Shown: positions 1-64,000 of the stretch, one piece after another
Layout: the number at the start of each line of letters is the position of its first letter
Position numbering within the stretch: position 1 is the stretch's first letter
Source of the DNA: Methanofollis aquaemaris
Lineage (GTDB): Archaea; Halobacteriota; Methanomicrobia; Methanomicrobiales; Methanofollaceae
Reading direction: 5' to 3'
DNA: 64,000 nucleotides
Assembly (NCBI RefSeq): GCF_017357525.1
Contig: NZ_CP036172.1
Coordinates: 1,958,561-2,022,560, forward strand
Translations under genes and position numbers: made by a program
The notes under the pieces: generated by a model
Database searches by the model: none
What the model was told of the DNA's origin: nothing
Seen by the model: the letters and a program-made list of their open reading frames with translations, nothing else

Positions 1-620
1 CGGATCCCGTCAGCCAGGTCAGCCACGCGCTCGCCGAGGCTCCGGATGGTCTGCCGGTCGGGGGGCCCGGGGTATGCGAGCGCCCCCCTGACCGTGCAAT
101 GGAACCCGTCCTCGGCCAGGACGTTCTCCAGGTCGGACTTCCAGAGCCCTGAGCCCATCGCCGATTCAGAGTGGACGAGGGTGACCGGTTCGGTCCACCC
201 GGCGTACCGTTGCGGCCGCGGCGTGTCCAGTCCGCCGAGAGGGTGGAGGCGGGGGTCGTCGGGTGCGCCGTTCTTGACCGCTTCGATCACGGCCCAGGCC
301 GCGCCGTCCGCACCGCCGGCATCGATCTCCGGGGGGAGCGGGAAAGGTATGAGAAGGGGAACCGAGAACTGGAGGGCCCCGCCGTCGGGCGAGCGGATGA
401 CAAAGGTGTTCGTCCCTTCCCGCACCCGCGGCAGGTCGACCACCCCGCCCGCCGCCCCGACCACCTCTAAGGTCGCCGCCATCCATCCGTCCCGGCCCAT
501 CATGATGATCTTGGATAGAAGGGCATCAAAGAGTTTCCTCTGCGAGGTGCCGGAGAGACTCTCGAGTGTCGGCCCTGGAGAATTCGGCTCTGAGAATCCA
601 TGCATGAACCCCGAGCTCAT
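1..620 (-). CDS. Unknown protein, 3' end outside the window
   Basis: A reading frame on the minus strand stays open for about 206 codons from position 620 to the left edge, so the C-terminus is missing. Two in-frame ATGs (620 and 605) are possible starts and neither has a convincing ribosome-binding site. The product is soluble-looking, with no signal peptide or membrane segment. Visible stretches include 'LLSKIIMMGRDGWMAATLEV' near residues 30-50 and 'VTLVHSESAMGSGLWKSD' near residue 155. I do not recognise the family. The frame has the strong third-position GC bias of neighbouring genes, and the overlapping plus-strand frames read as arginine/proline-rich shadows, which is why I prefer this strand. 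Confidence 0.6.
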   Translation of the reverse strand, partial: MSSGFMHGFSEPNSPGPTLESLSGTSQRKLFDALLSKIIMMGRDGWMAATLEVVGAAGGVVDLPRVREGTNTFVIRSPDGGALQFSVPLLIPFPLPPEIDAGGADGAAWAVIEAVKNGAPDDPRLHPLGGLDTPRPQRYAGWTEPVTLVHSESAMGSGLWKSDLENVLAEDGFHCTVRGALAYPGPPDRQTIRSLGERVADLADGI

Positions 621-780
621 GCATACACGATTGAATGTTATTCCGGCTTTGTAGAATCGGGCATGAACCTTGGGCTCAAGCATACGAAATGAAAATGATC
701 GTGGGTCTCCAGAGTGTTTAGATCCGTGCTCCGCCTTCAGAGCAGGACACCACGGGGGAACACCGCCTTATTGCCGCCCC

Positions 781-1010
781 GCCCCTATCTTCGTCGTGGG
801 GGGTCCGGGGGTGAAACCCCCGGCGCGAGATTGGGATGAAGATTCTGCGATGAGGGCGGCACGCCTGATCACCACGCCTTCCCACACCTTCACGCCGGGG
901 GCGCTGCCCCCGGACCCCCGGGATGAAGATAGGGGCGGGAAGGCAAAAGGTCGATCATTCAGAAGGTCTCTCTGTCATCTGCGTATCACTCACGAAGGAG
1001 TCTAGAGAAT
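781..1010. repeat. Dispersed paired-arm GC hairpin element, copy 1
   Basis: This copy has a left arm at 781-830 and a right arm at 891-944 that is the left arm's inverted complement at about 80% identity. Both arms share the block 'gcccctatcttc', the core 'gggggtccggggg' and the block 'cccccggcg'. About 60 bases lie between the arms, and a tail of about 65 bases follows the right arm, resembling the tails near 25380 and 32765. Each arm core is itself a hairpin. It has no coding potential. It fills most of the 820-base gene-free stretch 621-1440; I saw nothing else in 621-780. Confidence 0.75.
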
Positions 1011-1079
1011 TTAATCCATCATGCAAACCCGGAGAGATGATCCTCAGGATCATTTTCATGGTAATCCCTTACCTTTCTT

Positions 1080-1320
1080 CTGAGTGCAAGCGCGACTCGA
1101 ACGCCTCCCTCAATGCTCACGCCAGGGGCTCCGCCCCCACCCTCACGCGAGATGACAGATAAGATTGGTGATGAGGGGCGGCCGGTCTGATCATGACGCC
1201 TCCCTGTCGGCATGATCCACGAAGATTGAGGCGGAGAGAGGGCTGATCTATTCTCAGCAGGAACACGCGCCATGCCGTCCCCCCGGCCCTATCTTCTCGT
1301 GAGACAGCAGAGAATATTCG
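1080..1320. repeat. Decayed copies of the dispersed GC hairpin element
   Basis: Fragments of the same element are recognisable: 'cacgccaggggctccgcccc' at 1118-1137 (inverted orientation), a body segment 'gcggccggtctgatcatgac' near 1178, which is also found near 47098, and 'ccctatcttctcgtgag' near 1287. The copies are too diverged to define ends. The rest of the gap up to 1440 contains no gene I can support. Confidence 0.5.
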
Positions 1321-1440
1321 GTGAAAGGAGGCGGCAGGTTCGGATCAAGGAGGTGTTCAAGCCTCAGATCATTTCTGGATATGGGGTCCACCACCACTCT
1401 TTGAAAATCACTAATACCGCCCGGCGCCCAGTACACAGCA

Positions 1441-2208
1441 ATGAAGGTCACCATCCTTGCAAGTGGGAGCAAGGGCAATGCCATCTATGTGGAGGGAGAG
1501 GAAGGCTCCCTTCTCATCGACGCCGGGCTTTCCGCCCGGGAGATCAGGAAGCGGATCGGCGATGCCGGGGGGGACGAGAGCGACCTGCGAGGGATCCTGG
1601 TCACCCATGAGCATACTGACCATATCAAGGGGGCCGACGTCCTTGCCAGAAAGTTCGAGGTGCCGGTGGTCGGAACCGGGGGGACACTGGCTGGATTTCT
1701 GGATGCGCGGACCTCCACAAAACCGGTGGCGACGCGGAGGGTATCGGTAGGAGATCCATTCAGAATCTCTGGATTTTCGGTGATCCCCTTTTCCACGGCC
1801 CACGACGCCGCCGAGCCCTGTGGCTACCGTCTGGAAGCCGACGGAGTCCGCGTCGGGTGCTGCCTGGACACCGGGATCGTCACCCCGCGGATCGAACGGG
1901 CCCTCGGATGCTGTGACGTCGTCGTCCTGGAGAGCAACCACTGTCCCAGGATGCTTGACGAAGGGCCCTATCCTGCATTCCTCAAGGCGAGGATCAGGTC
2001 GAAACTCGGTCACCTCTCCAACAATGCCGCGGCGACCTGCCTCTCCGACATCGGAGAGGATCTCTCGGCAGTGATGCTTGCTCACCTCTCCGAGGTGAAC
2101 AACACTCCTGAAAAGGCGGAAGAGACCGCGAGAGATGTTTCCCATGACGGGATCGAGCACCTGATCGTCGGCGACCAGCACGCGGTATCGGAAACGGTGA
2201 GGATCTGA
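1441..2208 (+). CDS. MBL-fold metallohydrolase, YycJ/WalJ-like
   Basis: A cytoplasmic metallo-beta-lactamase-fold hydrolase of 255 residues. The metal-binding signature 'THEHTDH' lies at residues 55-61, followed by '[12 protein letters not shown]' (third metal ligand His) near 118-130, 'CLDTGIVTP' and 'ESNHCP', which is the order seen in the YycJ/WalJ exonuclease-like family. The start is the ATG at 1441; the N-terminus '[18 protein letters not shown]' is typical of the family. The stop is followed after two bases by the ATG of the DNA ligase, so the two are probably co-transcribed. This fits a role in DNA metabolism, but the substrate cannot be read from the sequence. Confidence 0.85.
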
Positions 2209-2210
2209 AC

Positions 2211-3851
2211 ATGGAGTTTGCAGCATTTTCGCGGGTTTGCGAGCAACTCGAAGGGATGAGCGGGAGGCTTGAGATGATCGACCTCGTCGCCTCCATCCTC
2301 CCGTCCCTCTCAGACGAGGAACTTCCCATATTTGTCAGGTTTGTGATGGGGCGGGTCTTCCCTGACTGGAGCCCCCAGAAACTCGGCATCGGTCCGAACC
2401 TCCTGTACGAGGCGATCGGCTATGTCGCAGGGAGGAAGAAGGCCGACGTCGTCGCCGCGGTCAATGAGACCGGGGACGTCGGGTGTGCCGTCGAGCGGCT
2501 CCTCGCCACCAAGTCCCAGACCTCGTTCTTTGTCGAACCCCCCACCCTCGGTGGAGTCTATGGCGACCTCACCAGGATCGCAATGACCGACGGGAACCGT
2601 TCGCAGCGGGAGAAGGTCAGGATCATCAAGGGGCTCCTTGGCAATGTGGGAGCCCTTGAAGGGCGGTATCTCTCCCGTCTCCTCCTTGAAGAACTGCGGA
2701 TCGGTGTCGGTGAAGGAAATGTGCGGGATGCGATCGCCGGGGCCTTCGGCGTCGATGCCGCCCTCGTCGCCCATGCACACCAGGCCCTCAACGACCTCGG
2801 AGAGGTCGCTCTTCTGGCGCGCACCGGCGCCCCGGCCCTGCAGGACGTGCACATCGCACCCTTCAGACCGGTGAAGATGATGCTTGCTCAGCAGGGGACG
2901 ATCGCCGGGATGGTCGAGGACCATGGCGCGGTCGCGGTGGAGTACAAGTACGACGGCACCAGGTTCCAGTTTCACAAAGTCGGGGATGAGTGCAGGATGT
3001 ACTCGCGCAGGCTTGAAGAGGTCACCGGGGCGGTACCCGATGTGATCGAGAGACTCTGCGCCGCGACGACCCACGACGTGATCCTTGACGGCGAGGTGAT
3101 TGCGGTCAGAGATGGTCGTCCCCGCCCCTTCCAGTTCGTGCTCAGACGCTTCAGGCGGAAGCACGAGGTCGAGGCGGCGATGGAGGAGGTCGAACTCGTC
3201 CCGAATGTTTTCGACATCCTGTACCTCGACGGAGAGACGCTCATCGATCGCCCTCTCTCTGACCGGCGTGCGGTGCTGGAGGAGATGCTTTCCGGGTATG
3301 TCGCCCCGCAGTGGGTGAACGACGATACCGATGCCCTCGAGACGATCTATCAGGAGGCTCTGGACGCGGGGCACGAGGGCGTGATGGTCAAGACGCGCGG
3401 GGCCGCCTACACCCCGGGCGTACGCGGCAAGAACTGGATCAAGGTCAAACCTGCGGTCGACACCATCGACCTTGCGGTGGTCGGTGCGGAGTGGGGGGAA
3501 GGGCGGCGCGCCCATCTCTTCGGTTCGTTCCTTCTTGCCTGCCAGGACGAAGGCGGCGATCTCCTCCCGGTCGGGAAGGTGGCGACCGGGTTGTCGGACG
3601 AGGATCTTGCCTTCATCTTCAGGCATCTCAAGGAGTTTGTCATCGCAGAAAAGGGCAAGGAGATCGTTCTTGAGCCGAAGGCCGTCTTCGAGGTCGGGTA
3701 TGCCGAGGTCCAGGAGAGCCAGAACTATGCGAGCGGTTATGCCCTCAGGTTCCCGCGCTTTGTCAGGTTGCGTGAGGACAAGAGTGTGGACGAGATCGAG
3801 ACGGTGGGCGGGGTGGCCGCCCGGTACGAGCAGCAGTTCAAGTCCTTATGA
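2211..3851 (+). CDS. lig: ATP-dependent DNA ligase
   Basis: Seals nicks in duplex DNA by enzyme-AMP and DNA-AMP intermediates; the main archaeal replicative ligase. The length of 546 residues is usual for archaeal ligases. An all-helical DNA-binding domain fills about residues 1-220. The nucleotidyltransferase motif I 'EYKYDGTR' gives adenylated Lys246. Motif 'ILDGEVIAV' follows near 293, '[15 protein letters not shown]' near 393 and 'NWIKVKP' near 412, then an OB-fold with '[13 protein letters not shown]' close to the end. The gene starts two bases after the MBL gene. Its last 14 bases overlap, tail to tail, the last codons of the next gene on the other strand. Confidence 0.95.
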
Positions 3852-4671
3852 CCCGGTAGATCTCCCGGTTCTCGTCCCCTTCCACATAGGCGTAATAGTC
3901 AGAACCGAAGCCCTCCACATTGGTGAAAGAGACCTCTCCGTTGAAGTCGGTGTATTTGCTCCTGACATTGAGACCGTTTCTATGTCTGAGGACTACCTTC
4001 ATGTCGGCTGCCGGCTCATCGGTCCTTCGAATGTCGACTTTGAATGAGAGGATCGGGTTGAGGGGTTCTGATATTTTGTCGACTCCTCCCTGCACGTTCT
4101 TACCGCTCCCTGTCGGAGTCGCCACCTCTGAAAAGATCTCTTCGCCGCCATAGCGTACGATGAGCATCGCCCCAAGAAGGAAGATGAGAACGCCTGCCGC
4201 TCCGAGGATGAGGAGGGCAATGGTCATCGAGGGGATGACCACCCCGATTGCCGCCGGGATCATGTCGGTGATGAGGTACGCGAGAAAGTCCCAGGTCCAG
4301 GCAAAGAGGGTGATGTCGGCAAAACGACCGAGGACAACCAGAACAGTGGAGATCATAAATATACTGCCGGCGGCGACGGAAAGGATGCCGAACGAGACCC
4401 CCATGATCCGCGCGATGGTCGACCGCCCTTTCACCTTCTTGCCTCGCCGCAGGATATGGACCATGACCACCGCAAGGATGTTGAGGTAGAGCACCCCCGC
4501 GATGAAGAGGGTGAATAGATCCTGGGTGGATGACTCGGCGACCCTGGAAGCCATATTGGTTGCCGTAACCGCCGGGGTGAGGTACGCAAAGAGGAGGAGA
4601 GTGGAGAAAATGCAGGACATTTTCCTGACAGAAATATCGGTGATTTTCCCGGATATCCGTACGTTGCGCAT
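3838..4671 (-). CDS. Unknown membrane protein with C-terminal beta-rich domain
   Basis: This 277-residue protein has an N-terminal hydrophobic segment (about residues 19-38, possibly a signal anchor), then three or four further membrane segments ('[19 protein letters not shown]', a segment near 90-112, '[18 protein letters not shown]' and '[19 protein letters not shown]'). A soluble tail of about 95 residues follows, containing '[17 protein letters not shown]' and '[11 protein letters not shown]', which resembles carboxypeptidase-regulatory or Ig-like modules. I do not recognise the family. A TATA-like box about 29 bases upstream suggests a near-leaderless transcript. The 3' end overlaps the convergent ligase gene by 14 bases. 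Confidence 0.75.
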
Positions 4672-4695
4672 GCTCTGATATGTGTGCTGAAAAAT

Positions 4696-4706
4696 AGATA
4701 TATTTG
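4696..4706 (-). promoter_or_regulatory. TATA box for the membrane-protein gene
   Basis: On the minus strand 'caaatatatct' is centred near 4700. An archaeal start site about 26 bases downstream falls near 4674, three bases before the ATG at 4671, so the transcript would be nearly leaderless. Confidence 0.5.
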
Positions 4707-4729
4707 TCTATTTGTCTCTGCGCAAAATG

Positions 4730-5878
4730 CTAAAATTCAAATAGGGTTTTCTGAGATAAGAGCTCAATGAGGAGTTTACTCCTCTCTCGCCAGTGTGAGT
4801 ATCCGAGGGTGGCATCCATCTGCGCGGCTGCGCCCTGCAGGTTGTCGCACCTGGTCGGAGTGCCCTGCATGGCCGCCCGCGTCGCCTCCCTGATCACCCA
4901 GGAACCGAGGGGCGCCCAATATTCGCTGTTGACATGCCTGACCACGATGGCGCGGGCCGAACGGTGTTTTTTCGCGAGATACTCGGCCACGGCCAGACGG
5001 GCCGCGTAGTAGGCTCCTCCGATGGGGGAATATCGTCCCTGTTTTCTGCCCTCGATGTCGCAGATGATGGTCTCCTCCTCGCCTGCCCAGAGAGAACGGC
5101 GCCCCCAGATCTCGATCATCTCGAACTTCCAGTCGCCCGGCACCAGGATGACGGCCATCGTGTTCCCATGGAGTGTCGCCGCAAAGAACTCCACCCCCTC
5201 CAGGGGTGCGAAGCGGAAGATCTCCTTTTTCAGGCCGCTGCCGACGGTGTCGTCCACGGCGGTGATCGCCCACCTGGTCGGGACGACCCGCCGCCGCTTT
5301 CCCAGGAGACCGGAACTCATCAACTGTGCGATCTGGTAGACATCCACTCCCTCGGCCCCGAGGTTCTCGCAGGCCTCGGTTGCCGGGAGGTCGTTATCAG
5401 AGGTGATCCGGTCGACGACGCGGCTGACCTTCGCATTGTCGATCACTTCGAGCCGTCTGATACTCGCGGAGAGCCCGACCGGCGTGACGGTCCCGTCGAA
5501 CCTGAGGTCAAATCTCACCGGCCGTTCAAAGGCGGCCTCGACGTCGAGCGGGCTTGAAGAGAGTGCGATCTCCTGAATCTGTCCGGTCACCGTTGCGGTG
5601 GGCGCCGAACCCCTGATGGTCCTCGCCCTGATCCCGACGATATCCTCGATGGAGAGGCCCTGCGCCACCCAGGTCGGCGGGGCGTCGGCGTCGGTGGTCA
5701 TGAGCGGCCCGGCCGAGACCGCGGGGTAACCGTAACTCCCGACAAAGACCGACGGTGCGGTGCCCATGTAACTGGTGCCGCGCGCGGCGGTGGTGACTTG
5801 GGCATGGAACCTGCTCATGATCGGGCACCGCGGCAACCCGCAGAGGAGTCGGCCCTTGCACTCGGCGCAGCGCATCAT
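4730..5878 (-). CDS. nreA: NreA-type DNA repair protein with PCNA-binding tail
   Basis: A 382-residue member of the archaeal Nre family, which acts with the UvrABC or other repair machinery and binds PCNA (known from Haloferax and Archaeoglobus work). A zinc-finger-like N-terminus carries 'CAECKGRLLC' and a 'CPI' cysteine. The extreme C-terminus ends 'LSQKTLFEF', a canonical PIP box for binding the sliding clamp. I chose the ATG at 5878 because it overlaps the upstream gene's stop (TGATG) and gives the family's usual MMRC-like start; a longer frame to 5956 would run deep into the upstream gene. It is in an operon with the upstream DUF2117-like gene. Confidence 0.88.
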   Translation of the reverse strand: MMRCAECKGRLLCGLPRCPIMSRFHAQVTTAARGTSYMGTAPSVFVGSYGYPAVSAGPLMTTDADAPPTWVAQGLSIEDIVGIRARTIRGSAPTATVTGQIQEIALSSSPLDVEAAFERPVRFDLRFDGTVTPVGLSASIRRLEVIDNAKVSRVVDRITSDNDLPATEACENLGAEGVDVYQIAQLMSSGLLGKRRRVVPTRWAITAVDDTVGSGLKKEIFRFAPLEGVEFFAATLHGNTMAVILVPGDWKFEMIEIWGRRSLWAGEEETIICDIEGRKQGRYSPIGGAYYAARLAVAEYLAKKHRSARAIVVRHVNSEYWAPLGSWVIREATRAAMQGTPTRCDNLQGAAAQMDATLGYSHWRERSKLLIELLSQKTLFEF

Positions 5879-6918
5879 CACTCGCCTCTCAGGTCGATGG
5901 TTACCTGTGTCCGGTCCTCTACGCCTGCGATCGCCTCGGAGAGCCAGGTATGCCATGAGACTGGACCATCAGGGATGCTCATTGCGATCTTGAGTCCGAG
6001 ATCGTCGTCCCGTCCTTCGGTCACCTGGAGGACCACCGAACCCGCCGGGAAGGTCCGTCCGATCACGCCGTCAAGGTCACCGTCGGTGATGCCGAGGAGC
6101 GGTATGCCAAGGTGGAGGGCGATGTGCCCGGCGACCGCCGTCGTGTCGTCCCCGATGGCGAGCACCCCGCAGGTGTCAGGGGTGACCAGGTCGTAGAAGT
6201 GGTGGCCGCAGTGGTCGATGAGCACAACCCGTCCCCTTTCCGGGCAGCATCTCCGGTCGATGGCCCCCTGCCCTCTCCTGATCTCGCCGCTCTTGCACCA
6301 GGCGTCCCCCAGGGAGAATGGGCCGTTCCGGTGCAGTTTTTCAAGCCCGTGGGGTTTGGGGCGAAGCCCCGCCACCGGAACGACCTGGCCGTCCTGCTCT
6401 TCCAGGACCACCGTCTCGGCCGTCGCTTCACCGATGACGGTCCCGTTTACGCAGACCGGTTCGCCCGGAAGACAGCCTTTTATGGTCCTGGTCGTCCCGT
6501 TCTCAGGTACCCTTGGTGCTGCGCGCTCGACATGATATCCAAAGACGGCGGAAAGCCGTCCGGCAAGGTCGGCATCCCCGTTGTTCCAGAGGTACACCGT
6601 ATCTGAGGCGCACTCCACATGGACCAGATCGCCGCGCATGACTCTGCCCGCGACGATCTCGCCGAAGGTCCGGCCTGACTCAGGGGTCTTCCCGTGGTTG
6701 AGGAGGAAGACCGGCCCCTCCTGGGCGTTGAGCACCGCGCTCGGCGGGGCGCTGCAGCACTCGACCGGCAGCCCCGACTCCTCTGCGGCGGTCCGGCCCA
6801 TCACCCCGGCTACGAGGATTCTGACCTGGCCCAGGGTCGAGAGAACGGCCCTGACGTCCCCACGGTCGAAGGGCTCAGGCCCGTGGACGACCATGGTGAG
6901 CGGAACTCTTGGACTCAT
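5878..6918 (-). CDS. Conserved archaeal protein, DUF2117-like
   Basis: A 346-residue soluble protein. The start 'MVVHGPEPFDRGDV' and 'ILVAGVMGRTAAEESGL' recall the methanogen family DUF2117, whose function is unknown. The protein has several cysteines and histidines ('VECCSAPPS', 'RRCCPERG', 'IDHCGHHFYDLV') that could bind metal. A segment near residue 262, 'GVLAIGDDTTAVAGHIALHL', and the C-terminal part 'GVIGRTFPAGSVVLQV' look like a nucleotide-type fold, but I cannot assign one. The gene overlaps the start of nreA, so translational coupling with a DNA-repair protein is likely. The family assignment is from memory of sequence style, not from a search. Confidence 0.7.
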   Translation of the reverse strand: MSPRVPLTMVVHGPEPFDRGDVRAVLSTLGQVRILVAGVMGRTAAEESGLPVECCSAPPSAVLNAQEGPVFLLNHGKTPESGRTFGEIVAGRVMRGDLVHVECASDTVYLWNNGDADLAGRLSAVFGYHVERAAPRVPENGTTRTIKGCLPGEPVCVNGTVIGEATAETVVLEEQDGQVVPVAGLRPKPHGLEKLHRNGPFSLGDAWCKSGEIRRGQGAIDRRCCPERGRVVLIDHCGHHFYDLVTPDTCGVLAIGDDTTAVAGHIALHLGIPLLGITDGDLDGVIGRTFPAGSVVLQVTEGRDDDLGLKIAMSIPDGPVSWHTWLSEAIAGVEDRTQVTIDLRGE

Positions 6919-7030
6919 CTGATCACATTCTTGCCCTCTCTCCCCAAAAAGGCACGGGCATGGGCACTGGTTCTGGATCTACGCCGGCCGTCGATCAGAT
7001 GGGCCGCTCCACCAGGCCGATCCGAACCTG

Positions 7031-7088
7031 CCGTCTCGCGCCGGGGGGTGGCGATTGAGTGGTGCCCTCTCGCCACCCTCCGGGTCAT
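7031..7088 (-). repeat. Diverged copy of the dispersed GC hairpin element
   Basis: Read on the minus strand, this segment has a stem 'gggtggcga'/'tcgccaccc' followed by 'cccggcgcgaga', the same boundary seen in the copies near 820, 25310, 47055 and 49350. It lies in the 220-base gap between the radical SAM gene and the DUF2117-like gene and may serve as a 3'-end structure for the former. Confidence 0.4.
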
Positions 7089-7140
7089 GAGGAGAGGAAT
7101 CGAGGGTTTCAAAAGGGCCAAAAAAGTGTGTGCAGGGCCT

Positions 7141-8970
7141 TCATCGTCTCCGGGCCGGCCATTGTTTTCGGTCGGTCCGCTCGTTCCCGCGCTGAGGCCT
7201 GACCAGGCACGCCCACCCGGTTCCGATGAGGTCCTCTCTGCCGGCGGTCCGGAGTCCCTCATCCACGAGTCGCCTGTTCTTTGGGTCTTTGTACTGGAGG
7301 AGGGCCCGCTGGATCTGTTTCTCCTGACCCCTCGGCACATGGACTGGCTCCATGGTCATGGGGTCGATCCCGGTGGCGTACATGCAGGTGGACCTGGTCA
7401 TCGGGGTAGGAGTGAAGTCCTGGACCTGCTCGGTGTACAGGTGGTGGTCCCTGATATATTCGGCAAGTTCGACGGCGTCCCGGAGCGTGGCGCCCGGGTG
7501 ACCTGACATGAAGTACGGGAGGATGTACTGCTTTTTCCCGGCGGCCCTGCTCGCTCCGGCGAAGCGTTCCCTGAACCGGTCGAAGACCTCGCACCCTGGT
7601 TTGTTCATCCGCTCGGTGACCTGGCGGACGATATGTTCGGGGGCGACCTTGAGGTGGCCGGAGACATGGTGGGCAGTGAGTTCCCGGATATACCCCTCGT
7701 CGGCCAGGGCGAGGTCGAACCTGATCCCCGAGGAGATGTGGACATGTCGCACACCGTTGATCGCCCGTAGACTTCTGAGGAGTTCGACCTGCGCCGCATG
7801 GGAGGTCTGCAAGTTCGGGCAGTCAGGGCTGCACCGCCGGTCCGGGCATGCCCCGTACGTCTCCCACTGCGGGCAGGTGAGCCCGTACATGTTTGCCGTC
7901 GGCCCTCCGACGTCCTGGATCACCCCCTTGAACCCGGTCATCTTCGTGAAGTGCTCTGCCTCTGCGAGGATCGATGCCTGGCTTCTGCTCTGCACGATCC
8001 GTCCCTGGTGATGGGTGAGGGCGCAGAAGGCGCAGGAACCAAAGCAGCCGCGATGGGTGGTGATCGAGAACCTGACCGGTTCGAGGGCCGGGACCGGTTC
8101 TGTGTATGAAGGATGGGCGGCGCGGGCATAGGGGAGGTCGTAGACCCGGTCGAGTTCGGACGTGGAGAGGGGGCGGGCAGGGGGGTACTGGACGATCACG
8201 GTCTTCGGGTGGGGCTGGACGACCGTCCGGCCACGCACCGGATCCTGCTCGCGGGCATGGAGGCCGAAGGCCCTGGCATATGCCCCTGGGTCGTCTTTCA
8301 CCTCCGGGAAACCGGGGATGGCGACGACGTCGTCTCCAGGTTTGGCCTCCCGCCACTCCGCCACCGTCATGGTTGCGGCGGTCCCCCTGATCCCGTGCAG
8401 GTCTTTCCCGGCCGCGCACCGTGCGGCGGCCTCGACGACCTGCCGCTCTCCCATCCCATAGACGAGGAGGTCTGCCGGAGCATCGGCCAGGACCGACTGA
8501 CGGACCCGGTCGGACCAGTAGTCATAGTGGGCGAAGCGCCTGAGGCTTGCCTCGATCCCACCGATGAGGATCGGGGTGTCGGGAAAGAGGGATCGGACCA
8601 TATTTGCATAGACGATCACTGCCCGGTCAGGCCGGTGCGGTTTCCCGCCCGGTGAGTAGACGTCTGTGCTCCGCCTCTTTTTGTTCGGGGTGAAGGCGTT
8701 GACCATCGAGTCGACGTTCCCTGAAGAGATGCTGAAGAAGAGTCGGGGACGGCCGAGGCTGAGGAAGTCGTCGGGTCGTTTCCAGTCGGGCTGGGCGATG
8801 ACCCCGACGGTATAACCTGCGTCCCAGAGCACCCTCCCGATGAGGGCGGTCCCGAAAGAAGGGTGGTCGACGTAGGCGTCGCCGGTGATGAGAATGACAT
8901 CGAACCTCTCGATGCCGAGGTGCTCTGCCTCCCTCACGGTCATCGGGAGGAAGGGGGGTTGCGGGGTCAT
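7141..8970 (-). CDS. YgiQ family radical SAM protein
   Basis: A 609-residue member of the YgiQ (UPF0313) radical SAM family, which is widespread in methanogens; its reaction is unknown. An N-terminal cobalamin-binding-like domain ('RFDVILITGDAYVDHPSFG' near residues 18-36) precedes the radical SAM core. The [4Fe-4S] cysteines are in 'HRGCFGSCAFCALTHHQGR' (CxxxCxxC) near residue 315. Further family blocks are 'KVAPEHIVRQVTERMNKP' and 'PYFMSGHPGATLRDAVELA'. Length is normal. It is encoded alone on the minus strand, 36 bases from the next gene upstream. Confidence 0.92.
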   Translation of the reverse strand: MTPQPPFLPMTVREAEHLGIERFDVILITGDAYVDHPSFGTALIGRVLWDAGYTVGVIAQPDWKRPDDFLSLGRPRLFFSISSGNVDSMVNAFTPNKKRRSTDVYSPGGKPHRPDRAVIVYANMVRSLFPDTPILIGGIEASLRRFAHYDYWSDRVRQSVLADAPADLLVYGMGERQVVEAAARCAAGKDLHGIRGTAATMTVAEWREAKPGDDVVAIPGFPEVKDDPGAYARAFGLHAREQDPVRGRTVVQPHPKTVIVQYPPARPLSTSELDRVYDLPYARAAHPSYTEPVPALEPVRFSITTHRGCFGSCAFCALTHHQGRIVQSRSQASILAEAEHFTKMTGFKGVIQDVGGPTANMYGLTCPQWETYGACPDRRCSPDCPNLQTSHAAQVELLRSLRAINGVRHVHISSGIRFDLALADEGYIRELTAHHVSGHLKVAPEHIVRQVTERMNKPGCEVFDRFRERFAGASRAAGKKQYILPYFMSGHPGATLRDAVELAEYIRDHHLYTEQVQDFTPTPMTRSTCMYATGIDPMTMEPVHVPRGQEKQIQRALLQYKDPKNRRLVDEGLRTAGREDLIGTGWACLVRPQRGNERTDRKQWPARRR

Positions 8971-9006
8971 GAAAGCATATCTGGCCTTACTCTGGATATA
9001 GATGTG

Positions 9007-9495
9007 TCATGGGGCACGGGTGTAGAAGACCATCCCGTCCTGACCATGACGCCTGAGATTATCTTCTTTTTCGTTGAAGAAGAGCAGTTCAACCTCTGCG
9101 TCTTCGACGGTAAGATGGTAGGCGCGCATCCTCTGCCCGGTCCTGCCAGGGTCATAGGTCCAGGTGATGTTCCGTGGGCTCGAGGCGTTCACCGATGTGG
9201 GGTAGGTCGTGACCAGTCTCCCGCTTCCGTCGGTTTCAAGAAGAAGTTCCTCGGTGTAGGTCTGGTCGAATATCCATCTCCCGACGACCGGATCGGTCTC
9301 GGTCCCGGTTGTCACCGGTGTCGTCTCGACGATATCGAGTGTCTGGATCGGTGCCGGCCCCGTGGTCTCTACCGGGCCTGCAGGGGCGGGGGCTGTCTGT
9401 TCATCGCCGCATGCCCCGTTGAAGGTAAGAAGAAAGACGGAGATGAAGAGGAAGGCCGCGACTGCGATGATCGCGAAAGCTGTCTCTCCTTTCAT
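9007..9495 (-). CDS. Predicted membrane-anchored secreted protein
   Basis: A 162-residue protein with one N-terminal hydrophobic segment ('IIAVAAFLFISVFLLTF', about residues 9-25) and a following cysteine that could be lipid-modified. A Thr/Pro-rich linker (about residues 33-67) leads to an extracytoplasmic beta-rich domain beginning 'VVGRWIFDQTY'. The Gly-x-Trp start is reminiscent of lipocalin-like or META-type domains found in methanogen surface proteins. The function is unknown. The promoter region upstream is very AT-rich and carries an inverted repeat around the TATA box. Confidence 0.75.
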   Translation of the reverse strand: MKGETAFAIIAVAAFLFISVFLLTFNGACGDEQTAPAPAGPVETTGPAPIQTLDIVETTPVTTGTETDPVVGRWIFDQTYTEELLLETDGSGRLVTTYPTSVNASSPRNITWTYDPGRTGQRMRAYHLTVEDAEVELLFFNEKEDNLRRHGQDGMVFYTRAP

Positions 9496-9545
9496 GATGA
9501 GAGATCATCTACATTTTCTTTTATTTCATTGTATTGAATTAAACG

Positions 9546-9582
9546 CAAATTTCTCATTATATATTGATCAAAAGAGAATTTG
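9546..9582 (-). promoter_or_regulatory. TATA box inside an inverted repeat
   Basis: 'caaatttctc' (9546-9555) and 'gagaatttg' (9574-9582) form an inverted repeat with one missing base. Between them the minus strand reads 'caatatataatg', a good archaeal TATA box for the secreted-protein gene at 9495. A dyad bracketing the TATA box is the arrangement of many archaeal repressor operators. Confidence 0.4.
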
Positions 9583-9660
9583 GGGATTAATACGCTACTA
9601 TATCTTATTTTTGACAATTTTCCTCTTGATGTCTGAGATAAAGATGAAAATTTTCCTCAT

Positions 9661-10278
9661 TCAGAGGCGTTCCCGTAGTCTGCGCAGGTCGATCGTCATT
9701 CCTATCACCTCGGCCTTTCCGAGGGCATTGGTGATGAGGGGCACGAGGACCGGTACGGCACCGCGGACTCTCCCTCTGATCCCGCTGCCGGGCGAGAAAC
9801 CCCGTGCCGCCTGTGCCTCCTGGATCTTTTTCCCCTCGTTCTGGAGATGCGGGATGAACCGCAGGGCGACCAGGGTCATCAACGCATAGTCTGCCGGGAA
9901 CCTGATCTTCCTGAGGGCGCGGACGAGGGCGGTCGGCATCGTCGTGGAGACCAGGAACTGGAAGGCGAAGACCATGGCGCAGAAACGGAGCGTAAGCGTA
10001 AGGCCAAAGAAGATGCCTGTCTCCGGGATGGTGAGCCAGGTGACGACGACCAGGAACCCTCCGAGAGAGAGGAGGAGCGGGATCTGCTGCATCAACGCTC
10101 TCCCCATACCTGCGAAGGCACCGACTGCCGCAATGGCGAGCACCATCCCGCCGAGGACGATCGGATCGCTGGTGAGGACGGCGATGACGACGACTGCTGC
10201 GACCGCCGCGATCTTTGCGAGCGGGTTCATGCGGTGGAAGACGCTGTTGCCACTCCTGTACTGGAAGATCTCTTGCAT
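9661..10278 (-). CDS. ecfT: ECF transporter transmembrane component EcfT
   Basis: The 205-residue integral membrane component of an energy-coupling-factor transporter (CbiQ family). Hydrophobic segments fill residues 20-120; the conserved coupling-helix motif 'AQAARGFSPG' (Ala-Arg-Gly) lies near residue 165 and contacts the ATPase. The start region 'YRSGNSVFHRMNPLAKI' is typical of EcfT. The 5' end overlaps the ATPase gene by about 50 bases, so this is the last gene of an operon: S component, fused ATPase, EcfT. Confidence 0.88.
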   Translation of the reverse strand: MQEIFQYRSGNSVFHRMNPLAKIAAVAAVVVIAVLTSDPIVLGGMVLAIAAVGAFAGMGRALMQQIPLLLSLGGFLVVVTWLTIPETGIFFGLTLTLRFCAMVFAFQFLVSTTMPTALVRALRKIRFPADYALMTLVALRFIPHLQNEGKKIQEAQAARGFSPGSGIRGRVRGAVPVLVPLITNALGKAEVIGMTIDLRRLRERL

Positions 10279-11645
10279 ATCTCCTCTCCTCCTGGTGTCA
10301 GTTCTCCGACGATCTTCCCCTCCTCCATCCTGATGATCCGGTCGGCATATCGCCGGGCAAGTCCGTGGTCGTGAGTGACCATGACCACGGCCTTCCCTCT
10401 CCTGCTGAGGCTCCGCAGCAGGTTCATGACAGGGCCGGCCTCGTCTGGTGCAAGTCCGGTGGTCGGTTCGTCAAGGACGATCACCGCCGGATCCATGGCA
10501 AGGGCACAGGCGATGGCAAGTCGCTGCCGTTCCCCTCTGCTCAGGTGGCGGGGATAGATGGTTTTCTTTTCGATGAGTCCGACGGCAGAGAGTGCGGCGT
10601 CTGCCGCGCCTTCAGGGTCGGTTGCCCCGGTGTTCCTCGCCCCGAAGAGCACCTCTTCTTCGACAGTCTCCTCAAAGAGCATGGTGTCGGGGTTCTGGAA
10701 GACAAGCCCCACCTTCCTGGCAAGGGCCGGGACCGGGTGGCGGCGAGTGTCCATGCCACAGACCTCGACGCTTCCCTGCTGTGGACGCAAGAGGCCGTTG
10801 AGGTGCTTGATGAGGGTGGTCTTCCCTGATCCGTTCTCGCCGGTGAATGCCGCGCATTCCCCTGCTCTGATATGAAGGTCGATCCCCCTGAGAGCGAACC
10901 CTCCTTCATAGGCATGGGTAAGTCCCCGGATCTTGATCACCGGTTCGCCTGTATCCGTCTCTCCGGGGGGGGTTGCGGCTGGTTCGGAGATTTCGGCCGG
11001 CCGTTCGGTGATCCTCCCCTCGGCGAGTCTGACGACCCGGTCGGCGATGGCGGCGAAGGGGCCGGGGGTGTTCTCCACGATGAGAATCGCCTTCCCCTCC
11101 TTCTTTTGAGTTGTGAGGATTTCGGCGACCCTGACAGCATGGCCGGGGTCGAGTTCCGCGGCCGGTTCGTCGAGGATAAGTACCGGTTGGTCACCGGCGA
11201 TCACGGTGCCGAGGACGGTCCGCTGTTTCTCCCCGCCTGAGAGGGTATGCGGGGCGCGGTCCCTGAGGTGCAGAAGTCCCATCATCTCAAGCACATTCTC
11301 CACTCCTCCTTCATCGGCAGAGGCCGTCCTGATCTCCTCCTCGACGGTCGAGAAGATGAGTTGGGCATCGGCGTCGTCGAAGGCGATCCCCGCGACCCGG
11401 GCGATCTCTGTCATGCCGTCGTAGTCCTCGATCATCCGCCCTCCAAGCCCGACCGAGCCTTCAAGGGTGCCGCCGTATTCGTGGGCGAGGACGCCGCCGG
11501 CCGCCCTGCAGAGGGTGGTCTTGCCCGCACCGGTCGGCCCGGTGACGAGCACGATCTCCCCCGCGGCGACGGAGAGATCGATCCCTCTCAGGGCCGGGAT
11601 CTCTGCGCCCGGATAGGTGTAGACGAGGCCTTCGATTCTGATCAT
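10227..11645 (-). CDS. Fused dual-domain ECF transporter ATPase (EcfA-EcfA')
   Basis: A 472-residue protein with two complete ABC ATPase domains, so EcfA1 and EcfA2 are fused in one chain. The first domain has Walker A 'GPTGAGKTT', signature 'LSGGEKQR' and Walker B 'LILDEPAAELDP'. The second has 'GENGSGKTT', 'LSRGERQR' and 'VIVLDEPTTGLAP'. The ATG at 11645 is chosen because it overlaps the upstream stop (ATGA), is preceded by the purine-rich 'gggggagggagag', and gives the standard start 'MIRIEGLVYTYPG'. A longer frame to 12275 exists but only traverses the S-component gene in the wrong frame. It powers substrate uptake with EcfT and the S component. Confidence 0.9.
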   Translation of the reverse strand: MIRIEGLVYTYPGAEIPALRGIDLSVAAGEIVLVTGPTGAGKTTLCRAAGGVLAHEYGGTLEGSVGLGGRMIEDYDGMTEIARVAGIAFDDADAQLIFSTVEEEIRTASADEGGVENVLEMMGLLHLRDRAPHTLSGGEKQRTVLGTVIAGDQPVLILDEPAAELDPGHAVRVAEILTTQKKEGKAILIVENTPGPFAAIADRVVRLAEGRITERPAEISEPAATPPGETDTGEPVIKIRGLTHAYEGGFALRGIDLHIRAGECAAFTGENGSGKTTLIKHLNGLLRPQQGSVEVCGMDTRRHPVPALARKVGLVFQNPDTMLFEETVEEEVLFGARNTGATDPEGAADAALSAVGLIEKKTIYPRHLSRGERQRLAIACALAMDPAVIVLDEPTTGLAPDEAGPVMNLLRSLSRRGKAVVMVTHDHGLARRYADRIIRMEEGKIVGELTPGGEEICKRSSSTGVATASSTA

Positions 11646-12169
11646 CTCTCCCTCCCCCGTGTCAGGGCTCGTGATGCCGGGACATAGAGGGCCTGGGCGA
11701 TCACGGCGTTCACGGCTGCGGTGATGACGACGATCGGTATCGTTGTCATGGCGAAGACTCCGATGGATGCGTACTTCGTGAGGATCATGGGGGCAATGCC
11801 GAGGATGGCGATGAGGATGAAGGTCGTCCCTGAGGCGAGGGTCGCGACGAGGGTGGCAGCCCCGGGCGCGATGCCGATTCGCCCTCTCAGCACGGTATAC
11901 GCGAGGAGACAGACGGCCGCGCCGACCGGTTCGGAGATCAGGTTTGCGGGTGGGAAGACCGAGTGGCTGATGAGGGCGCAGAGGATCCCGGCGACGACTC
12001 CGATGCCGACGGCCTCGCCGAAGGTCGGGACGACGAGGATGATCGCAAGACAGTAGAAGGCGATGACCAGGTTCGAGACGATCGGACCCGGGATCACCAG
12101 GGAGATATAACGCACGATGGCGCCGGTGGCGAGCAGGATACCTGCAATGGCAATGTCGCGTGACTTCAT
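11642..12169 (-). CDS. ECF transporter substrate-binding S component
   Basis: A 175-residue membrane protein with five or six hydrophobic helices, first in the ECF operon. The N-terminus 'MKSRDIAIAGILLATGAIV' and the Gly/Ala-rich helices match the general S-component style. The start also recalls the tryptophan-type (TrpP) S components, but the substrate is not certain; vitamins are equally possible. It overlaps the ATPase start by four bases. A long upstream leader with repeats may regulate the operon. Confidence 0.75.
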   Translation of the reverse strand: MKSRDIAIAGILLATGAIVRYISLVIPGPIVSNLVIAFYCLAIILVVPTFGEAVGIGVVAGILCALISHSVFPPANLISEPVGAAVCLLAYTVLRGRIGIAPGAATLVATLASGTTFILIAILGIAPMILTKYASIGVFAMTTIPIVVITAAVNAVIAQALYVPASRALTRGRER

Positions 12170-12350
12170 GATATCGGTTTTTTATGAAATGATATTCTGA
12201 GGGCGGTGCTGGTGTGAGAAAAAAGCGGTCACCAGCGCCAGGATATGATGGAGTGGGTGGTCGGCCGTATGCCATGCAGGGGTGTTAGTTGATGTTCACA
12301 TATGTTCATTGCAGTACAAAGGTGGACTTTACGGTATATAATACCTGTGG
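12170..12350 (-). promoter_or_regulatory. Possible regulated leader of the ECF operon
   Basis: On the minus strand a strong TATA-like box, 'aggtattatatacc' (about 12338-12351), lies some 170 bases upstream of the S-component ATG. Between them are two copies of the plus-strand hexamer 'tgttca' ten bases apart (near 12294 and 12304) and a hairpin pairing 'ggcgctggtg' with 'caccagcacc', with 'cttttttctc' in its loop. A closer, weaker TATA near 12190 could give a short leader instead. Confidence 0.3.
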
Positions 12351-12433
12351 GAGTGGGGGGGGTCTGTCAAAAAGAGGACGAAAGTTATTGGTCGGGGGAC
12401 CGGTTGCGCATCCGGAGATCCCGGTGAATCGAC

Positions 12434-12517
12434 TTATCTTCTCTTTCTCTTCCTCTCGACGTGATCGTACGGATCGAACTCGTCATCATAGTCTTCGTAG
12501 TCGTAGTGTCTATTCAT
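12434..12517 (-). CDS. Putative 27-residue acidic/basic micro-protein
   Basis: A short frame encodes a strongly patterned peptide: an acidic, tyrosine-rich front ('YDYEDYDDEFDPYD') and a basic end ('ERKRKRR'). A TATA-like 'tttataaa' at 12600-12607 would start a transcript about 60 bases upstream of the ATG. No clear ribosome-binding site is visible. The low-complexity amino-acid pattern is unlike random translation of this GC-rich genome, but expression is unproven. The surrounding 12170-12841 gap otherwise holds no gene I can support. Confidence 0.3.
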   Translation of the reverse strand: MNRHYDYEDYDDEFDPYDHVERKRKRR

Positions 12518-12841
12518 GGTGTCCAAATCCAGATTTTTCATCTGTTTCCTGATCGTCTTTTCCCGCGACCTGGACATAATTTCCGGTGATATCTCCGGAT
12601 TTATAAACCTGATCCCTCGACATGAGGGTGTTTATATCCTGGTCGAAGGATAGTGTGTCCGGGGATTGTATCGCGGATCCGGTTGAGGATGTTTTGCGCC
12701 GGAGAGACTGAGAAGTGTGTGGTGGAATGATGTATCCTGGAGGATTGAAGTTTTGATCGCGCCGGGGCATCATTTTTCAGCAGGATCCCCCGAGAGGGTC
12801 TATCTTTCAGAAGATAGACCGGGGAAAAATATTGTGAGTAA

Positions 12842-13921
12842 TTATGGGATCTTTGCCGCGGCGCGTTGCGCGAGATCCTTGAGGAGTTCATAGTCAGGGA
12901 ACGGCCCGGTGGTGATGAATCTCTCATAGACGTTGCCCTTCGCAAATGAGATCATATAACCGTCATATGCCTCGGCATCGCCAATGCGCATATCTAATAG
13001 TTTGTAACTGATACAGAGATCCCCCAGTGCTGGAGCCTGGAGTTTCTCGGCTTTTTCCAGTGACACCATCCTCTCATGGACCTCATCGTCATGCTGCACC
13101 ATCTCCATGGCATTGCCAGGGGGGAAAACCATTACAAAATGGCTGATCCTCCAGGATTTGGTCGAAGACGTTTTCTCCTCAGCATAGAGCTCTGTATACT
13201 CCTTCAGGCACCCGAGGTCTCTGGCATTCCGCATGATCATTTCCTCATCGACTTCGTGTGCATACATAAGGGTGATCTCCTCAGGCAGGTCTGACTGGTT
13301 CAGGAGGTATGGGCAGTCAGGGACCACCGGCGCCCCGGTTCCGGTCGACAGGGAGGAGAGCATCGGGGGCGGCGCAACGAGTATCATGACGATGATCGCA
13401 ACAAGAGCGACGACCGAGAGAAATACCGCGACGCAGACGGCACTCTTTGCCCGGCGCGGTGGGAGATGGTGGAGTTCCCTGATGCCGACCACCTGGGGAT
13501 ACAGGGTCGAGACCGCCCCGGCGAAGAGGCCGAGGATCGGGATCCAGACGAGGACGAGGAAAGGGGTGTACGAATACAGCGCCGTCTTCAGCGTCTGTCC
13601 GATCCCCCCGCGCCCGCCAAGAAGAAAGGCCCAGACATGCAGCCATATCCCGACGAGCAAAGGCCCGACGATCAGGATGACGGCCAAGAACGCGAAGAAG
13701 TCCAGGGGCTGGAAGACCTGGGATGCCATCGCCCATTTCCGCGTCGTGGGCACACCGGGGAGGGTGTAGAGCGTGAGGGTCATGAGTGCGGAGAAGAGGA
13801 CTGAGAGTTTGAGATAATGAACCAGGGCAGTCCAGAGAGATTCGTCTTCCAGGTCGCGGAAAGTCTGTGCCGGCCTGAAAAGGATGCCCGTGATTTTCTG
13901 GATGAATGAATATGACATCAC
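12842..13921 (-). CDS. YIP1-like membrane protein with C-terminal extracytoplasmic domain
   Basis: A 359-residue protein. The start 'ITGILFRPAQTFRDLEDES' and five membrane segments in about residues 30-195 match the archaeal YIP1 family. Unusually, a C-terminal domain of about 160 residues follows, beginning after 'SLSTGTGAPVVPDCPYLL' and containing several cysteines and many acidic residues; it is predicted to be outside the cell. The family has no assigned function in archaea. The gene stands alone; its upstream region borders the decayed surface-protein locus. Confidence 0.75.
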   Translation of the reverse strand: MMSYSFIQKITGILFRPAQTFRDLEDESLWTALVHYLKLSVLFSALMTLTLYTLPGVPTTRKWAMASQVFQPLDFFAFLAVILIVGPLLVGIWLHVWAFLLGGRGGIGQTLKTALYSYTPFLVLVWIPILGLFAGAVSTLYPQVVGIRELHHLPPRRAKSAVCVAVFLSVVALVAIIVMILVAPPPMLSSLSTGTGAPVVPDCPYLLNQSDLPEEITLMYAHEVDEEMIMRNARDLGCLKEYTELYAEEKTSSTKSWRISHFVMVFPPGNAMEMVQHDDEVHERMVSLEKAEKLQAPALGDLCISYKLLDMRIGDAEAYDGYMISFAKGNVYERFITTGPFPDYELLKDLAQRAAAKIP

Positions 13922-14009
13922 GCATACTTGGATACAGATGATAAATGGTTGCCGTTTTGGTCTTGTAAAATATTTTTAGTTATTCTTGGGGGCGATTTAG
14001 ATGATCTAA

Positions 14010-14694
14010 GTGGTATTTGTCGGAGTGATTCTGCGTGGACCATTCAGTCGAGACGCCAACGCCCTCTTCTTCGGGACTATTTCCCTCCTTCCCCTTTCCA
14101 ATCTCGCACCCGGAGATCACATCTCCATCGAAAGTTCTTATCAAGGCACGACCTCCGAGACCACGGGCCTCCTCACCATACCCGACGCACCGGCCGGCAC
14201 GCGGCAGGTCAAGGTCGTCAAGAACGACTATGCACCCTACATCGCCACCGTAACGATCGTGGCCGACCGGACGACCACCCTCTCCGCCACCCTGAACAAC
14301 GACGACCTGAAGAGGACGGGCTGCTCGACGACGAAGAGGAGAATAGGTTTACCGACGGGTTCGGCAACCGCCACACCACCGATCCCGACCTCATCAACAC
14401 CGACGGCGACGGCCTCTCCACCTACAATGGGTATGATCCCCCAGAAATAGGCCATGAATATCCCCCAGATGAGTGTTAGTACTTATGGGACAGTTAACCA
14501 CCAAAGGAAATCCCAAAGGAATTATGAAAAGTACGTCCAGATCAGAATGAGAGTAAGACACTTTGATCGCCTATGATCGCAACGCTAACGAATTCGTGAG
14601 CGTAACGAAGGACAGGCTGATCACGACGTTCTTCAAACCGAAAGAAGATTATGTCGATGAAAAGATCGCTAATAGACTGATCCAGTTGAACTAG
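14010..14694 (+). pseudogene. Broken surface protein: PEGA domain, calcium repeat, toxin-like C-terminus
   Basis: Three homologous blocks lie in different frames. First, a PEGA-like domain at about 14070-14305 ('GTTSETTGLLTIPDAPAG', 'NDYAPYIATVTIVADRTT', 'LSATL'). Second, after an indel near 14310, a thrombospondin-3-like calcium repeat at 14312-14479 ('EDGLLDDEEENRFTDGFGN', 'TDPDLINTDGDGLSTYNGY') that ends in a stop. Third, after more shifts, a block at 14557-14694 reading 'DTLIAYDRNANEFVSVTK' and 'DRLITTFFKPKEDYVDE', which resembles the end of BECR-type (barnase/EndoU/colicin-like) toxin domains. The upstream signal-peptide region is missing. This is a decayed polymorphic-toxin-like gene; the toxin assignment is my inference. 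Confidence 0.6.
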
Positions 14695-14714
14695 ACCCAT
14701 GGAGACAGCATACA

Positions 14715-15323
14715 ATGGATGAAAAACTCCTCGATAGAATAAAAAAAGGCCTTCTTCGCTATGAAATAAAGATTGAGGAGACCAACGAACATTATGACGA
14801 ATTGAAAAGACTTGGGAGGTATACCCCCAGTGCACCGTATCGGTTAAAACACCTTCTCCCTTTTTGGATACATCTGCTCGAAAAAGAAGGAGTCAACTGT
14901 GAAGGCCTTCGACAAGAGTATGAGAGAATAACCCAAAAGTTGGAAGCACTGGAGCAGAAAAGAGGGCGAGATTATCGCGAAAAATTGTTCACTCTGCTGA
15001 AAGATGAGGTTTACTATTATCCTGCGACAATCGATAGTTTTGCAGATCTGGAACCTTTCGAACTTGAAATTCCGAATGATCTACTCGCCCGCAGTGGTAT
15101 CGAGATACTATTGATAGAATTAGAACGGGATCATGATCTCACCGAGATAAAAAAGAAAGTCTCTCTTCTCGACGAGGAATTCAAATCCAAATACCTGCAG
15201 CATATCGATGAGGTAATCGAATGTTGTGCTGATGTCTTCGATCCGTATGCTCCTGACAGTTTCTGGTGGGAGCACCCCCAGAAGATCTTAAAAGAAAAAC
15301 AGGCGATACAGAGCAATTCCTGA
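14715..15323 (+). CDS. Unknown 202-aa cytoplasmic protein, candidate immunity protein
   Basis: An intact frame of 202 residues, charged and helical, with no signal peptide or membrane segment. The N-terminus is 'MDEKLLDRIKKGLLRYEIK' and the end is rich in Trp and Asp ('CADVFDPYAPDSFWWEHP'). I do not recognise the family. Its ATG lies 20 bases after the stop of the toxin-like fragment, the spacing and order of toxin-immunity pairs, and a second toxin-like fragment follows directly. Base composition is more AT-rich than in neighbouring housekeeping genes, which suggests horizontal acquisition. Preservation while the flanking toxins decayed is what an orphan immunity gene would show; this is inference. 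Confidence 0.75.
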   Translation: MDEKLLDRIKKGLLRYEIKIEETNEHYDELKRLGRYTPSAPYRLKHLLPFWIHLLEKEGVNCEGLRQEYERITQKLEALEQKRGRDYREKLFTLLKDEVYYYPATIDSFADLEPFELEIPNDLLARSGIEILLIELERDHDLTEIKKKVSLLDEEFKSKYLQHIDEVIECCADVFDPYAPDSFWWEHPQKILKEKQAIQSNS

Positions 15324-15640
15324 ATTCTTTTTTCCGACGGGTTCGGCAACGAGCACGCAACCGATCCCGATCATGTCCTTGCACATAAAGAACACTCACA
15401 CCCCACCAGAGACAGGCCGTAACCTCCTTCGGAACGCCACGGGCAAGGGCACCGTTCTGAAAGATAGCTCCTGAAGAGAACCTCGAAAGGCATGACAAAT
15501 ACAGGTTCTGGATCAGAAAGAGTGAGGATACGACACTACTGTCGTCTGTGATGGCGGTGCCGACGAATGTGTTAGTATGTTTTTCCAACGCCGAACACCG
15601 GCGCCTATGCTCTTCGAAAAAAATTTTCAAAAAGAAGACA
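15324..15640 (+). pseudogene. Second decayed calcium-repeat / toxin-like module
   Basis: Directly after the 202-aa gene, frame 15333 onward reads 'SDGFGNEHATDPDHV', matching 'TDGFGNRHTTDPDLI' of the first module. After frameshifts come 'GKGTVLKDSS', 'LERHDKYRFWIRKSEDT' and 'TTVVCDGGADECVS'; the last aligns with 'TLIAYDRNANEFVS' of the first module both as protein and as DNA. It lacks the PEGA domain, so it looks like a displaced C-terminal cassette beginning at the calcium-repeat junction. It ends just before tRNA-Val. Confidence 0.5.
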
Positions 15641-15641
15641 A

Positions 15642-15714
15642 TGGGCCCGCTGAGATTCGAACTCAGGACCTCCGCCATGTCAAGGCGACGTCATACCGGC
15701 TAGACCACGAGCCC
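15642..15714 (-). tRNA. tRNA-Val (GAC)
   Basis: A 73-nt cloverleaf on the minus strand: acceptor 'gggctcg'/'cgggccc' with discriminator A, anticodon stem 'tcgcc'/'ggcgg' with loop 'ttgacat' (anticodon GAC), and T-arm 'gttcgaatc'. CCA is not encoded. It borders the decayed toxin-like locus. Confidence 0.93.
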
Positions 15715-15839
15715 TTTGATGCCTGAACAATCAGACTCTCTATAGATTGGATATAGTCTGATATAAACTTTGTTGGGGGACGGGCATTTGAGATGAGAGA
15801 GTCAGGGGGGTGGGATGCCCCCGCGCGATCCCCTCTCAC

Positions 15840-17423
15840 TCAGAGCTTTGCAAACTTCGCCGAGAAGATCCCGACCTTTGCCCTGATCTCTTCCATGACC
15901 GGAGCAGGGACATCGGCATCGACGTTCAGGACCATGATCGCTTCCTCGCCCGGCTTGACCCGGCCGACCTGCATGCCGGCGATGTTGATCTCGGCCTCGC
16001 CAAGGATAGTGGAAGCCCGACCGATCACGCCCGGCTTGTCGAGGTGGCGCGAGATGATCACCGAGCCCTCGGGGACCATGTCCATGGTGTAGCCACCGAT
16101 GGAGACGATCCTGATCCGGTCTTTGGAGAAGACCGTGCCACTGACCGTCTCTTCCATCCGGTCGGTCGTGACCTTGAGGGTGATCAGGTTCTTGAAGCCC
16201 GAGTCTGCCTTGGTGACCGTCTCGGCCACCCGGATCCCGCGCTCCTTCGTGACATACTCGGCATTGACAAAGTTCACCGGCTCGCGGAGGATCGGGTCGA
16301 GCAGACCCTTGAGGATGCTTCTGGAAATAAACCGGTTGGTGCGGCTCTCGGAGAGTTCCCCGCCATAGGTGATCTCGATCCCCTCGATCCGGCCGTCGAC
16401 GAGTTGACCGATGAGCTTACCCATCTTCTCACCGAGGAAGGCGAAGGGCTGGATCTGTTCCTGCCGGTCCGGCGGAACCATCGGAACATTCACCGCGTAC
16501 TTTGCCGGTGCGCCGCCAAAGACCGCGAGGCACTGCTTTGCGACCGAGGTCGCGACATTCTTCTGCGCCTCGACCGTGCTCGCCCCCAGGTGCGGGGTGA
16601 CGATCACGTTGTCAAGGGTGAGGAGCGGCGACTCGAAAGGCGGTTCGTTCTCGAAGACGTCCAGAGCAGCGCCGGCGATCTTCCCTGAGACCAGACCGTC
16701 GTACATCGCCTGCTCGTCGATGATCCCACCGCGGGCGCAGTTGATCAGCCTGACCCCGTCCTTCATGGTGGCGATGCGCTCGGCATTGATCAGGTGCGTC
16801 GTCTCGGGCGTCAGCGGGGTGTGCACCGTGATGAAGTCGGCAACCTTCACCAGGTCGTCGATCCCCAGCAACTCGACCCCGATCTGGGCGGCGTGCTCCT
16901 TGGTGACGAACGGATCGAACCCGACGATCTTCATCTCCATTGCCTGCGCACGCTTTGCGATCTCCCGGCCGATCCGGCCGAGTCCGACTATCCCGAGCGT
17001 CTTCTCGTTCAGTTCGACCCCCATGAACTTCGAACGCTTCCATTCCTTCTTCTTCAGGGACGCCGTCGCCTGCGGGATGTTCCGTGCAAGAGAGCACATC
17101 ATGGCGATGGTGTGCTCGGTCGCCGCAAGGGTGTTGCCTGACGGTGCGTTGGCCACCGGGATTCCACGACGGGTCGCCGCCTCGGTATCGATATTGTCGA
17201 CACCCGCTCCCGCCCTGCCGATGAACTTCAACTTCTCACCGGCCTCGATCACCTCGGCCGTGACCTGGGTGCCGCTCCGGACAAGGATGGCGTCGTAGTC
17301 TTTGATCGCTTCGATCAACTGTTCTTCAGTGAGATCGGTGCGGACATCGACGTCACACGTCTCCCGCAATATCTCTATGCCTTCTTCAGCCAGCGAATCA
17401 CTGACAAGAACCTTGAATTGCAA
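15840..17423 (-). CDS. serA: D-3-phosphoglycerate dehydrogenase
   Basis: First enzyme of serine synthesis: oxidises 3-phosphoglycerate to 3-phosphohydroxypyruvate with NAD. With the TTG start at 17423 the protein has 527 residues, the usual length of the long form. The Rossmann motif 'GIVGLGRIGREIA' is near residue 142, with 'INCARGGIIDEQAM' near 225 and catalytic His in 'TPHLGAST' near 280. An intervening domain and a C-terminal ACT domain ('RHLDKPGVIGRASTILGEA') allow serine feedback. The longer frame from ATG 17462 adds 13 residues overlapping an AT-rich promoter-like stretch; the TTG gives the family start 'QFKVLVSDSLAEEG'. The choice is not certain. Confidence 0.92.
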   Translation of the reverse strand: MQFKVLVSDSLAEEGIEILRETCDVDVRTDLTEEQLIEAIKDYDAILVRSGTQVTAEVIEAGEKLKFIGRAGAGVDNIDTEAATRRGIPVANAPSGNTLAATEHTIAMMCSLARNIPQATASLKKKEWKRSKFMGVELNEKTLGIVGLGRIGREIAKRAQAMEMKIVGFDPFVTKEHAAQIGVELLGIDDLVKVADFITVHTPLTPETTHLINAERIATMKDGVRLINCARGGIIDEQAMYDGLVSGKIAGAALDVFENEPPFESPLLTLDNVIVTPHLGASTVEAQKNVATSVAKQCLAVFGGAPAKYAVNVPMVPPDRQEQIQPFAFLGEKMGKLIGQLVDGRIEGIEITYGGELSESRTNRFISRSILKGLLDPILREPVNFVNAEYVTKERGIRVAETVTKADSGFKNLITLKVTTDRMEETVSGTVFSKDRIRIVSIGGYTMDMVPEGSVIISRHLDKPGVIGRASTILGEAEINIAGMQVGRVKPGEEAIMVLNVDADVPAPVMEEIRAKVGIFSAKFAKL

Positions 17424-17617
17424 TGTAAACCCCAGAATATATACCTCTCTACAGGTATTCATGCTTTTTTATCGTCTGGAACCCTGCCGCCGCGCCTGAT
17501 CCGGGTCCCGGTCGGCACGCCCTGATCCACACGTCTTATCCCCCGGAGAGCAGGAATGGATCCCCCCTTCTGTCTATATTTAGGTATCTCAAAAAAGGGC
17601 AGAGCCGTACAGGGAGA

Positions 17618-17657
17618 ATCTATAATATTCGTTACGCCTACCATATAGGTGGTGCGA
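17618..17657 (+). promoter_or_regulatory. Promoter and ribosome-binding site of ppsA
   Basis: A TATA box, 'tctataatat' (17619-17628), is followed by 'aggtggtg' (17647-17654), a Shine-Dalgarno-like site a few bases before the ATG at 17660. A start site near 17650 would leave a very short leader. Confidence 0.45.
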
Positions 17658-17659
17658 TA

Positions 17660-19975
17660 ATGACCGAAATGCCCAACGTTTTGTGGCTCGAAGAGATTTC
17701 AAAGGATGATATCCCATCCGTAGGGGGAAAAGGGGCCTCCCTCGGTGAAATGACTTCGGTAGGGCTGCCTGTCCCGAAAGCATTCGTTGTAACCGCTCAA
17801 GCCTTCAGAAAATTCCTTGTTGAGACCGGGCTTGAGGATTCTATCTTTACCCTCCTCTCAGACCTTGATGTCGATGACAACGAAGCGCTTGAAGAGGTTT
17901 CTCAGAGTGTCAAAGGACTTGTTCTTGGCGCCAAGATGCCTGAAGGAATAAAAGAGGAGATTCTTGCTGCCTATGGATCTATGGGTGATGGAGAACTGGT
18001 GGTCGCCGTCCGTTCCAGTGCTACGGCCGAAGACCTCCCTGACGCCAGTTTTGCCGGGCAGCAGGAGACCTACCTGAATATCAAGGGCGAAACCGATGTG
18101 ATCGAAGCCGTCCAGATGTGCTGGGCATCCCTGTATGGCGCCCGTGCCGTCTACTATCGTGCGAAGCAGGGCTTCGACGACCGGACCGTGAACATCGCTG
18201 TCGTGATCCAGCAACTCATCGGTTCTGAAAAGTCTGGCGTGATGTTCTCATCACATCCTGTGAGCGGCGAACCCCTCACCATCATCGAAGGTTCCTGGGG
18301 CCTTGGAGAGGCGGTCGTCTCGGGCAGCGTTTCCCCCGACAAGTATGTCTACGACCGCCGGCTCAAGCGGGTCGTCGACCGACTGATTTCGAACAAGGAG
18401 TACATGATCGTCCCGGTCGGGGACCATGGCACCGAACTGGTGGAGATCCCGAAGGACCGCCAGGACGAACCGGTCCTCTCCAACACCGAGGTAGAACGCC
18501 TCGCGGAGTACGGCCGGATCTCTGAGGAGCACTATGGCGTACCCCAGGACCTCGAGTGGGGGACTGTCGGGGATACCATCTATATCCTCCAGTCCAGGCC
18601 GATCACCACCATCGGAGTGAACAACCACGCGGCCACGGCTGCGGCGGCGCCGGCCAGTGAGCGGGGTGCAGTCATCCTGGAGGGCAACGGTGCGTCTCCG
18701 GGTGTGGCAAGCGGCCCGGTGATCATTGTCCATGACGTCAAGGCCCTCGGCAAAGTCAAAGACGGCGACATCCTCGTGGCGAAGATGACAAACCCCGACA
18801 TGGTCCCTGCGATGCGCAAGGTCTCCGGCATTGTCACCGACGAGGGCGGGATGACCTGCCACGCAGCGATCGTATCGAGGGAACTCGGCACCCCTGCAGT
18901 CGTCGGGACGAAAACGGCTACAAAGACGCTGAAGAACGGACAGATGGTCACGATCGATGGTGAGAAGGGTCTTGTCTTCGAAGGCGCATCAGCGGTCCCT
19001 GCCGCCGCCCAGGCGATGCCTGCCGGCCAGATGGCCGGTGCAGCCGTTGTTCCGGCCCCGATCATCACCGCAACGAGCATCAAGGTGAATGTGTCCATGC
19101 CTGAGGCCGCCATGCGGGCCGCAGCCACCGGCGCAGACGGCGTCGGGCTTCTGCGGATCGAACACCTCATCCTCGGCCTGAACAAGACCCCCGGCTGGTT
19201 CATCAAGAACGGCAAGGAAGAGGAGTTCATCTCCGAACTCTATACCGGGATCAAGACCGTTCTCGACGCCTTCCCTGGCAAGCCCGTCTGGGTCAGGACC
19301 CTCGACGCTCCCACCGACGAGTTCAGGAACATGCTCGGCGGCGAAGAAGAGCCTGATGAGCACAACCCGATGCTCGGCTGGCGCGGGATCCGCCGTGACC
19401 TCCAGAGCGAGGCCCAGTTCAGGATGCAGGTCGAGACCTTCAAGCGGCTCTGGGACCAGGGCTATGACAACCTCGGTCTGATGTTCCCACTCGTCTCCCA
19501 CCCCGATCAGTTCATCAGGGCAAAAGAGCTCATCGCCAGTTGGGGCGTGAACGTCGACGCCGTCGACCTCGGCATCATGATCGAGATCCCGGCGTGCGCC
19601 ATCCTCATCGAGGACTTCTGCAAGGCCGGCATCTCGTTTGCCTCCTTCGGGACCAACGATCTCATCCAGTACACCATTGCCATCGACCGGAACAACCAGT
19701 TGATCTCCTCCATGTACTGGCCCAAGCACCCGGCGGTGCTCAAACTGATCCACGACGCCATCGCCGTCTGCCGGAAGTACGATGTCGAGTGCTCGATCTG
19801 CGGCCAGGCCGGTTCAGATCCGAAGATGGTCGAGTGGTTGATCGGGAACGGGATCACCAGCGTATCTGCAAACATCGATGCCGTCCCCAAGATCAGGGAG
19901 ACAGCAGCAAGGACGGAGAAGCGGCTGATCCTTGACGCAGTGAGATCCAAGAATGCAGGCGAATGGAATATCTGA
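17660..19975 (+). CDS. ppsA: Phosphoenolpyruvate synthase
   Basis: Converts pyruvate, ATP and water to phosphoenolpyruvate, AMP and phosphate; gluconeogenic in methanogens. The length of 771 residues is typical. An N-terminal ATP-grasp domain (about 1-330, 'GGKGASLGEMTSVGLPVP') is followed by the phosphohistidine domain with 'GGMTCHAAIVSRELGTP' (catalytic His near 400) and a C-terminal PEP/pyruvate barrel with 'FGTNDLIQYTIAIDRNN' and 'CGQAGSDPKMVEWL'. The 3' end overlaps the start of mfnA by 23 bases. Confidence 0.96.
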   Translation: MTEMPNVLWLEEISKDDIPSVGGKGASLGEMTSVGLPVPKAFVVTAQAFRKFLVETGLEDSIFTLLSDLDVDDNEALEEVSQSVKGLVLGAKMPEGIKEEILAAYGSMGDGELVVAVRSSATAEDLPDASFAGQQETYLNIKGETDVIEAVQMCWASLYGARAVYYRAKQGFDDRTVNIAVVIQQLIGSEKSGVMFSSHPVSGEPLTIIEGSWGLGEAVVSGSVSPDKYVYDRRLKRVVDRLISNKEYMIVPVGDHGTELVEIPKDRQDEPVLSNTEVERLAEYGRISEEHYGVPQDLEWGTVGDTIYILQSRPITTIGVNNHAATAAAAPASERGAVILEGNGASPGVASGPVIIVHDVKALGKVKDGDILVAKMTNPDMVPAMRKVSGIVTDEGGMTCHAAIVSRELGTPAVVGTKTATKTLKNGQMVTIDGEKGLVFEGASAVPAAAQAMPAGQMAGAAVVPAPIITATSIKVNVSMPEAAMRAAATGADGVGLLRIEHLILGLNKTPGWFIKNGKEEEFISELYTGIKTVLDAFPGKPVWVRTLDAPTDEFRNMLGGEEEPDEHNPMLGWRGIRRDLQSEAQFRMQVETFKRLWDQGYDNLGLMFPLVSHPDQFIRAKELIASWGVNVDAVDLGIMIEIPACAILIEDFCKAGISFASFGTNDLIQYTIAIDRNNQLISSMYWPKHPAVLKLIHDAIAVCRKYDVECSICGQAGSDPKMVEWLIGNGITSVSANIDAVPKIRETAARTEKRLILDAVRSKNAGEWNI

Positions 19976-21050
19976 AGAGGAACTTTTTTCCTTCCTCTCT
20001 TTGAAGAAAGGAGAGGATTCGAACTATCATCATGTGCTGAGTTCGATGTGTACGATTCCCCACCCGGTCGCGGTGCGGGCACATCAGATGTTTATTGAGG
20101 CAAACCTCGGGGATCCCGGTCTCTTTGCAGGGACGGCTTCGATCGAGGAACTTCTTATCGAGCGGCTGGGCACGCTCTTCCATCATCCGAAGGCCGGAGG
20201 GTATGCCACCTCGGGCGGGACCGAATCGAACCTCCAGGCGCTGCGGATCTTTGCAAAAATGAAGAGTTCGAGGCGTCCGAATGTGGTGGTCCCGGAGTCC
20301 GCGCACTTTTCGTTTGAGAAGGCCTGCGATATTCTCTCCCTTGAGATGCGGACCGTCCCGTCCGACGAGACCTTCAGGATGGATGTCGACGCCCTCCAGG
20401 ATCGGATCGACGAGAACACCTGCTGTGTCGTTGCCGTCGCCGGGACGACCGAGTATGGGGTCGTCGACCCGATCAGGGTGGTCTCCGAGATCACCCATGA
20501 CGCTGGTGTCCCTCTCCATGTGGACGCCGCCTTCGGCGGACTGGTGATCCCCTTCCTGGATCCTGAGATCCCCTTCGACTTCGCCCTCCCCGGCGTCTCG
20601 TCCATTGCGGTGGATCCGCACAAGATGGGAATGAGCACCATCCCGTGCGGGAGTCTGCTGGTCCGCGAGCCCTCGTGGTTCGGCCTCCTCAATGTGGAGA
20701 CCCCGTACCTGACGGTGAAGCAGGAGTGCACTCTGGCCGGGACGAGGTCGGGTGGAGCGGTCGTCGGTGCCTTTGCCGTCCTTGAGTATCTCGGGATGAG
20801 CGGGATGAAGGCGGTCGTCGAAGGATGTATGAAGAATACCCGTCGGCTCATCGAAGGTATGGAGACCCATGGGTACCGACGTGCGGTCACGCCCGACCTG
20901 AACGTGGCGACCTTCGAGGCCGGCGCCGTCCCGCCCGGATGGCGGGTCTCATGGACCAGACGCGGTCATATGCGCACGGTTATGATGCCCCATGTGACCC
21001 GGGACGTGATCGAGGAGTTTGTACGAGATATTGGCGAGATGGATGCTTGA
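19953..21050 (+). CDS. mfnA: L-tyrosine/L-aspartate decarboxylase
   Basis: A PLP-dependent group II decarboxylase of 365 residues. In methanogens MfnA makes tyramine for methanofuran and, from aspartate, beta-alanine for coenzyme A. The PLP lysine is in '[10 protein letters not shown]', and the cofactor Asp is in 'HVDAAFGGL'. The glycine-rich '[11 protein letters not shown]' and '[11 protein letters not shown]' blocks match the family. The ATG at 19953 overlaps ppsA and gives the expected N-terminus '[11 protein letters not shown]'. The downstream hpt start lies within its last codons, so these genes look translationally coupled. Confidence 0.93.
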
Positions 21051-21594
21051 ACGTCTGATTGAATCACTGGAAGCCGCGCCGATGGTGCGGCGGGGAGAAT
21101 ACAACTACTTTATCCACCCGATCACCGATGGGGTGCCGCTCCTCGACCCGGCCCTCTTGCGCGACGTGGCGTGTGCGATGGTTACGGTGATGGACCTTCA
21201 CGGCGTGGACAAGATCGTCACCGCCGAGGCGATGGGAATCCATATCGGAACCGCGCTCTCGCTGATGACCGACATCCCGCTGAACATCCTGCGCAAGCGT
21301 TCGTATTCCCTGCCCGGCGAGATCGCCGTCCATCAGTCGACCGGGTACTCGACCGGACAACTTTACCTGAACGGGATCGAGAAGGGAGACCGGGTGGTCG
21401 TGATCGACGACGTGATCTCCACCGGAGGAACACTGAAGGCGGTCCTTGCCGCCCTCGAGAACGCAGGGGCCGAGATCGCCGATGTTTGCGTGGTGATCCA
21501 GCGCGGCGAGCCCGAACTCGGACGGGCGTACACGCCCTTAGTCACGATTGATGTGGATGCCGATGGAGTCAGGGTCATTGATACCTGCCGCTGA
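21043..21594 (+). CDS. hpt: Hypoxanthine/guanine phosphoribosyltransferase
   Basis: Purine salvage enzyme transferring the phosphoribosyl group from PRPP to hypoxanthine or guanine. The 183 residues fit the archaeal Hpt family. The N-terminus contains the family block '[14 protein letters not shown]', and the PRPP-binding loop is '[13 protein letters not shown]' near residue 117. The ATG at 21043 overlaps the mfnA stop; a longer frame from 21019 would extend into mfnA without homology. Confidence 0.92.
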
Positions 21595-22534
21595 ACTGGC
21601 GGCCAGGGTGCGCGCGGCGGGAGCGCGGCGGGTCGTTCTCCAGCTTCCCGACGGGCTGAAGCGCCGGGCGCCCTCTTTGGTCCGGGCGTTCGGAGCGGAG
21701 GGGATCGAGGTTGCAGCCGTCGCCGGCGATCCGTGTTACGGGGCCTGCGACCTGGCCCTGGACACCGTCGCCCTGACCGGGGCCGACCTCCTGGTCCATG
21801 TCGGGCATGCGCCGGTCGAGGAACGGGAGGGGGTGCTGTACGAGCACCTCTCCTTCGACTTCGACCCCGCGGCCGTGGCCGCGGCCCTCCCCCTCCTCCA
21901 CGGTACCGAGGTGGGTCTGGTCACCACGGTCCAGCACGTTCATCTCCTCAAGGAGGTCGCCGAGGTGCTGGCCGCACACGGGGTCAGGGCCGAGGTCGGC
22001 CCAGGCGAGGGACGGACCCCGCTCCCCGGCCAGGTGCTCGGGTGCAGTTATGCGAATGCCCGCGCCCTCTCGGCCCCCGAGATCCTGTATGTCGGGACTG
22101 GCGTCTTTCATGCCATCGGGGTTGCCCTTGCCACCGGCAAGCATGTCATCGCCCTCGATCCGTACTCTGGCGAGGTGCGCGAGGTCTCGGGGGACGCCGA
22201 CCGCCTGCTCAGACGGCGTTTCGCCCTCATCGAGAAGGCGCGGTCGGCCGAGTGCGTCGGGATCATCCTCTCCACCAAGAGCGGGCAGGCCCGACCTGCA
22301 CTCGCGGCGCGCCTGGCCGCGCTCTCCGAGAAGGCGATGGTGATCACGATGCGCGAGGTCTCGGCGGCCGAGATGATCAACTTCGGGTGCGGGGCCTATG
22401 TGAACACCGCCTGCCCGCGCCTGGCCTATGACGACCAGGTCCGCTTCCCGGTCCCTCTCCTCACCCCACAGGAGTTCGAGGTTCTGGTCGGGGCGCGGGC
22501 CTGGGAGGAGTACGAGGTCGACGAGATCGTGTGA
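21563..22534 (+). CDS. dph2: Diphthamide synthase subunit Dph2
   Basis: A 323-residue noncanonical radical SAM enzyme that transfers the 3-amino-3-carboxypropyl group from SAM to a histidine of elongation factor 2, the first step of diphthamide synthesis. The three cluster cysteines fall in '[11 protein letters not shown]', 'VLGCSYANA' and '[11 protein letters not shown]'. The N-terminal '[11 protein letters not shown]' is diagnostic. The ATG at 21563 overlaps hpt by 32 bases; in-frame ATGs at 21551 and 21557 are alternatives. It pairs functionally, not genetically, with deoxyhypusine synthase at the other end of the window, both being translation-factor modifiers. Confidence 0.92.
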
Positions 22535-22644
22535 TCTCTGTGGGTGACAGGGCTGCTATGTCCCCCCCTGTCCCCTCGTGAGGGGGTGATCAAGAACTTC
22601 GGCACAGCCGAAGATTGATTAACCCTGAGGTGGAGGCTGAGGGT

Positions 22645-23037
22645 ATGTGGCCTCCCGGCGGACGCGCCCTCCCTCTCCTTGGTCTGGTCGTCGTATTTTT
22701 CGTCGTGCTGTTTGCTCTTCTTCTGTATCCGCACTATGGCGGGTACGATCTTGCCCTCCCGGCCGAACCCGGTGTTGACCATGCGGTCATTCACCTCTCA
22801 GAGGATGACATTCTTGCCCATCCTGCGCTGTATGACCTGTTGGTAAAGGGGGAGAAGGTCGGCCGCCCCTCTCCGTTCCCCTACTCGAGGATCATGTGGC
22901 GGCACGAGAATATGATGGAGGGCTGGAGCCCCCGTGTCCTCTCCTGTCTCGAAGACCGAGAGTTCCTTGAAAATGTCCCTCCAACGGTCCTTGAGTATGG
23001 GGGGTCATATTTCTCCATCGCTGTCGTCAGGGGGTGA
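22645..23037 (+). CDS. Unknown single-pass membrane protein
   Basis: A 130-residue protein with one N-terminal membrane segment ('LLGLVVVFFVVLFALLLYP', about residues 9-27) and a small outward-facing domain ('DHAVIHLSEDDILAHPALYD', 'VPPTVLEYGGSYFSIAV'). I do not recognise it. The ATG at 22645 follows a purine-rich stretch ('gaggctgaggg'); a TTG at 22615 and a GTG at 22630 are alternatives. A GC-rich hairpin 'cccctcgtgagggg' lies upstream at about 22573-22586, after dph2. Confidence 0.65.
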   Translation: MWPPGGRALPLLGLVVVFFVVLFALLLYPHYGGYDLALPAEPGVDHAVIHLSEDDILAHPALYDLLVKGEKVGRPSPFPYSRIMWRHENMMEGWSPRVLSCLEDREFLENVPPTVLEYGGSYFSIAVVRG

Positions 23038-23097
23038 GGTGTCGGGGTATCGTCCGGCAACTTCATCCACTTTCCTCACCAACGCGTACACCAACGT

Positions 23098-23715
23098 ATG
23101 AGGCTGAAACACCTGGAGATGAGGCTCCAGCGGCTCAAGGGCTTCCCTGCCCCAAGGCCGGTACTGGAGCAGTACGCGACGCCCGCCGACGTCGCCGCCC
23201 GCCTCCTGTACCATGCCTCGACCGAGGGTGCGATTGCGGGCCGGCGAGTGCTCGACCTCGGGTGCGGGACCGGGGTCCTCGCCTGCGGCGCGGCCCTCCT
23301 CGGTGCCGGCGAGGTCGTCGGGATCGATCTGGACCAGGGGGCCTTGCGGACCGCCCGGAGAAATGCAGATGATCTCGGGGTGGACTTCGCCCTCGTCCGC
23401 GGCGAGGTCGGCACCGCCTTTCCTATCCGCCCCGACACCTTCGAGACTGTCGTGATGAACCCCCCCTTCGGGGCGCAGAAAAAACATGCCGACCGACCCT
23501 TCATCGACTGCGCCCTCGTGGCCGCGCCGGTCGTCTATGGGATCTTCAATGCGGGTTCGCTGCGCTTTGTCGAGGAGTATGTGAGGGGTAGGGGGGAGGT
23601 CACCGGTGCGGTCGAGGGCTCGTTCGCCATTCCACGGACCTTCGCCTTTCACCGGAAGGACCGGATGGAGATCCCGGTCGAGGTGCTCAGGATCGAGAGG
23701 ACCGGAGGATGCTGA
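23098..23715 (+). CDS. METTL5-like N6-adenine RNA methyltransferase
   Basis: A 205-residue class I SAM methyltransferase. Motif I is 'VLDLGCGTGVLACGAALLG' near residue 50, and the catalytic 'NPPFGAQKKHADRPF' near 121 is the NPPF signature of N6-adenine methyltransferases. The N-terminal block 'LEQYATPADVAARLL' is shared with eukaryotic METTL5, which modifies small-subunit rRNA with Trm112. rRNA is therefore the likely substrate (family knowledge plus inference). The 3' end overlaps the MFS gene by seven bases. Confidence 0.85.
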   Translation: MRLKHLEMRLQRLKGFPAPRPVLEQYATPADVAARLLYHASTEGAIAGRRVLDLGCGTGVLACGAALLGAGEVVGIDLDQGALRTARRNADDLGVDFALVRGEVGTAFPIRPDTFETVVMNPPFGAQKKHADRPFIDCALVAAPVVYGIFNAGSLRFVEEYVRGRGEVTGAVEGSFAIPRTFAFHRKDRMEIPVEVLRIERTGGC

Positions 23716-24890
23716 AGGAACTCCGATCGGTCCTCGCTCTCTCGTGGGGCCACTTCGTCATCGACGTCTACTCGCCGGTCATCCCGGCGGTCCTTCCCCT
23801 CCTCATCGCGACGCACGGGTGGTCGTATGTCGTCGCCGGCCTTCTGGTTGCCGGGTTCAACATCACCTCCTCGCTCCTCCAGCCCTTTGTCGGGTGGCTT
23901 GCCGATCGGCGCGGCGTCGCCGTCCCCTTCCCGGTCCCCTTTCTCATCGCCTCGATCTGCATCGGAGTCTTCGGGTTCATCGGGAGTTATCCGGTCCTGC
24001 TGATCTGCGCTTGTCTTGCAGCCTTCGGCGCGGCGCTCTTCCACCCGTCGGCGATGGCGATGGTCAACCGCCTGACCAGGACCGAGAACCGCGGGCGGTT
24101 AACTTCGATCTTCGTCATCGGCGGCAACCTGGGTTTTGCCCTCGGCCCGGTCCTGGCAGGCCTGGCCGTCGGTGCCTTCGGTCTCCACGGCCTTCTTTTC
24201 CTTGCCATCCCCGGTCTCCTGATGGCAGGCCTCTTCGGCTTCCTCCTGCCGGCTGAAGGAACTGAGCCGGTGAAGAGGACCGAAGAGGAAGCAGAAGCAG
24301 GGGGCCCGCTCTCGCTCAGACCGATCGCGATGGTCGTGGGCGTCGGGGCGCTGAGGTCATGGGCGATCTTCGCCGCCGTCGCCTTTCTCCCGACCTATAT
24401 CCACGCCACCCTCGATGTCGACCTGGTCACCGCCAACACCCTCGTCTCCCTGATGCTCGTTGCCGGCGTCGTCGGGCAGTATGTCGGCGGGTCTCTCTCC
24501 GATACCTACGGGCGAAAAGAGTACACCTTCCTCGGCCTCGTCGCCTCGGTCCCGCCATTCATTCTCTTCCTCATGACGGATGGGCCTCTCTCCTATGCCG
24601 GCCTCCTCCTCTTCGGCTTCCTCCTCTGGTCCACCTTCTCTGTGACCGTGGCGATGGGCCAGGAAGTGATGCCTGGAAGGGCCGGCCTCGCCTCAGGACT
24701 GATGCTCGGCCTGGCCGTCGGTGCCGGCGGTCTGGGGGTGATCGTGAGCGGGGTGGTTGCCGATGCCTTCTCTCTCGACGCCGCTCTCGCCACCCTCCTG
24801 GTCCCTATCATTGCCGCTGCACTCCTCACCCTCTTCGTCCCCTATCCCTGGGCTTCGTTCGGGCGGTGGTTGAGGTCAGGGGCGCAGTGA
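23709..24890 (+). CDS. MFS transporter, fosmidomycin-resistance-like
   Basis: A 393-residue protein with about twelve hydrophobic helices in two halves. 'GHFVIDVYSPVIPAVLPLL' near the N-terminus and 'QPFVGWLADRRG' (the MFS loop 2-3 motif) resemble the FsmA/Fsr branch of the major facilitator superfamily, and the second half repeats the signature as 'GGSLSDTYGRKE'. The substrate is not known. It overlaps the methyltransferase gene, so the two are co-transcribed; it converges on the ferredoxin-thioredoxin reductase gene. Confidence 0.85.
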   Translation: MLKELRSVLALSWGHFVIDVYSPVIPAVLPLLIATHGWSYVVAGLLVAGFNITSSLLQPFVGWLADRRGVAVPFPVPFLIASICIGVFGFIGSYPVLLICACLAAFGAALFHPSAMAMVNRLTRTENRGRLTSIFVIGGNLGFALGPVLAGLAVGAFGLHGLLFLAIPGLLMAGLFGFLLPAEGTEPVKRTEEEAEAGGPLSLRPIAMVVGVGALRSWAIFAAVAFLPTYIHATLDVDLVTANTLVSLMLVAGVVGQYVGGSLSDTYGRKEYTFLGLVASVPPFILFLMTDGPLSYAGLLLFGFLLWSTFSVTVAMGQEVMPGRAGLASGLMLGLAVGAGGLGVIVSGVVADAFSLDAALATLLVPIIAAALLTLFVPYPWASFGRWLRSGAQ

Positions 24891-24913
24891 TCGGGCGTTG
24901 ACCGGGATGAATT

Positions 24914-25207
24914 TCACTCCGTGTCTTTTTTGAAGAAAAGCCGACAGTGGCAGTTGCCGTCCTCTTCGATCTCGTCCTGATGATAGATGCAGGGGCAGAT
25001 GATCTTTTTGTCCTCCTCGACATCGCCGCTCCTGAGCCGGCACGGGCAATACTGTTCGCCGAACCTGAGCGTGTTGCGCGCAAGTCCCTTGATCACGGTA
25101 TGCAGTTGTCGGTCGTCCGGGTTCAGGGTCCACCCGTTTTTCCGGGCATAATCTTTAGTCCAGGCAAGGATCTGTTCTTCGAGTTCTTCCTGTGTCAGGT
25201 CAGTCAT
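24914..25207 (-). CDS. Ferredoxin-thioredoxin reductase catalytic subunit
   Basis: A 97-residue FTR catalytic (beta) subunit, which passes electrons from ferredoxin to the disulfide of thioredoxin by a [4Fe-4S] cluster and an adjacent redox disulfide. The three signature pairs are visible as 'YCPCR', 'ICPCIYH' and 'CHCRLFF'. The spacings, 14 and 12 residues between pairs, differ from the plant form, as is common in archaeal FTR-like proteins. No variable subunit gene is nearby. It is encoded alone and converges on the MFS gene. Confidence 0.88.
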   Translation of the reverse strand: MTDLTQEELEEQILAWTKDYARKNGWTLNPDDRQLHTVIKGLARNTLRFGEQYCPCRLRSGDVEEDKKIICPCIYHQDEIEEDGNCHCRLFFKKDTE

Positions 25208-25276
25208 ATCATCACCTTGTTGGTATCGGGCTTTAGGTTTGCCCGGGTTTGTAGTAAACTTCCTGAGTGATCTTTC

Positions 25277-25454
25277 TGCCGTGGGGGGGGTCGGGGTTTT
25301 CTCCCCCCGGCGCGAGAGCAGAGATGAGAATTCCTCGTTTTTCTGATGGAGTGGGAAGGCAGCGGGCTGATCGTTCAGAGGGTGATCCTGTTCTTTGCCG
25401 ATCCATCACGCAGGGGCAAGGGTGTGGTCAGCCCTGATGTTCACTCCAGGAGAG
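25277..25454. repeat. Dispersed GC hairpin element, copy lacking one arm
   Basis: The left arm 'gtggggggggtcggggtttt'...'ctccccccggcgcgagag' (25281-25318) is followed by a short spacer and then the element tail at 25351-25454 ('gggaaggcagcgggctgatc', 'gccgatccatcacgcagggg', 'gttcactccagg'), which aligns with 32744-32850. The right arm is absent. It occupies most of the gap between the FTR gene and purQ. Confidence 0.65.
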
Positions 25455-25494
25455 AAATTCTCCAGATCAAAAAAAGTATTCGTGAACCTTTCGC

Positions 25495-26196
25495 TCACTC
25501 GCGCTCTTCGATGCTCTTGATCATCCCGAGGAAGACCTTCTTCCCGTCGGCCGATCCGAGCACCTCCTCAGAGGCCCGCTCTGGGTGAGGCATCATGCAG
25601 AGGACATTGCGGGCAGGTCCGCCGAGGACACCGGTGATGTTCTCCGCGGCGCCGTTTGGGTTCACGGCCGGGGTCACCTCGCCCTGCTCGTCGCAGAAGC
25701 GGAATGCGATCCGTCCCTCTGCGTTGAGTCTGGCGATTTCTTCCTGGGAAGCGACGTAGCGGCCTTCCTTGTGGGCGATCGGGATCCTGACCACCTCGCC
25801 CTTCTTGAAGAGGCGGGTGAACGGCGAGGTGTTCTCCTCGACCCGCAGGCAGACCGGTTTGCAGATGAAGGTGGGGCTGGCATTCATCGTGAAGATGCCG
25901 GGCACCATCCCGCTCTCCGCCCCGATCTGTGCGCCATTGCAGATCCCGAGGACCAGTCCGCCGGCCTGCGCATGCCTGACCACGGTGTCCATGATCCCGG
26001 TCCGTGCGGCGATCGCCCCGGCCCTGAGGTAGTCGCCGTAGCTGAATCCGCCGGGGAGGACGATTGCGTCGTAGTCCTCTTTGAGTCCGTCCTTGTACCA
26101 AACAAGATCGCAATCGGCCCCGCAGACCTCTGAGATGACGTACTGGACGTCGCGGTCGCAGTTGCTCCCCCCGAACTGGACCACCGCGAATTTCAT
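25495..26196 (-). CDS. purQ: Phosphoribosylformylglycinamidine synthase, glutaminase subunit
   Basis: Releases ammonia from glutamine for the FGAM synthase complex (PurL-PurQ-PurS) of purine synthesis. 233 residues. The class I amidotransferase nucleophile is in 'LGICNGAQIG', and the catalytic His/Glu pair is in 'MMPHPERASE'. The start 'MKFAVVQFGGSNCDRDV' is the family N-terminus; the ATG at 26196 overlaps the purS stop (ATGA), so a longer in-frame extension to 26253 was discarded. The operon order is cofG-purC-purS-purQ on the minus strand. purL is not in the window. Confidence 0.95.
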   Translation of the reverse strand: MKFAVVQFGGSNCDRDVQYVISEVCGADCDLVWYKDGLKEDYDAIVLPGGFSYGDYLRAGAIAARTGIMDTVVRHAQAGGLVLGICNGAQIGAESGMVPGIFTMNASPTFICKPVCLRVEENTSPFTRLFKKGEVVRIPIAHKEGRYVASQEEIARLNAEGRIAFRFCDEQGEVTPAVNPNGAAENITGVLGGPARNVLCMMPHPERASEEVLGSADGKKVFLGMIKSIEERE

Positions 26197-26438
26197 GCCA
26201 GTACCTCGACCTCGTAGCGGTGGATGACCGGGTTGGCAAGGAGGCGTTCGCACATCTGCTCGACCAGAGCCTGTGCGGCCGCCCGGTCCTCAGCATCCAG
26301 GGCGATGGTGAAGACCCTGGCCGTGGAGAGTCCTTCGGTCTCAAACCCGATGTTGGCAAGGGCGTGCTGGATGGCACGCGCCTCGGGATCGAGCATCCCT
26401 TCCTTGAGTCCAATCGTAACCTTTGCGGTGAATTTCAT
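26193..26438 (-). CDS. purS: Phosphoribosylformylglycinamidine synthase subunit PurS
   Basis: An 81-residue structural subunit bridging PurL and PurQ. 'KVTIGLKEGMLDPEARAIQH' and 'VRFEVEVLA'-like ends are typical; here the C-terminus is 'IHRYEVEVLA'. It is coupled to purQ by a four-base overlap and follows purC after three bases. Confidence 0.94.
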   Translation of the reverse strand: MKFTAKVTIGLKEGMLDPEARAIQHALANIGFETEGLSTARVFTIALDAEDRAAAQALVEQMCERLLANPVIHRYEVEVLA

Positions 26439-26441
26439 TCT

Positions 26442-27152
26442 TTATTCCTCCTCGACAAGTCTCTTTGCCACCTCAGCGTAGGTGGCCATCACGTCCCCCT
26501 TGTCGAAGCGGTAGACGTCCTTGTCCATCGAGGCATGGGTCTGTTTGTCCCACAGGCGCATCGAGTCCATCGAGATCTCGTCTCCCAGCAGAACCTCGCC
26601 GCCGTGCCGGCCGAACTCGAGTTTGAAGTCGACGAGGTCGAGCCCGATCGCATCGACCCGTGCCTTGAGGAGACTGTTGATCTTCAGGGCCGTCTGCTTC
26701 ACAGCCTCGATCTCCTCAACCGTCATAAAGCCCAGCGCCACGATGATCTCGTCGTTGATCATCGGGTCGTGCCGCTCGTCGTCCTTGTAGTCCAGGACAA
26801 TCACCGGGGGGTTAAGAGGTGCGCCCTCCTCGAAGGGGTAGTTGCGTACCAGTGAACCTGCGGCGATGTTGCGGACGATCACCTCGACCGGGATCATTTC
26901 CAGCGGCCTGACGATCATCGTCCGCTCGTCCTCCATCCTGACAAAGTGGCTCTTGATCCCGTTCTCCTCCAGGTACCTGAAGAGGTATGCCGAGACCCTG
27001 GCATTGTACACGCCCTTGGAAGAGAGTTCGTCTTTCTTTGCACCGTCAAAAGCGGTGATATCGTCCCTGAACTTCACGATCAGTTCGTCAGGGTTTTCGG
27101 AACGGAAGACGGACTTCGCCTTTCCGCGGTAGATGGGTTCCTGTTCAGTCAC
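26442..27152 (-). CDS. purC: SAICAR synthetase
   Basis: Joins aspartate to CAIR in an ATP-dependent step of purine synthesis. 236 residues, standard for the short form. Conserved blocks are 'YRGKAKSVF' at the N-terminus, 'FRDDITAFDGAKKDEL', 'VEVIVRNIAAGS' and 'DFKLEFGRHG'. It overlaps the end of cofG by four bases, so purine synthesis genes are transcriptionally joined to an F420 gene here. Confidence 0.96.
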   Translation of the reverse strand: MTEQEPIYRGKAKSVFRSENPDELIVKFRDDITAFDGAKKDELSSKGVYNARVSAYLFRYLEENGIKSHFVRMEDERTMIVRPLEMIPVEVIVRNIAAGSLVRNYPFEEGAPLNPPVIVLDYKDDERHDPMINDEIIVALGFMTVEEIEAVKQTALKINSLLKARVDAIGLDLVDFKLEFGRHGGEVLLGDEISMDSMRLWDKQTHASMDKDVYRFDKGDVMATYAEVAKRLVEEE

Positions 27153-28132
27153 AATGACCTCTCCTCAATTTCTCTCTGGAGTTTATGGATGAGAGGGGCG
27201 ATGGTATCGGAATACCAGCCCCTCTCGATGAACCTCGGATAGATGCAGAGCCGCTCGCAGAGGCTTGGGTCCCCGACCGTCTTCCTGAGCCCCTCGATCT
27301 GGGGCCAGGGGTGTTCGGGGTTGACGTAGTCGATGGTGAGCGGCGAAACCCCGCCGAGGTCGTTGACTCCGCATCTGATGAGCCTCTCTGCATCGGCAAG
27401 GTTCGGGGGGATCTGGACGGCGACCTCCGGGGGAAGGATCTCCCGGGCAAGGGAGATCGTCCCGGCCATCTCCTCGGTCGATGCCGGGGTGGCACCCCCC
27501 ATGTCCGTCCCCTCCTTCGGGCAGAAGTTCTGGATGATGACCTCCTGGATGTGCCCGTACCGTCTCTGCAGGCCGGCGATCACTTCGAGCGACTCCTCGC
27601 GGTCGGCCGGTGTCTCGCCGATCCCGATGAGCAGACCGGTGGTGAACGGGATCCTGAGCCTGCCCGCCTCTTCGATCATCTCGATCCGCACCGCCGGGTC
27701 CTTGCCCGGCGAGTTGCGATGGGCCGGGATCTCTGCGGTGGTCTCAAGCATCAGTCCCATGCTCGCATTCACCTCCCTGAACCGTTCGAGTTCAGCGGGG
27801 GTGAGAATGCCTGCGTTGGTGTGCGGCAGGACGCCGGCCCGGATAGCGTACAGACAGAGGTCGTAACAATAGTCAAGAATATCGGCATAGCCGAGCGCGG
27901 CAAGGTGGTCGGAGAACCCGGGCACCTCCCCTGGCCGTTCCCCGAAGGTGAAGAGGGCCTCCGTGCAGCCGAGGCGGGCGCCGGTGTCGATGGTCCGGTG
28001 CGCCTCTTCCGGCGGCAGCACGCACCCCTCCCCCGCTGTCTGTCTGAAGCAGCAATAGCCGCAGGCGTTCTTGCAGACGTGGGTGAGGGGAAGGAAGACA
28101 TTGCGTGAATAGGTGATCACCTTGCGGTGCAT
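27149..28132 (-). CDS. cofG: FO synthase subunit 1 (CofG)
   Basis: A radical SAM enzyme that, with CofH, forms the deazaflavin FO, the chromophore of coenzyme F420, from a tyrosine adduct and a ribityl-uracil. 327 residues. The cluster cysteines are in 'HVCKNACGYCCFRQ' (CxxxCxxC) near residue 18. 'FTTGLLIGIGETPADREESL' and 'IQNFCPKEGTDM' are CofG blocks, and 'LIRCGVNDLGGVSPLTIDY' matches the C-terminal part. cofH is not in the window. The gene is divergent from cofC, with a 140-base shared upstream region, and leads the purC-purS-purQ operon. Confidence 0.93.
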   Translation of the reverse strand: MHRKVITYSRNVFLPLTHVCKNACGYCCFRQTAGEGCVLPPEEAHRTIDTGARLGCTEALFTFGERPGEVPGFSDHLAALGYADILDYCYDLCLYAIRAGVLPHTNAGILTPAELERFREVNASMGLMLETTAEIPAHRNSPGKDPAVRIEMIEEAGRLRIPFTTGLLIGIGETPADREESLEVIAGLQRRYGHIQEVIIQNFCPKEGTDMGGATPASTEEMAGTISLAREILPPEVAVQIPPNLADAERLIRCGVNDLGGVSPLTIDYVNPEHPWPQIEGLRKTVGDPSLCERLCIYPRFIERGWYSDTIAPLIHKLQREIEERSL

Positions 28133-28272
28133 GCAGGTACCATTCCCCTTCCACCTTCTTGTAACCTTCGCGATTGGGTGCCTGACCCTTGTGGGAGAGT
28201 GAGATTGGCCTGAGTTTCAGGGTGTCCCCTTTCCGATTGCTTTTTGCATCTATCTGGCCAACTCTCTCTGAA

Positions 28273-28917
28273 ATGGCCATAGACGCGATCATACCGTTCA
28301 AGCCGAAGAACCCCAAGACCCGCCTTTCCTGCATCATGGAGCAGGACGAGCGGGAGGCGTTCGCACGCGCCATGCTCTCGGACGTCCTCGCCGCCGTCCG
28401 CGCTGCAGGCTGCGCCCCCACTCTCCTCAGCACCGGCCCCTTCGAGCACCCCGACGCCCGGGTCGTCGTGGACCCTGCAGGACTCAACGAATCCCTGAAC
28501 CGCGTGCTCGCGACTGCACAAGAACCGGTCCTTATTATTATGGCAGACCTCCCCCTCGCCACTCCAGAGGCGGTCGGCAGGATGATCGGGACCGATGCTC
28601 AGATGGCGATCGCTCCCGGCCTGGGTGGCGGGACGAATGCGATCTTTGTGAAAGAGCCCTCCCGGTATCATGTGGACTATTATGGCGCAAGTTTCTGCAA
28701 ACACATGGCGATCGCCGCCGAGGCGGGACTCTCCTGTGAGGTCACCGACTCCTTCAGGCTTCACACCGACGTCGACGAAAAAGAGGATCTCGTCGAGGTC
28801 CTGATCCACGGGCAGGGATCTGCCGCCTGCAGGTGCCTCGACTCACTCGGGTTTGCCCTCTCCATCGAACGCGGCCGGGTCGGCGTGGAGCGCCGCACCC
28901 ATAAAGAGGCACTCTGA
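28273..28917 (+). CDS. cofC: 2-phospho-L-lactate guanylyltransferase
   Basis: Activates 2-phospho-L-lactate (or phosphoenolpyruvate in some organisms) with GTP for F420 side-chain assembly. 214 residues; the start 'MAIDAIIPFKPKNPKTRLS' and the block 'IIMADLPLATPEAVGRM' are diagnostic, with 'LGGGTNAIFVK' following. I chose the ATG at 28273 because the upstream extension lacks homology. It is the only plus-strand gene in this stretch, and its last 75 bases overlap the 3' end of cofE, tail to tail. Confidence 0.9.
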   Translation: MAIDAIIPFKPKNPKTRLSCIMEQDEREAFARAMLSDVLAAVRAAGCAPTLLSTGPFEHPDARVVVDPAGLNESLNRVLATAQEPVLIIMADLPLATPEAVGRMIGTDAQMAIAPGLGGGTNAIFVKEPSRYHVDYYGASFCKHMAIAAEAGLSCEVTDSFRLHTDVDEKEDLVEVLIHGQGSAACRCLDSLGFALSIERGRVGVERRTHKEAL

Positions 28918-29646
28918 TGCGTCGATAGTGGGTATTCCATATTCTTCGTTGAGTTCGATTCCCGTGCCGCGCACCAGCACGGCCGGGACGCACTCGTCCG
29001 CCTCGCCCATCAGGAGTTCGGCCGCCGAGGCCAGACAGTCGCCGACGGCGCGCTTGGTCACCTCGAGTTTGCGCCCGAAGAGATCGCATCTGCCCGACTC
29101 GTCGACGACGGCCGAGAGCCCCGCGCATCCGATCGCGACGCCACTGCACCCGAGGCGCATCGCATGGGTGCGCGAGTCGATGACGAGCACCCCGGTATTC
29201 ACGCCCAGTCGTGCGCGCACCTCCGCCCGCACCCGTCCGGCCGAGGCGTCGGGATCGCGGGGGAGGGGGACGACCGTCCCGTCGGGGGCGTTCGAGTGGT
29301 CCGCGCCGGCGTTCGGGAGAAGGGTGCCGTTCTTGAGGGTGAGCAGGAACCCCGGGATCCCGCCGACCACCCGGTCGCTCTCCCTGAGGACCACCTCGGT
29401 GATCGCCGGGTCGATGGCATAGCGCTCGGCAAGCCGGCGCGCCTCGTCGGAGGGGACGACCTCGTCGAGACGGACCGTCCTTCCCTCGGCCGTCGCCACC
29501 GCGGACTCGGCGAGCAGGATGATGTCGCCGTCCCGGATCCCCTCGCACGCCGCGGCCTCTGCGGCCGAGACGACCCTCTCCGCGACGTCGTCGCCGTCCC
29601 GGATCAGTCCGGTCTCCAGGGCATAGACCGCATACCACCGGCTCAT
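28843..29646 (-). CDS. cofE: Coenzyme F420-0:L-glutamate ligase
   Basis: Adds gamma-linked glutamates to F420-0 using GTP. 267 residues. Characteristic stretches are 'AVYALETGLIRDGDDV' at the N-terminus, 'ILLAESAVATAEG', 'LTLKNGTLLPNAGADHSNAP' and 'GVNTGVLVIDSRTHAMR'. The ATG at 29646 overlaps the end of folP by four bases; longer frames run into folP. Its C-terminal 25 codons overlap cofC on the other strand, and both ends still look coding. Confidence 0.92.
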   Translation of the reverse strand: MSRWYAVYALETGLIRDGDDVAERVVSAAEAAACEGIRDGDIILLAESAVATAEGRTVRLDEVVPSDEARRLAERYAIDPAITEVVLRESDRVVGGIPGFLLTLKNGTLLPNAGADHSNAPDGTVVPLPRDPDASAGRVRAEVRARLGVNTGVLVIDSRTHAMRLGCSGVAIGCAGLSAVVDESGRCDLFGRKLEVTKRAVGDCLASAAELLMGEADECVPAVLVRGTGIELNEEYGIPTIDASECLFMGAALHADPAAFDGEGKPE

Positions 29647-30452
29647 CTGCTCATCTCCATCTTCTCGACCACCAGGATCGTGTCTCTCGTCGCCGCCACG
29701 TCGTGGGCCCTCACCATGTCGGCGTGCGGCAGGAGTCTGGTCGTGACCGCGAGGGTGGCGGCCAGACGCTCTTCCGAGGGCCTGCCGACGAGGTCGCCGA
29801 GGTAGGACTTTCTGGATATGGCGATGAGGACCGGTCGCCCGAGTTCCTGGAAGCGGTCGAAGTGGCGACAGAGGTCCCAATCGTCGTCGAAGGTCCGTTC
29901 AGCCGTCCAGTTCCCGACGGCCGGGTCGAGGATAAGGTCGGTGATCCCGGCACGCTCGGCCCGCGCGCTCACTTCTTTGAGGGCGTCGAGGGTCGCCGCC
30001 GTCCCGCGCGGGTCGCCGGGCCGGTGCTGTGCCGCCATCCCGATGACCGGGAGACCGGCGTCGGCGGCGACGGTTGCGTACGCGGAGTTCGCAAGTCCGC
30101 CGATGTCGTTGATCGCATGAACATCATGGCGGAGGCAGGCCTCCAGCACCTCGGGGTACATCGTGTCCACCGAGAGCGTGATCCCTGATCCATCGAGGGC
30201 CGAGAGGGCGGCGGTGATCCGGCCGATCTCTTCCTGGACAGTGATCGGGACCGAGTGCGGGGCCGTGGACCGAGCACCCAGGTCGATGAGGTCGGCACCT
30301 GCATCGATCATCTGGAAGGCGCGTTCACGCACCGTCGCTTCGGGTACATATGAACCGGAAAAAAAAGATTCAGGGCTGCAATTGATCACGCCCATCAGGC
30401 GGACCGATGCGCCGCCCCCGACCTGCATCCCGTTTACTGTGCAGGGTCGCAT
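29643..30452 (-). CDS. folP: Dihydropteroate synthase family protein
   Basis: A 269-residue TIM-barrel enzyme of the pterin-binding family. '[16 protein letters not shown]' (pyrophosphate-side loop), 'AINDIGG' and '[15 protein letters not shown]' (Lys and Arg for substrate binding) are all present, so it looks catalytically competent. In an organism whose main C1 carrier should be tetrahydromethanopterin, it may act in folate synthesis or a related pterin condensation; the adjacent folD and glyA favour a folate-type C1 role. It overlaps both neighbours (cofE and folD). Confidence 0.85.
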
Positions 30453-31279
30453 GACATCGCCCGCGCCGCCTTGAGAGTATTCTCCATCAGGGTGGCGATG
30501 GTCATCGGCCCGACCCCGCCGGGTACCGGGGTGATGGCCGACGCCTTCTCGACCACCGAGTCAAAGTCCACATCTCCACAGAGTTTGCCGTTCTCGTCGT
30601 GGTTGATCCCGACGTCGATGACCACGGCACCCTCTTTAACCATGTCGGCAGTTACGAATCTCGCCTTGCCGATCCCTGAGACCAGGATGTCGGCCTGCTG
30701 CATGATTGCAGGGAGGTTCTGGGTCTTGGAGTGGCAGATCGTCACGGTCGCGTCGGCGTTGAGGAGCAGAGCGGCCATCGGCCGTCCGACGTCCACGCTC
30801 CGTCCCACGACGACGGCGTTCTTGCCGGCGATCTCGATCCCGTACTCGGCGAGCATCGTCATGATGCCCTGCGGGGTGCAGGGGACGAAGCCGGGGTGCC
30901 CCGAATAGAGGCGGCCGATGCTGACCGGGTGGAACCCATCCACGTCCTTTTCAGGGGAGACGGCGTCGATCACTGCCTGGGTGTCCACCTGCGGCGGGAG
31001 CGGGAGCTGCACCAGGATCCCGGAGACTTCCGGATCCTCGTTGAGCTTCTGCACGGTTGCCAGCACCTCGGCCGTCGTCGTTTCGGCAGGGAGGTCCGCA
31101 CGGACCGAGGTGATCCCGACCTTTTCGCAGGCCTTGTGCTTCATCCTGACGTACATCTGGGATGCGGGATCCTCCCCCACCAGCACGGTGGCGAGGGAGG
31201 GGTGGATGCCCGACTCCTCGATCTCTTCTTTGATGAGGTTCAGCCTCTTCTCAGAGAGCGTCTTGCCATTGAGTATCAT
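30434..31279 (-). CDS. folD: Methylenetetrahydrofolate dehydrogenase/cyclohydrolase
   Basis: A bifunctional enzyme interconverting methylene-, methenyl- and formyl-tetrahydrofolate with NADP. 281 residues. The catalytic Lys region '[15 protein letters not shown]', the dinucleotide motif '[17 protein letters not shown]' and '[10 protein letters not shown]' plus '[18 protein letters not shown]' are intact. It overlaps glyA by four bases and folP by 19. In methanogens FolD has a patchy distribution of bacterial origin and supports purine synthesis; that is family knowledge, and the bacterial origin of this copy is inferred. Confidence 0.94.
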
Positions 31280-32520
31280 TCTGTTACCGCGTAGATGGAG
31301 AACTTGCTTGCGAGCGCCTCAACCTCTGTCTTCACCCCTGCGATCTTCTCCTTGTTCTCGATGTCGTTGAGGACAGTGGCGATGAAGTGCCCGATGGCTT
31401 TCATCTCTTCTTCTTTCATGCCCCGTGAGGTGACAGCCGGGGTGCCGATCCGCAGACCGCTCGTCACGAAGGGCGAGAGGGTCTCGCGCGGGATGGTGTT
31501 CTTGTTGACGGTGATGCCGGCGTCGTGAAGTGCATTCTCGGCCTGAAGTCCGGTGAGGCCCTTGTCGGAGAGGTCGAGGAGCATCAGGTGGTTGTCGGTG
31601 CCGCCGGAGACCAGGCGGTAGCCTTCGCTGTCGAGGGTGGCGGCGAGGGTCTGTGCGTTGTTAACAACCTGTTTGCAGTAGTCTTTGTACGACTGGGTCA
31701 GGGCTTCCTTGAAGCAGACCGCCTTGGCGGCGATGATGTGCATCAGCGGACCGCCCTGCAGACCGGGGAAGACCGCCTTGTTGATGGCCTGTCCGAACTC
31801 CTCACGGCACATGATCGCGCCGCCGCGGGGGCCGCGGAGGGTCTTGTGGGTGGTCGTCGTGGTGAAGGGGAGGACGTCGATTGGCGAATTGTGAAGGCCG
31901 GTGGCGACGAGGCCCGCGATGTGGGCAATGTCGGCCACACAGGAGGATCCGACCTCTTCGGCGATCTCACCGAAGGCCTTGAAGTCGATCTCGCGCGGGT
32001 AGGCCGAGGCGCCGCAGACGATCATCTGGGGCTTCTCTTTTCTGGCCATATCGGCGAGGGCCGCGTAGTCGATGACCTCGGTCTCGTGGTCGACGCCGTA
32101 CTGGACGACATCGTACATCTTGCCTGAGAAGCTCACCGGCGAACCGTGGGAGAGGTGGCCGCCCTCGGAGAGTTTCATGGACATGATCTTGTCGCCGTAG
32201 TTGATGGCGGAGAAGTAGACCGCCATGTTGGCGCCCGAACCCGAGTGGGGCTGGACGTTGGCGTACTCGGCACCGAAGAGTTTGCAGAGGCGGTCCTTTG
32301 CGAGGTTCTCGATCATGTCATAATACTCGCAACCCCCGTAGTAGCGCTTGCCAGGGTAGCCTTCTGCATATTTGTTGGTAAGGATCGAGCCTGCGGTCTC
32401 GAGGACGGCCTTCGAGACAACATTTTCAGATGCGATCAGTTCGAGCCCGTTTGTCTGTCGCAGCCGCTCTTTCTCGATGAGCGCTGCGATTTCAGGATCA
32501 GTATCGGCAAGACTAGACAT
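31276..32520 (-). CDS. glyA: Serine hydroxymethyltransferase
   Basis: A PLP enzyme interconverting serine and glycine with transfer of a one-carbon unit to the pterin carrier. 414 residues. The PLP lysine is in '[14 protein letters not shown]', and '[15 protein letters not shown]', '[14 protein letters not shown]' and '[12 protein letters not shown]' are conserved. The ATG at 32520 is preferred to a TTG at 32526. It is the first gene of the minus-strand glyA-folD-folP-cofE group, so serine-derived C1 units, pterin enzymes and F420 side-chain synthesis share a transcript. Confidence 0.95.
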
Positions 32521-32615
32521 GTACAAAAAGGTTGTATTGCTAGGTATTATGTCTTCGTCCGATAGCCCGGAGATGTCAGCGAGCAGGGGGGTGAGATGGC
32601 GGGGCGTCGAAAGAT

Positions 32616-32850
32616 CTTCCCCCTGCGGGAGAGAGCAGGGTAAAGTATCTCGTTCTTCTGTGGGGACAACCCTTCTGATCGACGTGCCTTCCTCATGAAC
32701 CGCACCGGGGGCGCTGCCCCCGTAAACTCCGGGATTGTGATAGGGGTGGGAGGGCTGGCGATGATTGTTCAGAGGGGGTTTCCGTACTCTGCCGATCTAT
32801 CATAGAGGGGCGAAGGTGTGATCGGCTCCTCATGGTCACTCCAGAAGAGG
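32616..32850. repeat. Dispersed paired-arm GC hairpin element, copy near glyA
   Basis: A left-arm remnant ('cttccccctgcgggagagag', 32617-32636), an inter-arm body ('ttctgatcgacgtgccttcc' near 32672), an inverted right arm ('caccgggggcgctgcccccg', 32703-32722, then 'gggattgtgataggggtggg') and a tail at 32751-32850 align with the copies near 47006, 46445 and 25351. It has no coding potential. Confidence 0.65.
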
Positions 32851-32915
32851 AATGCAACAGAGCTGAATCTTATAATATGTCATCTGGATTGATCTCTTAG
32901 CGGGGGGCGGCCGCC

Positions 32916-32967
32916 GTCCATGAAAAGGTGGCCAAATGTCCGTACCGAGAACTGACACAGGTGCCCC
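32916..32967 (+). other. 52-nt fragment of 23S rRNA in an intergenic region
   Basis: This segment equals 23S rRNA positions 42717-42768 in this window, with one mismatch in 52 (32931 g against a). It includes 'tgtccgtaccgagaactgac' exactly. Similarity stops abruptly on both sides. It lies in the 751-base gene-free stretch between glyA and the smc locus. The rest of that gap holds the dispersed element, TATA-like sequences near 33100 and 33232 for the downstream gene, and nothing else I can name. Confidence 0.85.
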
Positions 32968-33271
32968 CTGGTTCCCCCGCGTGAGGATCAAACCAGAGAC
33001 GACGCCACGCTCTTTGTGATCTTTGATTCAGCCTTCCCGACTCAATCCCGGGGGTTCAGTGTTGTCACCCCGGTAAAAGAGAGAAACTCTCAAAAGAATC
33101 GTTTATATCGTATTTCTCCTGCATATTCGGGGCAGGGACAGTAGATCATACGTCTGGATTGATTCGCAATGGCCCTTTGTATCTCTTATCCTGCATTCGT
33201 CGCAGGAATACCGCAGGAAAAGAGCACAAGGATTATAGGTCAATAGAATCATCTTTATTTCGAGGGAAAAT

Positions 33272-33832
33272 ATGCTCAAAAAAGATGCAAAAGTAAAATT
33301 TCTTGAGCATCAACTTGAGGAGAGGGAGCGGGAGATAGTGTCTATGCATGGAGCGGAGAAGACTTTTATCAACCCGGAAGATGAGCGGGTCTACCGGCTT
33401 GAGCAGCGTGTGAGAGATCTTGAAGCCCTGGTCAAGGGGTTGACCGAGGAGGTGCTTGACCTCAAGACCATCACGATGAAACTCTATCGGGCCTATGAGA
33501 CGAAGGCCCGGGCCGCCGAGAAACCAAGGTCAAGGGTTGTGGTGGATGAACGGGTTGAGGAGGTAGAACCGCCTGTACCGGTACAGATACCTGTGAAAGA
33601 GATACCGGAGGTCCGCGAAGAGGATGAGAGAGATCTCGATCTGATCATGCAGACGGACGGCACGCTCAAGCGTGAGCGTCGGTACGGTTCGGACTATATC
33701 ATCGCCCCCACGAAGTATCAGGTACCTCCGGGCCTGGGTGGCGGGCGCAAGGGGGAGGCACCCCGCAAGTCCGTCAGAAAAGGCGGGGATATCATCTTCG
33801 CTGAGGAAGAAGACGACTCCATCACGAAATAA
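33272..33832 (+). CDS. Unknown coiled-coil protein upstream of smc
   Basis: A 186-residue protein without membrane segments. Residues 1-75 are heptad-rich ('EHQLEEREREIVSMHG', 'RVRDLEALVKGLTEEVLDLK'), so they likely form a coiled coil. A Val/Pro/Glu-rich linker (about 90-120) follows, then a conserved-looking basic/aromatic block 'RERRYGSDYIIAPTKYQVPP' and an acidic end. I do not recognise the family. It starts with a Shine-Dalgarno-like 'gaggga' and ends 11 bases before smc, so it is probably in the condensin operon and could be an accessory factor. Confidence 0.75.
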   Translation: MLKKDAKVKFLEHQLEEREREIVSMHGAEKTFINPEDERVYRLEQRVRDLEALVKGLTEEVLDLKTITMKLYRAYETKARAAEKPRSRVVVDERVEEVEPPVPVQIPVKEIPEVREEDERDLDLIMQTDGTLKRERRYGSDYIIAPTKYQVPPGLGGGRKGEAPRKSVRKGGDIIFAEEEDDSITK

Positions 33833-33843
33833 GGGGCTGTTGG

Positions 33844-36800
33844 GTGTACATTACCGGGATTGAGATAGATAACTTCAAGTCTTTTGCAAAAAAGACAAAA
33901 ATCCCTTTTTTAGAGGGTTTTACTGTCGTCTCTGGCCCGAATGGCTCCGGAAAAAGTAATATCATCGACAGTCTCCTCTTCGCCCTGGCCCTCTCCAACT
34001 CGCGCGGCCTTCGGGCTGAGAAACTGACCGATCTCATCAACCTCAATTCTGGCAAAAATACCGCTGAAGTTGCGATCACCTTCTCTGACGGGACCGAAAT
34101 CAGGCGGCGGATCAAACGTACGGCCTCGAACTATTATTCATACAACTATCTTAACGGCAAACTCGTCAAGCAGAACGATATTGTCGACTTTCTCGCAAAG
34201 TTCGGGGTCACTCCCGAGGGATATAATGTGGTGATGCAGGGCGACATCACCAGGATCATGGAGATGAGCGACTTCGAGCGCCGGAAGATCGTCGACGAGA
34301 TTGCCGGGGTTTCGGAGTTCGAGGGGAAAAAAGCCAGGGCCCTTGATGAACTTGAGGTGGTGCGCGAGCGGATTGAGCGGGAAGAGGTGGTGCTCTTTGA
34401 GCTCAATGCGAGGATCGAGGAACTGAAACACGAGCGCGAGCAGGCTCTGGCATATCGCCACTGGCAGGAAGAACTTGAGCACTTCAAGAGTTGTCGTGCG
34501 GCAGCGCAGGTGCGCGATATGGAGAAAGAGCATGCGTCCATCCTTTCAAGTATAACTGAAACCGGGACCGACCTTGAGCGGACGCTCTCTGATCTCGGAA
34601 TCGAGCAGAACGACCTTGAGTACCTGCGCGGCGATCTCAGGGATGTCGATGCGGAGATCAATGAGAAGAGCGGGAGCGAGTACCTGAAGATGATCTCGGC
34701 CCTTGAAGGGGCCAAGGGCAGGATAAAGGTTGCGGAAGGGACGATCGCGCGGTTGAAGAAGGAGAAAGAGGGCAATCTTGAAGGGGTCAACCGTGCGTTC
34801 CTTGACGAGAAGCGGGCCTCTGAACGGGTTCAGGAGTGTACCGCGCAGGTCCGCACCCTCTCGGTCGACCGGGCAAACCTCTCGATGGAACTTGCCGGGG
34901 TGCAGGCGACGGTCGGAAACCTGGAGGCCGAGATCGCACGCGGGGGGAAGGCGGCCGAGGGCCTGAAGGAGCGGCTTCTATCTCTGATTGGTGAGGTGGA
35001 GGAGAAGAAGGGGACACGTTCGGAGTACCTTCACCGGCAGGATCTCTTGATCGAGAAAAGCCGGATGCGAACCTCTGAGATGGACCGGCTCCAGGGCCGC
35101 CTCACTGAGGTGCAGTCGGGGGGCGAGAGCCTTGCTGTCGAGATCGAGAAGGCGCAGAGGGCATCGGCGGAGTTGGTGGAGAAGAAGGGTGCCCTTGATC
35201 GTGATCTTTCAAAGGCCGAGAGTACCCTCTTCGCCAGGCGTTCATCTCTTGAACGGATCCGCAGAGAGGTCCAGGACACCGAGCGGGAGTTGATGCGGCT
35301 CGAAGCTCAGCAGCAGTCGCGCGGCGGTGTGGGCGGACCCGCGCTTGAGGCGGTCCTGGGTATGGATGGGGTGTGCGGGACGGTTGCGCAGCTCGGGAAG
35401 ACGCCGCCTGAGTATGCCACCGCGCTGGATGTTGCGGCCGGGGGGAAACTGCGGTATGTCGTCGCCGAGAGTGACAGTGTGGCGGCGGAGGCGATCCGGT
35501 ACCTTAAGGAGCAGCGGCTTGGTCGACTCACTTTCCTGCCTATGAATAAACTGAGGGGGAAAGAGTATCCTCTGGTGCGCGAACCGGGTGTGATCGGGTA
35601 TGCTAAGGATCTCCTTTCTTTTAACTCGGAGTATGACCTCGCCTTCCAGCAGGTCTTCGGCTCGACCCTGGTCGTCGACACGCTTGAGTGCGCTCGCAGG
35701 TTGATGGGCCGGTATCGGATGGTCACTCTGGAGGGTGAACTGCTGGAGCGGTCCGGGGCCATGACCGGTGGGTACCTGAAGAAGCAGCAGCAGGGTGGGT
35801 TTGGAGCGGCTGTTGAGGATGAGATCGCACGGTTGTCGGCATCGCTCGCGGAGAAGCGGGAAGAGATAGCAGAATTCGAACATTCTGTCGCCTGTCTCAC
35901 CTCGGAGGCAGAGGAACTGCGAAAACGCCGGTCAGGGATCGAGCAGGACGCGGCACGGTATGCGATGGTCATTGAGGAGTATGAACGCCGGATAACTTCG
36001 CAGCAGAGTGATGAGGTGGAACTTACTGCCTCGCTTGCGACCCTCAAGGCCGAGGTGGAGGAGAGCGCCGGCGAACTTGCTTCGGTCGAGGCTGCACTCG
36101 ACGGGGTGGGGGATGCGCTTGCCGTCCTTAATCGGGAGGTCGCGGCCCTCAAGCAGAAACTGGATGACACCGAGATCCCCCGGCTCACTGAAGAGTTTGA
36201 GCAGAAGCGTCGGGAGTGTGAAGGGATAGAGCGTCGTCTCCGGAATAAGGAGGCCGATATTGCTGACGCCCAGCGTGAACGGCAGTATTTCGAGCGGCGG
36301 GTGGAGGAACTCGGGGCCGAACGCGAACGGCTTGCCGATAAGAATGCCGGAATCGATGTCGAGGTTTCCGGGGCAGAGGCAGAGATCGTCTCTGCCAGGG
36401 CTGAGATCGCCGGGCTTGAGGAGCGGCAGAAGGCGTTCTCGTCTGAACTCGACGGGCTGCGGAGAAAACGCGAAGAAATCGCAGAGTCGATTGTTGAGGC
36501 TGAAAAAAGGTGTGCCGGGTTGAATGCAAAGTCCGACCGGGTACGCCTCCAGATCGCCTCCCTCAAGGAGAAGGCTGCAGAGTTGGCTGTGGAGATCGAG
36601 GGTCTGCGTGAGCATGCAGGTGAGGAAACCGATCTCTCACTCTCTGAGATCGAGGGGGGGATCGCGGAGGCGGAGCGGAATGTGCGCTCTCTTGGGGCGG
36701 TAAACATGCTGGCCATCGATGAATATGGGCGGGTATGCGATCGCATTGAGGAGCGGACTAAGAAGAAGGATGTGCTCTCCGCGGAGAGGACTTCGATCCT

Positions 36801-37284
36801 CGAGCGGATCGAACACTTTGATACCCTGAAATATGACTCCTTCATGGAGGCTTTCAGGGCGATTGATGCAAATTTCAGAGAGATATTTGCTCGTTTGACT
36901 GCTGGAAGCGGAAATCTGGCCCTTGAAAACCCGGATGATCCTTTTTCGGGGGGTCTTACTTTTGCGGTCCAGCCGCGTGGGAAGAAGGTCCAACTCCTCT
37001 CTGCACTCTCGGGGGGGGAGAAGTCGCTGACCACGCTTGCGTTTCTCTTCTCGATCCAGAAATACATGCCCGCACCGTTCTATGCCTTTGATGAGGTGGA
37101 TATGTTCCTTGATGGATCAAATGTCGAGCAGGTTGCAGCCATGATCAGAGAACTCTCTGGACGTGCTCAGTTTATCTCGGTCTCTCTGCGAAAGCCGATG
37201 ATCGAGCGGGCGGACCGGATTATGGGGGTTACGATCCGCCCGGACAAGAGCACGCTGGTGACTGGTGTCGAGAACCATGCATGA
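33844..37284 (+). CDS. smc: Chromosome segregation protein SMC
   Basis: An ATPase that organises chromosomes. 1146 residues. The N-terminal head has Walker A 'GPNGSGKSNIIDS' near residue 32. Long coiled coils of about residues 165-490 and 650-995 flank a hinge domain near 500-640 ('VLGMDGVCGTVAQLGKTP', 'RSGAMTGGYLKK'). The C-terminal head carries the signature 'LSALSGGEKSLTTLAF' and Walker B 'YAFDEVDMFLDG'. It starts with GTG at 33844 ('MYITGIEIDNFKSF'). Its stop overlaps the ATG of scpA. Confidence 0.97.
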   Translation: MYITGIEIDNFKSFAKKTKIPFLEGFTVVSGPNGSGKSNIIDSLLFALALSNSRGLRAEKLTDLINLNSGKNTAEVAITFSDGTEIRRRIKRTASNYYSYNYLNGKLVKQNDIVDFLAKFGVTPEGYNVVMQGDITRIMEMSDFERRKIVDEIAGVSEFEGKKARALDELEVVRERIEREEVVLFELNARIEELKHEREQALAYRHWQEELEHFKSCRAAAQVRDMEKEHASILSSITETGTDLERTLSDLGIEQNDLEYLRGDLRDVDAEINEKSGSEYLKMISALEGAKGRIKVAEGTIARLKKEKEGNLEGVNRAFLDEKRASERVQECTAQVRTLSVDRANLSMELAGVQATVGNLEAEIARGGKAAEGLKERLLSLIGEVEEKKGTRSEYLHRQDLLIEKSRMRTSEMDRLQGRLTEVQSGGESLAVEIEKAQRASAELVEKKGALDRDLSKAESTLFARRSSLERIRREVQDTERELMRLEAQQQSRGGVGGPALEAVLGMDGVCGTVAQLGKTPPEYATALDVAAGGKLRYVVAESDSVAAEAIRYLKEQRLGRLTFLPMNKLRGKEYPLVREPGVIGYAKDLLSFNSEYDLAFQQVFGSTLVVDTLECARRLMGRYRMVTLEGELLERSGAMTGGYLKKQQQGGFGAAVEDEIARLSASLAEKREEIAEFEHSVACLTSEAEELRKRRSGIEQDAARYAMVIEEYERRITSQQSDEVELTASLATLKAEVEESAGELASVEAALDGVGDALAVLNREVAALKQKLDDTEIPRLTEEFEQKRRECEGIERRLRNKEADIADAQRERQYFERRVEELGAERERLADKNAGIDVEVSGAEAEIVSARAEIAGLEERQKAFSSELDGLRRKREEIAESIVEAEKRCAGLNAKSDRVRLQIASLKEKAAELAVEIEGLREHAGEETDLSLSEIEGGIAEAERNVRSLGAVNMLAIDEYGRVCDRIEERTKKKDVLSAERTSILERIEHFDTLKYDSFMEAFRAIDANFREIFARLTAGSGNLALENPDDPFSGGLTFAVQPRGKKVQLLSALSGGEKSLTTLAFLFSIQKYMPAPFYAFDEVDMFLDGSNVEQVAAMIRELSGRAQFISVSLRKPMIERADRIMGVTIRPDKSTLVTGVENHA

Positions 37285-37996
37285 GGAGCCTGTTGAGATC
37301 CTGGTCCAGCTTGCTGAGCGGGGTGAGATCGATCCCTGGAATATTGATATTGTTGATGTAACCGATCGTTTTCTCACTGAACTTGAGCGGTGCCGTGAAC
37401 TGGATCTTCGTATATCTGGGCGCACACTCTTTTTTGCGGCGACGCTGTTGAGGATGAAGTCCGAGTATCTTACTGAAGATCTCTCTGAGGGTCAGGATGA
37501 AGAGGAAGATCTGGAGGTCTCTGTGGATGATGAAGAGGACTTTGGACTTGCCGATGAGGCTGAACCGATCGAAAGGCTTGAGCGGGAGATACAACGGCGT
37601 ATCGGTCGGAAGAAGGTGCGGCGCAGGCCGGTCACACTCTATGAACTGATCACTGAGTTGAAGACGGCGGAGAAGGAGGAACGGCGCCGTCACCGGAGGC
37701 GCGCGCAGCAGGGGGAGGAGATTCCCATACGCGCCAGTGATGTGGTGGCGGTGGCGCATGATGAGGACTATACGGGTGCGGCTGAGGTCGTGCTCGGGTG
37801 CTATGATACGCTCGCCCCGGATGGCGGGACGGAGACAGTGCGCGCCCTCTGTGCATCTCTTGGAAAGGGGACGATAGAGATCTATATCCCACTCCTCTTC
37901 CTTGCCCAGGAGGGAGTTGTGGCACTCTGGCAGGATGAATACTTCGGTGATGTTTACATGAGGAGGAATGTGGATGGACAAGGTAGCGATGCTTGA
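37277..37996 (+). CDS. scpA: Segregation and condensation protein A
   Basis: The kleisin subunit linking the two SMC heads. 239 residues. The N-terminal helical domain 'EILVQLAERGEIDPWNIDIV' and 'GRTLFFAATLLRMKSEYL' are characteristic; the middle is acidic and variable, and the C-terminal winged helix includes 'IYIPLLFLAQEGVVALWQDE'. The ATG at 37277 overlaps the end of smc, and scpB begins inside its last codons: three translationally coupled genes. Confidence 0.93.
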   Translation: MHEEPVEILVQLAERGEIDPWNIDIVDVTDRFLTELERCRELDLRISGRTLFFAATLLRMKSEYLTEDLSEGQDEEEDLEVSVDDEEDFGLADEAEPIERLEREIQRRIGRKKVRRRPVTLYELITELKTAEKEERRRHRRRAQQGEEIPIRASDVVAVAHDEDYTGAAEVVLGCYDTLAPDGGTETVRALCASLGKGTIEIYIPLLFLAQEGVVALWQDEYFGDVYMRRNVDGQGSDA

Positions 37997-38456
37997 AGCC
38001 ATTCTTTTTGTGGCCGACTCGCCGGTCGATTATGGGGACGTGGCAAAGATGCTGGGGGTGCGACGTGGGGAGGTGTCTGCGCTTGCTTCTGAACTCCAAA
38101 AACGATCTGAAGGGCGCGCAGCTCCTCTGGAGGTGCTTGATTCGGGTGAAACGATCTATATGGTCTTGAAGGAGGAATACAGCGAGTTTGTCTATCCTTT
38201 GATGCGCCCTGAGATTTCGAGAGCGGTTTTGCGGACTCTTTCAGTGATTGCATACCGGCAACCGATTCTTCAGAGTGATCTTGTAGAGGTGCGTGGGGGT
38301 GGGGTGTATGCGCATGTGGAAGAACTTGTGGAACGGGGTCTGGTGGCGCGCCAGCGGAATGGGCGGAGTTATGAACTCCAGACAACTCCTGAATTCTCGC
38401 GTTATTTTAAAACTGCGGCATTTTCAGGCGTGCAAGAACGTCTGGATCTCAGGTAG
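37974..38456 (+). CDS. scpB: Segregation and condensation protein B
   Basis: The winged-helix partner of the kleisin in the condensin complex. 160 residues. 'LEAILFVADSPVDYGDVAKM' and 'RTLSVIAYRQPILQSDLVEV' plus 'RGLVARQRNGRSYELQTTPE' are family blocks. The site 'aggagga' (37961-37967) places the start at the ATG 37974 rather than the one at 37968. It overlaps scpA by 23 bases. A perfect palindrome follows 12 bases after the stop. Confidence 0.93.
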   Translation: MDKVAMLEAILFVADSPVDYGDVAKMLGVRRGEVSALASELQKRSEGRAAPLEVLDSGETIYMVLKEEYSEFVYPLMRPEISRAVLRTLSVIAYRQPILQSDLVEVRGGGVYAHVEELVERGLVARQRNGRSYELQTTPEFSRYFKTAAFSGVQERLDLR

Positions 38457-38468
38457 TTATTTATGTGT

Positions 38469-38490
38469 GACCTTACAACATTGTAAGGTC
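38469..38490. promoter_or_regulatory. 22-bp perfect palindrome after scpB
   Basis: 'gaccttacaa' and 'ttgtaaggtc' are perfect inverted complements separated by 'ca'. There is no T-run, so it is not an obvious archaeal terminator. It lies between the condensin operon and the rRNA promoter array and could be an operator or a replication/segregation protein site. Confidence 0.6.
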
Positions 38491-38573
38491 GTGTCTGAGA
38501 CGGTTTCAGGGGAACTGTCCATGTGGTGGTTCCCCTGGGATTGTATCCTTGATTCTTGCTTCAAGCAGGAGTC

Positions 38574-38590
38574 AAAGGGTATATATACGT
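38574..38590 (+). promoter_or_regulatory. rRNA promoter element P1
   Basis: 'aaagggtatatatacg' is a BRE/TATA-like sequence, the first of six upstream of 16S. It follows an imperfect dyad around 38548-38580. Confidence 0.55.
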
Positions 38591-38671
38591 CGAAGACTAA
38601 CATAAGTAGCGCACAAGGTGGCCCGGACTGGTTGCTATGCAATCTGTCTGGAATTGGTCTCTGGATTATCT

Positions 38672-38739
38672 TTCCTTTAACACATCTCTTATGGGGTGTG
38701 ACTGCGAAGGTTTATATCCTGGAGCGCCCAATATTGTTA
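38672..38739 (+). repeat. 68-bp direct repeat with promoter P2, copy A
   Basis: Identical to 38821-38888 except one base (a/g at 38682). It contains 'gcgaaggtttatatcc', a BRE plus TATA box, and 'gcccaatattgtta' about where transcription should begin. Confidence 0.85.
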
Positions 38740-38820
38740 CCTCACAAAGTGACTGGGGTTCGATGAATCCGGCGAGATCGGAATCGGACCTTGATGAAAT
38801 TTGAGGCATCAGGTATGGTC

Positions 38821-38888
38821 TTCCTTTAACGCATCTCTTATGGGGTGTGACTGCGAAGGTTTATATCCTGGAGCGCCCAATATTGTTA
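38821..38888 (+). repeat. 68-bp direct repeat with promoter P3, copy B
   Basis: The second copy of the promoter-bearing repeat, 149 bases downstream of copy A, with the same BRE/TATA 'gcgaaggtttatatcc'. It is a tandem duplication of a complete promoter. Confidence 0.85.
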
Positions 38889-38923
38889 TCTCTAACCGAG
38901 CATACAATGCGGAAATTCGTGGC

Positions 38924-38940
38924 AGAAAAGGTTTATATGT
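38924..38940 (+). promoter_or_regulatory. rRNA promoter element P4
   Basis: 'agaaaaggtttatatgt' is followed by 'ccaatgttgtta', parallel to the initiation region of P2 and P3. Confidence 0.6.
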
Positions 38941-39049
38941 CACGACGACCAATGTTGTTAGCACGCAAGGTGACATGCGCCGAAGACTCCGGACAACCGG
39001 AATCGGCACAGGGCGGTTCCGACGAGGTTTCTTCTCTCGCTCCGGCGGG

Positions 39050-39066
39050 GCGAAGGTTTATATCCT
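39050..39066 (+). promoter_or_regulatory. rRNA promoter element P5
   Basis: 'gcgaaggtttatatcctc' repeats the BRE/TATA of P2 and P3, followed by 'gaagtggaacataattatg'. Confidence 0.6.
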
Positions 39067-39133
39067 CTGAAGTGGAACATAATTATGCCTCAAGGGTGAC
39101 ATCGAGCCAAGAAATTGGTTCGAGACGGTGACT

Positions 39134-39150
39134 CCAAAGGTTTATAACCT
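39134..39150 (+). promoter_or_regulatory. rRNA promoter element P6
   Basis: 'ccaaaggtttataacctc' is the promoter-like element nearest to 16S, followed by 'gaagtttaatactgtatcc'. The 'ctctgaagt' stretch after the TATA is shared with P5. Confidence 0.6.
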
Positions 39151-39284
39151 CTGAAGTTTAATACTGTATCCCCACGAAGTCACTCGGGTGCGAGGAAGCT
39201 CGCCCCTGACAAGGGACGCAGGATTCGGTCCTGTGTTTCGATGGAGAATCAAAATCACTGAATTTAGTCAGTGTTGGTTCTGAC

Positions 39285-39320
39285 GTTGGCACTAGCAATG
39301 CGGAAATCTATCTAGCAACC
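39285..39320 (+). other. 16S rRNA processing stem, 5' half
   Basis: 'ttggcactagcaa' and 'atctatctagcaacc' pair with 40841-40873 ('ggttgttggatagac', 'ttgctagtgtcaa'). The resulting long stem with bulges is the bulge-helix-bulge substrate of the archaeal splicing endonuclease. Confidence 0.85.
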
Positions 39321-39356
39321 GCTAATCCCTTTAAGATATAAGTGTGTTTACTTCAA

Positions 39357-40823
<1,467 letters not shown>

Positions 40824-40840
40824 AACGAGATCGGGTTCGC

Positions 40841-40874
40841 GGTTGTTGGATAGACCGTAAAGTTGCTAGTGTCA
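40841..40874 (+). other. 16S rRNA processing stem, 3' half
   Basis: Complementary to 39285-39320; see that entry. It ends ten bases before tRNA-Ala. Confidence 0.85.
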
Positions 40875-40884
40875 AGAAGGGAGC

Positions 40885-40956
40885 GGGCTCATAGATCAGT
40901 GGTAGATCGCCGCCTTTGCGAGGCGGAGGCCGAGGGTTCAAATCCCCCTGAGTCCA
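40885..40956 (+). tRNA. tRNA-Ala (TGC) in the 16S-23S spacer
   Basis: A 72-nt cloverleaf: acceptor 'gggctca'/'tgagtcc', anticodon stem 'ccgcc'/'ggcgg' with loop 'tttgcga' (anticodon TGC), T-arm 'ggttcaaatcc', discriminator A. Ala-TGC is the usual spacer tRNA in euryarchaeal rRNA operons. Confidence 0.96.
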
Positions 40957-41030
40957 CTTTCAATGCACCTGGAGACGCAAGTCACCAGGGAAGGGCTGAA
41001 GGTCAAGCCAATGACCTAAAGAAGCCGTGT

Positions 41031-41068
41031 AAAGGGAATGCACATCGGGCGTCAAATGGGTTCAGCGG
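41031..41068 (+). other. 23S rRNA processing stem, 5' half
   Basis: 'aagggaatgcacatcggg' and 'gggttcagcgg' pair with 43983-44021 ('ccgttgaaccc', 'cccgatgtgcatacccttaa'), giving a bulge-helix-bulge structure that brackets 23S. Confidence 0.85.
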
Positions 41069-41070
41069 AA

Positions 41071-43982
<2,912 letters not shown>

Positions 43983-44021
43983 CCGTTGAACCCAGACGAA
44001 ACCCGATGTGCATACCCTTAA
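43983..44021 (+). other. 23S rRNA processing stem, 3' half
   Basis: Complementary to 41031-41068; see that entry. The motif 'tgcataccctta' within it recurs before the second 5S gene at 44505-44516. Confidence 0.8.
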
Positions 44022-44060
44022 ATTCTATAATGTTTAACATTATAGATACATATCACGGCT

Positions 44061-44132
44061 GCCAAGGTGGCGGAGTGGCCACGCGGTTGACTGCAGATCA
44101 ACTACACCCCGGTTCAAATCCGGGCCTTGGCT
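44061..44132 (+). tRNA. tRNA-Cys (GCA)
   Basis: A 72-nt cloverleaf between 23S and 5S: acceptor 'gccaagg'/'ccttggc' with discriminator T, anticodon stem 'gttga'/'tcaac' with loop 'ctgcaga' (anticodon GCA), T-arm 'ggttcaaatcc'. U73 is a tRNA-Cys identity base. Confidence 0.95.
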
Positions 44133-44137
44133 TTGGG

Positions 44138-44260
44138 TGATAGCGGCCAAAGCAACGGGGAAACACCTGGACTCTTTCCGAACCCAGCAGTTAAGCCCGT
44201 TAACGTATTACTCTGTACTGAGTTGCGAGAGCACTTGGGAACAGTAGTGCGCTGCTATCC
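44138..44260 (+). rRNA. 5S ribosomal RNA, operon copy
   Basis: About 123 nt; the terminal stem pairs 'tagcggcc' with 'gcgctgcta'. 'cctggactctttccgaaccc' and 'agcagttaagcccgttaacg' are conserved 5S blocks. It lies six bases after tRNA-Cys and is the last gene of the rRNA operon. Confidence 0.95.
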
Positions 44261-44506
44261 CCTTCCTTATAATTAGACTGTTCTTCTTTGAGTTGTTTTG
44301 TTAAGAGTATTCTGTATTTGGCAGAGTTCTTCAGCATGAATCCATCTTTACTGAAATAATTGTTATTCTATAATGTATGAAGTATCCTGGGATCATTGTA
44401 CAGGAAGATCCATAAACCTAGATCAGTTGCCATTTCGTTGTTCTATTCTATGTATTTCTCCCAATTTGTGATCCTGGGATTTCAAGTATTTCGGATCAAA
44501 GGTATG

Positions 44507-44520
44507 CATACCCTTATATC
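44507..44520 (+). promoter_or_regulatory. TATA box of the second 5S gene
   Basis: 'cccttatatc' centred near 44517 lies about 27 bases before the 5' end of the second 5S gene, the correct distance for direct initiation at its first base. Confidence 0.6.
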
Positions 44521-44543
44521 TCATTGACGCTGATTATTATAAC

Positions 44544-44666
44544 GTATAGCGGCCAGAGCAACGGGGGAACACCTGGACTCTTTCCGAACCCAGCAGTTAA
44601 GCCCGTTAACGTATTGTCCTGTACTGAGTTGCGCGAGCACTTGGGAACGGCAGTGCGCTGCTATCA
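44544..44666 (+). rRNA. 5S ribosomal RNA, second copy
   Basis: A full-length second 5S gene, 283 bases after the first, differing at roughly ten positions (for example 'gtattgtcctg' for 'gtattactctg', 'gcgcgagc' for 'gcgagagc'). Differences are compatible with 5S folding. It has its own TATA box and no adjacent tRNA, so it is probably transcribed separately. The AT-rich DNA between the two copies (44261-44543) contains no gene I can support. Confidence 0.92.
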
Positions 44667-44719
44667 CTCTTTAATCTGAATTTATAGTTCTGTTTTCAGA
44701 TATTTTGCTCTATCTTGGC

Positions 44720-44735
44720 CTGGTTTTATTTTTCT
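44720..44735 (+). terminator. T-rich termination region after the second 5S
   Basis: 'tggttttatttttctg' follows the second 5S gene by about 55 bases; T-runs of this type end archaeal transcripts. Confidence 0.35.
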
Positions 44736-44765
44736 GTCCGAAATGATATATATCCTCATGTTCAT

Positions 44766-44780
44766 ACCGTATATATTGGG
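44766..44780 (+). promoter_or_regulatory. TATA box of ppcA
   Basis: 'ccgtatatattggg' lies about 45 bases upstream of the ATG at 44818, implying a start near 44799 and a leader of about 19 bases. A frame open from 44743 would include this promoter and is therefore not the true start. Confidence 0.55.
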
Positions 44781-44817
44781 ATTATTCTGTTCTATGGATC
44801 CCCATGGAGTATTTGCC

Positions 44818-46284
44818 ATGAATGATATCCCGGAGATCCCAAAGTGTATGAGTACACAACATCCTGACAATGTTCATATTCCGTTTTTTGCTGAGAATGC
44901 ACAACTCGGTGGAGAAGATGAAGTCAGGGAGGCCTACTATGCTTACTCTCATCTCGGGTGCAGAGAGCAGATGTGGGACTGTGAGGGAAAAGAGGTTGAC
45001 AACTTCGTCGTGAAAAAACTCCTTGCCCGGTATGGTTCATTTTTCGGTGAACATCCTCTCGGAAAAGATGTCTTTCTGACGCTCAGGGTGCCGAACCCCG
45101 AAGTTGAGAAGGCCGAGGCAAAGGTTCTTCTCGAAACTCTTGAAAGTATTCCCCGCTCCTATGATGTTGCCCATCTCTTCTCAGAGAACAATGTCCCTCC
45201 AATCTTCCAGGTCATCCTTCCGATGACGTCATCATATCCCGCTATTGATAATATTTACCAGTATTACCGTGACTTTGTAGTGGGTCAACAATACAAACGT
45301 CTAGGCGGACGTGAAAAAACCATTGCCGATTGGATTGGGCGGTTCTATCCTGAGAAGATCGATGTGATCCCGCTCTTTGAAGACCAACCAAGCATGCTCA
45401 ACGCCGCTGGCATAGTAGGCCGGTATATGGAGGATAAAGACCTCGCCTACCAGCGGGTCTTTCTCGCGCGTTCGGATCCGGCAATGAACTATGGGATGGT
45501 GAGTGCGATCCTTCTCAACAAAGTTGCACTCTTTCGTCTCCACCTCCTGGCTGAGGAGACGGGCGTCTCGATCTATCCAATCATCGGTGTTGGCTCTGCT
45601 CCATTCAGGGGAAACCTTGGTCCCGAGACAGTTGAACGATGTACTGCCGAATATCCGAGTGTCCATACCTTCACCGTTCAGTCGGCCTTCAAGTATGACT
45701 ATCCCCAGGATAGGGTCCGTCAGGCGGTGGCCACTCTCGAGGAACGCGAGGTGTCGACCCCGATGGAGATCGAAGAGGAGGAGGCACTCCAGGTGGTTGG
45801 GAAGTGTACGGCACGTTATATGGAAAGCGTCACTATTCTCTCAAACATGATAAACCGCGTCGCTGCCTTTGTTCCCAGTCGGAGAAAGCGCAAACTCCAC
45901 ATCGGGCTCTTTGGCTATTCCCGGAGCATGGGAGGGGTCACCCTCCCCAGAGCGATCACCTTTACCTCAGCATTGTACTCAATCGGTCTTCCACCTGAAC
46001 TTCTCGGTCTTGACGCTCTTGATTCCGACGACATCGAGTTCTTGCGCGAGGTCTATGTGAACTTCGACGCCGACCTGGTCGATGCAGTGCGATACTTTGA
46101 TCCCGAGTCTGAGTATGTCCCGGCATCCCTGACGAAGACGGTCTGCGATCTCGTCGACGTCGAACCTGACCTGGAACACCTTGAGTGTGTGGCCTCGGTC
46201 CGTCTGGCCTTGAAGGAGGGTCGGACCGCAGACGTCAGGTCCGGGATCCTCAGGGCGGCGAACATCAGACATTTTCTGGGCTGA
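44818..46284 (+). CDS. ppcA: Archaeal-type phosphoenolpyruvate carboxylase
   Basis: Carboxylates phosphoenolpyruvate to oxaloacetate, feeding the incomplete citric acid cycle of methanogens. 488 residues, the short archaeal type without the bacterial regulatory regions. The N-terminal signature 'IPKCMSTQHPDNVHIPFF' follows the ATG at 44818 directly. Other blocks are 'SENNVPPIFQVILPMTSS', 'FLARSDPAMNYGMVSA', 'GVGSAPFRGNLGPETV' and 'GLFGYSRSMGGVTLPRAI'. It stands alone downstream of the rRNA operon. Confidence 0.95.
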   Translation: MNDIPEIPKCMSTQHPDNVHIPFFAENAQLGGEDEVREAYYAYSHLGCREQMWDCEGKEVDNFVVKKLLARYGSFFGEHPLGKDVFLTLRVPNPEVEKAEAKVLLETLESIPRSYDVAHLFSENNVPPIFQVILPMTSSYPAIDNIYQYYRDFVVGQQYKRLGGREKTIADWIGRFYPEKIDVIPLFEDQPSMLNAAGIVGRYMEDKDLAYQRVFLARSDPAMNYGMVSAILLNKVALFRLHLLAEETGVSIYPIIGVGSAPFRGNLGPETVERCTAEYPSVHTFTVQSAFKYDYPQDRVRQAVATLEEREVSTPMEIEEEEALQVVGKCTARYMESVTILSNMINRVAAFVPSRRKRKLHIGLFGYSRSMGGVTLPRAITFTSALYSIGLPPELLGLDALDSDDIEFLREVYVNFDADLVDAVRYFDPESEYVPASLTKTVCDLVDVEPDLEHLECVASVRLALKEGRTADVRSGILRAANIRHFLG

Positions 46285-46327
46285 AATTTTCTCTCATTTT
46301 TGGCTCCTTTGTCAGGCGTGAGCCGAA

Positions 46328-46631
46328 CGCATGCCTCAGGCATACCGCATGAAAATTGTTCGGAACAGTGTTCCGTGGTGTGGAGGATCCTTGATCCTCC
46401 CCTCAACGACGGTGAATATTCTACGATAGGAACGGCCTGCCTAGATCGACGTACCTTCCCTCATGAATCGCGCCAGTGGCGCTGCCCCAGGAACTCCGGT
46501 ATAAGAGGGGGTCGGGGGTTCGGATCCCCCGACAAAGTGCGAAGGGGAAGGCAAGTGACGTGAAGAGCCGACCCGACAGAAGAACGTGGATTACCATGAA
46601 AAACTTTTCATGAGGTATGCCTGAGGCGTGC
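46328..46631. mobile_element. About 300-bp element with inverted terminal repeats (MITE-like)
   Basis: 'gcctcaggcataccgcatga' (46333-46352) and its inverted complement (46606-46625, with one mismatch) extend to a near-perfect pair of about 30 bases at 46328-46357 and 46602-46631. The interior, 46445-46555, is a diverged copy of the dispersed GC hairpin element. No transposase is encoded. No clear target-site duplication was found by eye. Confidence 0.45.
46445..46555. repeat. Diverged copy of the dispersed GC hairpin element inside the MITE-like element
   Basis: 'gatcgacgtaccttccctca' and 'gcgccagtggcgctgcccca' align with 32678-32722. 'gggggtcgggggttcggatc' and 'gaaggggaaggca' resemble the arm and tail. 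Between this and the next copy, 46632-47005 holds no recognisable gene. Confidence 0.5.
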
Positions 46632-47005
46632 TTTCGCTTCATGAGCGATTCTACAGGGTTGACCCCCCAGAAATCCGCCTTCAATCAGGCCATCTTTCAT
46701 GCCCTTTTTTTGGACTGGATCCTGTGGTCATGAAGTTTACCATTGCCTGGGGTCACATTGTGGCTCAGGTGACGAGTTAAAACTCGGTTCCCTCGCCGCG
46801 TTGCATAAAGGAACGTCCCTACGGTTCGATCGTAAAAAAAGTTCAACTTGCGCTCGGATTTGGGGCTTTGTTCTTGAAACCGGGGACAATATGCCCTGAT
46901 CTGGGGATGGGCTGTACCTCCTTGCCCATGCATTCCCTGTCGTTCACTCTCCCTTCAAGATCGGAACCGAGAAGACGAAATTGGAGATCCAGAAGAGCGT
47001 GCTGC

Positions 47006-47190
47006 CGCCCCATACCTATTTTCGCCGTGGGGGGGTCCGGGGGAGTCTCCCCCCGGCGCGAGAGAGCAGGCTCGCATTTTTTCATTCTATTTTTGGGCGG
47101 CCGGTCTGATCACCCCTATCCCACCACTTGCGCCGGGGGCGCTGCCCCCGAACCTCCGGGATTGCGAAGGGGACAGGAAGGCAGCGGGGA
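47006..47190. repeat. Dispersed paired-arm GC hairpin element, complete copy
   Basis: The left arm at 47006-47070 ('cgccccatacctattttcgc', 'ggggggtccgggggag', 'ctccccccggcgcgagag') and the inverted right arm at 47130-47186 ('cgccgggggcgctgcccccg', 'cctccgggattgcgaagggg') are separated by about 60 bases containing 'gggcggccggtctgatcacc'. This is the clearest copy of the two-arm architecture together with 781-944. Confidence 0.75.
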
Positions 47191-47256
47191 GATCATGGAG
47201 AGGGGGGTGTCGTCCAGGTGCATTTGTGTCGGCAACTTTTCGTTTTTGACACGACA

Positions 47257-48564
47257 CTAGTGCTCTTTCTTCAGACCGATGATGGCTGCAGCGAGCACGG
47301 TCCCGAGAAAGGCTATTATCGGGAAGGGAGTCCCCGCCTGAGTCTGAGTAGTCTCAGGATGTGCAGTGAGCGTGCCGTTGACCATCACCGTCGTCCCTGT
47401 CTGGACCAGGAACTCCCCGCTCCAGGTTTCATACCCTTCGAGTTCGAGACTGACTGTGTAATTTCCGGGTTCAAGGTCGGGGACCGTAACCGGGGTCTTG
47501 CCGACGAGTAGGTTGTCCATATAGACGGCGGCACCGGGGGGATTGGAGGAGATGGCCAGGGCACCGGTCGTCGGAGTAGGTTCTTCTGTCGTGGTGGGCG
47601 GCGGCGGAATAGTCGTCGGTGTCTTCTCTGTAGGCTCTACTGTGGCTATGGTGTAGGCACGCACCATGCTGTCCCCACTGCCGGTCACCAGAGTGAGACC
47701 ATCGGATGTGAGGGCAACAGCCCTGATCGCCGCCCCGGTTTCTCCGGTCAGAGTGGTCTGTCCGTTCTGGTCGAGAACAGAGAAAGTCTTGTCAAGCGAG
47801 CCGGTTCCGACACTTCTAGCACCATCTGCCGCAGAGACTGAAGTAACCGATCCACCGGTCCGAAACTCCCAGAGAATTTCACCATCTCTGGAGAAGAGGT
47901 AGGCCCTCCCCTCTGACGTGCCCGCAGCGATATACCGGCCGTCTGGTGAACACGAGACCCCCAGAGCATCCCCGAAGACCCCCCTGGACCAGAGGAGTTT
48001 TCCAGAGGTGTCGAAGAGATAGACCCGGTCGTCGGCAGAACCTGCGGCGATCAGGGATCCGTTCGGGGTGATCGAGGTGGAAAGAACATCATCTCCAGTG
48101 ACAGACTTCCAGAGGATCTTTCTCTCTCCATCGAAGAGGTAGACCCGATCGTCTGAACTTCCGGCGGCCACATATGCTCCACCGTCGGCGACGGCGACGG
48201 CAAACCCTCTCCCCGGCAGGAGATAACTCCAGCGCGCTTCACCATCGATGTCATAGAGATAGACATGATTATCAGAGGAGGCCGCGCCCACCGCGCTCCC
48301 GTTCGGCGCGACCGAGACACTGTTCACGCTTGCCTGGGCCTTCTTTTCCCAGAGCACCTCTCCCTCGCGTCCAAGGAGCGTGACCTTCCCATCATCTCCC
48401 CCCGCCGCTACCGCACCGCCGTCGGCAGAGATGGAAACGCCCCGCACCGTCCCTTCTGTCTCGTAGATCCAGTCAAGGGAGGCCTCTTCTGCGACCACCA
48501 TGCCGCAGAGGAGAGAGAGTGCAACGGCCAGGAAAACCGTTGCCCATTGTTTTTTCTGTGTCAT
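47257..48564 (-). CDS. Secreted beta-propeller protein with PEGA domain and C-terminal anchor
   Basis: A 435-residue surface protein. A signal peptide ('VFLAVALSLLCGMVVAEE', about residues 9-26) precedes seven or so WD40/PQQ-like blades recurring every 40 residues ('DGKVTLLGREGEVLWE', 'DNHVYLYDIDGEARWSY', 'DDRVYLFDTSGKLLWS', 'EGRAYLFSRDGEILWEF'). A Thr/Pro linker near 310-340, a PEGA domain ('GAAVYMDNLLVGKTPVTVPD') and a C-terminal membrane segment ('IIAFLGTVLAAAIIGLKK') follow. The ATG at 48564 gives a clean signal peptide; the longer frame runs into the next gene. The function is unknown; it may be a cell-envelope binding protein. Confidence 0.82.
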   Translation of the reverse strand: MTQKKQWATVFLAVALSLLCGMVVAEEASLDWIYETEGTVRGVSISADGGAVAAGGDDGKVTLLGREGEVLWEKKAQASVNSVSVAPNGSAVGAASSDNHVYLYDIDGEARWSYLLPGRGFAVAVADGGAYVAAGSSDDRVYLFDGERKILWKSVTGDDVLSTSITPNGSLIAAGSADDRVYLFDTSGKLLWSRGVFGDALGVSCSPDGRYIAAGTSEGRAYLFSRDGEILWEFRTGGSVTSVSAADGARSVGTGSLDKTFSVLDQNGQTTLTGETGAAIRAVALTSDGLTLVTGSGDSMVRAYTIATVEPTEKTPTTIPPPPTTTEEPTPTTGALAISSNPPGAAVYMDNLLVGKTPVTVPDLEPGNYTVSLELEGYETWSGEFLVQTGTTVMVNGTLTAHPETTQTQAGTPFPIIAFLGTVLAAAIIGLKKEH

Positions 48565-48590
48565 GGAGGGAGATCTCTCGGAGCCTCTAT

Positions 48591-49133
48591 TTAACTTCGG
48601 CGGATGAAGAGCATTGCACCTATGAGTCCGAGGGCCGCCGCTGCTCCGCCGGCCGATGCTCCTGTTGGGGTCGTTGTCGTGGCGGTCGGCGAGGCGACCG
48701 GGCTCTCCGGTACTGATGTCGTGGCGGTGGCTGTTCCTGTCACCTCCTCTGCGGTGACAATGAAGGTGGTGCTTGCCCGTGCATCCCCTTCCACCCATTC
48801 GACGGTGACCGTGTACTCGTCAGGCGGGAGTTCGGCATCGGTCGTGAACCACCAGATGTTCAACGGCTCTCCCGCCTCGACGCTCACCGTCCCGCTCGCC
48901 CCGGCGGACAGCACCTCTGTCTCTTTCCCGGTAGGTTCGAAGGACAGAGAAGTCACCTCTACCTGGAAGGTATTTCCTGGGGCGATGTTTGTCGTCCCGG
49001 CGATCGTCAGGTTTCCTGTGCTTTCGGCCCAGACTGAGTCGATGGCTATCACCTCGGTTGCCCCGACCGCCGTTCCTCCAGCGAGGAGGAGGATGGTCAG
49101 GACAACTATGAGGCATGGTGTGTGATACGACAT
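48591..49133 (-). CDS. Secreted beta-sandwich surface protein
   Basis: A 180-residue protein with a signal peptide ('LIVVLTILLLAGGTAVGAT'), an Ig-like domain ('VWAESTGNLTIAGTTNIAPG', 'PPDEYTVTVEWVEGDA'), a Thr/Ser/Pro stretch and a C-terminal membrane anchor ending 'LGLIGAMLFIRRS'. The architecture is that of archaeal C-terminally anchored or sorted surface proteins, though no PGF-type signal is visible. The ATG at 49133 is chosen because a TATA box lies 27 bases upstream; the longer frame to 49199 would start before the transcript. It is followed after 26 bases by the propeller gene. Confidence 0.78.
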   Translation of the reverse strand: MSYHTPCLIVVLTILLLAGGTAVGATEVIAIDSVWAESTGNLTIAGTTNIAPGNTFQVEVTSLSFEPTGKETEVLSAGASGTVSVEAGEPLNIWWFTTDAELPPDEYTVTVEWVEGDARASTTFIVTAEEVTGTATATTSVPESPVASPTATTTTPTGASAGGAAAALGLIGAMLFIRRS

Positions 49134-49153
49134 GATCGCGGGTGATCGCTGTG

Positions 49154-49166
49154 GTGATATATGAAG
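49154..49166 (-). promoter_or_regulatory. TATA box of the surface-protein pair
   Basis: On the minus strand 'cttcatatatcacc' is centred near 49160; initiation about 26 bases downstream falls at the ATG 49133, so the transcript is probably leaderless. Confidence 0.5.
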
Positions 49167-49295
49167 ATAGGGGAATGCGGGAGCATGAGTCAAAAGCACC
49201 TCTCGATCTAGTATCGTGTCAATCCCAAAATGTCTGGACCTCCGGGTTCCTGATCACGCTCTTCACGGCGGGGCAGCGATCGGGACCGCTGCTTC

Positions 49296-49412
49296 GTCGC
49301 CGCCCCACCCCTATCCTCATCGTGAGGGGTCCGGGGGCAGCGCCCCCCGGCGCGAGAGAGCATTTTAGAATTCTTTGTCCTTCTGGTGGGACGGCTCGTC
49401 TGATTGACGTTT
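49296..49412. repeat. Dispersed GC hairpin element, single-arm copy
   Basis: The left arm 'cgtcgccgccccacccctat', 'gggtccgggggcagcgcccc' and 'ccggcgcgagagag' (49296-49361) is followed by the inter-arm body ('ccttctggtgggacggctcg', 'tctgattgacg') but no right arm. It lies between gltX and the surface-protein genes; the remaining 49167-49295 shows nothing else. Confidence 0.65.
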
Positions 49413-49463
49413 ACTTCTGAAAAAGTATTCAACACGGCCGAAAAAAGAAAAACGTGGCCTCCT

Positions 49464-51146
49464 TCACCGGTGGGCGAAGAACGCGAAGACCCGGCCGTCC
49501 TCGACCCGGTCGATGCGTGCGAAGCCCACCCGCTCGAACTGGACCATCCCACCGACATGCTCCGCGACCTCGGGCTCGCAGACCCCGGCGATGTCGCCCT
49601 CAGGGGTGCGGAGGGTACACGGAACTCCGTATTCTGCCGGCAGCCACTGGATGATCGGGGCCTTCGCCTCGCGGGCCGCCGCGAGATCGTCGCCTGCATA
49701 GAAAGCCTGCCCCTCTCCTTTCAGTTCGATATTGAAGAGATCTTTGAGGCGGACCATCGCTGCCCCCTTGACCTCGGCCGTCGGGAGGACGATCCCACCG
49801 GTGAAGGCGAGTTTGCGCATCCCCCTCTTCTCGTTGCCAGGATAGCGCGGCACCAGTGCCGTCTGTTCGGGCGCCCCCTCCACCTCGTATCGCACCGGGT
49901 CGGGTACAAAGAAGAACCGGTCCGAGGACTCGTCGATGACCGCCTTGTTCTGGGCGTACAGATTCTCCCAGGAGAAGGATATATCCGTATCGCCGGTTCC
50001 GAGATCGACCATCGCCCTGCGCACCGCTTCAGGCTGGATCCCCCGGCGTGCGATCGCCCGCAGGGTTCCCAGGTGGACATCGTCCCAGCCCGTATAGGTG
50101 CCTTCGTCGATCCCCTGGTGCATCGAGGACGTGGAAAGGACCAGACCCTCGATGGACATCCGTCCATAATGACGATACACCGGCGGCTTCCACCTGAAGT
50201 AGTCGAAGATGTAGCGCTGCCTTCTGGTGTTTGCGATATGGTCCTTACCCCTGATCACATGAGTGATCCCGAGGAGATGATCGTCGACCACCACCGAGAA
50301 ATTCATCAGCGGATAGACCTTCGCGTCGATCCGTGGGTGTGCCGGGGAATCAACGATCCTGAAGATGGAAAAGTCCCTCATCGCCGGGTCCGGGTGTTCC
50401 AGATCGGTCTTCACGCGCACCGTCACCTGTCCCTCGGCAAACCCGCCGGAGAGCATCTGCTCCCAGAGCTCAAGATTTTCCTCCAGCGTATGGGCCCGGC
50501 ACGGACAGGCCTTCTTTGCCATCTTCAGTTCCCGGAACCGCCCTGCATCGCAGGTGCAGACATATGCCCCGCCGAGTTCGATCAACTTCCTGCCCAGGTC
50601 ATAGTAGATATCCATCCGGTCGGACTGGTAGACGACATCGGTCACCCCGAGCCCCATCCATTTGATATCTTCCTGGACCATCCGGTAGGCCTCAGGGTCC
50701 ACCCGGCGCGGGTCGGTGTCCTCGATCCGCAGGACATACCGCCCACCGTACCGCTTCACATAGGCATCGTTGAGAAACGCCGCGCGTGCATGGCCCAGAT
50801 GGAGCGGCCCTGAAGGATTCGGGGCAAACCGCATCACCACGCCGCCCTCGGAATCTTCCAGAGGGGGAAGTTCCTTTTTTGTCTCCTTCTTCTTCCCCGC
50901 GTCCATCTCGCTGACGATCTCGGGAGCAAGCTCGGCGAGTTTCGCCTTCCATGCCTCCGGTGCCATCGCCGCCACCTCGGCCAGCACCTCTTCGAGGACT
51001 GCCGGGAGTTCTTTTGCGTGCGGCCTGAGTTCGGGATGGGTGCCGAGCACCTTGCCCATCACCGCCTTTGCCAGAGGGACGCTGCCATGCTTTGCCGCGT
51101 TTTCGAGCGCGTAGATGGAGAGGATCCGTCTGAGCTCCGCGTCCAT
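49464..51146 (-). CDS. gltX: Glutamyl-tRNA synthetase
   Basis: Charges tRNA-Glu and, in archaea that use the transamidation route, also tRNA-Gln with glutamate. 560 residues, archaeal/eukaryotic type with an N-terminal extension. The HIGH-type motif is 'APNPSGPLHLGHARAA' near residue 111, and the KMSKS-equivalent is 'LSTSSMHQGIDEG' near 345. The C-terminal beta-barrel anticodon-binding domain includes 'VPRYPGNEKRGMRKLAF'. It is the last gene of the long minus-strand cluster, one base after idsA. Confidence 0.95.
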   Translation of the reverse strand: MDAELRRILSIYALENAAKHGSVPLAKAVMGKVLGTHPELRPHAKELPAVLEEVLAEVAAMAPEAWKAKLAELAPEIVSEMDAGKKKETKKELPPLEDSEGGVVMRFAPNPSGPLHLGHARAAFLNDAYVKRYGGRYVLRIEDTDPRRVDPEAYRMVQEDIKWMGLGVTDVVYQSDRMDIYYDLGRKLIELGGAYVCTCDAGRFRELKMAKKACPCRAHTLEENLELWEQMLSGGFAEGQVTVRVKTDLEHPDPAMRDFSIFRIVDSPAHPRIDAKVYPLMNFSVVVDDHLLGITHVIRGKDHIANTRRQRYIFDYFRWKPPVYRHYGRMSIEGLVLSTSSMHQGIDEGTYTGWDDVHLGTLRAIARRGIQPEAVRRAMVDLGTGDTDISFSWENLYAQNKAVIDESSDRFFFVPDPVRYEVEGAPEQTALVPRYPGNEKRGMRKLAFTGGIVLPTAEVKGAAMVRLKDLFNIELKGEGQAFYAGDDLAAAREAKAPIIQWLPAEYGVPCTLRTPEGDIAGVCEPEVAEHVGGMVQFERVGFARIDRVEDGRVFAFFAHR

Positions 51147-51147
51147 C

Positions 51148-52122
51148 TTAGAAACTCCTGCTGATGAAGAACTCCACGAGTTCGTCTAAGTGCTGACGTT
51201 CCTTGCACTCGGGCAGGACCGATAGAGCGCGCCTGGCCGTCGCCACCTTCTCCTCTGCGATCCGGCGGACCGCGTCGACCACGCCGGCCTCCTCCAGTTC
51301 GGCGATTGCCCGGTCCAGTTCCTCAGCGGTGAGGTCAGCCCGGCGGTACCGGGCGAGGTCCAGCCCCTTCTCCCGCGCTGTGATTGCGATGAGCGTCTGC
51401 TTCCCCTCGCGCAGGTCTGAACCACGGTCCTTCCCGCTCTTCTCGGGGGGTGCAAGGAGGTCGATGAGATCGTCCTGGATCTGGAAGGCGATCCCGGCGT
51501 TCATCCCGTACTGGTAGAGAGCGTCAACCTGGACGGCGTTTCCGCCGGCCAGAATCCCGCCGATGGCCGCCGACGCTGCATACAGCGCTCCGGTCTTCTT
51601 CCCTGCCATCTCGATATATTCAAAGCCCTCGACCTCCCTTTCAGCGGTCTCAAAGGTCATATCCTGGTGCTGCCCCTCGCAGATCTCGGCACATGTCCGT
51701 GCAAGCATCGCAACCGCCTTCACCCGTGCCCGATCGTCGGCGACAGCATGGGTGATGAACTCGAAGGCCTTTGCATAGAGAACATCGCCCGCCAGGATGG
51801 CTGTCGGCTCATCCCACTTGACGTGAACCGTCGGCGCACCCCGCCGCGTCGCGTCCCCGTCCATGATATCGTCGTGGATGAGGGTGAAAGTGTGTGTCAT
51901 CTCCAGGGCGATCGCCGCGTGCATCAGGTCGTCGGAAGACCCCGGACGCACCGCCTCGGCCGAGAGAAGGAGCACCGCCGGCCGCAGGCGTTTCCCACCT
52001 GCGAGGAGCAGATGGGCACTTGCCTTAAAAAGTTCGCCAAACGCGTCACCAAAATACCGATCGAGCATCAAGTCGACCTGCTCGGCGGTCCTGTCCAGAT
52101 ACTTTTTGAGATCTTCGCTCAT
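51148..52122 (-). CDS. idsA: Polyprenyl (geranylgeranyl) diphosphate synthase
   Basis: Makes the C15/C20 prenyl diphosphates of archaeal membrane lipids. 324 residues. The first Asp-rich motif is in 'LIHDDIMDGDATRRG' and the second in 'FQIQDDLIDLLAPP'. 'LLLAGGKRLRPAVLLLSAEA' is the family's Lys/Arg substrate site. The ATG at 52122 ('MSEDLKKYLDRTAEQVDLML') is preferred over the longer frame, which enters rnj. It follows the RNase J gene by 17 bases and shares the cluster with mvk, ipk and fni. Confidence 0.94.
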   Translation of the reverse strand: MSEDLKKYLDRTAEQVDLMLDRYFGDAFGELFKASAHLLLAGGKRLRPAVLLLSAEAVRPGSSDDLMHAAIALEMTHTFTLIHDDIMDGDATRRGAPTVHVKWDEPTAILAGDVLYAKAFEFITHAVADDRARVKAVAMLARTCAEICEGQHQDMTFETAEREVEGFEYIEMAGKKTGALYAASAAIGGILAGGNAVQVDALYQYGMNAGIAFQIQDDLIDLLAPPEKSGKDRGSDLREGKQTLIAITAREKGLDLARYRRADLTAEELDRAIAELEEAGVVDAVRRIAEEKVATARRALSVLPECKERQHLDELVEFFISRSF

Positions 52123-52139
52123 ACGAACCAGTTTCTCCC

Positions 52140-53477
52140 TTATTTGATCAACAATCTCTGCCCATTCCTCAGGATGTGGATATCGTTGTTCAGGGTGTAC
52201 CCACACCCCTCTGCGAACCTCAGGTATCCGCCAGTCATCCCGATGTCCCCATGTGAAGGGATGATGTGCTGCGGGTTGAGGAGATGGATCAGTTCATAGT
52301 GGTCTTCCACATAGGCGTGACCGCTCACGTGGAGTTCATCAAAGATCCGCGCCCCTTTCATCCGCAGGAGGGTCTCGACCAGGTGGCGCTGACCATAGTT
52401 CATCGGGTTCGGGATGACCTTCGCCGAGAAGAGCACCTTGTCTCCCTTCGCCATCTGGAACGGTGTGTCGCCGTGGGCTATCCTGGTCAGGATCGCTCCG
52501 GGCTCACCCTGGTGGCCGGTGACGATCGGGACATACTTGTCCTTCCCGTTCTTCATGATCTGGCGCAATGTCCGGTCGACCGTTCGCCGGTTCCCGAAGA
52601 CCGAGAGATTTTTGGGGAAGGCGACGAGTTTGAGTTGTTCCGCCGTCGTCGAGTATCGTTCCATAGACCTACCGAGCAGGACCGGCTTTCTTCCGATCTC
52701 ATACGCACACTCGGCGATGGTCTTGATCCTTGAAATGTGGGACGAAAAAGTCGAGACGATGATCGCACTCTTGTCGTCCTCATAACTGGTCATCGTATCT
52801 CTGACCAGTTCTTTTGCGATCCGCTCGCTCGGCGCTCTGCCCTTCCGCTCGATGTTGGTTGACTCTACGACGAGGGCAACGACGCCCTCCTTCCCGATCT
52901 GGCGCAGCCGCGCAAAGTCGGGCGGGTCGCCGAGCACCGGGGTCCGATCGAGCTTGAAGTCGTTGGCATACACCACCGCCCCGCGCTTGGTGTGGAGCAC
53001 TGCCATTACCGTGTCGATGATCGAGTGCTGCATCCGCACGAACTCGAGAGTAAGGTTCTGGGAGATGCGATACCGGTTGCCGGCCCGCAGCACCTGGAGT
53101 TTGTTGTTTACCCCGAACTTCTGTTCGCCCTGGATCTGCTGTTTGATCAGTTCGATGGTGTAAGGTGTCCCGATGATGGGAGCATTGTAGCGGTGAGCGA
53201 GTTTGGGGATCGCACCGATATGGTCCAGGTGACCATGCGTGCACACGATCGCCTTCACCGTCCCCTCGACGGTATTCATCATGGTGTCGTCGGGGATGGC
53301 CTTCATCTCGATCAGGTCCAGGGAATGCATGTTCTCAAGTTCTGCATCCTCGTGGATCATGATCTGGTCGAGCCGCAGGCCCATATCGAAGACGACGATC
53401 TCCTTTCCACAGCGGACAGCGGTCATGTTCCGGCCGACTTCATTGTAGCCGCCCACTGCAACGATCTCAATATCCAT
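52140..53477 (-). CDS. rnj: Archaeal RNase J
   Basis: A 5'-3' exoribonuclease of the beta-CASP metallo-beta-lactamase family. 445 residues. The zinc motif is 'CTHGHLDHIGAIPKL' near residue 80; 'GGYNEVGRNMTAVRCG' begins the protein and 'VTGHQGEPGAILTRIAHGD' is a beta-CASP block. 'SGHAYVEDHYELIHLLNPQH' gives the late His ligands. The ATG at 53477 has an upstream 'ggagaaag'. It lies between fni and idsA, an arrangement seen in other euryarchaeal isoprenoid clusters. Confidence 0.94.
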   Translation of the reverse strand: MDIEIVAVGGYNEVGRNMTAVRCGKEIVVFDMGLRLDQIMIHEDAELENMHSLDLIEMKAIPDDTMMNTVEGTVKAIVCTHGHLDHIGAIPKLAHRYNAPIIGTPYTIELIKQQIQGEQKFGVNNKLQVLRAGNRYRISQNLTLEFVRMQHSIIDTVMAVLHTKRGAVVYANDFKLDRTPVLGDPPDFARLRQIGKEGVVALVVESTNIERKGRAPSERIAKELVRDTMTSYEDDKSAIIVSTFSSHISRIKTIAECAYEIGRKPVLLGRSMERYSTTAEQLKLVAFPKNLSVFGNRRTVDRTLRQIMKNGKDKYVPIVTGHQGEPGAILTRIAHGDTPFQMAKGDKVLFSAKVIPNPMNYGQRHLVETLLRMKGARIFDELHVSGHAYVEDHYELIHLLNPQHIIPSHGDIGMTGGYLRFAEGCGYTLNNDIHILRNGQRLLIK

Positions 53478-53496
53478 TTTCTTTCTCCTTGTCTCT

Positions 53497-54531
53497 TTAT
53501 TTCCCGAGCATCTGCCTGGTAGCCCCGGTAATATAGGTCCGCGCATGTGCAAGGTCCCGGACACTGCCTGAGCCGGTCAGAAACATTGCGACCCGCAGTT
53601 CCCTGAGGAACGCCCGGACCGTCTGTTCAAGCGCTTCTTCACTCTCCATGGCCGGCCTGAGGAGGGGGAGGGCCATACCCCCGAGGTCGGCGCCGAGAGC
53701 AATGGCCCTGGCAATATCGATCCCGTTCCTCACCCCGCCGGTGGCGATCACCGGCCCGCTGCCGGCCACCTCGCAGAGACTCACCACAGTCGGGATGCCC
53801 CATCCGAGGAAACATTGGCCAAGGGCCTTGAGTGCTTCATCCCCGCCGGTCCGTTCCACTTCGACTGCCGCCCACGACGTGCCGCCGGCACCGCCAAGGT
53901 CGATCGCCGCAGCGCCCGCACCCCAGATGAGACGGGCGGTCTCTGCCGAGATCCCGGCCCCGGTCTCCTTGATGATCACCGGAGTCTTAAAGTCCCTGCA
54001 GAGGTCTGCGATCGCTGCAAGACACCCTCGGGCATCGTGGTCGCCTTCCGGTTGGGTTGCTTCCTGGAGGAAATTGAGGTGGATGCAGAGGGCATCGGCC
54101 TCGATCATCTCAACCGCTCGTTCGGCCCATTCGGCTCCATGGTCGCGGAGTTGCACCGCTCCGAGATTTGCGCAGAGGAAGGCGTGAGGCGCCTCGTCCC
54201 GCACCACCGTAAAACTTTCTTCGAGTTCCGGGTGTTCGAGGGCGGCCCTCTGGGAACCGACGCCCATACCGAGCCTGAATTTCTCTGCGACCCGTGCAAG
54301 TCTTTGGTTCACTTCGGTGGTTGCTGGATGGCCACCGGTCATGGCAGCGATAAAGAGTGGGGAGCCAAGCTCCGCTCCCAGGAAGTGCGTCTGCAGTCTG
54401 ATCCCGTTGAGGTCGAGTTCGGGGAGGGCCGCATGCGCGAGCCTCACGTCCTCGAACCCGGCTCTTCCTGCCTCGACCTGTTTGTTGCAGCAGATCTGGA
54501 GGTGGTCGAGTTTGCGGGAGGATGTCTGCAT
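53497..54531 (-). CDS. fni: Type 2 isopentenyl-diphosphate isomerase
   Basis: An FMN- and NADPH-dependent enzyme interconverting isopentenyl and dimethylallyl diphosphate. 344 residues. 'SSRKLDHLQICCNKQVEA' at the start, 'FIAAMTGGHPATTEVNQRL' near 53, 'ALCIHLNFLQEATQPEGDHD' and 'SGPVIATGGVRNGIDIARAI' are family blocks. The ATG at 54531 leaves 62 bases to the ipk stop; the longer frame overlaps ipk without homology. Confidence 0.94.
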   Translation of the reverse strand: MQTSSRKLDHLQICCNKQVEAGRAGFEDVRLAHAALPELDLNGIRLQTHFLGAELGSPLFIAAMTGGHPATTEVNQRLARVAEKFRLGMGVGSQRAALEHPELEESFTVVRDEAPHAFLCANLGAVQLRDHGAEWAERAVEMIEADALCIHLNFLQEATQPEGDHDARGCLAAIADLCRDFKTPVIIKETGAGISAETARLIWGAGAAAIDLGGAGGTSWAAVEVERTGGDEALKALGQCFLGWGIPTVVSLCEVAGSGPVIATGGVRNGIDIARAIALGADLGGMALPLLRPAMESEEALEQTVRAFLRELRVAMFLTGSGSVRDLAHARTYITGATRQMLGK

Positions 54532-54593
54532 ATCTTTTCTGATCTCAATCCCTCCGAAATGTATCTGGGTGTGCCTGCCGTACTCTCTGGCTC

Positions 54594-55349
54594 TCACCTT
54601 CTGACTATCGTTCCGCCGTGGTCTTTTCCGTTGAGGAAGTCCTCGATTCGGGAGATATGGAATATATGTGACTCCACTCCCGCGTCGGCAAGTGCGAGCA
54701 GTTCGGTGATCTTCCCTTTCATGCCGCCGGTGACGTCGGTGTTCCCTGAACACCCGATAGACAGACGCCCTGCTGAGTCCCTTGTGATCTCCGGCACGAC
54801 CGCCCCGTCGTCGAGGACGCCCGGGACGTCGGTTGCAAGCCCGACCCGTCCCGCTTCAAGCGTGAGGGCGAGGTACCGGATGATCTGGTCACCTGAAATG
54901 ATACAGGCACCGCGGCGTGTGTCCATCACCACATCCCCATGAAGGACCGGGGTGATGCCCAGCCGCACCAGTTGAGCTATAGGTATGCACTCACAGGATA
55001 TGAGTTGTCCGTTTTCGGCACGGCACGCGGCGAGTGGGTGGACTCCGATCGCGTCCACGCCATGCTCGCGCAGCGCTGCCACCACCGCCCGGTTCAGGCC
55101 TGCAACTGCCTCGTGGGTGACAGCGATGCCCGCCTTGTTCTCCCTGTCGACACCTTCCTGGATATGATACTGTTTTGCTTCCGGGTGGCCGCATGATCCC
55201 GCCCCATGGACGAGAACCAGGTGGAGATCGGGCCTGGCTGCGATCACCTCGGCGAGTGCCGCCAGGCGCGCATGCTCGACTCCTCCTGTTCCTGCCTTGT
55301 CGGTGACGACACTCCCCCCGAGTTTTAGCAGCGTGATCTTTTTATCCAT
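54594..55349 (-). CDS. Isopentenyl phosphate kinase
   Basis: Phosphorylates isopentenyl phosphate to the diphosphate in the archaeal mevalonate pathway. 251 residues of the amino-acid-kinase fold. The start is 'MDKKITLLKLGGSVVTDK'; 'LVLVHGAGSCGHPEAKQY' includes the catalytic His, and 'SIGCSGNTDVTGGMKGKITE' closes the nucleotide site. The ATG at 55349 overlaps the end of mvk by eight bases, so the longer frame is rejected. It sits between mvk and fni, its pathway neighbours. Confidence 0.94.
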   Translation of the reverse strand: MDKKITLLKLGGSVVTDKAGTGGVEHARLAALAEVIAARPDLHLVLVHGAGSCGHPEAKQYHIQEGVDRENKAGIAVTHEAVAGLNRAVVAALREHGVDAIGVHPLAACRAENGQLISCECIPIAQLVRLGITPVLHGDVVMDTRRGACIISGDQIIRYLALTLEAGRVGLATDVPGVLDDGAVVPEITRDSAGRLSIGCSGNTDVTGGMKGKITELLALADAGVESHIFHISRIEDFLNGKDHGGTIVRR

Positions 55350-56211
55350 CTTTCTCTTTGCGTATGCCTTTGGTGTCGATTGTGGTGATGATCGAACGTG
55401 CACCCATCGCATCAATCGCACCTGCAACTCTGCTCTTTGCATGTTTAGGGCATAGAGCAACCATGCACCCGCCGCCTCCCGCTCCGGTCAATTTTGCACC
55501 GAACGCTCCGGCCGCCCTGGAAGAGAGCACGAGCTTGGAAAGCACCGGGTGGCCGACGCCGAGGGCGTCGAGGAGAGCATGGTTTATGTCCATGCACTTG
55601 CCGAGTTGTTGCGGTTTGTTCATCGACTTGATCGCCTGGGTTGTCACCGCGCCGATGGCATCCATGATGGGGTCCACGATATCAGGGTTGTGCTGCCGTT
55701 CCTTTGCCACATGTTCCACCATCTTCGCGGTTGAATGGGAGATCTGTGAGTTCCCGATGACCAGGTGGAGGTTCTGTGGAGGAAGTCGACGTTTCGAGTC
55801 GCCGGTGATCAGGACGATCCCGCCGAAGGTCGTGACATAAGTGTCGGTCGGGCTTGCCCTCCCTCTCTGGGCCTTCTTTTCGATGGCAAAGGCGCGCCGT
55901 GCGATCTCGTCTCTTGAAAATCCGAGATCGAACTCGTCTGAGATCGCGGCGAGGGTTGCGGTGGTCACGGCGGCTGATGAACCCAGTCCTGAGGAAGAGG
56001 GGATCTGGGACCTGATGTACACGCTCCCTTTCACCCCGGTTGATCTGAAACACTCTTCGATATAGGGTGAACGCACGCGGGGAGGGTTACGGTGTTTTCT
56101 GACCGTTACGGTGACTCTGGGCTTGATGGCCATTGCCACGCCCGGTTTCCCGTAGACGACGGCGTGTTCTCCAAAAAGGAAGACCTTGCCAGGTGCGCTC
56201 CAGGTAGCCAA
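55342..56211 (-). CDS. mvk: Mevalonate kinase
   Basis: A GHMP-family kinase that phosphorylates mevalonate at O5. 289 residues. 'SAPGKVFLFGEHAVVYGKP' is the N-terminal motif, the ATP-binding loop is 'IPSSSGLGSSAAVTTATL' near residue 66, and 'KLTGAGGGGCMVAL' is the C-terminal motif. It is separated by one base from the memo gene and overlaps ipk. Confidence 0.95.
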   Translation of the reverse strand: MATWSAPGKVFLFGEHAVVYGKPGVAMAIKPRVTVTVRKHRNPPRVRSPYIEECFRSTGVKGSVYIRSQIPSSSGLGSSAAVTTATLAAISDEFDLGFSRDEIARRAFAIEKKAQRGRASPTDTYVTTFGGIVLITGDSKRRLPPQNLHLVIGNSQISHSTAKMVEHVAKERQHNPDIVDPIMDAIGAVTTQAIKSMNKPQQLGKCMDINHALLDALGVGHPVLSKLVLSSRAAGAFGAKLTGAGGGGCMVALCPKHAKSRVAGAIDAMGARSIITTIDTKGIRKEKDG

Positions 56212-56212
56212 T

Positions 56213-57004
56213 CTACATCACCGCTACCGCCGCGTACCCGACGACGACTGGATCCCCTGTTATGTTCCCGCTTGTAGTATAGGAGAGCAGTTTTCCCTTT
56301 GTGGCACCGAAAGCCCGGGCCACAAGAACCATCGTTGCGATCGGTCCGTATCCACAGGCGCTGACATTCAAAGATCGGATCCTCCGATAAAACTCGGGGA
56401 CATCCAGCGTGTCCAGCGCCTCGATCGCCTGCAGATCTACATGCCTGGCAAGATCCTGGGGGACATAGTGCGAGAAGTCGCTTGATGCCACGACCCGCAC
56501 CTCCCGTCCGGTTTCGCGGGTGGCGCGGATGATCTGCTCTGCCAGTGACTCGGCGCTCTTCATGCTCTGGTCTCCCATCATCAGGGGAACGATCCGTGCC
56601 CGCGGGAAGCGATACTTGATGAAGGGCAGTTGAATCTCGATCGAGTGTTCGCCGGCATGGGCGCGTTCGTCCACCGGCACCCCGATCACCTCGACGAGTT
56701 CGGTGTCGGTGTCGACGATTCCGAGAGGAGTCTCCCAGGGAAGTGCCGAGGCGCAGGTCATGAATCCCTCATGGCTCGGGCCGATTACGATGAATGTCCC
56801 ATCAAAAGAGGATGAAATGGCGGCAAACGCTCGGGCCGCCACTGCCCCTGAGTAGGGGTAACCTGCGTGGGGGGAGACGATGCCAAGGGCATCGGGCATG
56901 TCGGTCTCTCCAGCATCCTGGAAGACCATCCCGAGGAACTGCTCAAGATGAGCCGGGTCACCCGGATAATACATGCCAGAGACGCTGCATCTTCTCGTCT
57001 CCAT
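56213..57004 (-). CDS. MEMO family protein (AmmeMemoRadiSam protein B)
   Basis: A 263-residue member of the MEMO family, related to extradiol dioxygenases, of uncertain function. 'VSGMYYPGDPAHLEQFL', 'IVSPHAGYPYSGAVAARAF' (metal-type His), 'AGEHSIEIQLPFIKYRFP' and 'VASSDFSHYVP' are conserved. In archaea it is often fused to or located near AMMECR1 and a radical SAM gene, but here it lies between rps2 and mvk, its usual euryarchaeal position. Confidence 0.93.
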   Translation of the reverse strand: METRRCSVSGMYYPGDPAHLEQFLGMVFQDAGETDMPDALGIVSPHAGYPYSGAVAARAFAAISSSFDGTFIVIGPSHEGFMTCASALPWETPLGIVDTDTELVEVIGVPVDERAHAGEHSIEIQLPFIKYRFPRARIVPLMMGDQSMKSAESLAEQIIRATRETGREVRVVASSDFSHYVPQDLARHVDLQAIEALDTLDVPEFYRRIRSLNVSACGYGPIATMVLVARAFGATKGKLLSYTTSGNITGDPVVVGYAAVAVM

Positions 57005-57017
57005 CCATGCCCCCTCC

Positions 57018-57629
57018 TTACAACTCGGTCTCGAAGTCCTCGGGAGCGAGAGAGGTGGAAATACCGCGGAGCCTGAACATCTCCTTGGTGAGCAGGTAGT
57101 AGATGAGTGAGAGTGCCTTTCTCCCTTTGTTGTTCGTCGGGATGACCAGGTCGAGGTTCTTGGTCATGTTGTTGGTGTCGCAGAGCCCGACAACCGGGAT
57201 CCCGTTCTGGACGGCTTCCTTGATGGCCTGGACATCGCCCATCGGGTCGGTGACCACGACGACGTCAGGTTCGATGTAGCCCCTGAAGTTCGGGTTGGTC
57301 AGAGTTCCGGGGATGTACCGGCCAATGGCCGACGTCCCACCGATGCTCTCGGCGAACTTCCGTGCCGGGTACTGGGCATACTGCCTGGAGGCCACGACCA
57401 GAACCTTCGGGGCGTCGTACTGGGAGAGGAAATTTGCTGCGGTCTTGATCCTCTCGTCGGTCGACCTGATGTCAAGAATATACAATCCATCCCCGCGCAC
57501 GCGGTAGATGAACTTCTTCATGTCCTGGCTCTTCTGCTGCGTGCCGATGTGGACGCCCGCTGCGAGGTAGTCTTCCACCGGCGCGAGGGGCTCGTCCAGC
57601 ACGATCTCCATCTCATTTGCTTCAGCCAT
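57018..57629 (-). CDS. rps2: Small-subunit ribosomal protein uS2
   Basis: 203 residues. '[20 protein letters not shown]', '[20 protein letters not shown]', '[19 protein letters not shown]' and '[20 protein letters not shown]' match archaeal uS2. It starts two bases before the eno stop, so it is closely coupled in the rpoN-rpoK-eno-rps2 order conserved in euryarchaea. Confidence 0.97.
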
Positions 57630-57631
57630 AT

Positions 57632-58819
57632 TTAGATCAGCTCCTCAATGCGTAACAGTTCATTCAGTTTTGCTATCCGCTCGCCGCCCACAACTCCGCA
57701 CTTGAGGAAGATACACTCGAACGCGGTAGCGAGATGAGCGATGGTCTCGTCGGTTGTTTCACCTGAGCGGTGGCTCATCACCGTATCCATTCCATGGGTA
57801 TGGGCGAGGTGCACCGCTTCATAGGTATCGGTCAGTGTCCCGATCTGGTTGGGTTTGATGAGCACACAGTTGGACGCCTCGGTCTCGATGCCCCGGGTGA
57901 TCCGCTCGGTGTTGGTGACATAGAGGTCGTCACCGCAGATGAGGCACCGGTCCCCGACCAGTCCGGTGAGCTCGGCAAAGCCCTCGAAGTCTTCCTCCTG
58001 GAGAGGATCTTCGACATAGACAAGGTTGTATCGGTCGACAAGTTCGGCAATATAGGCGATCTGGTCTTCTTGTGACCGCTTTGCGTCTTTGTATGTGTAG
58101 GTCTTGCCGTCCCAGAGTTCAGAGGCCGCAACATCGACACCCATACTGATTGCAAAGTTCAGTTCGTCGGAGACCGTACCTACGGCCTCTTCGAGCAGTT
58201 CGAATGCCTCGATGTCCTGGATCCTGGGTGCCCAGGCACCTTCGTCGCCCTTGCCGCAACCCTTCCCGGCTGCGATCAGGAGTTCTTTCACTTTCTTGTG
58301 CACCGCGGCGTTGGCAAAGACTGCCTCGTCCGCGCATGATGCACCGGTCGGTACGATCAGGAACTCCTGGATGTCGGTGGCATTGGCTGCATGTGCCCCA
58401 CCACCGATGACATTGCCCAGGGGCAGGGGCGTCTTCTGGGCGAAGGCCCCGCCGAGGTACCTGAAGAGGTCGGATCCGATTGCATCTGCAGCAGCCTTTG
58501 CACAGGCCAGTGAGAGTGCAACCGCAACATTCGCACCGATGTTCGAGAAGTCTGGTGTCCCGTCGGTCTCGTGGAGAACGGCGTCGAAACCTGCCTGGTC
58601 GGCGGCATCTCTGCCGATGAGTTCTGGCAGAAGATGCTCGCGTGCCGCTGCGATCGCATCGCGTGGCGGGCGTACTTTTGCCTCCCAGGTGCCGGTCGAT
58701 GCTCCACTTGGCGCTGCAGCCCGGCCGAAACCAAATGCAGTGTAGATCTCTGCTTCGACGGTCGGGTTGCCCCGGCTGTCCTGGATTGTCCTCAGTACAA
58801 TTCTCTCAATCTCAGTCAT
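57632..58819 (-). CDS. eno: Enolase
   Basis: Interconverts 2-phosphoglycerate and phosphoenolpyruvate. 395 residues, slightly shorter than the 410-430 of most enolases. '[18 protein letters not shown]' is at the N-terminus; '[18 protein letters not shown]' and '[19 protein letters not shown]' (catalytic Lys) and '[19 protein letters not shown]' are intact. The ATG at 58819 lies just after the rpoK stop; a longer frame runs through rpoK. Confidence 0.95.
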
Positions 58820-58823
58820 CAGA

Positions 58824-58994
58824 TCACGCCTTTCTCTTGACCGTAATGGGGATCCGATCGGTCTCGAATTCTTCGATGGCGATACTGAGGGGATCGACAC
58901 TGGTGGTTTGAATCAGGACTGGGGCACCCATGGAGACCTGGAGCGCTCGTGCTCCGATGATCCGTGCTTTTTCATAGCGAGTATATGGGTCCAT
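58824..58994 (-). CDS. rpoK: DNA-directed RNA polymerase subunit K (RpoK/Rpo6)
   Basis: A 56-residue omega/RPB6 homologue that stabilises the polymerase clamp region. '[20 protein letters not shown]' is the conserved core, followed by 'GAPVLI' and the end '[11 protein letters not shown]'. It lies between tRNA-Pro and eno, in the canonical rpoN-rpoK-eno-rps2 order. Confidence 0.96.
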
Positions 58995-59023
58995 TATTCA
59001 CCCTCAAAACTCATAATAGATAA

Positions 59024-59098
59024 TGGGGTCGCTGAGATTCGAACTCAGGTCACAGCGTCCCGAACGCCATAGGATAGTCCAGGCTACCCCACGACCCC
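59024..59098 (-). tRNA. tRNA-Pro (CGG)
   Basis: A 75-nt cloverleaf on the minus strand: acceptor 'ggggtcg'/'cgacccc' with discriminator A, loop 'ttcggga' (anticodon CGG) and T-arm 'gttcgaatc'. It is embedded between rpoN and rpoK within the ribosomal/polymerase cluster and begins one base after the rpoN stop. Confidence 0.94.
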
Positions 59099-59287
59099 TC
59101 ACTGATACGGGTTGATGTCCTCCACAATCTCTTTGTGCGTGAGCAGCATCCGCCTGCAACAGTACCGCTTCAAACCGAGATCGTCGAGGATCTCTTTGGG
59201 ATCCTCGCCTGCCTCCCGTCGCTGTTTGAATTCTTCCCATGCGGGAGAGATCACTTTACCGCATGTTACGCAACGTACCGGGATCAT
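59099..59287 (-). CDS. rpoN: DNA-directed RNA polymerase subunit N (RpoN/Rpo10)
   Basis: A 62-residue RPB10 homologue with a zinc site made by 'PVRCVTCGK' and '[10 protein letters not shown]'. It scaffolds subunits D and L during polymerase assembly. The ATG at 59287 gives the standard N-terminus '[13 protein letters not shown]'. It is followed immediately by tRNA-Pro. Confidence 0.97.
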
Positions 59288-59318
59288 ATCTCGATTACCT
59301 CCATCTCCTTTGTCCAGC

Positions 59319-59720
59319 TTAACGATAAGACTTTTGGAACTTTGCCCGTGCGCCTGGGCCGTGTGGCTTCTTCGCTTCCTTCTGGCGTGAATCGTTGACC
59401 AGGAGGGTGCGGTCATAGGTGACGAAGATGTCTTTGATCTTCGGGTCGTTGTGCCACTTGACGATGCCACGGGCGAGTGCGGTCCTGACCGCTTCGGCCT
59501 GGCCCATGAACCCGCCGCCGTTGACCTCGATCGTCACGTCGACACCCTCGATTGCGTTCGGTGCGAGGAAGAGGGGCTCTGAGATCTTCATGCGGGCCAG
59601 TTCGCTCCCATAGATCTCGAGGGGCACGGCGTTGATCCGGACCCGGCCCTTCCCTTCCTTGAGGGTTGCTCGTGCGATCGCAGTCTTCCTTTTTCCACTC
59701 GTGTTAATGACCTTTGTCAT
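59319..59720 (-). CDS. rps9: Small-subunit ribosomal protein uS9
   Basis: 133 residues; '[19 protein letters not shown]', '[20 protein letters not shown]' and the tail '[17 protein letters not shown]', which reaches the decoding centre. It lies between rpl13 and rpoN. Confidence 0.97.
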
Positions 59721-59732
59721 CTCTCAATCACC

Positions 59733-60155
59733 TCAGAACTTGGAACCAAGGATTCTGCTGATCTCGCCGAGCGTGATATACTTCGGGTTGTTCAGCCGCT
59801 CGATCCCTGCGGTTTCGATGGTCTCGAATTCCTTGCCCTGGAACTGTGCCGGAACGCCGGTGTAGACCATGACCTTTTTCAGGGCCTCAGCGCCGCGCTG
59901 CCGCTTGTACGGGAGCATGCCGCGAATGGTCCGCTTCATAATGAGATCGGGACGCCGCGGGAAGAACGGGCCGCCTTCGACTGAGCCGCGCTTGTGCTTC
60001 TGCTCGTAGTTGGCCAGCACCATGGCGCGCTTGCCTGAGACGATCGCCTTCTCGGCATTTACGATCACGAACTCTTCGCCCTGAAGTGAGCGTTTTGCGA
60101 CGTTGCTTGCAAGCCGTCCGAGCAGGTTTCCGTCTGCGTCGATAATCGTCACCAT
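59733..60155 (-). CDS. rpl13: Large-subunit ribosomal protein uL13
   Basis: 140 residues with the ATG at 60155, which has 'gaggtga' seven bases upstream; a GTG at 60164 would add three residues. '[19 protein letters not shown]', '[20 protein letters not shown]' and '[20 protein letters not shown]' are diagnostic. The ribosome-binding site lies inside the end of rpl18e. Confidence 0.96.
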
Positions 60156-60160
60156 TGATC

Positions 60161-60529
60161 TCACCTCAGAATCCTCACGCCAGAGCCCTTCGGGTTTGTC
60201 TGGACCAGTTCTTCAATGGTCATGCAGCTGCCCTCGAGGCCGTTGATCTTGCTGATCGCGGACTCGGAGAAGTTCAGTGCCGCCACCGATACTTTCTGGT
60301 TAAGCACGCCGCTCCCGAGCACTTTGCCCGGCACCAGGATTGTCTCGCCGTCCTGGGCGTACCGATTGATCTTTCCGATGTTCACCTCAGCGTAGTTTCT
60401 GCTGGGTGATTCCAGATTTTGTGCGATGGCCCGCCAGACCTTCGCATCGTTCTCGCGCGCCGTGTCTTTGAGCGTCGCGATGAGGTGCGTAAGGCGCGGG
60501 TTCGTCTTCTGGTTCGTCGTCTTTGCCAT
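60161..60529 (-). CDS. rpl18e: Large-subunit ribosomal protein eL18
   Basis: 122 residues; '[20 protein letters not shown]', '[20 protein letters not shown]' and '[20 protein letters not shown]' match archaeal L18e. The start abuts the rpoD stop. Confidence 0.97.
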
Positions 60530-61354
60530 CTAATTCACTCCGGCTATCTCACTCAATGTATCTGAGAGATCCGTCGACTGTTTCCTGATGAATTCCAGTC
60601 CCTTTTCGATTATTGTTAAAACAGGTATGGACCCGTCGCTTTCCACGACAAAGATGAACCGTGAGCTGTCTGCGGAGACCGTGATTGCGGGCTCTTCGCC
60701 GATGCCGGTGGTCATGCAGGCCTTCTCGCAGAGTCTACAGATTGAGCACTCTTCAAGTTTGCCTTCGACCACACCCATTGTCTTGCCCTTCAGTTCGAGC
60801 ACGCCGCGCGGGCACTCGTCAATGCACATGCCACAACCGTCGCAGTTCTCAGAGACGGTGATGACGGGGTACTCTTTGTACCCGCAGGCATTGGTCGGTT
60901 GCCACTTGGCGTGGTTCTTCCCTATGCCAAGGACGGCACGGGCCTCAAGGACGACCTTCTGCCCCTCGAAGAGTTTGACGATGGGGATGTCATCATGGAC
61001 CAGTTTGGTATCCGGGTCGGTTGAGATGAGGTCGCTTGAGAGGACGGTTCTGGGGCCTTCGACACTCATGGTGAAAGACACCATACAGAGCGGACACCCT
61101 TCGCCGCCGCATGAACATTCGCTCTGAAGAACGAAACGGGACAGGTCAGTCTTTATCGGGATCAATCCGAGTCTGTGTGCCAGAATCTCATCGAAGAGTA
61201 CGCTGGAGTTGTCATAGGTTCTGACATCTTCGATGGCGAGCGTCGGCACCTCGCCGATCATGGCGCGGCGCATGGCATTGGCGAACGCTGGGGTGGCGTC
61301 GCTCAACACGAAGCGAGCGGCGTCATCATCAATTCTGGCAAATTCGATCTGCAT
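60530..61354 (-). CDS. rpoD: DNA-directed RNA polymerase subunit D (Rpo3) with two Fe-S motifs
   Basis: 274 residues. It forms the assembly platform with subunits L, N and P. The alpha-like N-terminus contains 'NAMRRAMIGEVPTLAIEDV'; 'CSCGGEGCPLC' near residue 84 could be a zinc loop. An inserted ferredoxin-like domain carries 'CDGCGMCIDECPRG' and 'CSICRLCEKAC', enough for two [4Fe-4S] clusters, as in several methanogens. The gene overlaps rps11 by one base. Confidence 0.96.
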   Translation of the reverse strand: MQIEFARIDDDAARFVLSDATPAFANAMRRAMIGEVPTLAIEDVRTYDNSSVLFDEILAHRLGLIPIKTDLSRFVLQSECSCGGEGCPLCMVSFTMSVEGPRTVLSSDLISTDPDTKLVHDDIPIVKLFEGQKVVLEARAVLGIGKNHAKWQPTNACGYKEYPVITVSENCDGCGMCIDECPRGVLELKGKTMGVVEGKLEECSICRLCEKACMTTGIGEEPAITVSADSSRFIFVVESDGSIPVLTIIEKGLEFIRKQSTDLSDTLSEIAGVN

Positions 61355-61749
61355 CAGACTCTCCTTCCGCGTCTCCCACCCTTTTGACGGATCGAATCAT
61401 GCGGGACCGGGGTTACATCCTCGATCTTGCCGATACGCATGCCTGCACGGGCAAGTGCTCTGATGGCTGCCTGGGCGCCCGGACCGGGGCTGCGCTGCTT
61501 GCCCTGGCCGGGGGCGCGGACCTTCACGTGGAGTCCGATGATGCCCTTCTCCTTCATGGTGTTGGCGACGTTGTTGGCCATCTGCATCGCAGCATAGGGA
61601 GAACTCTCGTTGCGGTCCTGCTTGACGACCATCCCGCCGCTGCTCTTGGTGATAGTCTCCGCGCCGGAGAGGTCGGTGACGGTTATGATGGTGTTGTTGA
61701 ACGAGGCGAAGATGTGTGCGACGCCCCATTTTTCCTTCTCGTTTGCCAT
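61354..61749 (-). CDS. rps11: Small-subunit ribosomal protein uS11
   Basis: 131 residues; '[20 protein letters not shown]', '[20 protein letters not shown]' and '[20 protein letters not shown]' are conserved. Coupled to rps4 and rpoD. Confidence 0.97.
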
Positions 61750-61751
61750 GA

Positions 61752-62291
61752 TTACCTCCCGCTGATCCTGGTGCGCTCAGCGTGCGACTCGGTGGCGAGC
61801 GGAGAGTGCCCGTAATATTCGATCTGGCTTTCCTGATCTCTGGGGACCATGTAGCCGGGGATGGTGACCTTGCGGTTGCCGATGGCGATGTGGCCATGGG
61901 TGATGAACTGGCGGGCCTGTTTGGGTGAGCGGGCGAGTCCCTTCCGGTAGACGACGGTCTGAAGTCTGCGCTCGAGTTCCTGCTCGGTCTTCAGGGCGAG
62001 GACATCGTCGATGTCAGCCTCTCCACCGACCAGGCCGTAGCGCTCAAGGCGGTTGAGGAGCTGCTGCTTCTTGGCTTCCGACTGTGTGGTGTCGGTGCCC
62101 GCAGATTCGAGGGCGAGGATTTCACGGGTGGCCTTACGGTACTTGCGCAGGGCGCTCTGGGCCTTCCAGAGTTCCTTCTTGTTCCTCAGGCCGTACTCAA
62201 TAACGAGTTTAACTTCCTCCTCGATGCGGCTCTTCTCGAACCGGCGCTTCGGGGTGGAGTAAGTTTTATGATTCTTGCCTGGATATCCCAT
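61752..62291 (-). CDS. rps4: Small-subunit ribosomal protein uS4
   Basis: 179 residues; '[20 protein letters not shown]' and the S4 RNA-binding domain '[20 protein letters not shown]' with '[18 protein letters not shown]'. Second gene of the rps13-rps4-rps11-rpoD operon. Confidence 0.97.
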
Positions 62292-62307
62292 ATTTCTGTC
62301 TCCTCAA

Positions 62308-62760
62308 TCAGGCCTTCTTTCTGCTCACACCCACGGTCGTGCCGGTCCTGCCGGTGGACTTGGTGCGCTGGCCGCGAACCTTCTGGCCGGTCTCGTGGCG
62401 GATCCCGCGGTAGCTGCGGATCTTGCGCATGGTGTTGATGTCCTCTTCGAGGGTGAGCCCGACCTCGCTGGCCATGAGGTGTCTGGGCTTGCCTGAAAGG
62501 ATATCAATGGGACGGTTCAGCATCCAGGTAGGAACGCTTGACGTGTAGTTGTCAACAGCGGTACGGATCCGGTCGATCTCGTCATCAGCCATCTTCCCGA
62601 GGATCGCGCGTGGGTTGATCTCGGCCTGCTGCGTGATGATCTTTGCAGCATGCCGCCCGATCCCTTTGATCCCGGTCAGGGCGATGAGCGCCATTTTCGT
62701 GCCGTCCAGGTCGGTGTCTCTGACCCGGACGAAGTACTTGATTTCTTCTTCTTGATCCAT
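62308..62760 (-). CDS. rps13: Small-subunit ribosomal protein uS13
   Basis: 150 residues; '[20 protein letters not shown]', '[20 protein letters not shown]' and '[20 protein letters not shown]' are typical, including the GxRHxxGxxVRGQRT motif. First protein gene of the cluster, 28 bases after tRNA-Ser. Confidence 0.97.
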
Positions 62761-62788
62761 CTGATCGCCTCGTCAGATCTGGTCAAAG

Positions 62789-62873
62789 CGCTGAGGGAGG
62801 GATTTGAACCCTCGAGTCCCAGGGGGACACAGGTTTAGCAAACCTGCGCCATACCAGGCTTGGCTACCTCAAC
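62789..62873 (-). tRNA. tRNA-Ser (GCT)
   Basis: An 85-nt tRNA with a long variable arm on the minus strand: acceptor 'gttgagg'/'cctcagc' with discriminator G, anticodon stem 'caggt'/'acctg' with loop 'ttgctaa' (anticodon GCT), T-arm 'ggttcaaatcc'. The variable stem and G73 fit serine identity. A tRNA-Ser preceding the rps13 operon is a common euryarchaeal arrangement. Confidence 0.95.
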
Positions 62874-62970
62874 ATTTGAATTGCGCATCTGTGGACACTC
62901 GCAACGCACTTGCGCTGCTCCATGAATGATGTTCAGTAGTATTCGTTCGAATTCTTAATAATGGTTGTGG

Positions 62971-63945
62971 TTAGGTCCGACCGGGGCGAGCCCGTTCGAG
63001 CCCGCTCCCGAGAAGGGCTGAAGTGACGATCGGGAGAGCGATGGTGGCGTCGCAGAAACATTGAACACTTCTGGTCTCCGGCGATTCTTTCCCCCATGAG
63101 ATCGCCTCCTCGAAGGTACACCCTGACAGTCCGCCCCAGTGGGGGGCGTCGGAGGTATACTGGACTGCGTAGGCATGGCCGCCAAGTTCGTGCCCGTGCA
63201 TCGAGGCGATCACCTGGGTCTGCTGGATGAAGTTTTTCGGGACGCCACCGCCAACATAGACGACCCCGGTCTTTTGAGCGCCTTCGACGATCCCGGTCAG
63301 TTCGTCGGCATCGGCGATCTGGTCGATCGCAACTTCCGCGCCCCGCCGGCGCGCGACGGTGAGGGCGATGCCGAGCGATGAGTCGCAGAGGGCCGGGACA
63401 AAGATCGGGATCCCGGCCTGTACGGCGGCTGCGGTGAACGACCGACCGTTCGGTGCGAGATCGGTGATATGTCCGACGAGCCGGCGGATGAAGTCTGCTG
63501 AGGAGGCGTGGTACGGGGCGAGGCTCTCGGCGAAGGAGGCAACCCGGTAGTCTACACTTCTGAATTCATTCTCGTACGCAAAGACATCGTAGATCCGGTC
63601 GATACCCTGTTCATACAGTGCTGCGTCATCGACACAATGGTGGCCCAGGTAGTGATTGATGCTGAGGTGTTCGGCGATATCGTGAAAGATATTCGCGCCG
63701 GTTGAGACAATGGCGTCGACGTATCGATGAGCGATCAGTTCGATGAGGCACTCTTGCATCCCGGCGGGGACCATGGCCCCTGAAAGCCCGAGGATGATGG
63801 TGCAGTCGGGATCCTGGATCATCTCTGACCAGACCCTGACTGATTCTCCCAGTTTTCTGCCCTGGAACCCGGTCATGCTCATGGCGTGTACGAGTGATGG
63901 AACGTCGCTGTTTGGGCGGACCGGTCGGCGTGGGTTGAGTTCCAT
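62971..63945 (-). CDS. dys: Deoxyhypusine synthase
   Basis: Transfers an aminobutyl group from spermidine to a lysine of initiation factor aIF5A, using NAD. 324 residues. 'GLSGAMVPAGMQECLIELIA' and 'DAIVSTGANIFHDIAEHL' bind NAD; 'GGVPKNFIQQTQVIASMHG' and 'LSGCTFEEAISWGKES' include the catalytic lysine (Ser-Trp-Gly-Lys). The ATG at 63945 has 'caggagaag' just upstream. It stands between the window edge and tRNA-Ser; the last 55 bases of the window hold only its promoter region. Confidence 0.95.
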   Translation of the reverse strand: MELNPRRPVRPNSDVPSLVHAMSMTGFQGRKLGESVRVWSEMIQDPDCTIILGLSGAMVPAGMQECLIELIAHRYVDAIVSTGANIFHDIAEHLSINHYLGHHCVDDAALYEQGIDRIYDVFAYENEFRSVDYRVASFAESLAPYHASSADFIRRLVGHITDLAPNGRSFTAAAVQAGIPIFVPALCDSSLGIALTVARRRGAEVAIDQIADADELTGIVEGAQKTGVVYVGGGVPKNFIQQTQVIASMHGHELGGHAYAVQYTSDAPHWGGLSGCTFEEAISWGKESPETRSVQCFCDATIALPIVTSALLGSGLERARPGRT

Positions 63946-64000
63946 GGCTCTTCTCCTGGAATATACTCGTATGAAGATAAGAAGAACGCATTGATCTGTT

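Follow-up and report, generated by a model that had tools for sequence, protein, structure and literature searches.

A 23S rRNA-derived insert at the palindrome apex of a degenerate MITE in an archaeal chromosome

In a methane-producing archaeon, the spacer between glyA and smc was found to contain a 52-nt piece of the 23S rRNA gene. The piece occupies the apex of a hairpin-forming, GC-rich palindrome within an old and degenerate copy of a miniature transposon (MITE). The window (the whole 64-kb stretch of DNA that was analyzed) is part of a complete archaeal chromosome of 2,746,416 bp in a single contig. In our view, the probable origin is a break or stalled fork at the apex that was mended with 23S DNA (about 50 bp) from the same genome, which would have left a neutral scar with no function. 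The insert is apparently recent, lineage-specific and a one-off capture.

The rRNA-derived piece and its donor

The piece and its donor are located in the window as follows.

32916..32967, + strand: 23S rRNA-derived insert, identical to 42717-42768 at 51/52 positions, with a private G at 32931
42717..42768, + strand: donor segment, part of the 23S rRNA gene at 41067-43984; it lies on the strand of the insert, 9801 bp downstream

The sole mismatch between the insert (GTCCATGAAAAGGTGGCCAAATGTCCGTACCGAGAACTGACACAGGTGCCCC) and the donor was G at 32931 against A at 42732. The initial annotation had described a 52-nt copy of 23S with sharp ends, at a length that excluded chance. The alignment bore out the copy, and the E-values (4.8e-20 in the window and 4.3e-18 in the whole genome) excluded a chance match. 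The ends were indeed sharp, with identity to the 23S flanks falling to background on both sides of 32916-32967, except that the position of the right boundary is ambiguous over as many as 5 nt, because a GCCCC at this position belongs to the rRNA and to the palindrome alike.

The donor gene is an archaeal 23S gene and the only one in the genome. Over the donor site, it did not differ from the 23S of the sister species (G005), and both carried A at the mismatch position. The G at 32931 was therefore private when compared with the 23S of the closest relatives. The piece fitted the 23S of its own and the sister species best (one mismatch each), and the fit worsened with distance. This argued against transfer from a distant organism, one of the origins suggested earlier.

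A truncated copy of the rRNA operon with its processing stems was also rejected, as the flanks of the insert matched the 23S flanks only in short chance words. A donor at 9.8 kb on the same strand would be expected by chance in 0.7% of cases. This proximity was set aside as a sign of local template switching because of ascertainment bias, the piece having been found inside one 64-kb window. Downstream of the single 16S-23S operon are two tandem 5S rRNA genes (44139-44260 and 44545-44666), which scored 91.7 and 81.7 bits, the second being slightly diverged.

Related genomes and the rest of the chromosome were searched for the same insertion and for other rRNA fragments, as the initial annotation had proposed. 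With 23S as the query, nothing but the gene itself and 32916-32967 rose above noise in the whole genome, and no dispersed 16S piece was found there. The piece is thus unique in its own genome. With 23S and 16S as queries, no further dispersed piece was found in the rRNA-bearing relatives among the 40 scanned. The remaining small matches in these relatives resembled gene ends on fragmentary assemblies, some of them at contig ends, and were not individually checked; recurrent rRNA pieces in relatives were rejected on this basis. The 140-bp region around the piece had no full counterpart in the other genomes of the genus (Methanofollis), and the insertion was absent from all relatives.

The host element and its palindrome

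The host element, its neighbor, the arms of the palindrome and the shared bases at the right junction are located as follows.

32880..33178, + strand: degenerate copy of the IS5-related MITE family that hosts the insert, with eroded terminal repeats and an approximate right end
32618..32864, - strand: second, adjacent copy of the family (dozens of copies in the genome), in opposite orientation
32883..32906, + strand: left palindrome arm in the host element, 24 nt; the palindrome is imperfect, with 75% complementarity to 32974-32997
32974..32997, + strand: right palindrome arm, also 24 nt, with 75% complementarity to 32883-32906
32963..32967, + strand: junction microhomology GCCCC, common to the rRNA (GGTGCCCCTAG) and the host palindrome (GCCCCCTGG)

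The host element is a degenerate member of an IS5-related MITE family. The family is about 231-242 bp long. Its complete copies ranged over about 228-246 bp, were non-coding, dispersed and mostly intergenic, and possessed the terminal inverted repeats GGCTCTGTAGAAA...TTTCTACAGAGCC. Most copies with both ends intact were flanked by a target duplication of 8 bp (9 in one, perhaps a chance extension), for example CAATAAAG at L093 and CTTTAATT at L099. In the window copy the terminal repeats were eroded and the target duplication was not recognizable. At least 55 family matches were present in the genome, with 40 of 250 candidates scored. Besides 32618-32864, further pieces of the family were seen in the window at 25341-25466, 46444-46502, 47046-47172 and 895-944.

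The sister species contained a 1008-bp element (L124), whose ends (GGCTCTGTAGAATTCC and GGCCCTGTAGAAACCC) matched those of the MITE. It was flanked by an 8-bp duplication (GAACAATC) and encoded a transposase of 306 aa that was assigned to the IS5 family (NF033579, E = 2.5e-70; Pfam DDE_Tnp_1). This element (G005:C1:642071-642580 region) appeared to be intact and is a candidate to mobilize the MITE family.

The rRNA piece lies between the two arms, at the apex. A search with the flanks of the insert found the same palindrome without the rRNA piece in the own genome and in G001, G003 and G005. A strict pattern gave 61 empty palindromes in the genus (for example GCGGGGGGCTGGCCGCCCCCCGGTCCCCCCGCG), 11 of which were in the own genome. 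When the flanks in the window were joined, they read GCGGGGGGCGGCCGCCCCCTGGTTCCCCCGCG, in agreement with the consensus of the empty palindromes, and the left part (GCGGGGGGCGGCCGCC) and the right part (GCCCCCTGGTTCCCCCGCG) aligned to the two halves of GCGGGGGGCTGGCCGCCCCCCGGTCCCCCCGCG. Similarity to the host family reached about 33086, beyond which a weak resemblance persisted until about 33178.

The empty sites are paralogous copies. No orthologous empty allele of the insert site was found in the sister species, because the glyA-smc spacer of the relatives is filled by other repeats (L061, L062) and, in G005 and G003, can be aligned at its ends only.

At the left junction, GGCCGCC of the host meets GTCC of the rRNA, with zero shared bases. 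At the right junction, the rRNA (GGTGCCCC) and the host have the GCCCC in common. Alternatively, the junctions may be described as a 3-bp duplication of GCC. Either description is compatible with end joining or with template switching, but not with a typical product of transposition. CRISPR-type integration was rejected, judging from the lack of a duplication of the expected length.

Origin of the insert

We interpreted the insert as a probable scar of DNA repair. A double-strand break or a stalled fork would have occurred at the apex of the palindrome, and would have been repaired with a stretch of 23S DNA, either copied or captured. The right end would have been joined at the 5-nt microhomology and the left end bluntly, and the outcome would be neutral and confined to this lineage. 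A recombination-derived insertion had been one of the options in the initial annotation, alongside transfer, gene conversion, selection, retro-insertion, an rRNA-mimicking small RNA and an assembly artefact. An origin by recombination or repair gained support from the sharp ends, the microhomology and the apex position in a MITE of which other copies are empty. Breakage and template switching at palindromes have been documented (PMC7999016). On the other hand, the mechanism rests on one junction pair and a single rRNA event, and the left junction has no microhomology.

A second kind of segment was seen at the apex. In copies of the sister species (L145, L150 and L153), a module of about 37 nt (TCGAAGATCAAAGATCTTCTCGACTCCCTCCGGTCGT or near), unrelated to the rRNA piece, lies at the same palindrome apex, between GGCCG(C/T) and the next C-run. 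The MITE context was clear for L145. The module was also present in other repeat contexts (G000, G001, G003 and G005), usually right before a C-run. It contains two small inverted repeats, GAAGATC-AAA-GATCTTC and CGAC-TCCCTCCG-GTCG (loci L145-L160). In the own genome, copies L114, L117 and L118 lost similarity at the center of the palindrome.

The module and the loss of similarity are consistent with a fragile apex, and suggested that the sequence at this point changes easily. Insertions may recur there, or the module may have done no more than move between repeats by shuffling; it could also have spread by recombination between MITE copies and not by breakage. With the strict pattern, one occupied palindrome was counted besides that in the window, against 61 empty ones, and control counts were higher; this count is not significant alone, and the case of L145 rests on its MITE context. 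It is doubtful, in our judgment, that the apex of the GC-rich MITE palindrome is a recurrent site of acquisition for short foreign segments (the rRNA piece and the double-hairpin module), whether as a record of template switching at hairpins or as the target of a hairpin-directed insertion activity.

The source of the insert might have been rRNA, if a 23S fragment was reverse transcribed and its cDNA joined into a break in the palindrome. Ribosomal RNA would be the most abundant RNA, and the shortness of the piece resembles that of an rRNA decay product. However, a search with the RVT_1 family (PF00078) found no reverse transcriptase in the genome, though a control search detected them in E. 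coli and Methanosarcina acetivorans, and no second rRNA piece was present. Retro-insertion, which had also been suggested, was therefore disfavored. We regard an RNA source as quite unlikely, and DNA as the probable one.

GC-rich palindromes and repeats are error-prone in assembly, and the insert is known from one genome of the species. Nevertheless, the private mismatch at 32931 would be unexpected if the assembly had merely copied the 23S gene. At 52 nt, the piece is below the usual read length, and the chromosome forms a single contig. The piece is also exactly at the apex, where sister genomes bear a foreign module. We therefore assigned an assembly chimera a low probability.

Equally little weight was given to a specific mechanism, such as a hairpin-recognizing integrase or transposase, that would insert short sequences at MITE apices and would have delivered both the rRNA piece and the 37-nt module. 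The window uses the same apex as L145, L150 and L153 (GGCCGC on the left and CCCC on the right). However, a consistent target duplication was lacking (at most GCC), the module may be a long-standing variant of the loop that has been shuffled between MITE copies, and the strict pattern gave a single occupied copy besides the window.

A TATA-like sequence (CTTATAAT) was noted by eye at 32869-32876, some 25 nt ahead of the hairpin; it could be a chance occurrence in AT-rich sequence. Together with the near-identity of 51/52, it would fit a small RNA, transcribed from the hairpin and the rRNA piece, that mimics or decoys 23S rRNA and is preserved by selection. However, the piece holds one strand only of several long-range 23S helices, the partner strands being missing. 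The 116-nt hairpin folded no better than shuffles (z = -0.87), and the LSU match in Rfam was below threshold (15.4 bits against 50). These properties make a small-RNA role for the insert unlikely. Moreover, the insert was absent from all relatives, and a recent origin accounts for the identity without selection. The mimic proposed in the initial annotation was accordingly disfavored, and we give it little credence.

Known systems and implications

The host element resembles prokaryotic IS-derived MITEs (reviewed in PMC10969869) in being short, non-coding, dispersed and mostly intergenic, with terminal inverted repeats. The family also resembles them in its 8-bp target duplication and in that a sister genome contains an IS5-family element whose ends match. 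The window copy differs in being degenerate and in its rRNA-derived insert; the words 'rRNA' and 'captur' are absent from that review.

The proposed repair resembles templated insertion by microhomology-mediated repair or template switching (for example MMBIR, PMC8421209), in that a short filler would have been copied from elsewhere in the chromosome at a structure-prone site, with microhomology at one junction. That account concerns cancer genomes, whereas here we infer the process from a single archaeal scar with a left junction that lacks homology. The site also resembles those of palindrome fragility and hairpin cleavage of the SbcCD/Mre11 type (PMC7999016), in being a GC-rich inverted repeat from which a hairpin could be extruded, the presumed break lying at its apex. 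The arms of classical fragile palindromes are longer and more perfect than the present ones (24 nt, 75% complementary), and cleavage at the present apex is hypothetical.

Each component is of a known kind, and the combination, rRNA capture at a MITE palindrome apex, was not found in the literature searched. No direct precedent appeared in that literature, which covered rRNA pseudogenes, rRNA fragments and MITEs in Methanomicrobiales. ERIC elements, which belong to other organisms and are a different element, are reportedly palindromic intergenic repeats of which some copies have extra internal sequence; we know of no rRNA inserts in them. To our knowledge, an rRNA scrap at the apex of a MITE palindrome has not been reported before.

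A close match to rRNA over a short stretch of a spacer is no proof of a functional RNA. Repair at palindromes can leave small scraps of rRNA sequence behind, and these can misguide annotation or the choice of probes. Repair and replication through hairpin-forming DNA have been studied mainly in bacteria and eukaryotes. The many copies of this MITE, empty and occupied, offer a natural assay of these processes in archaea. If the apex does acquire foreign segments recurrently, the family would hold a natural record of template switching at hairpins, or would be acted upon by an insertion activity directed at hairpins.
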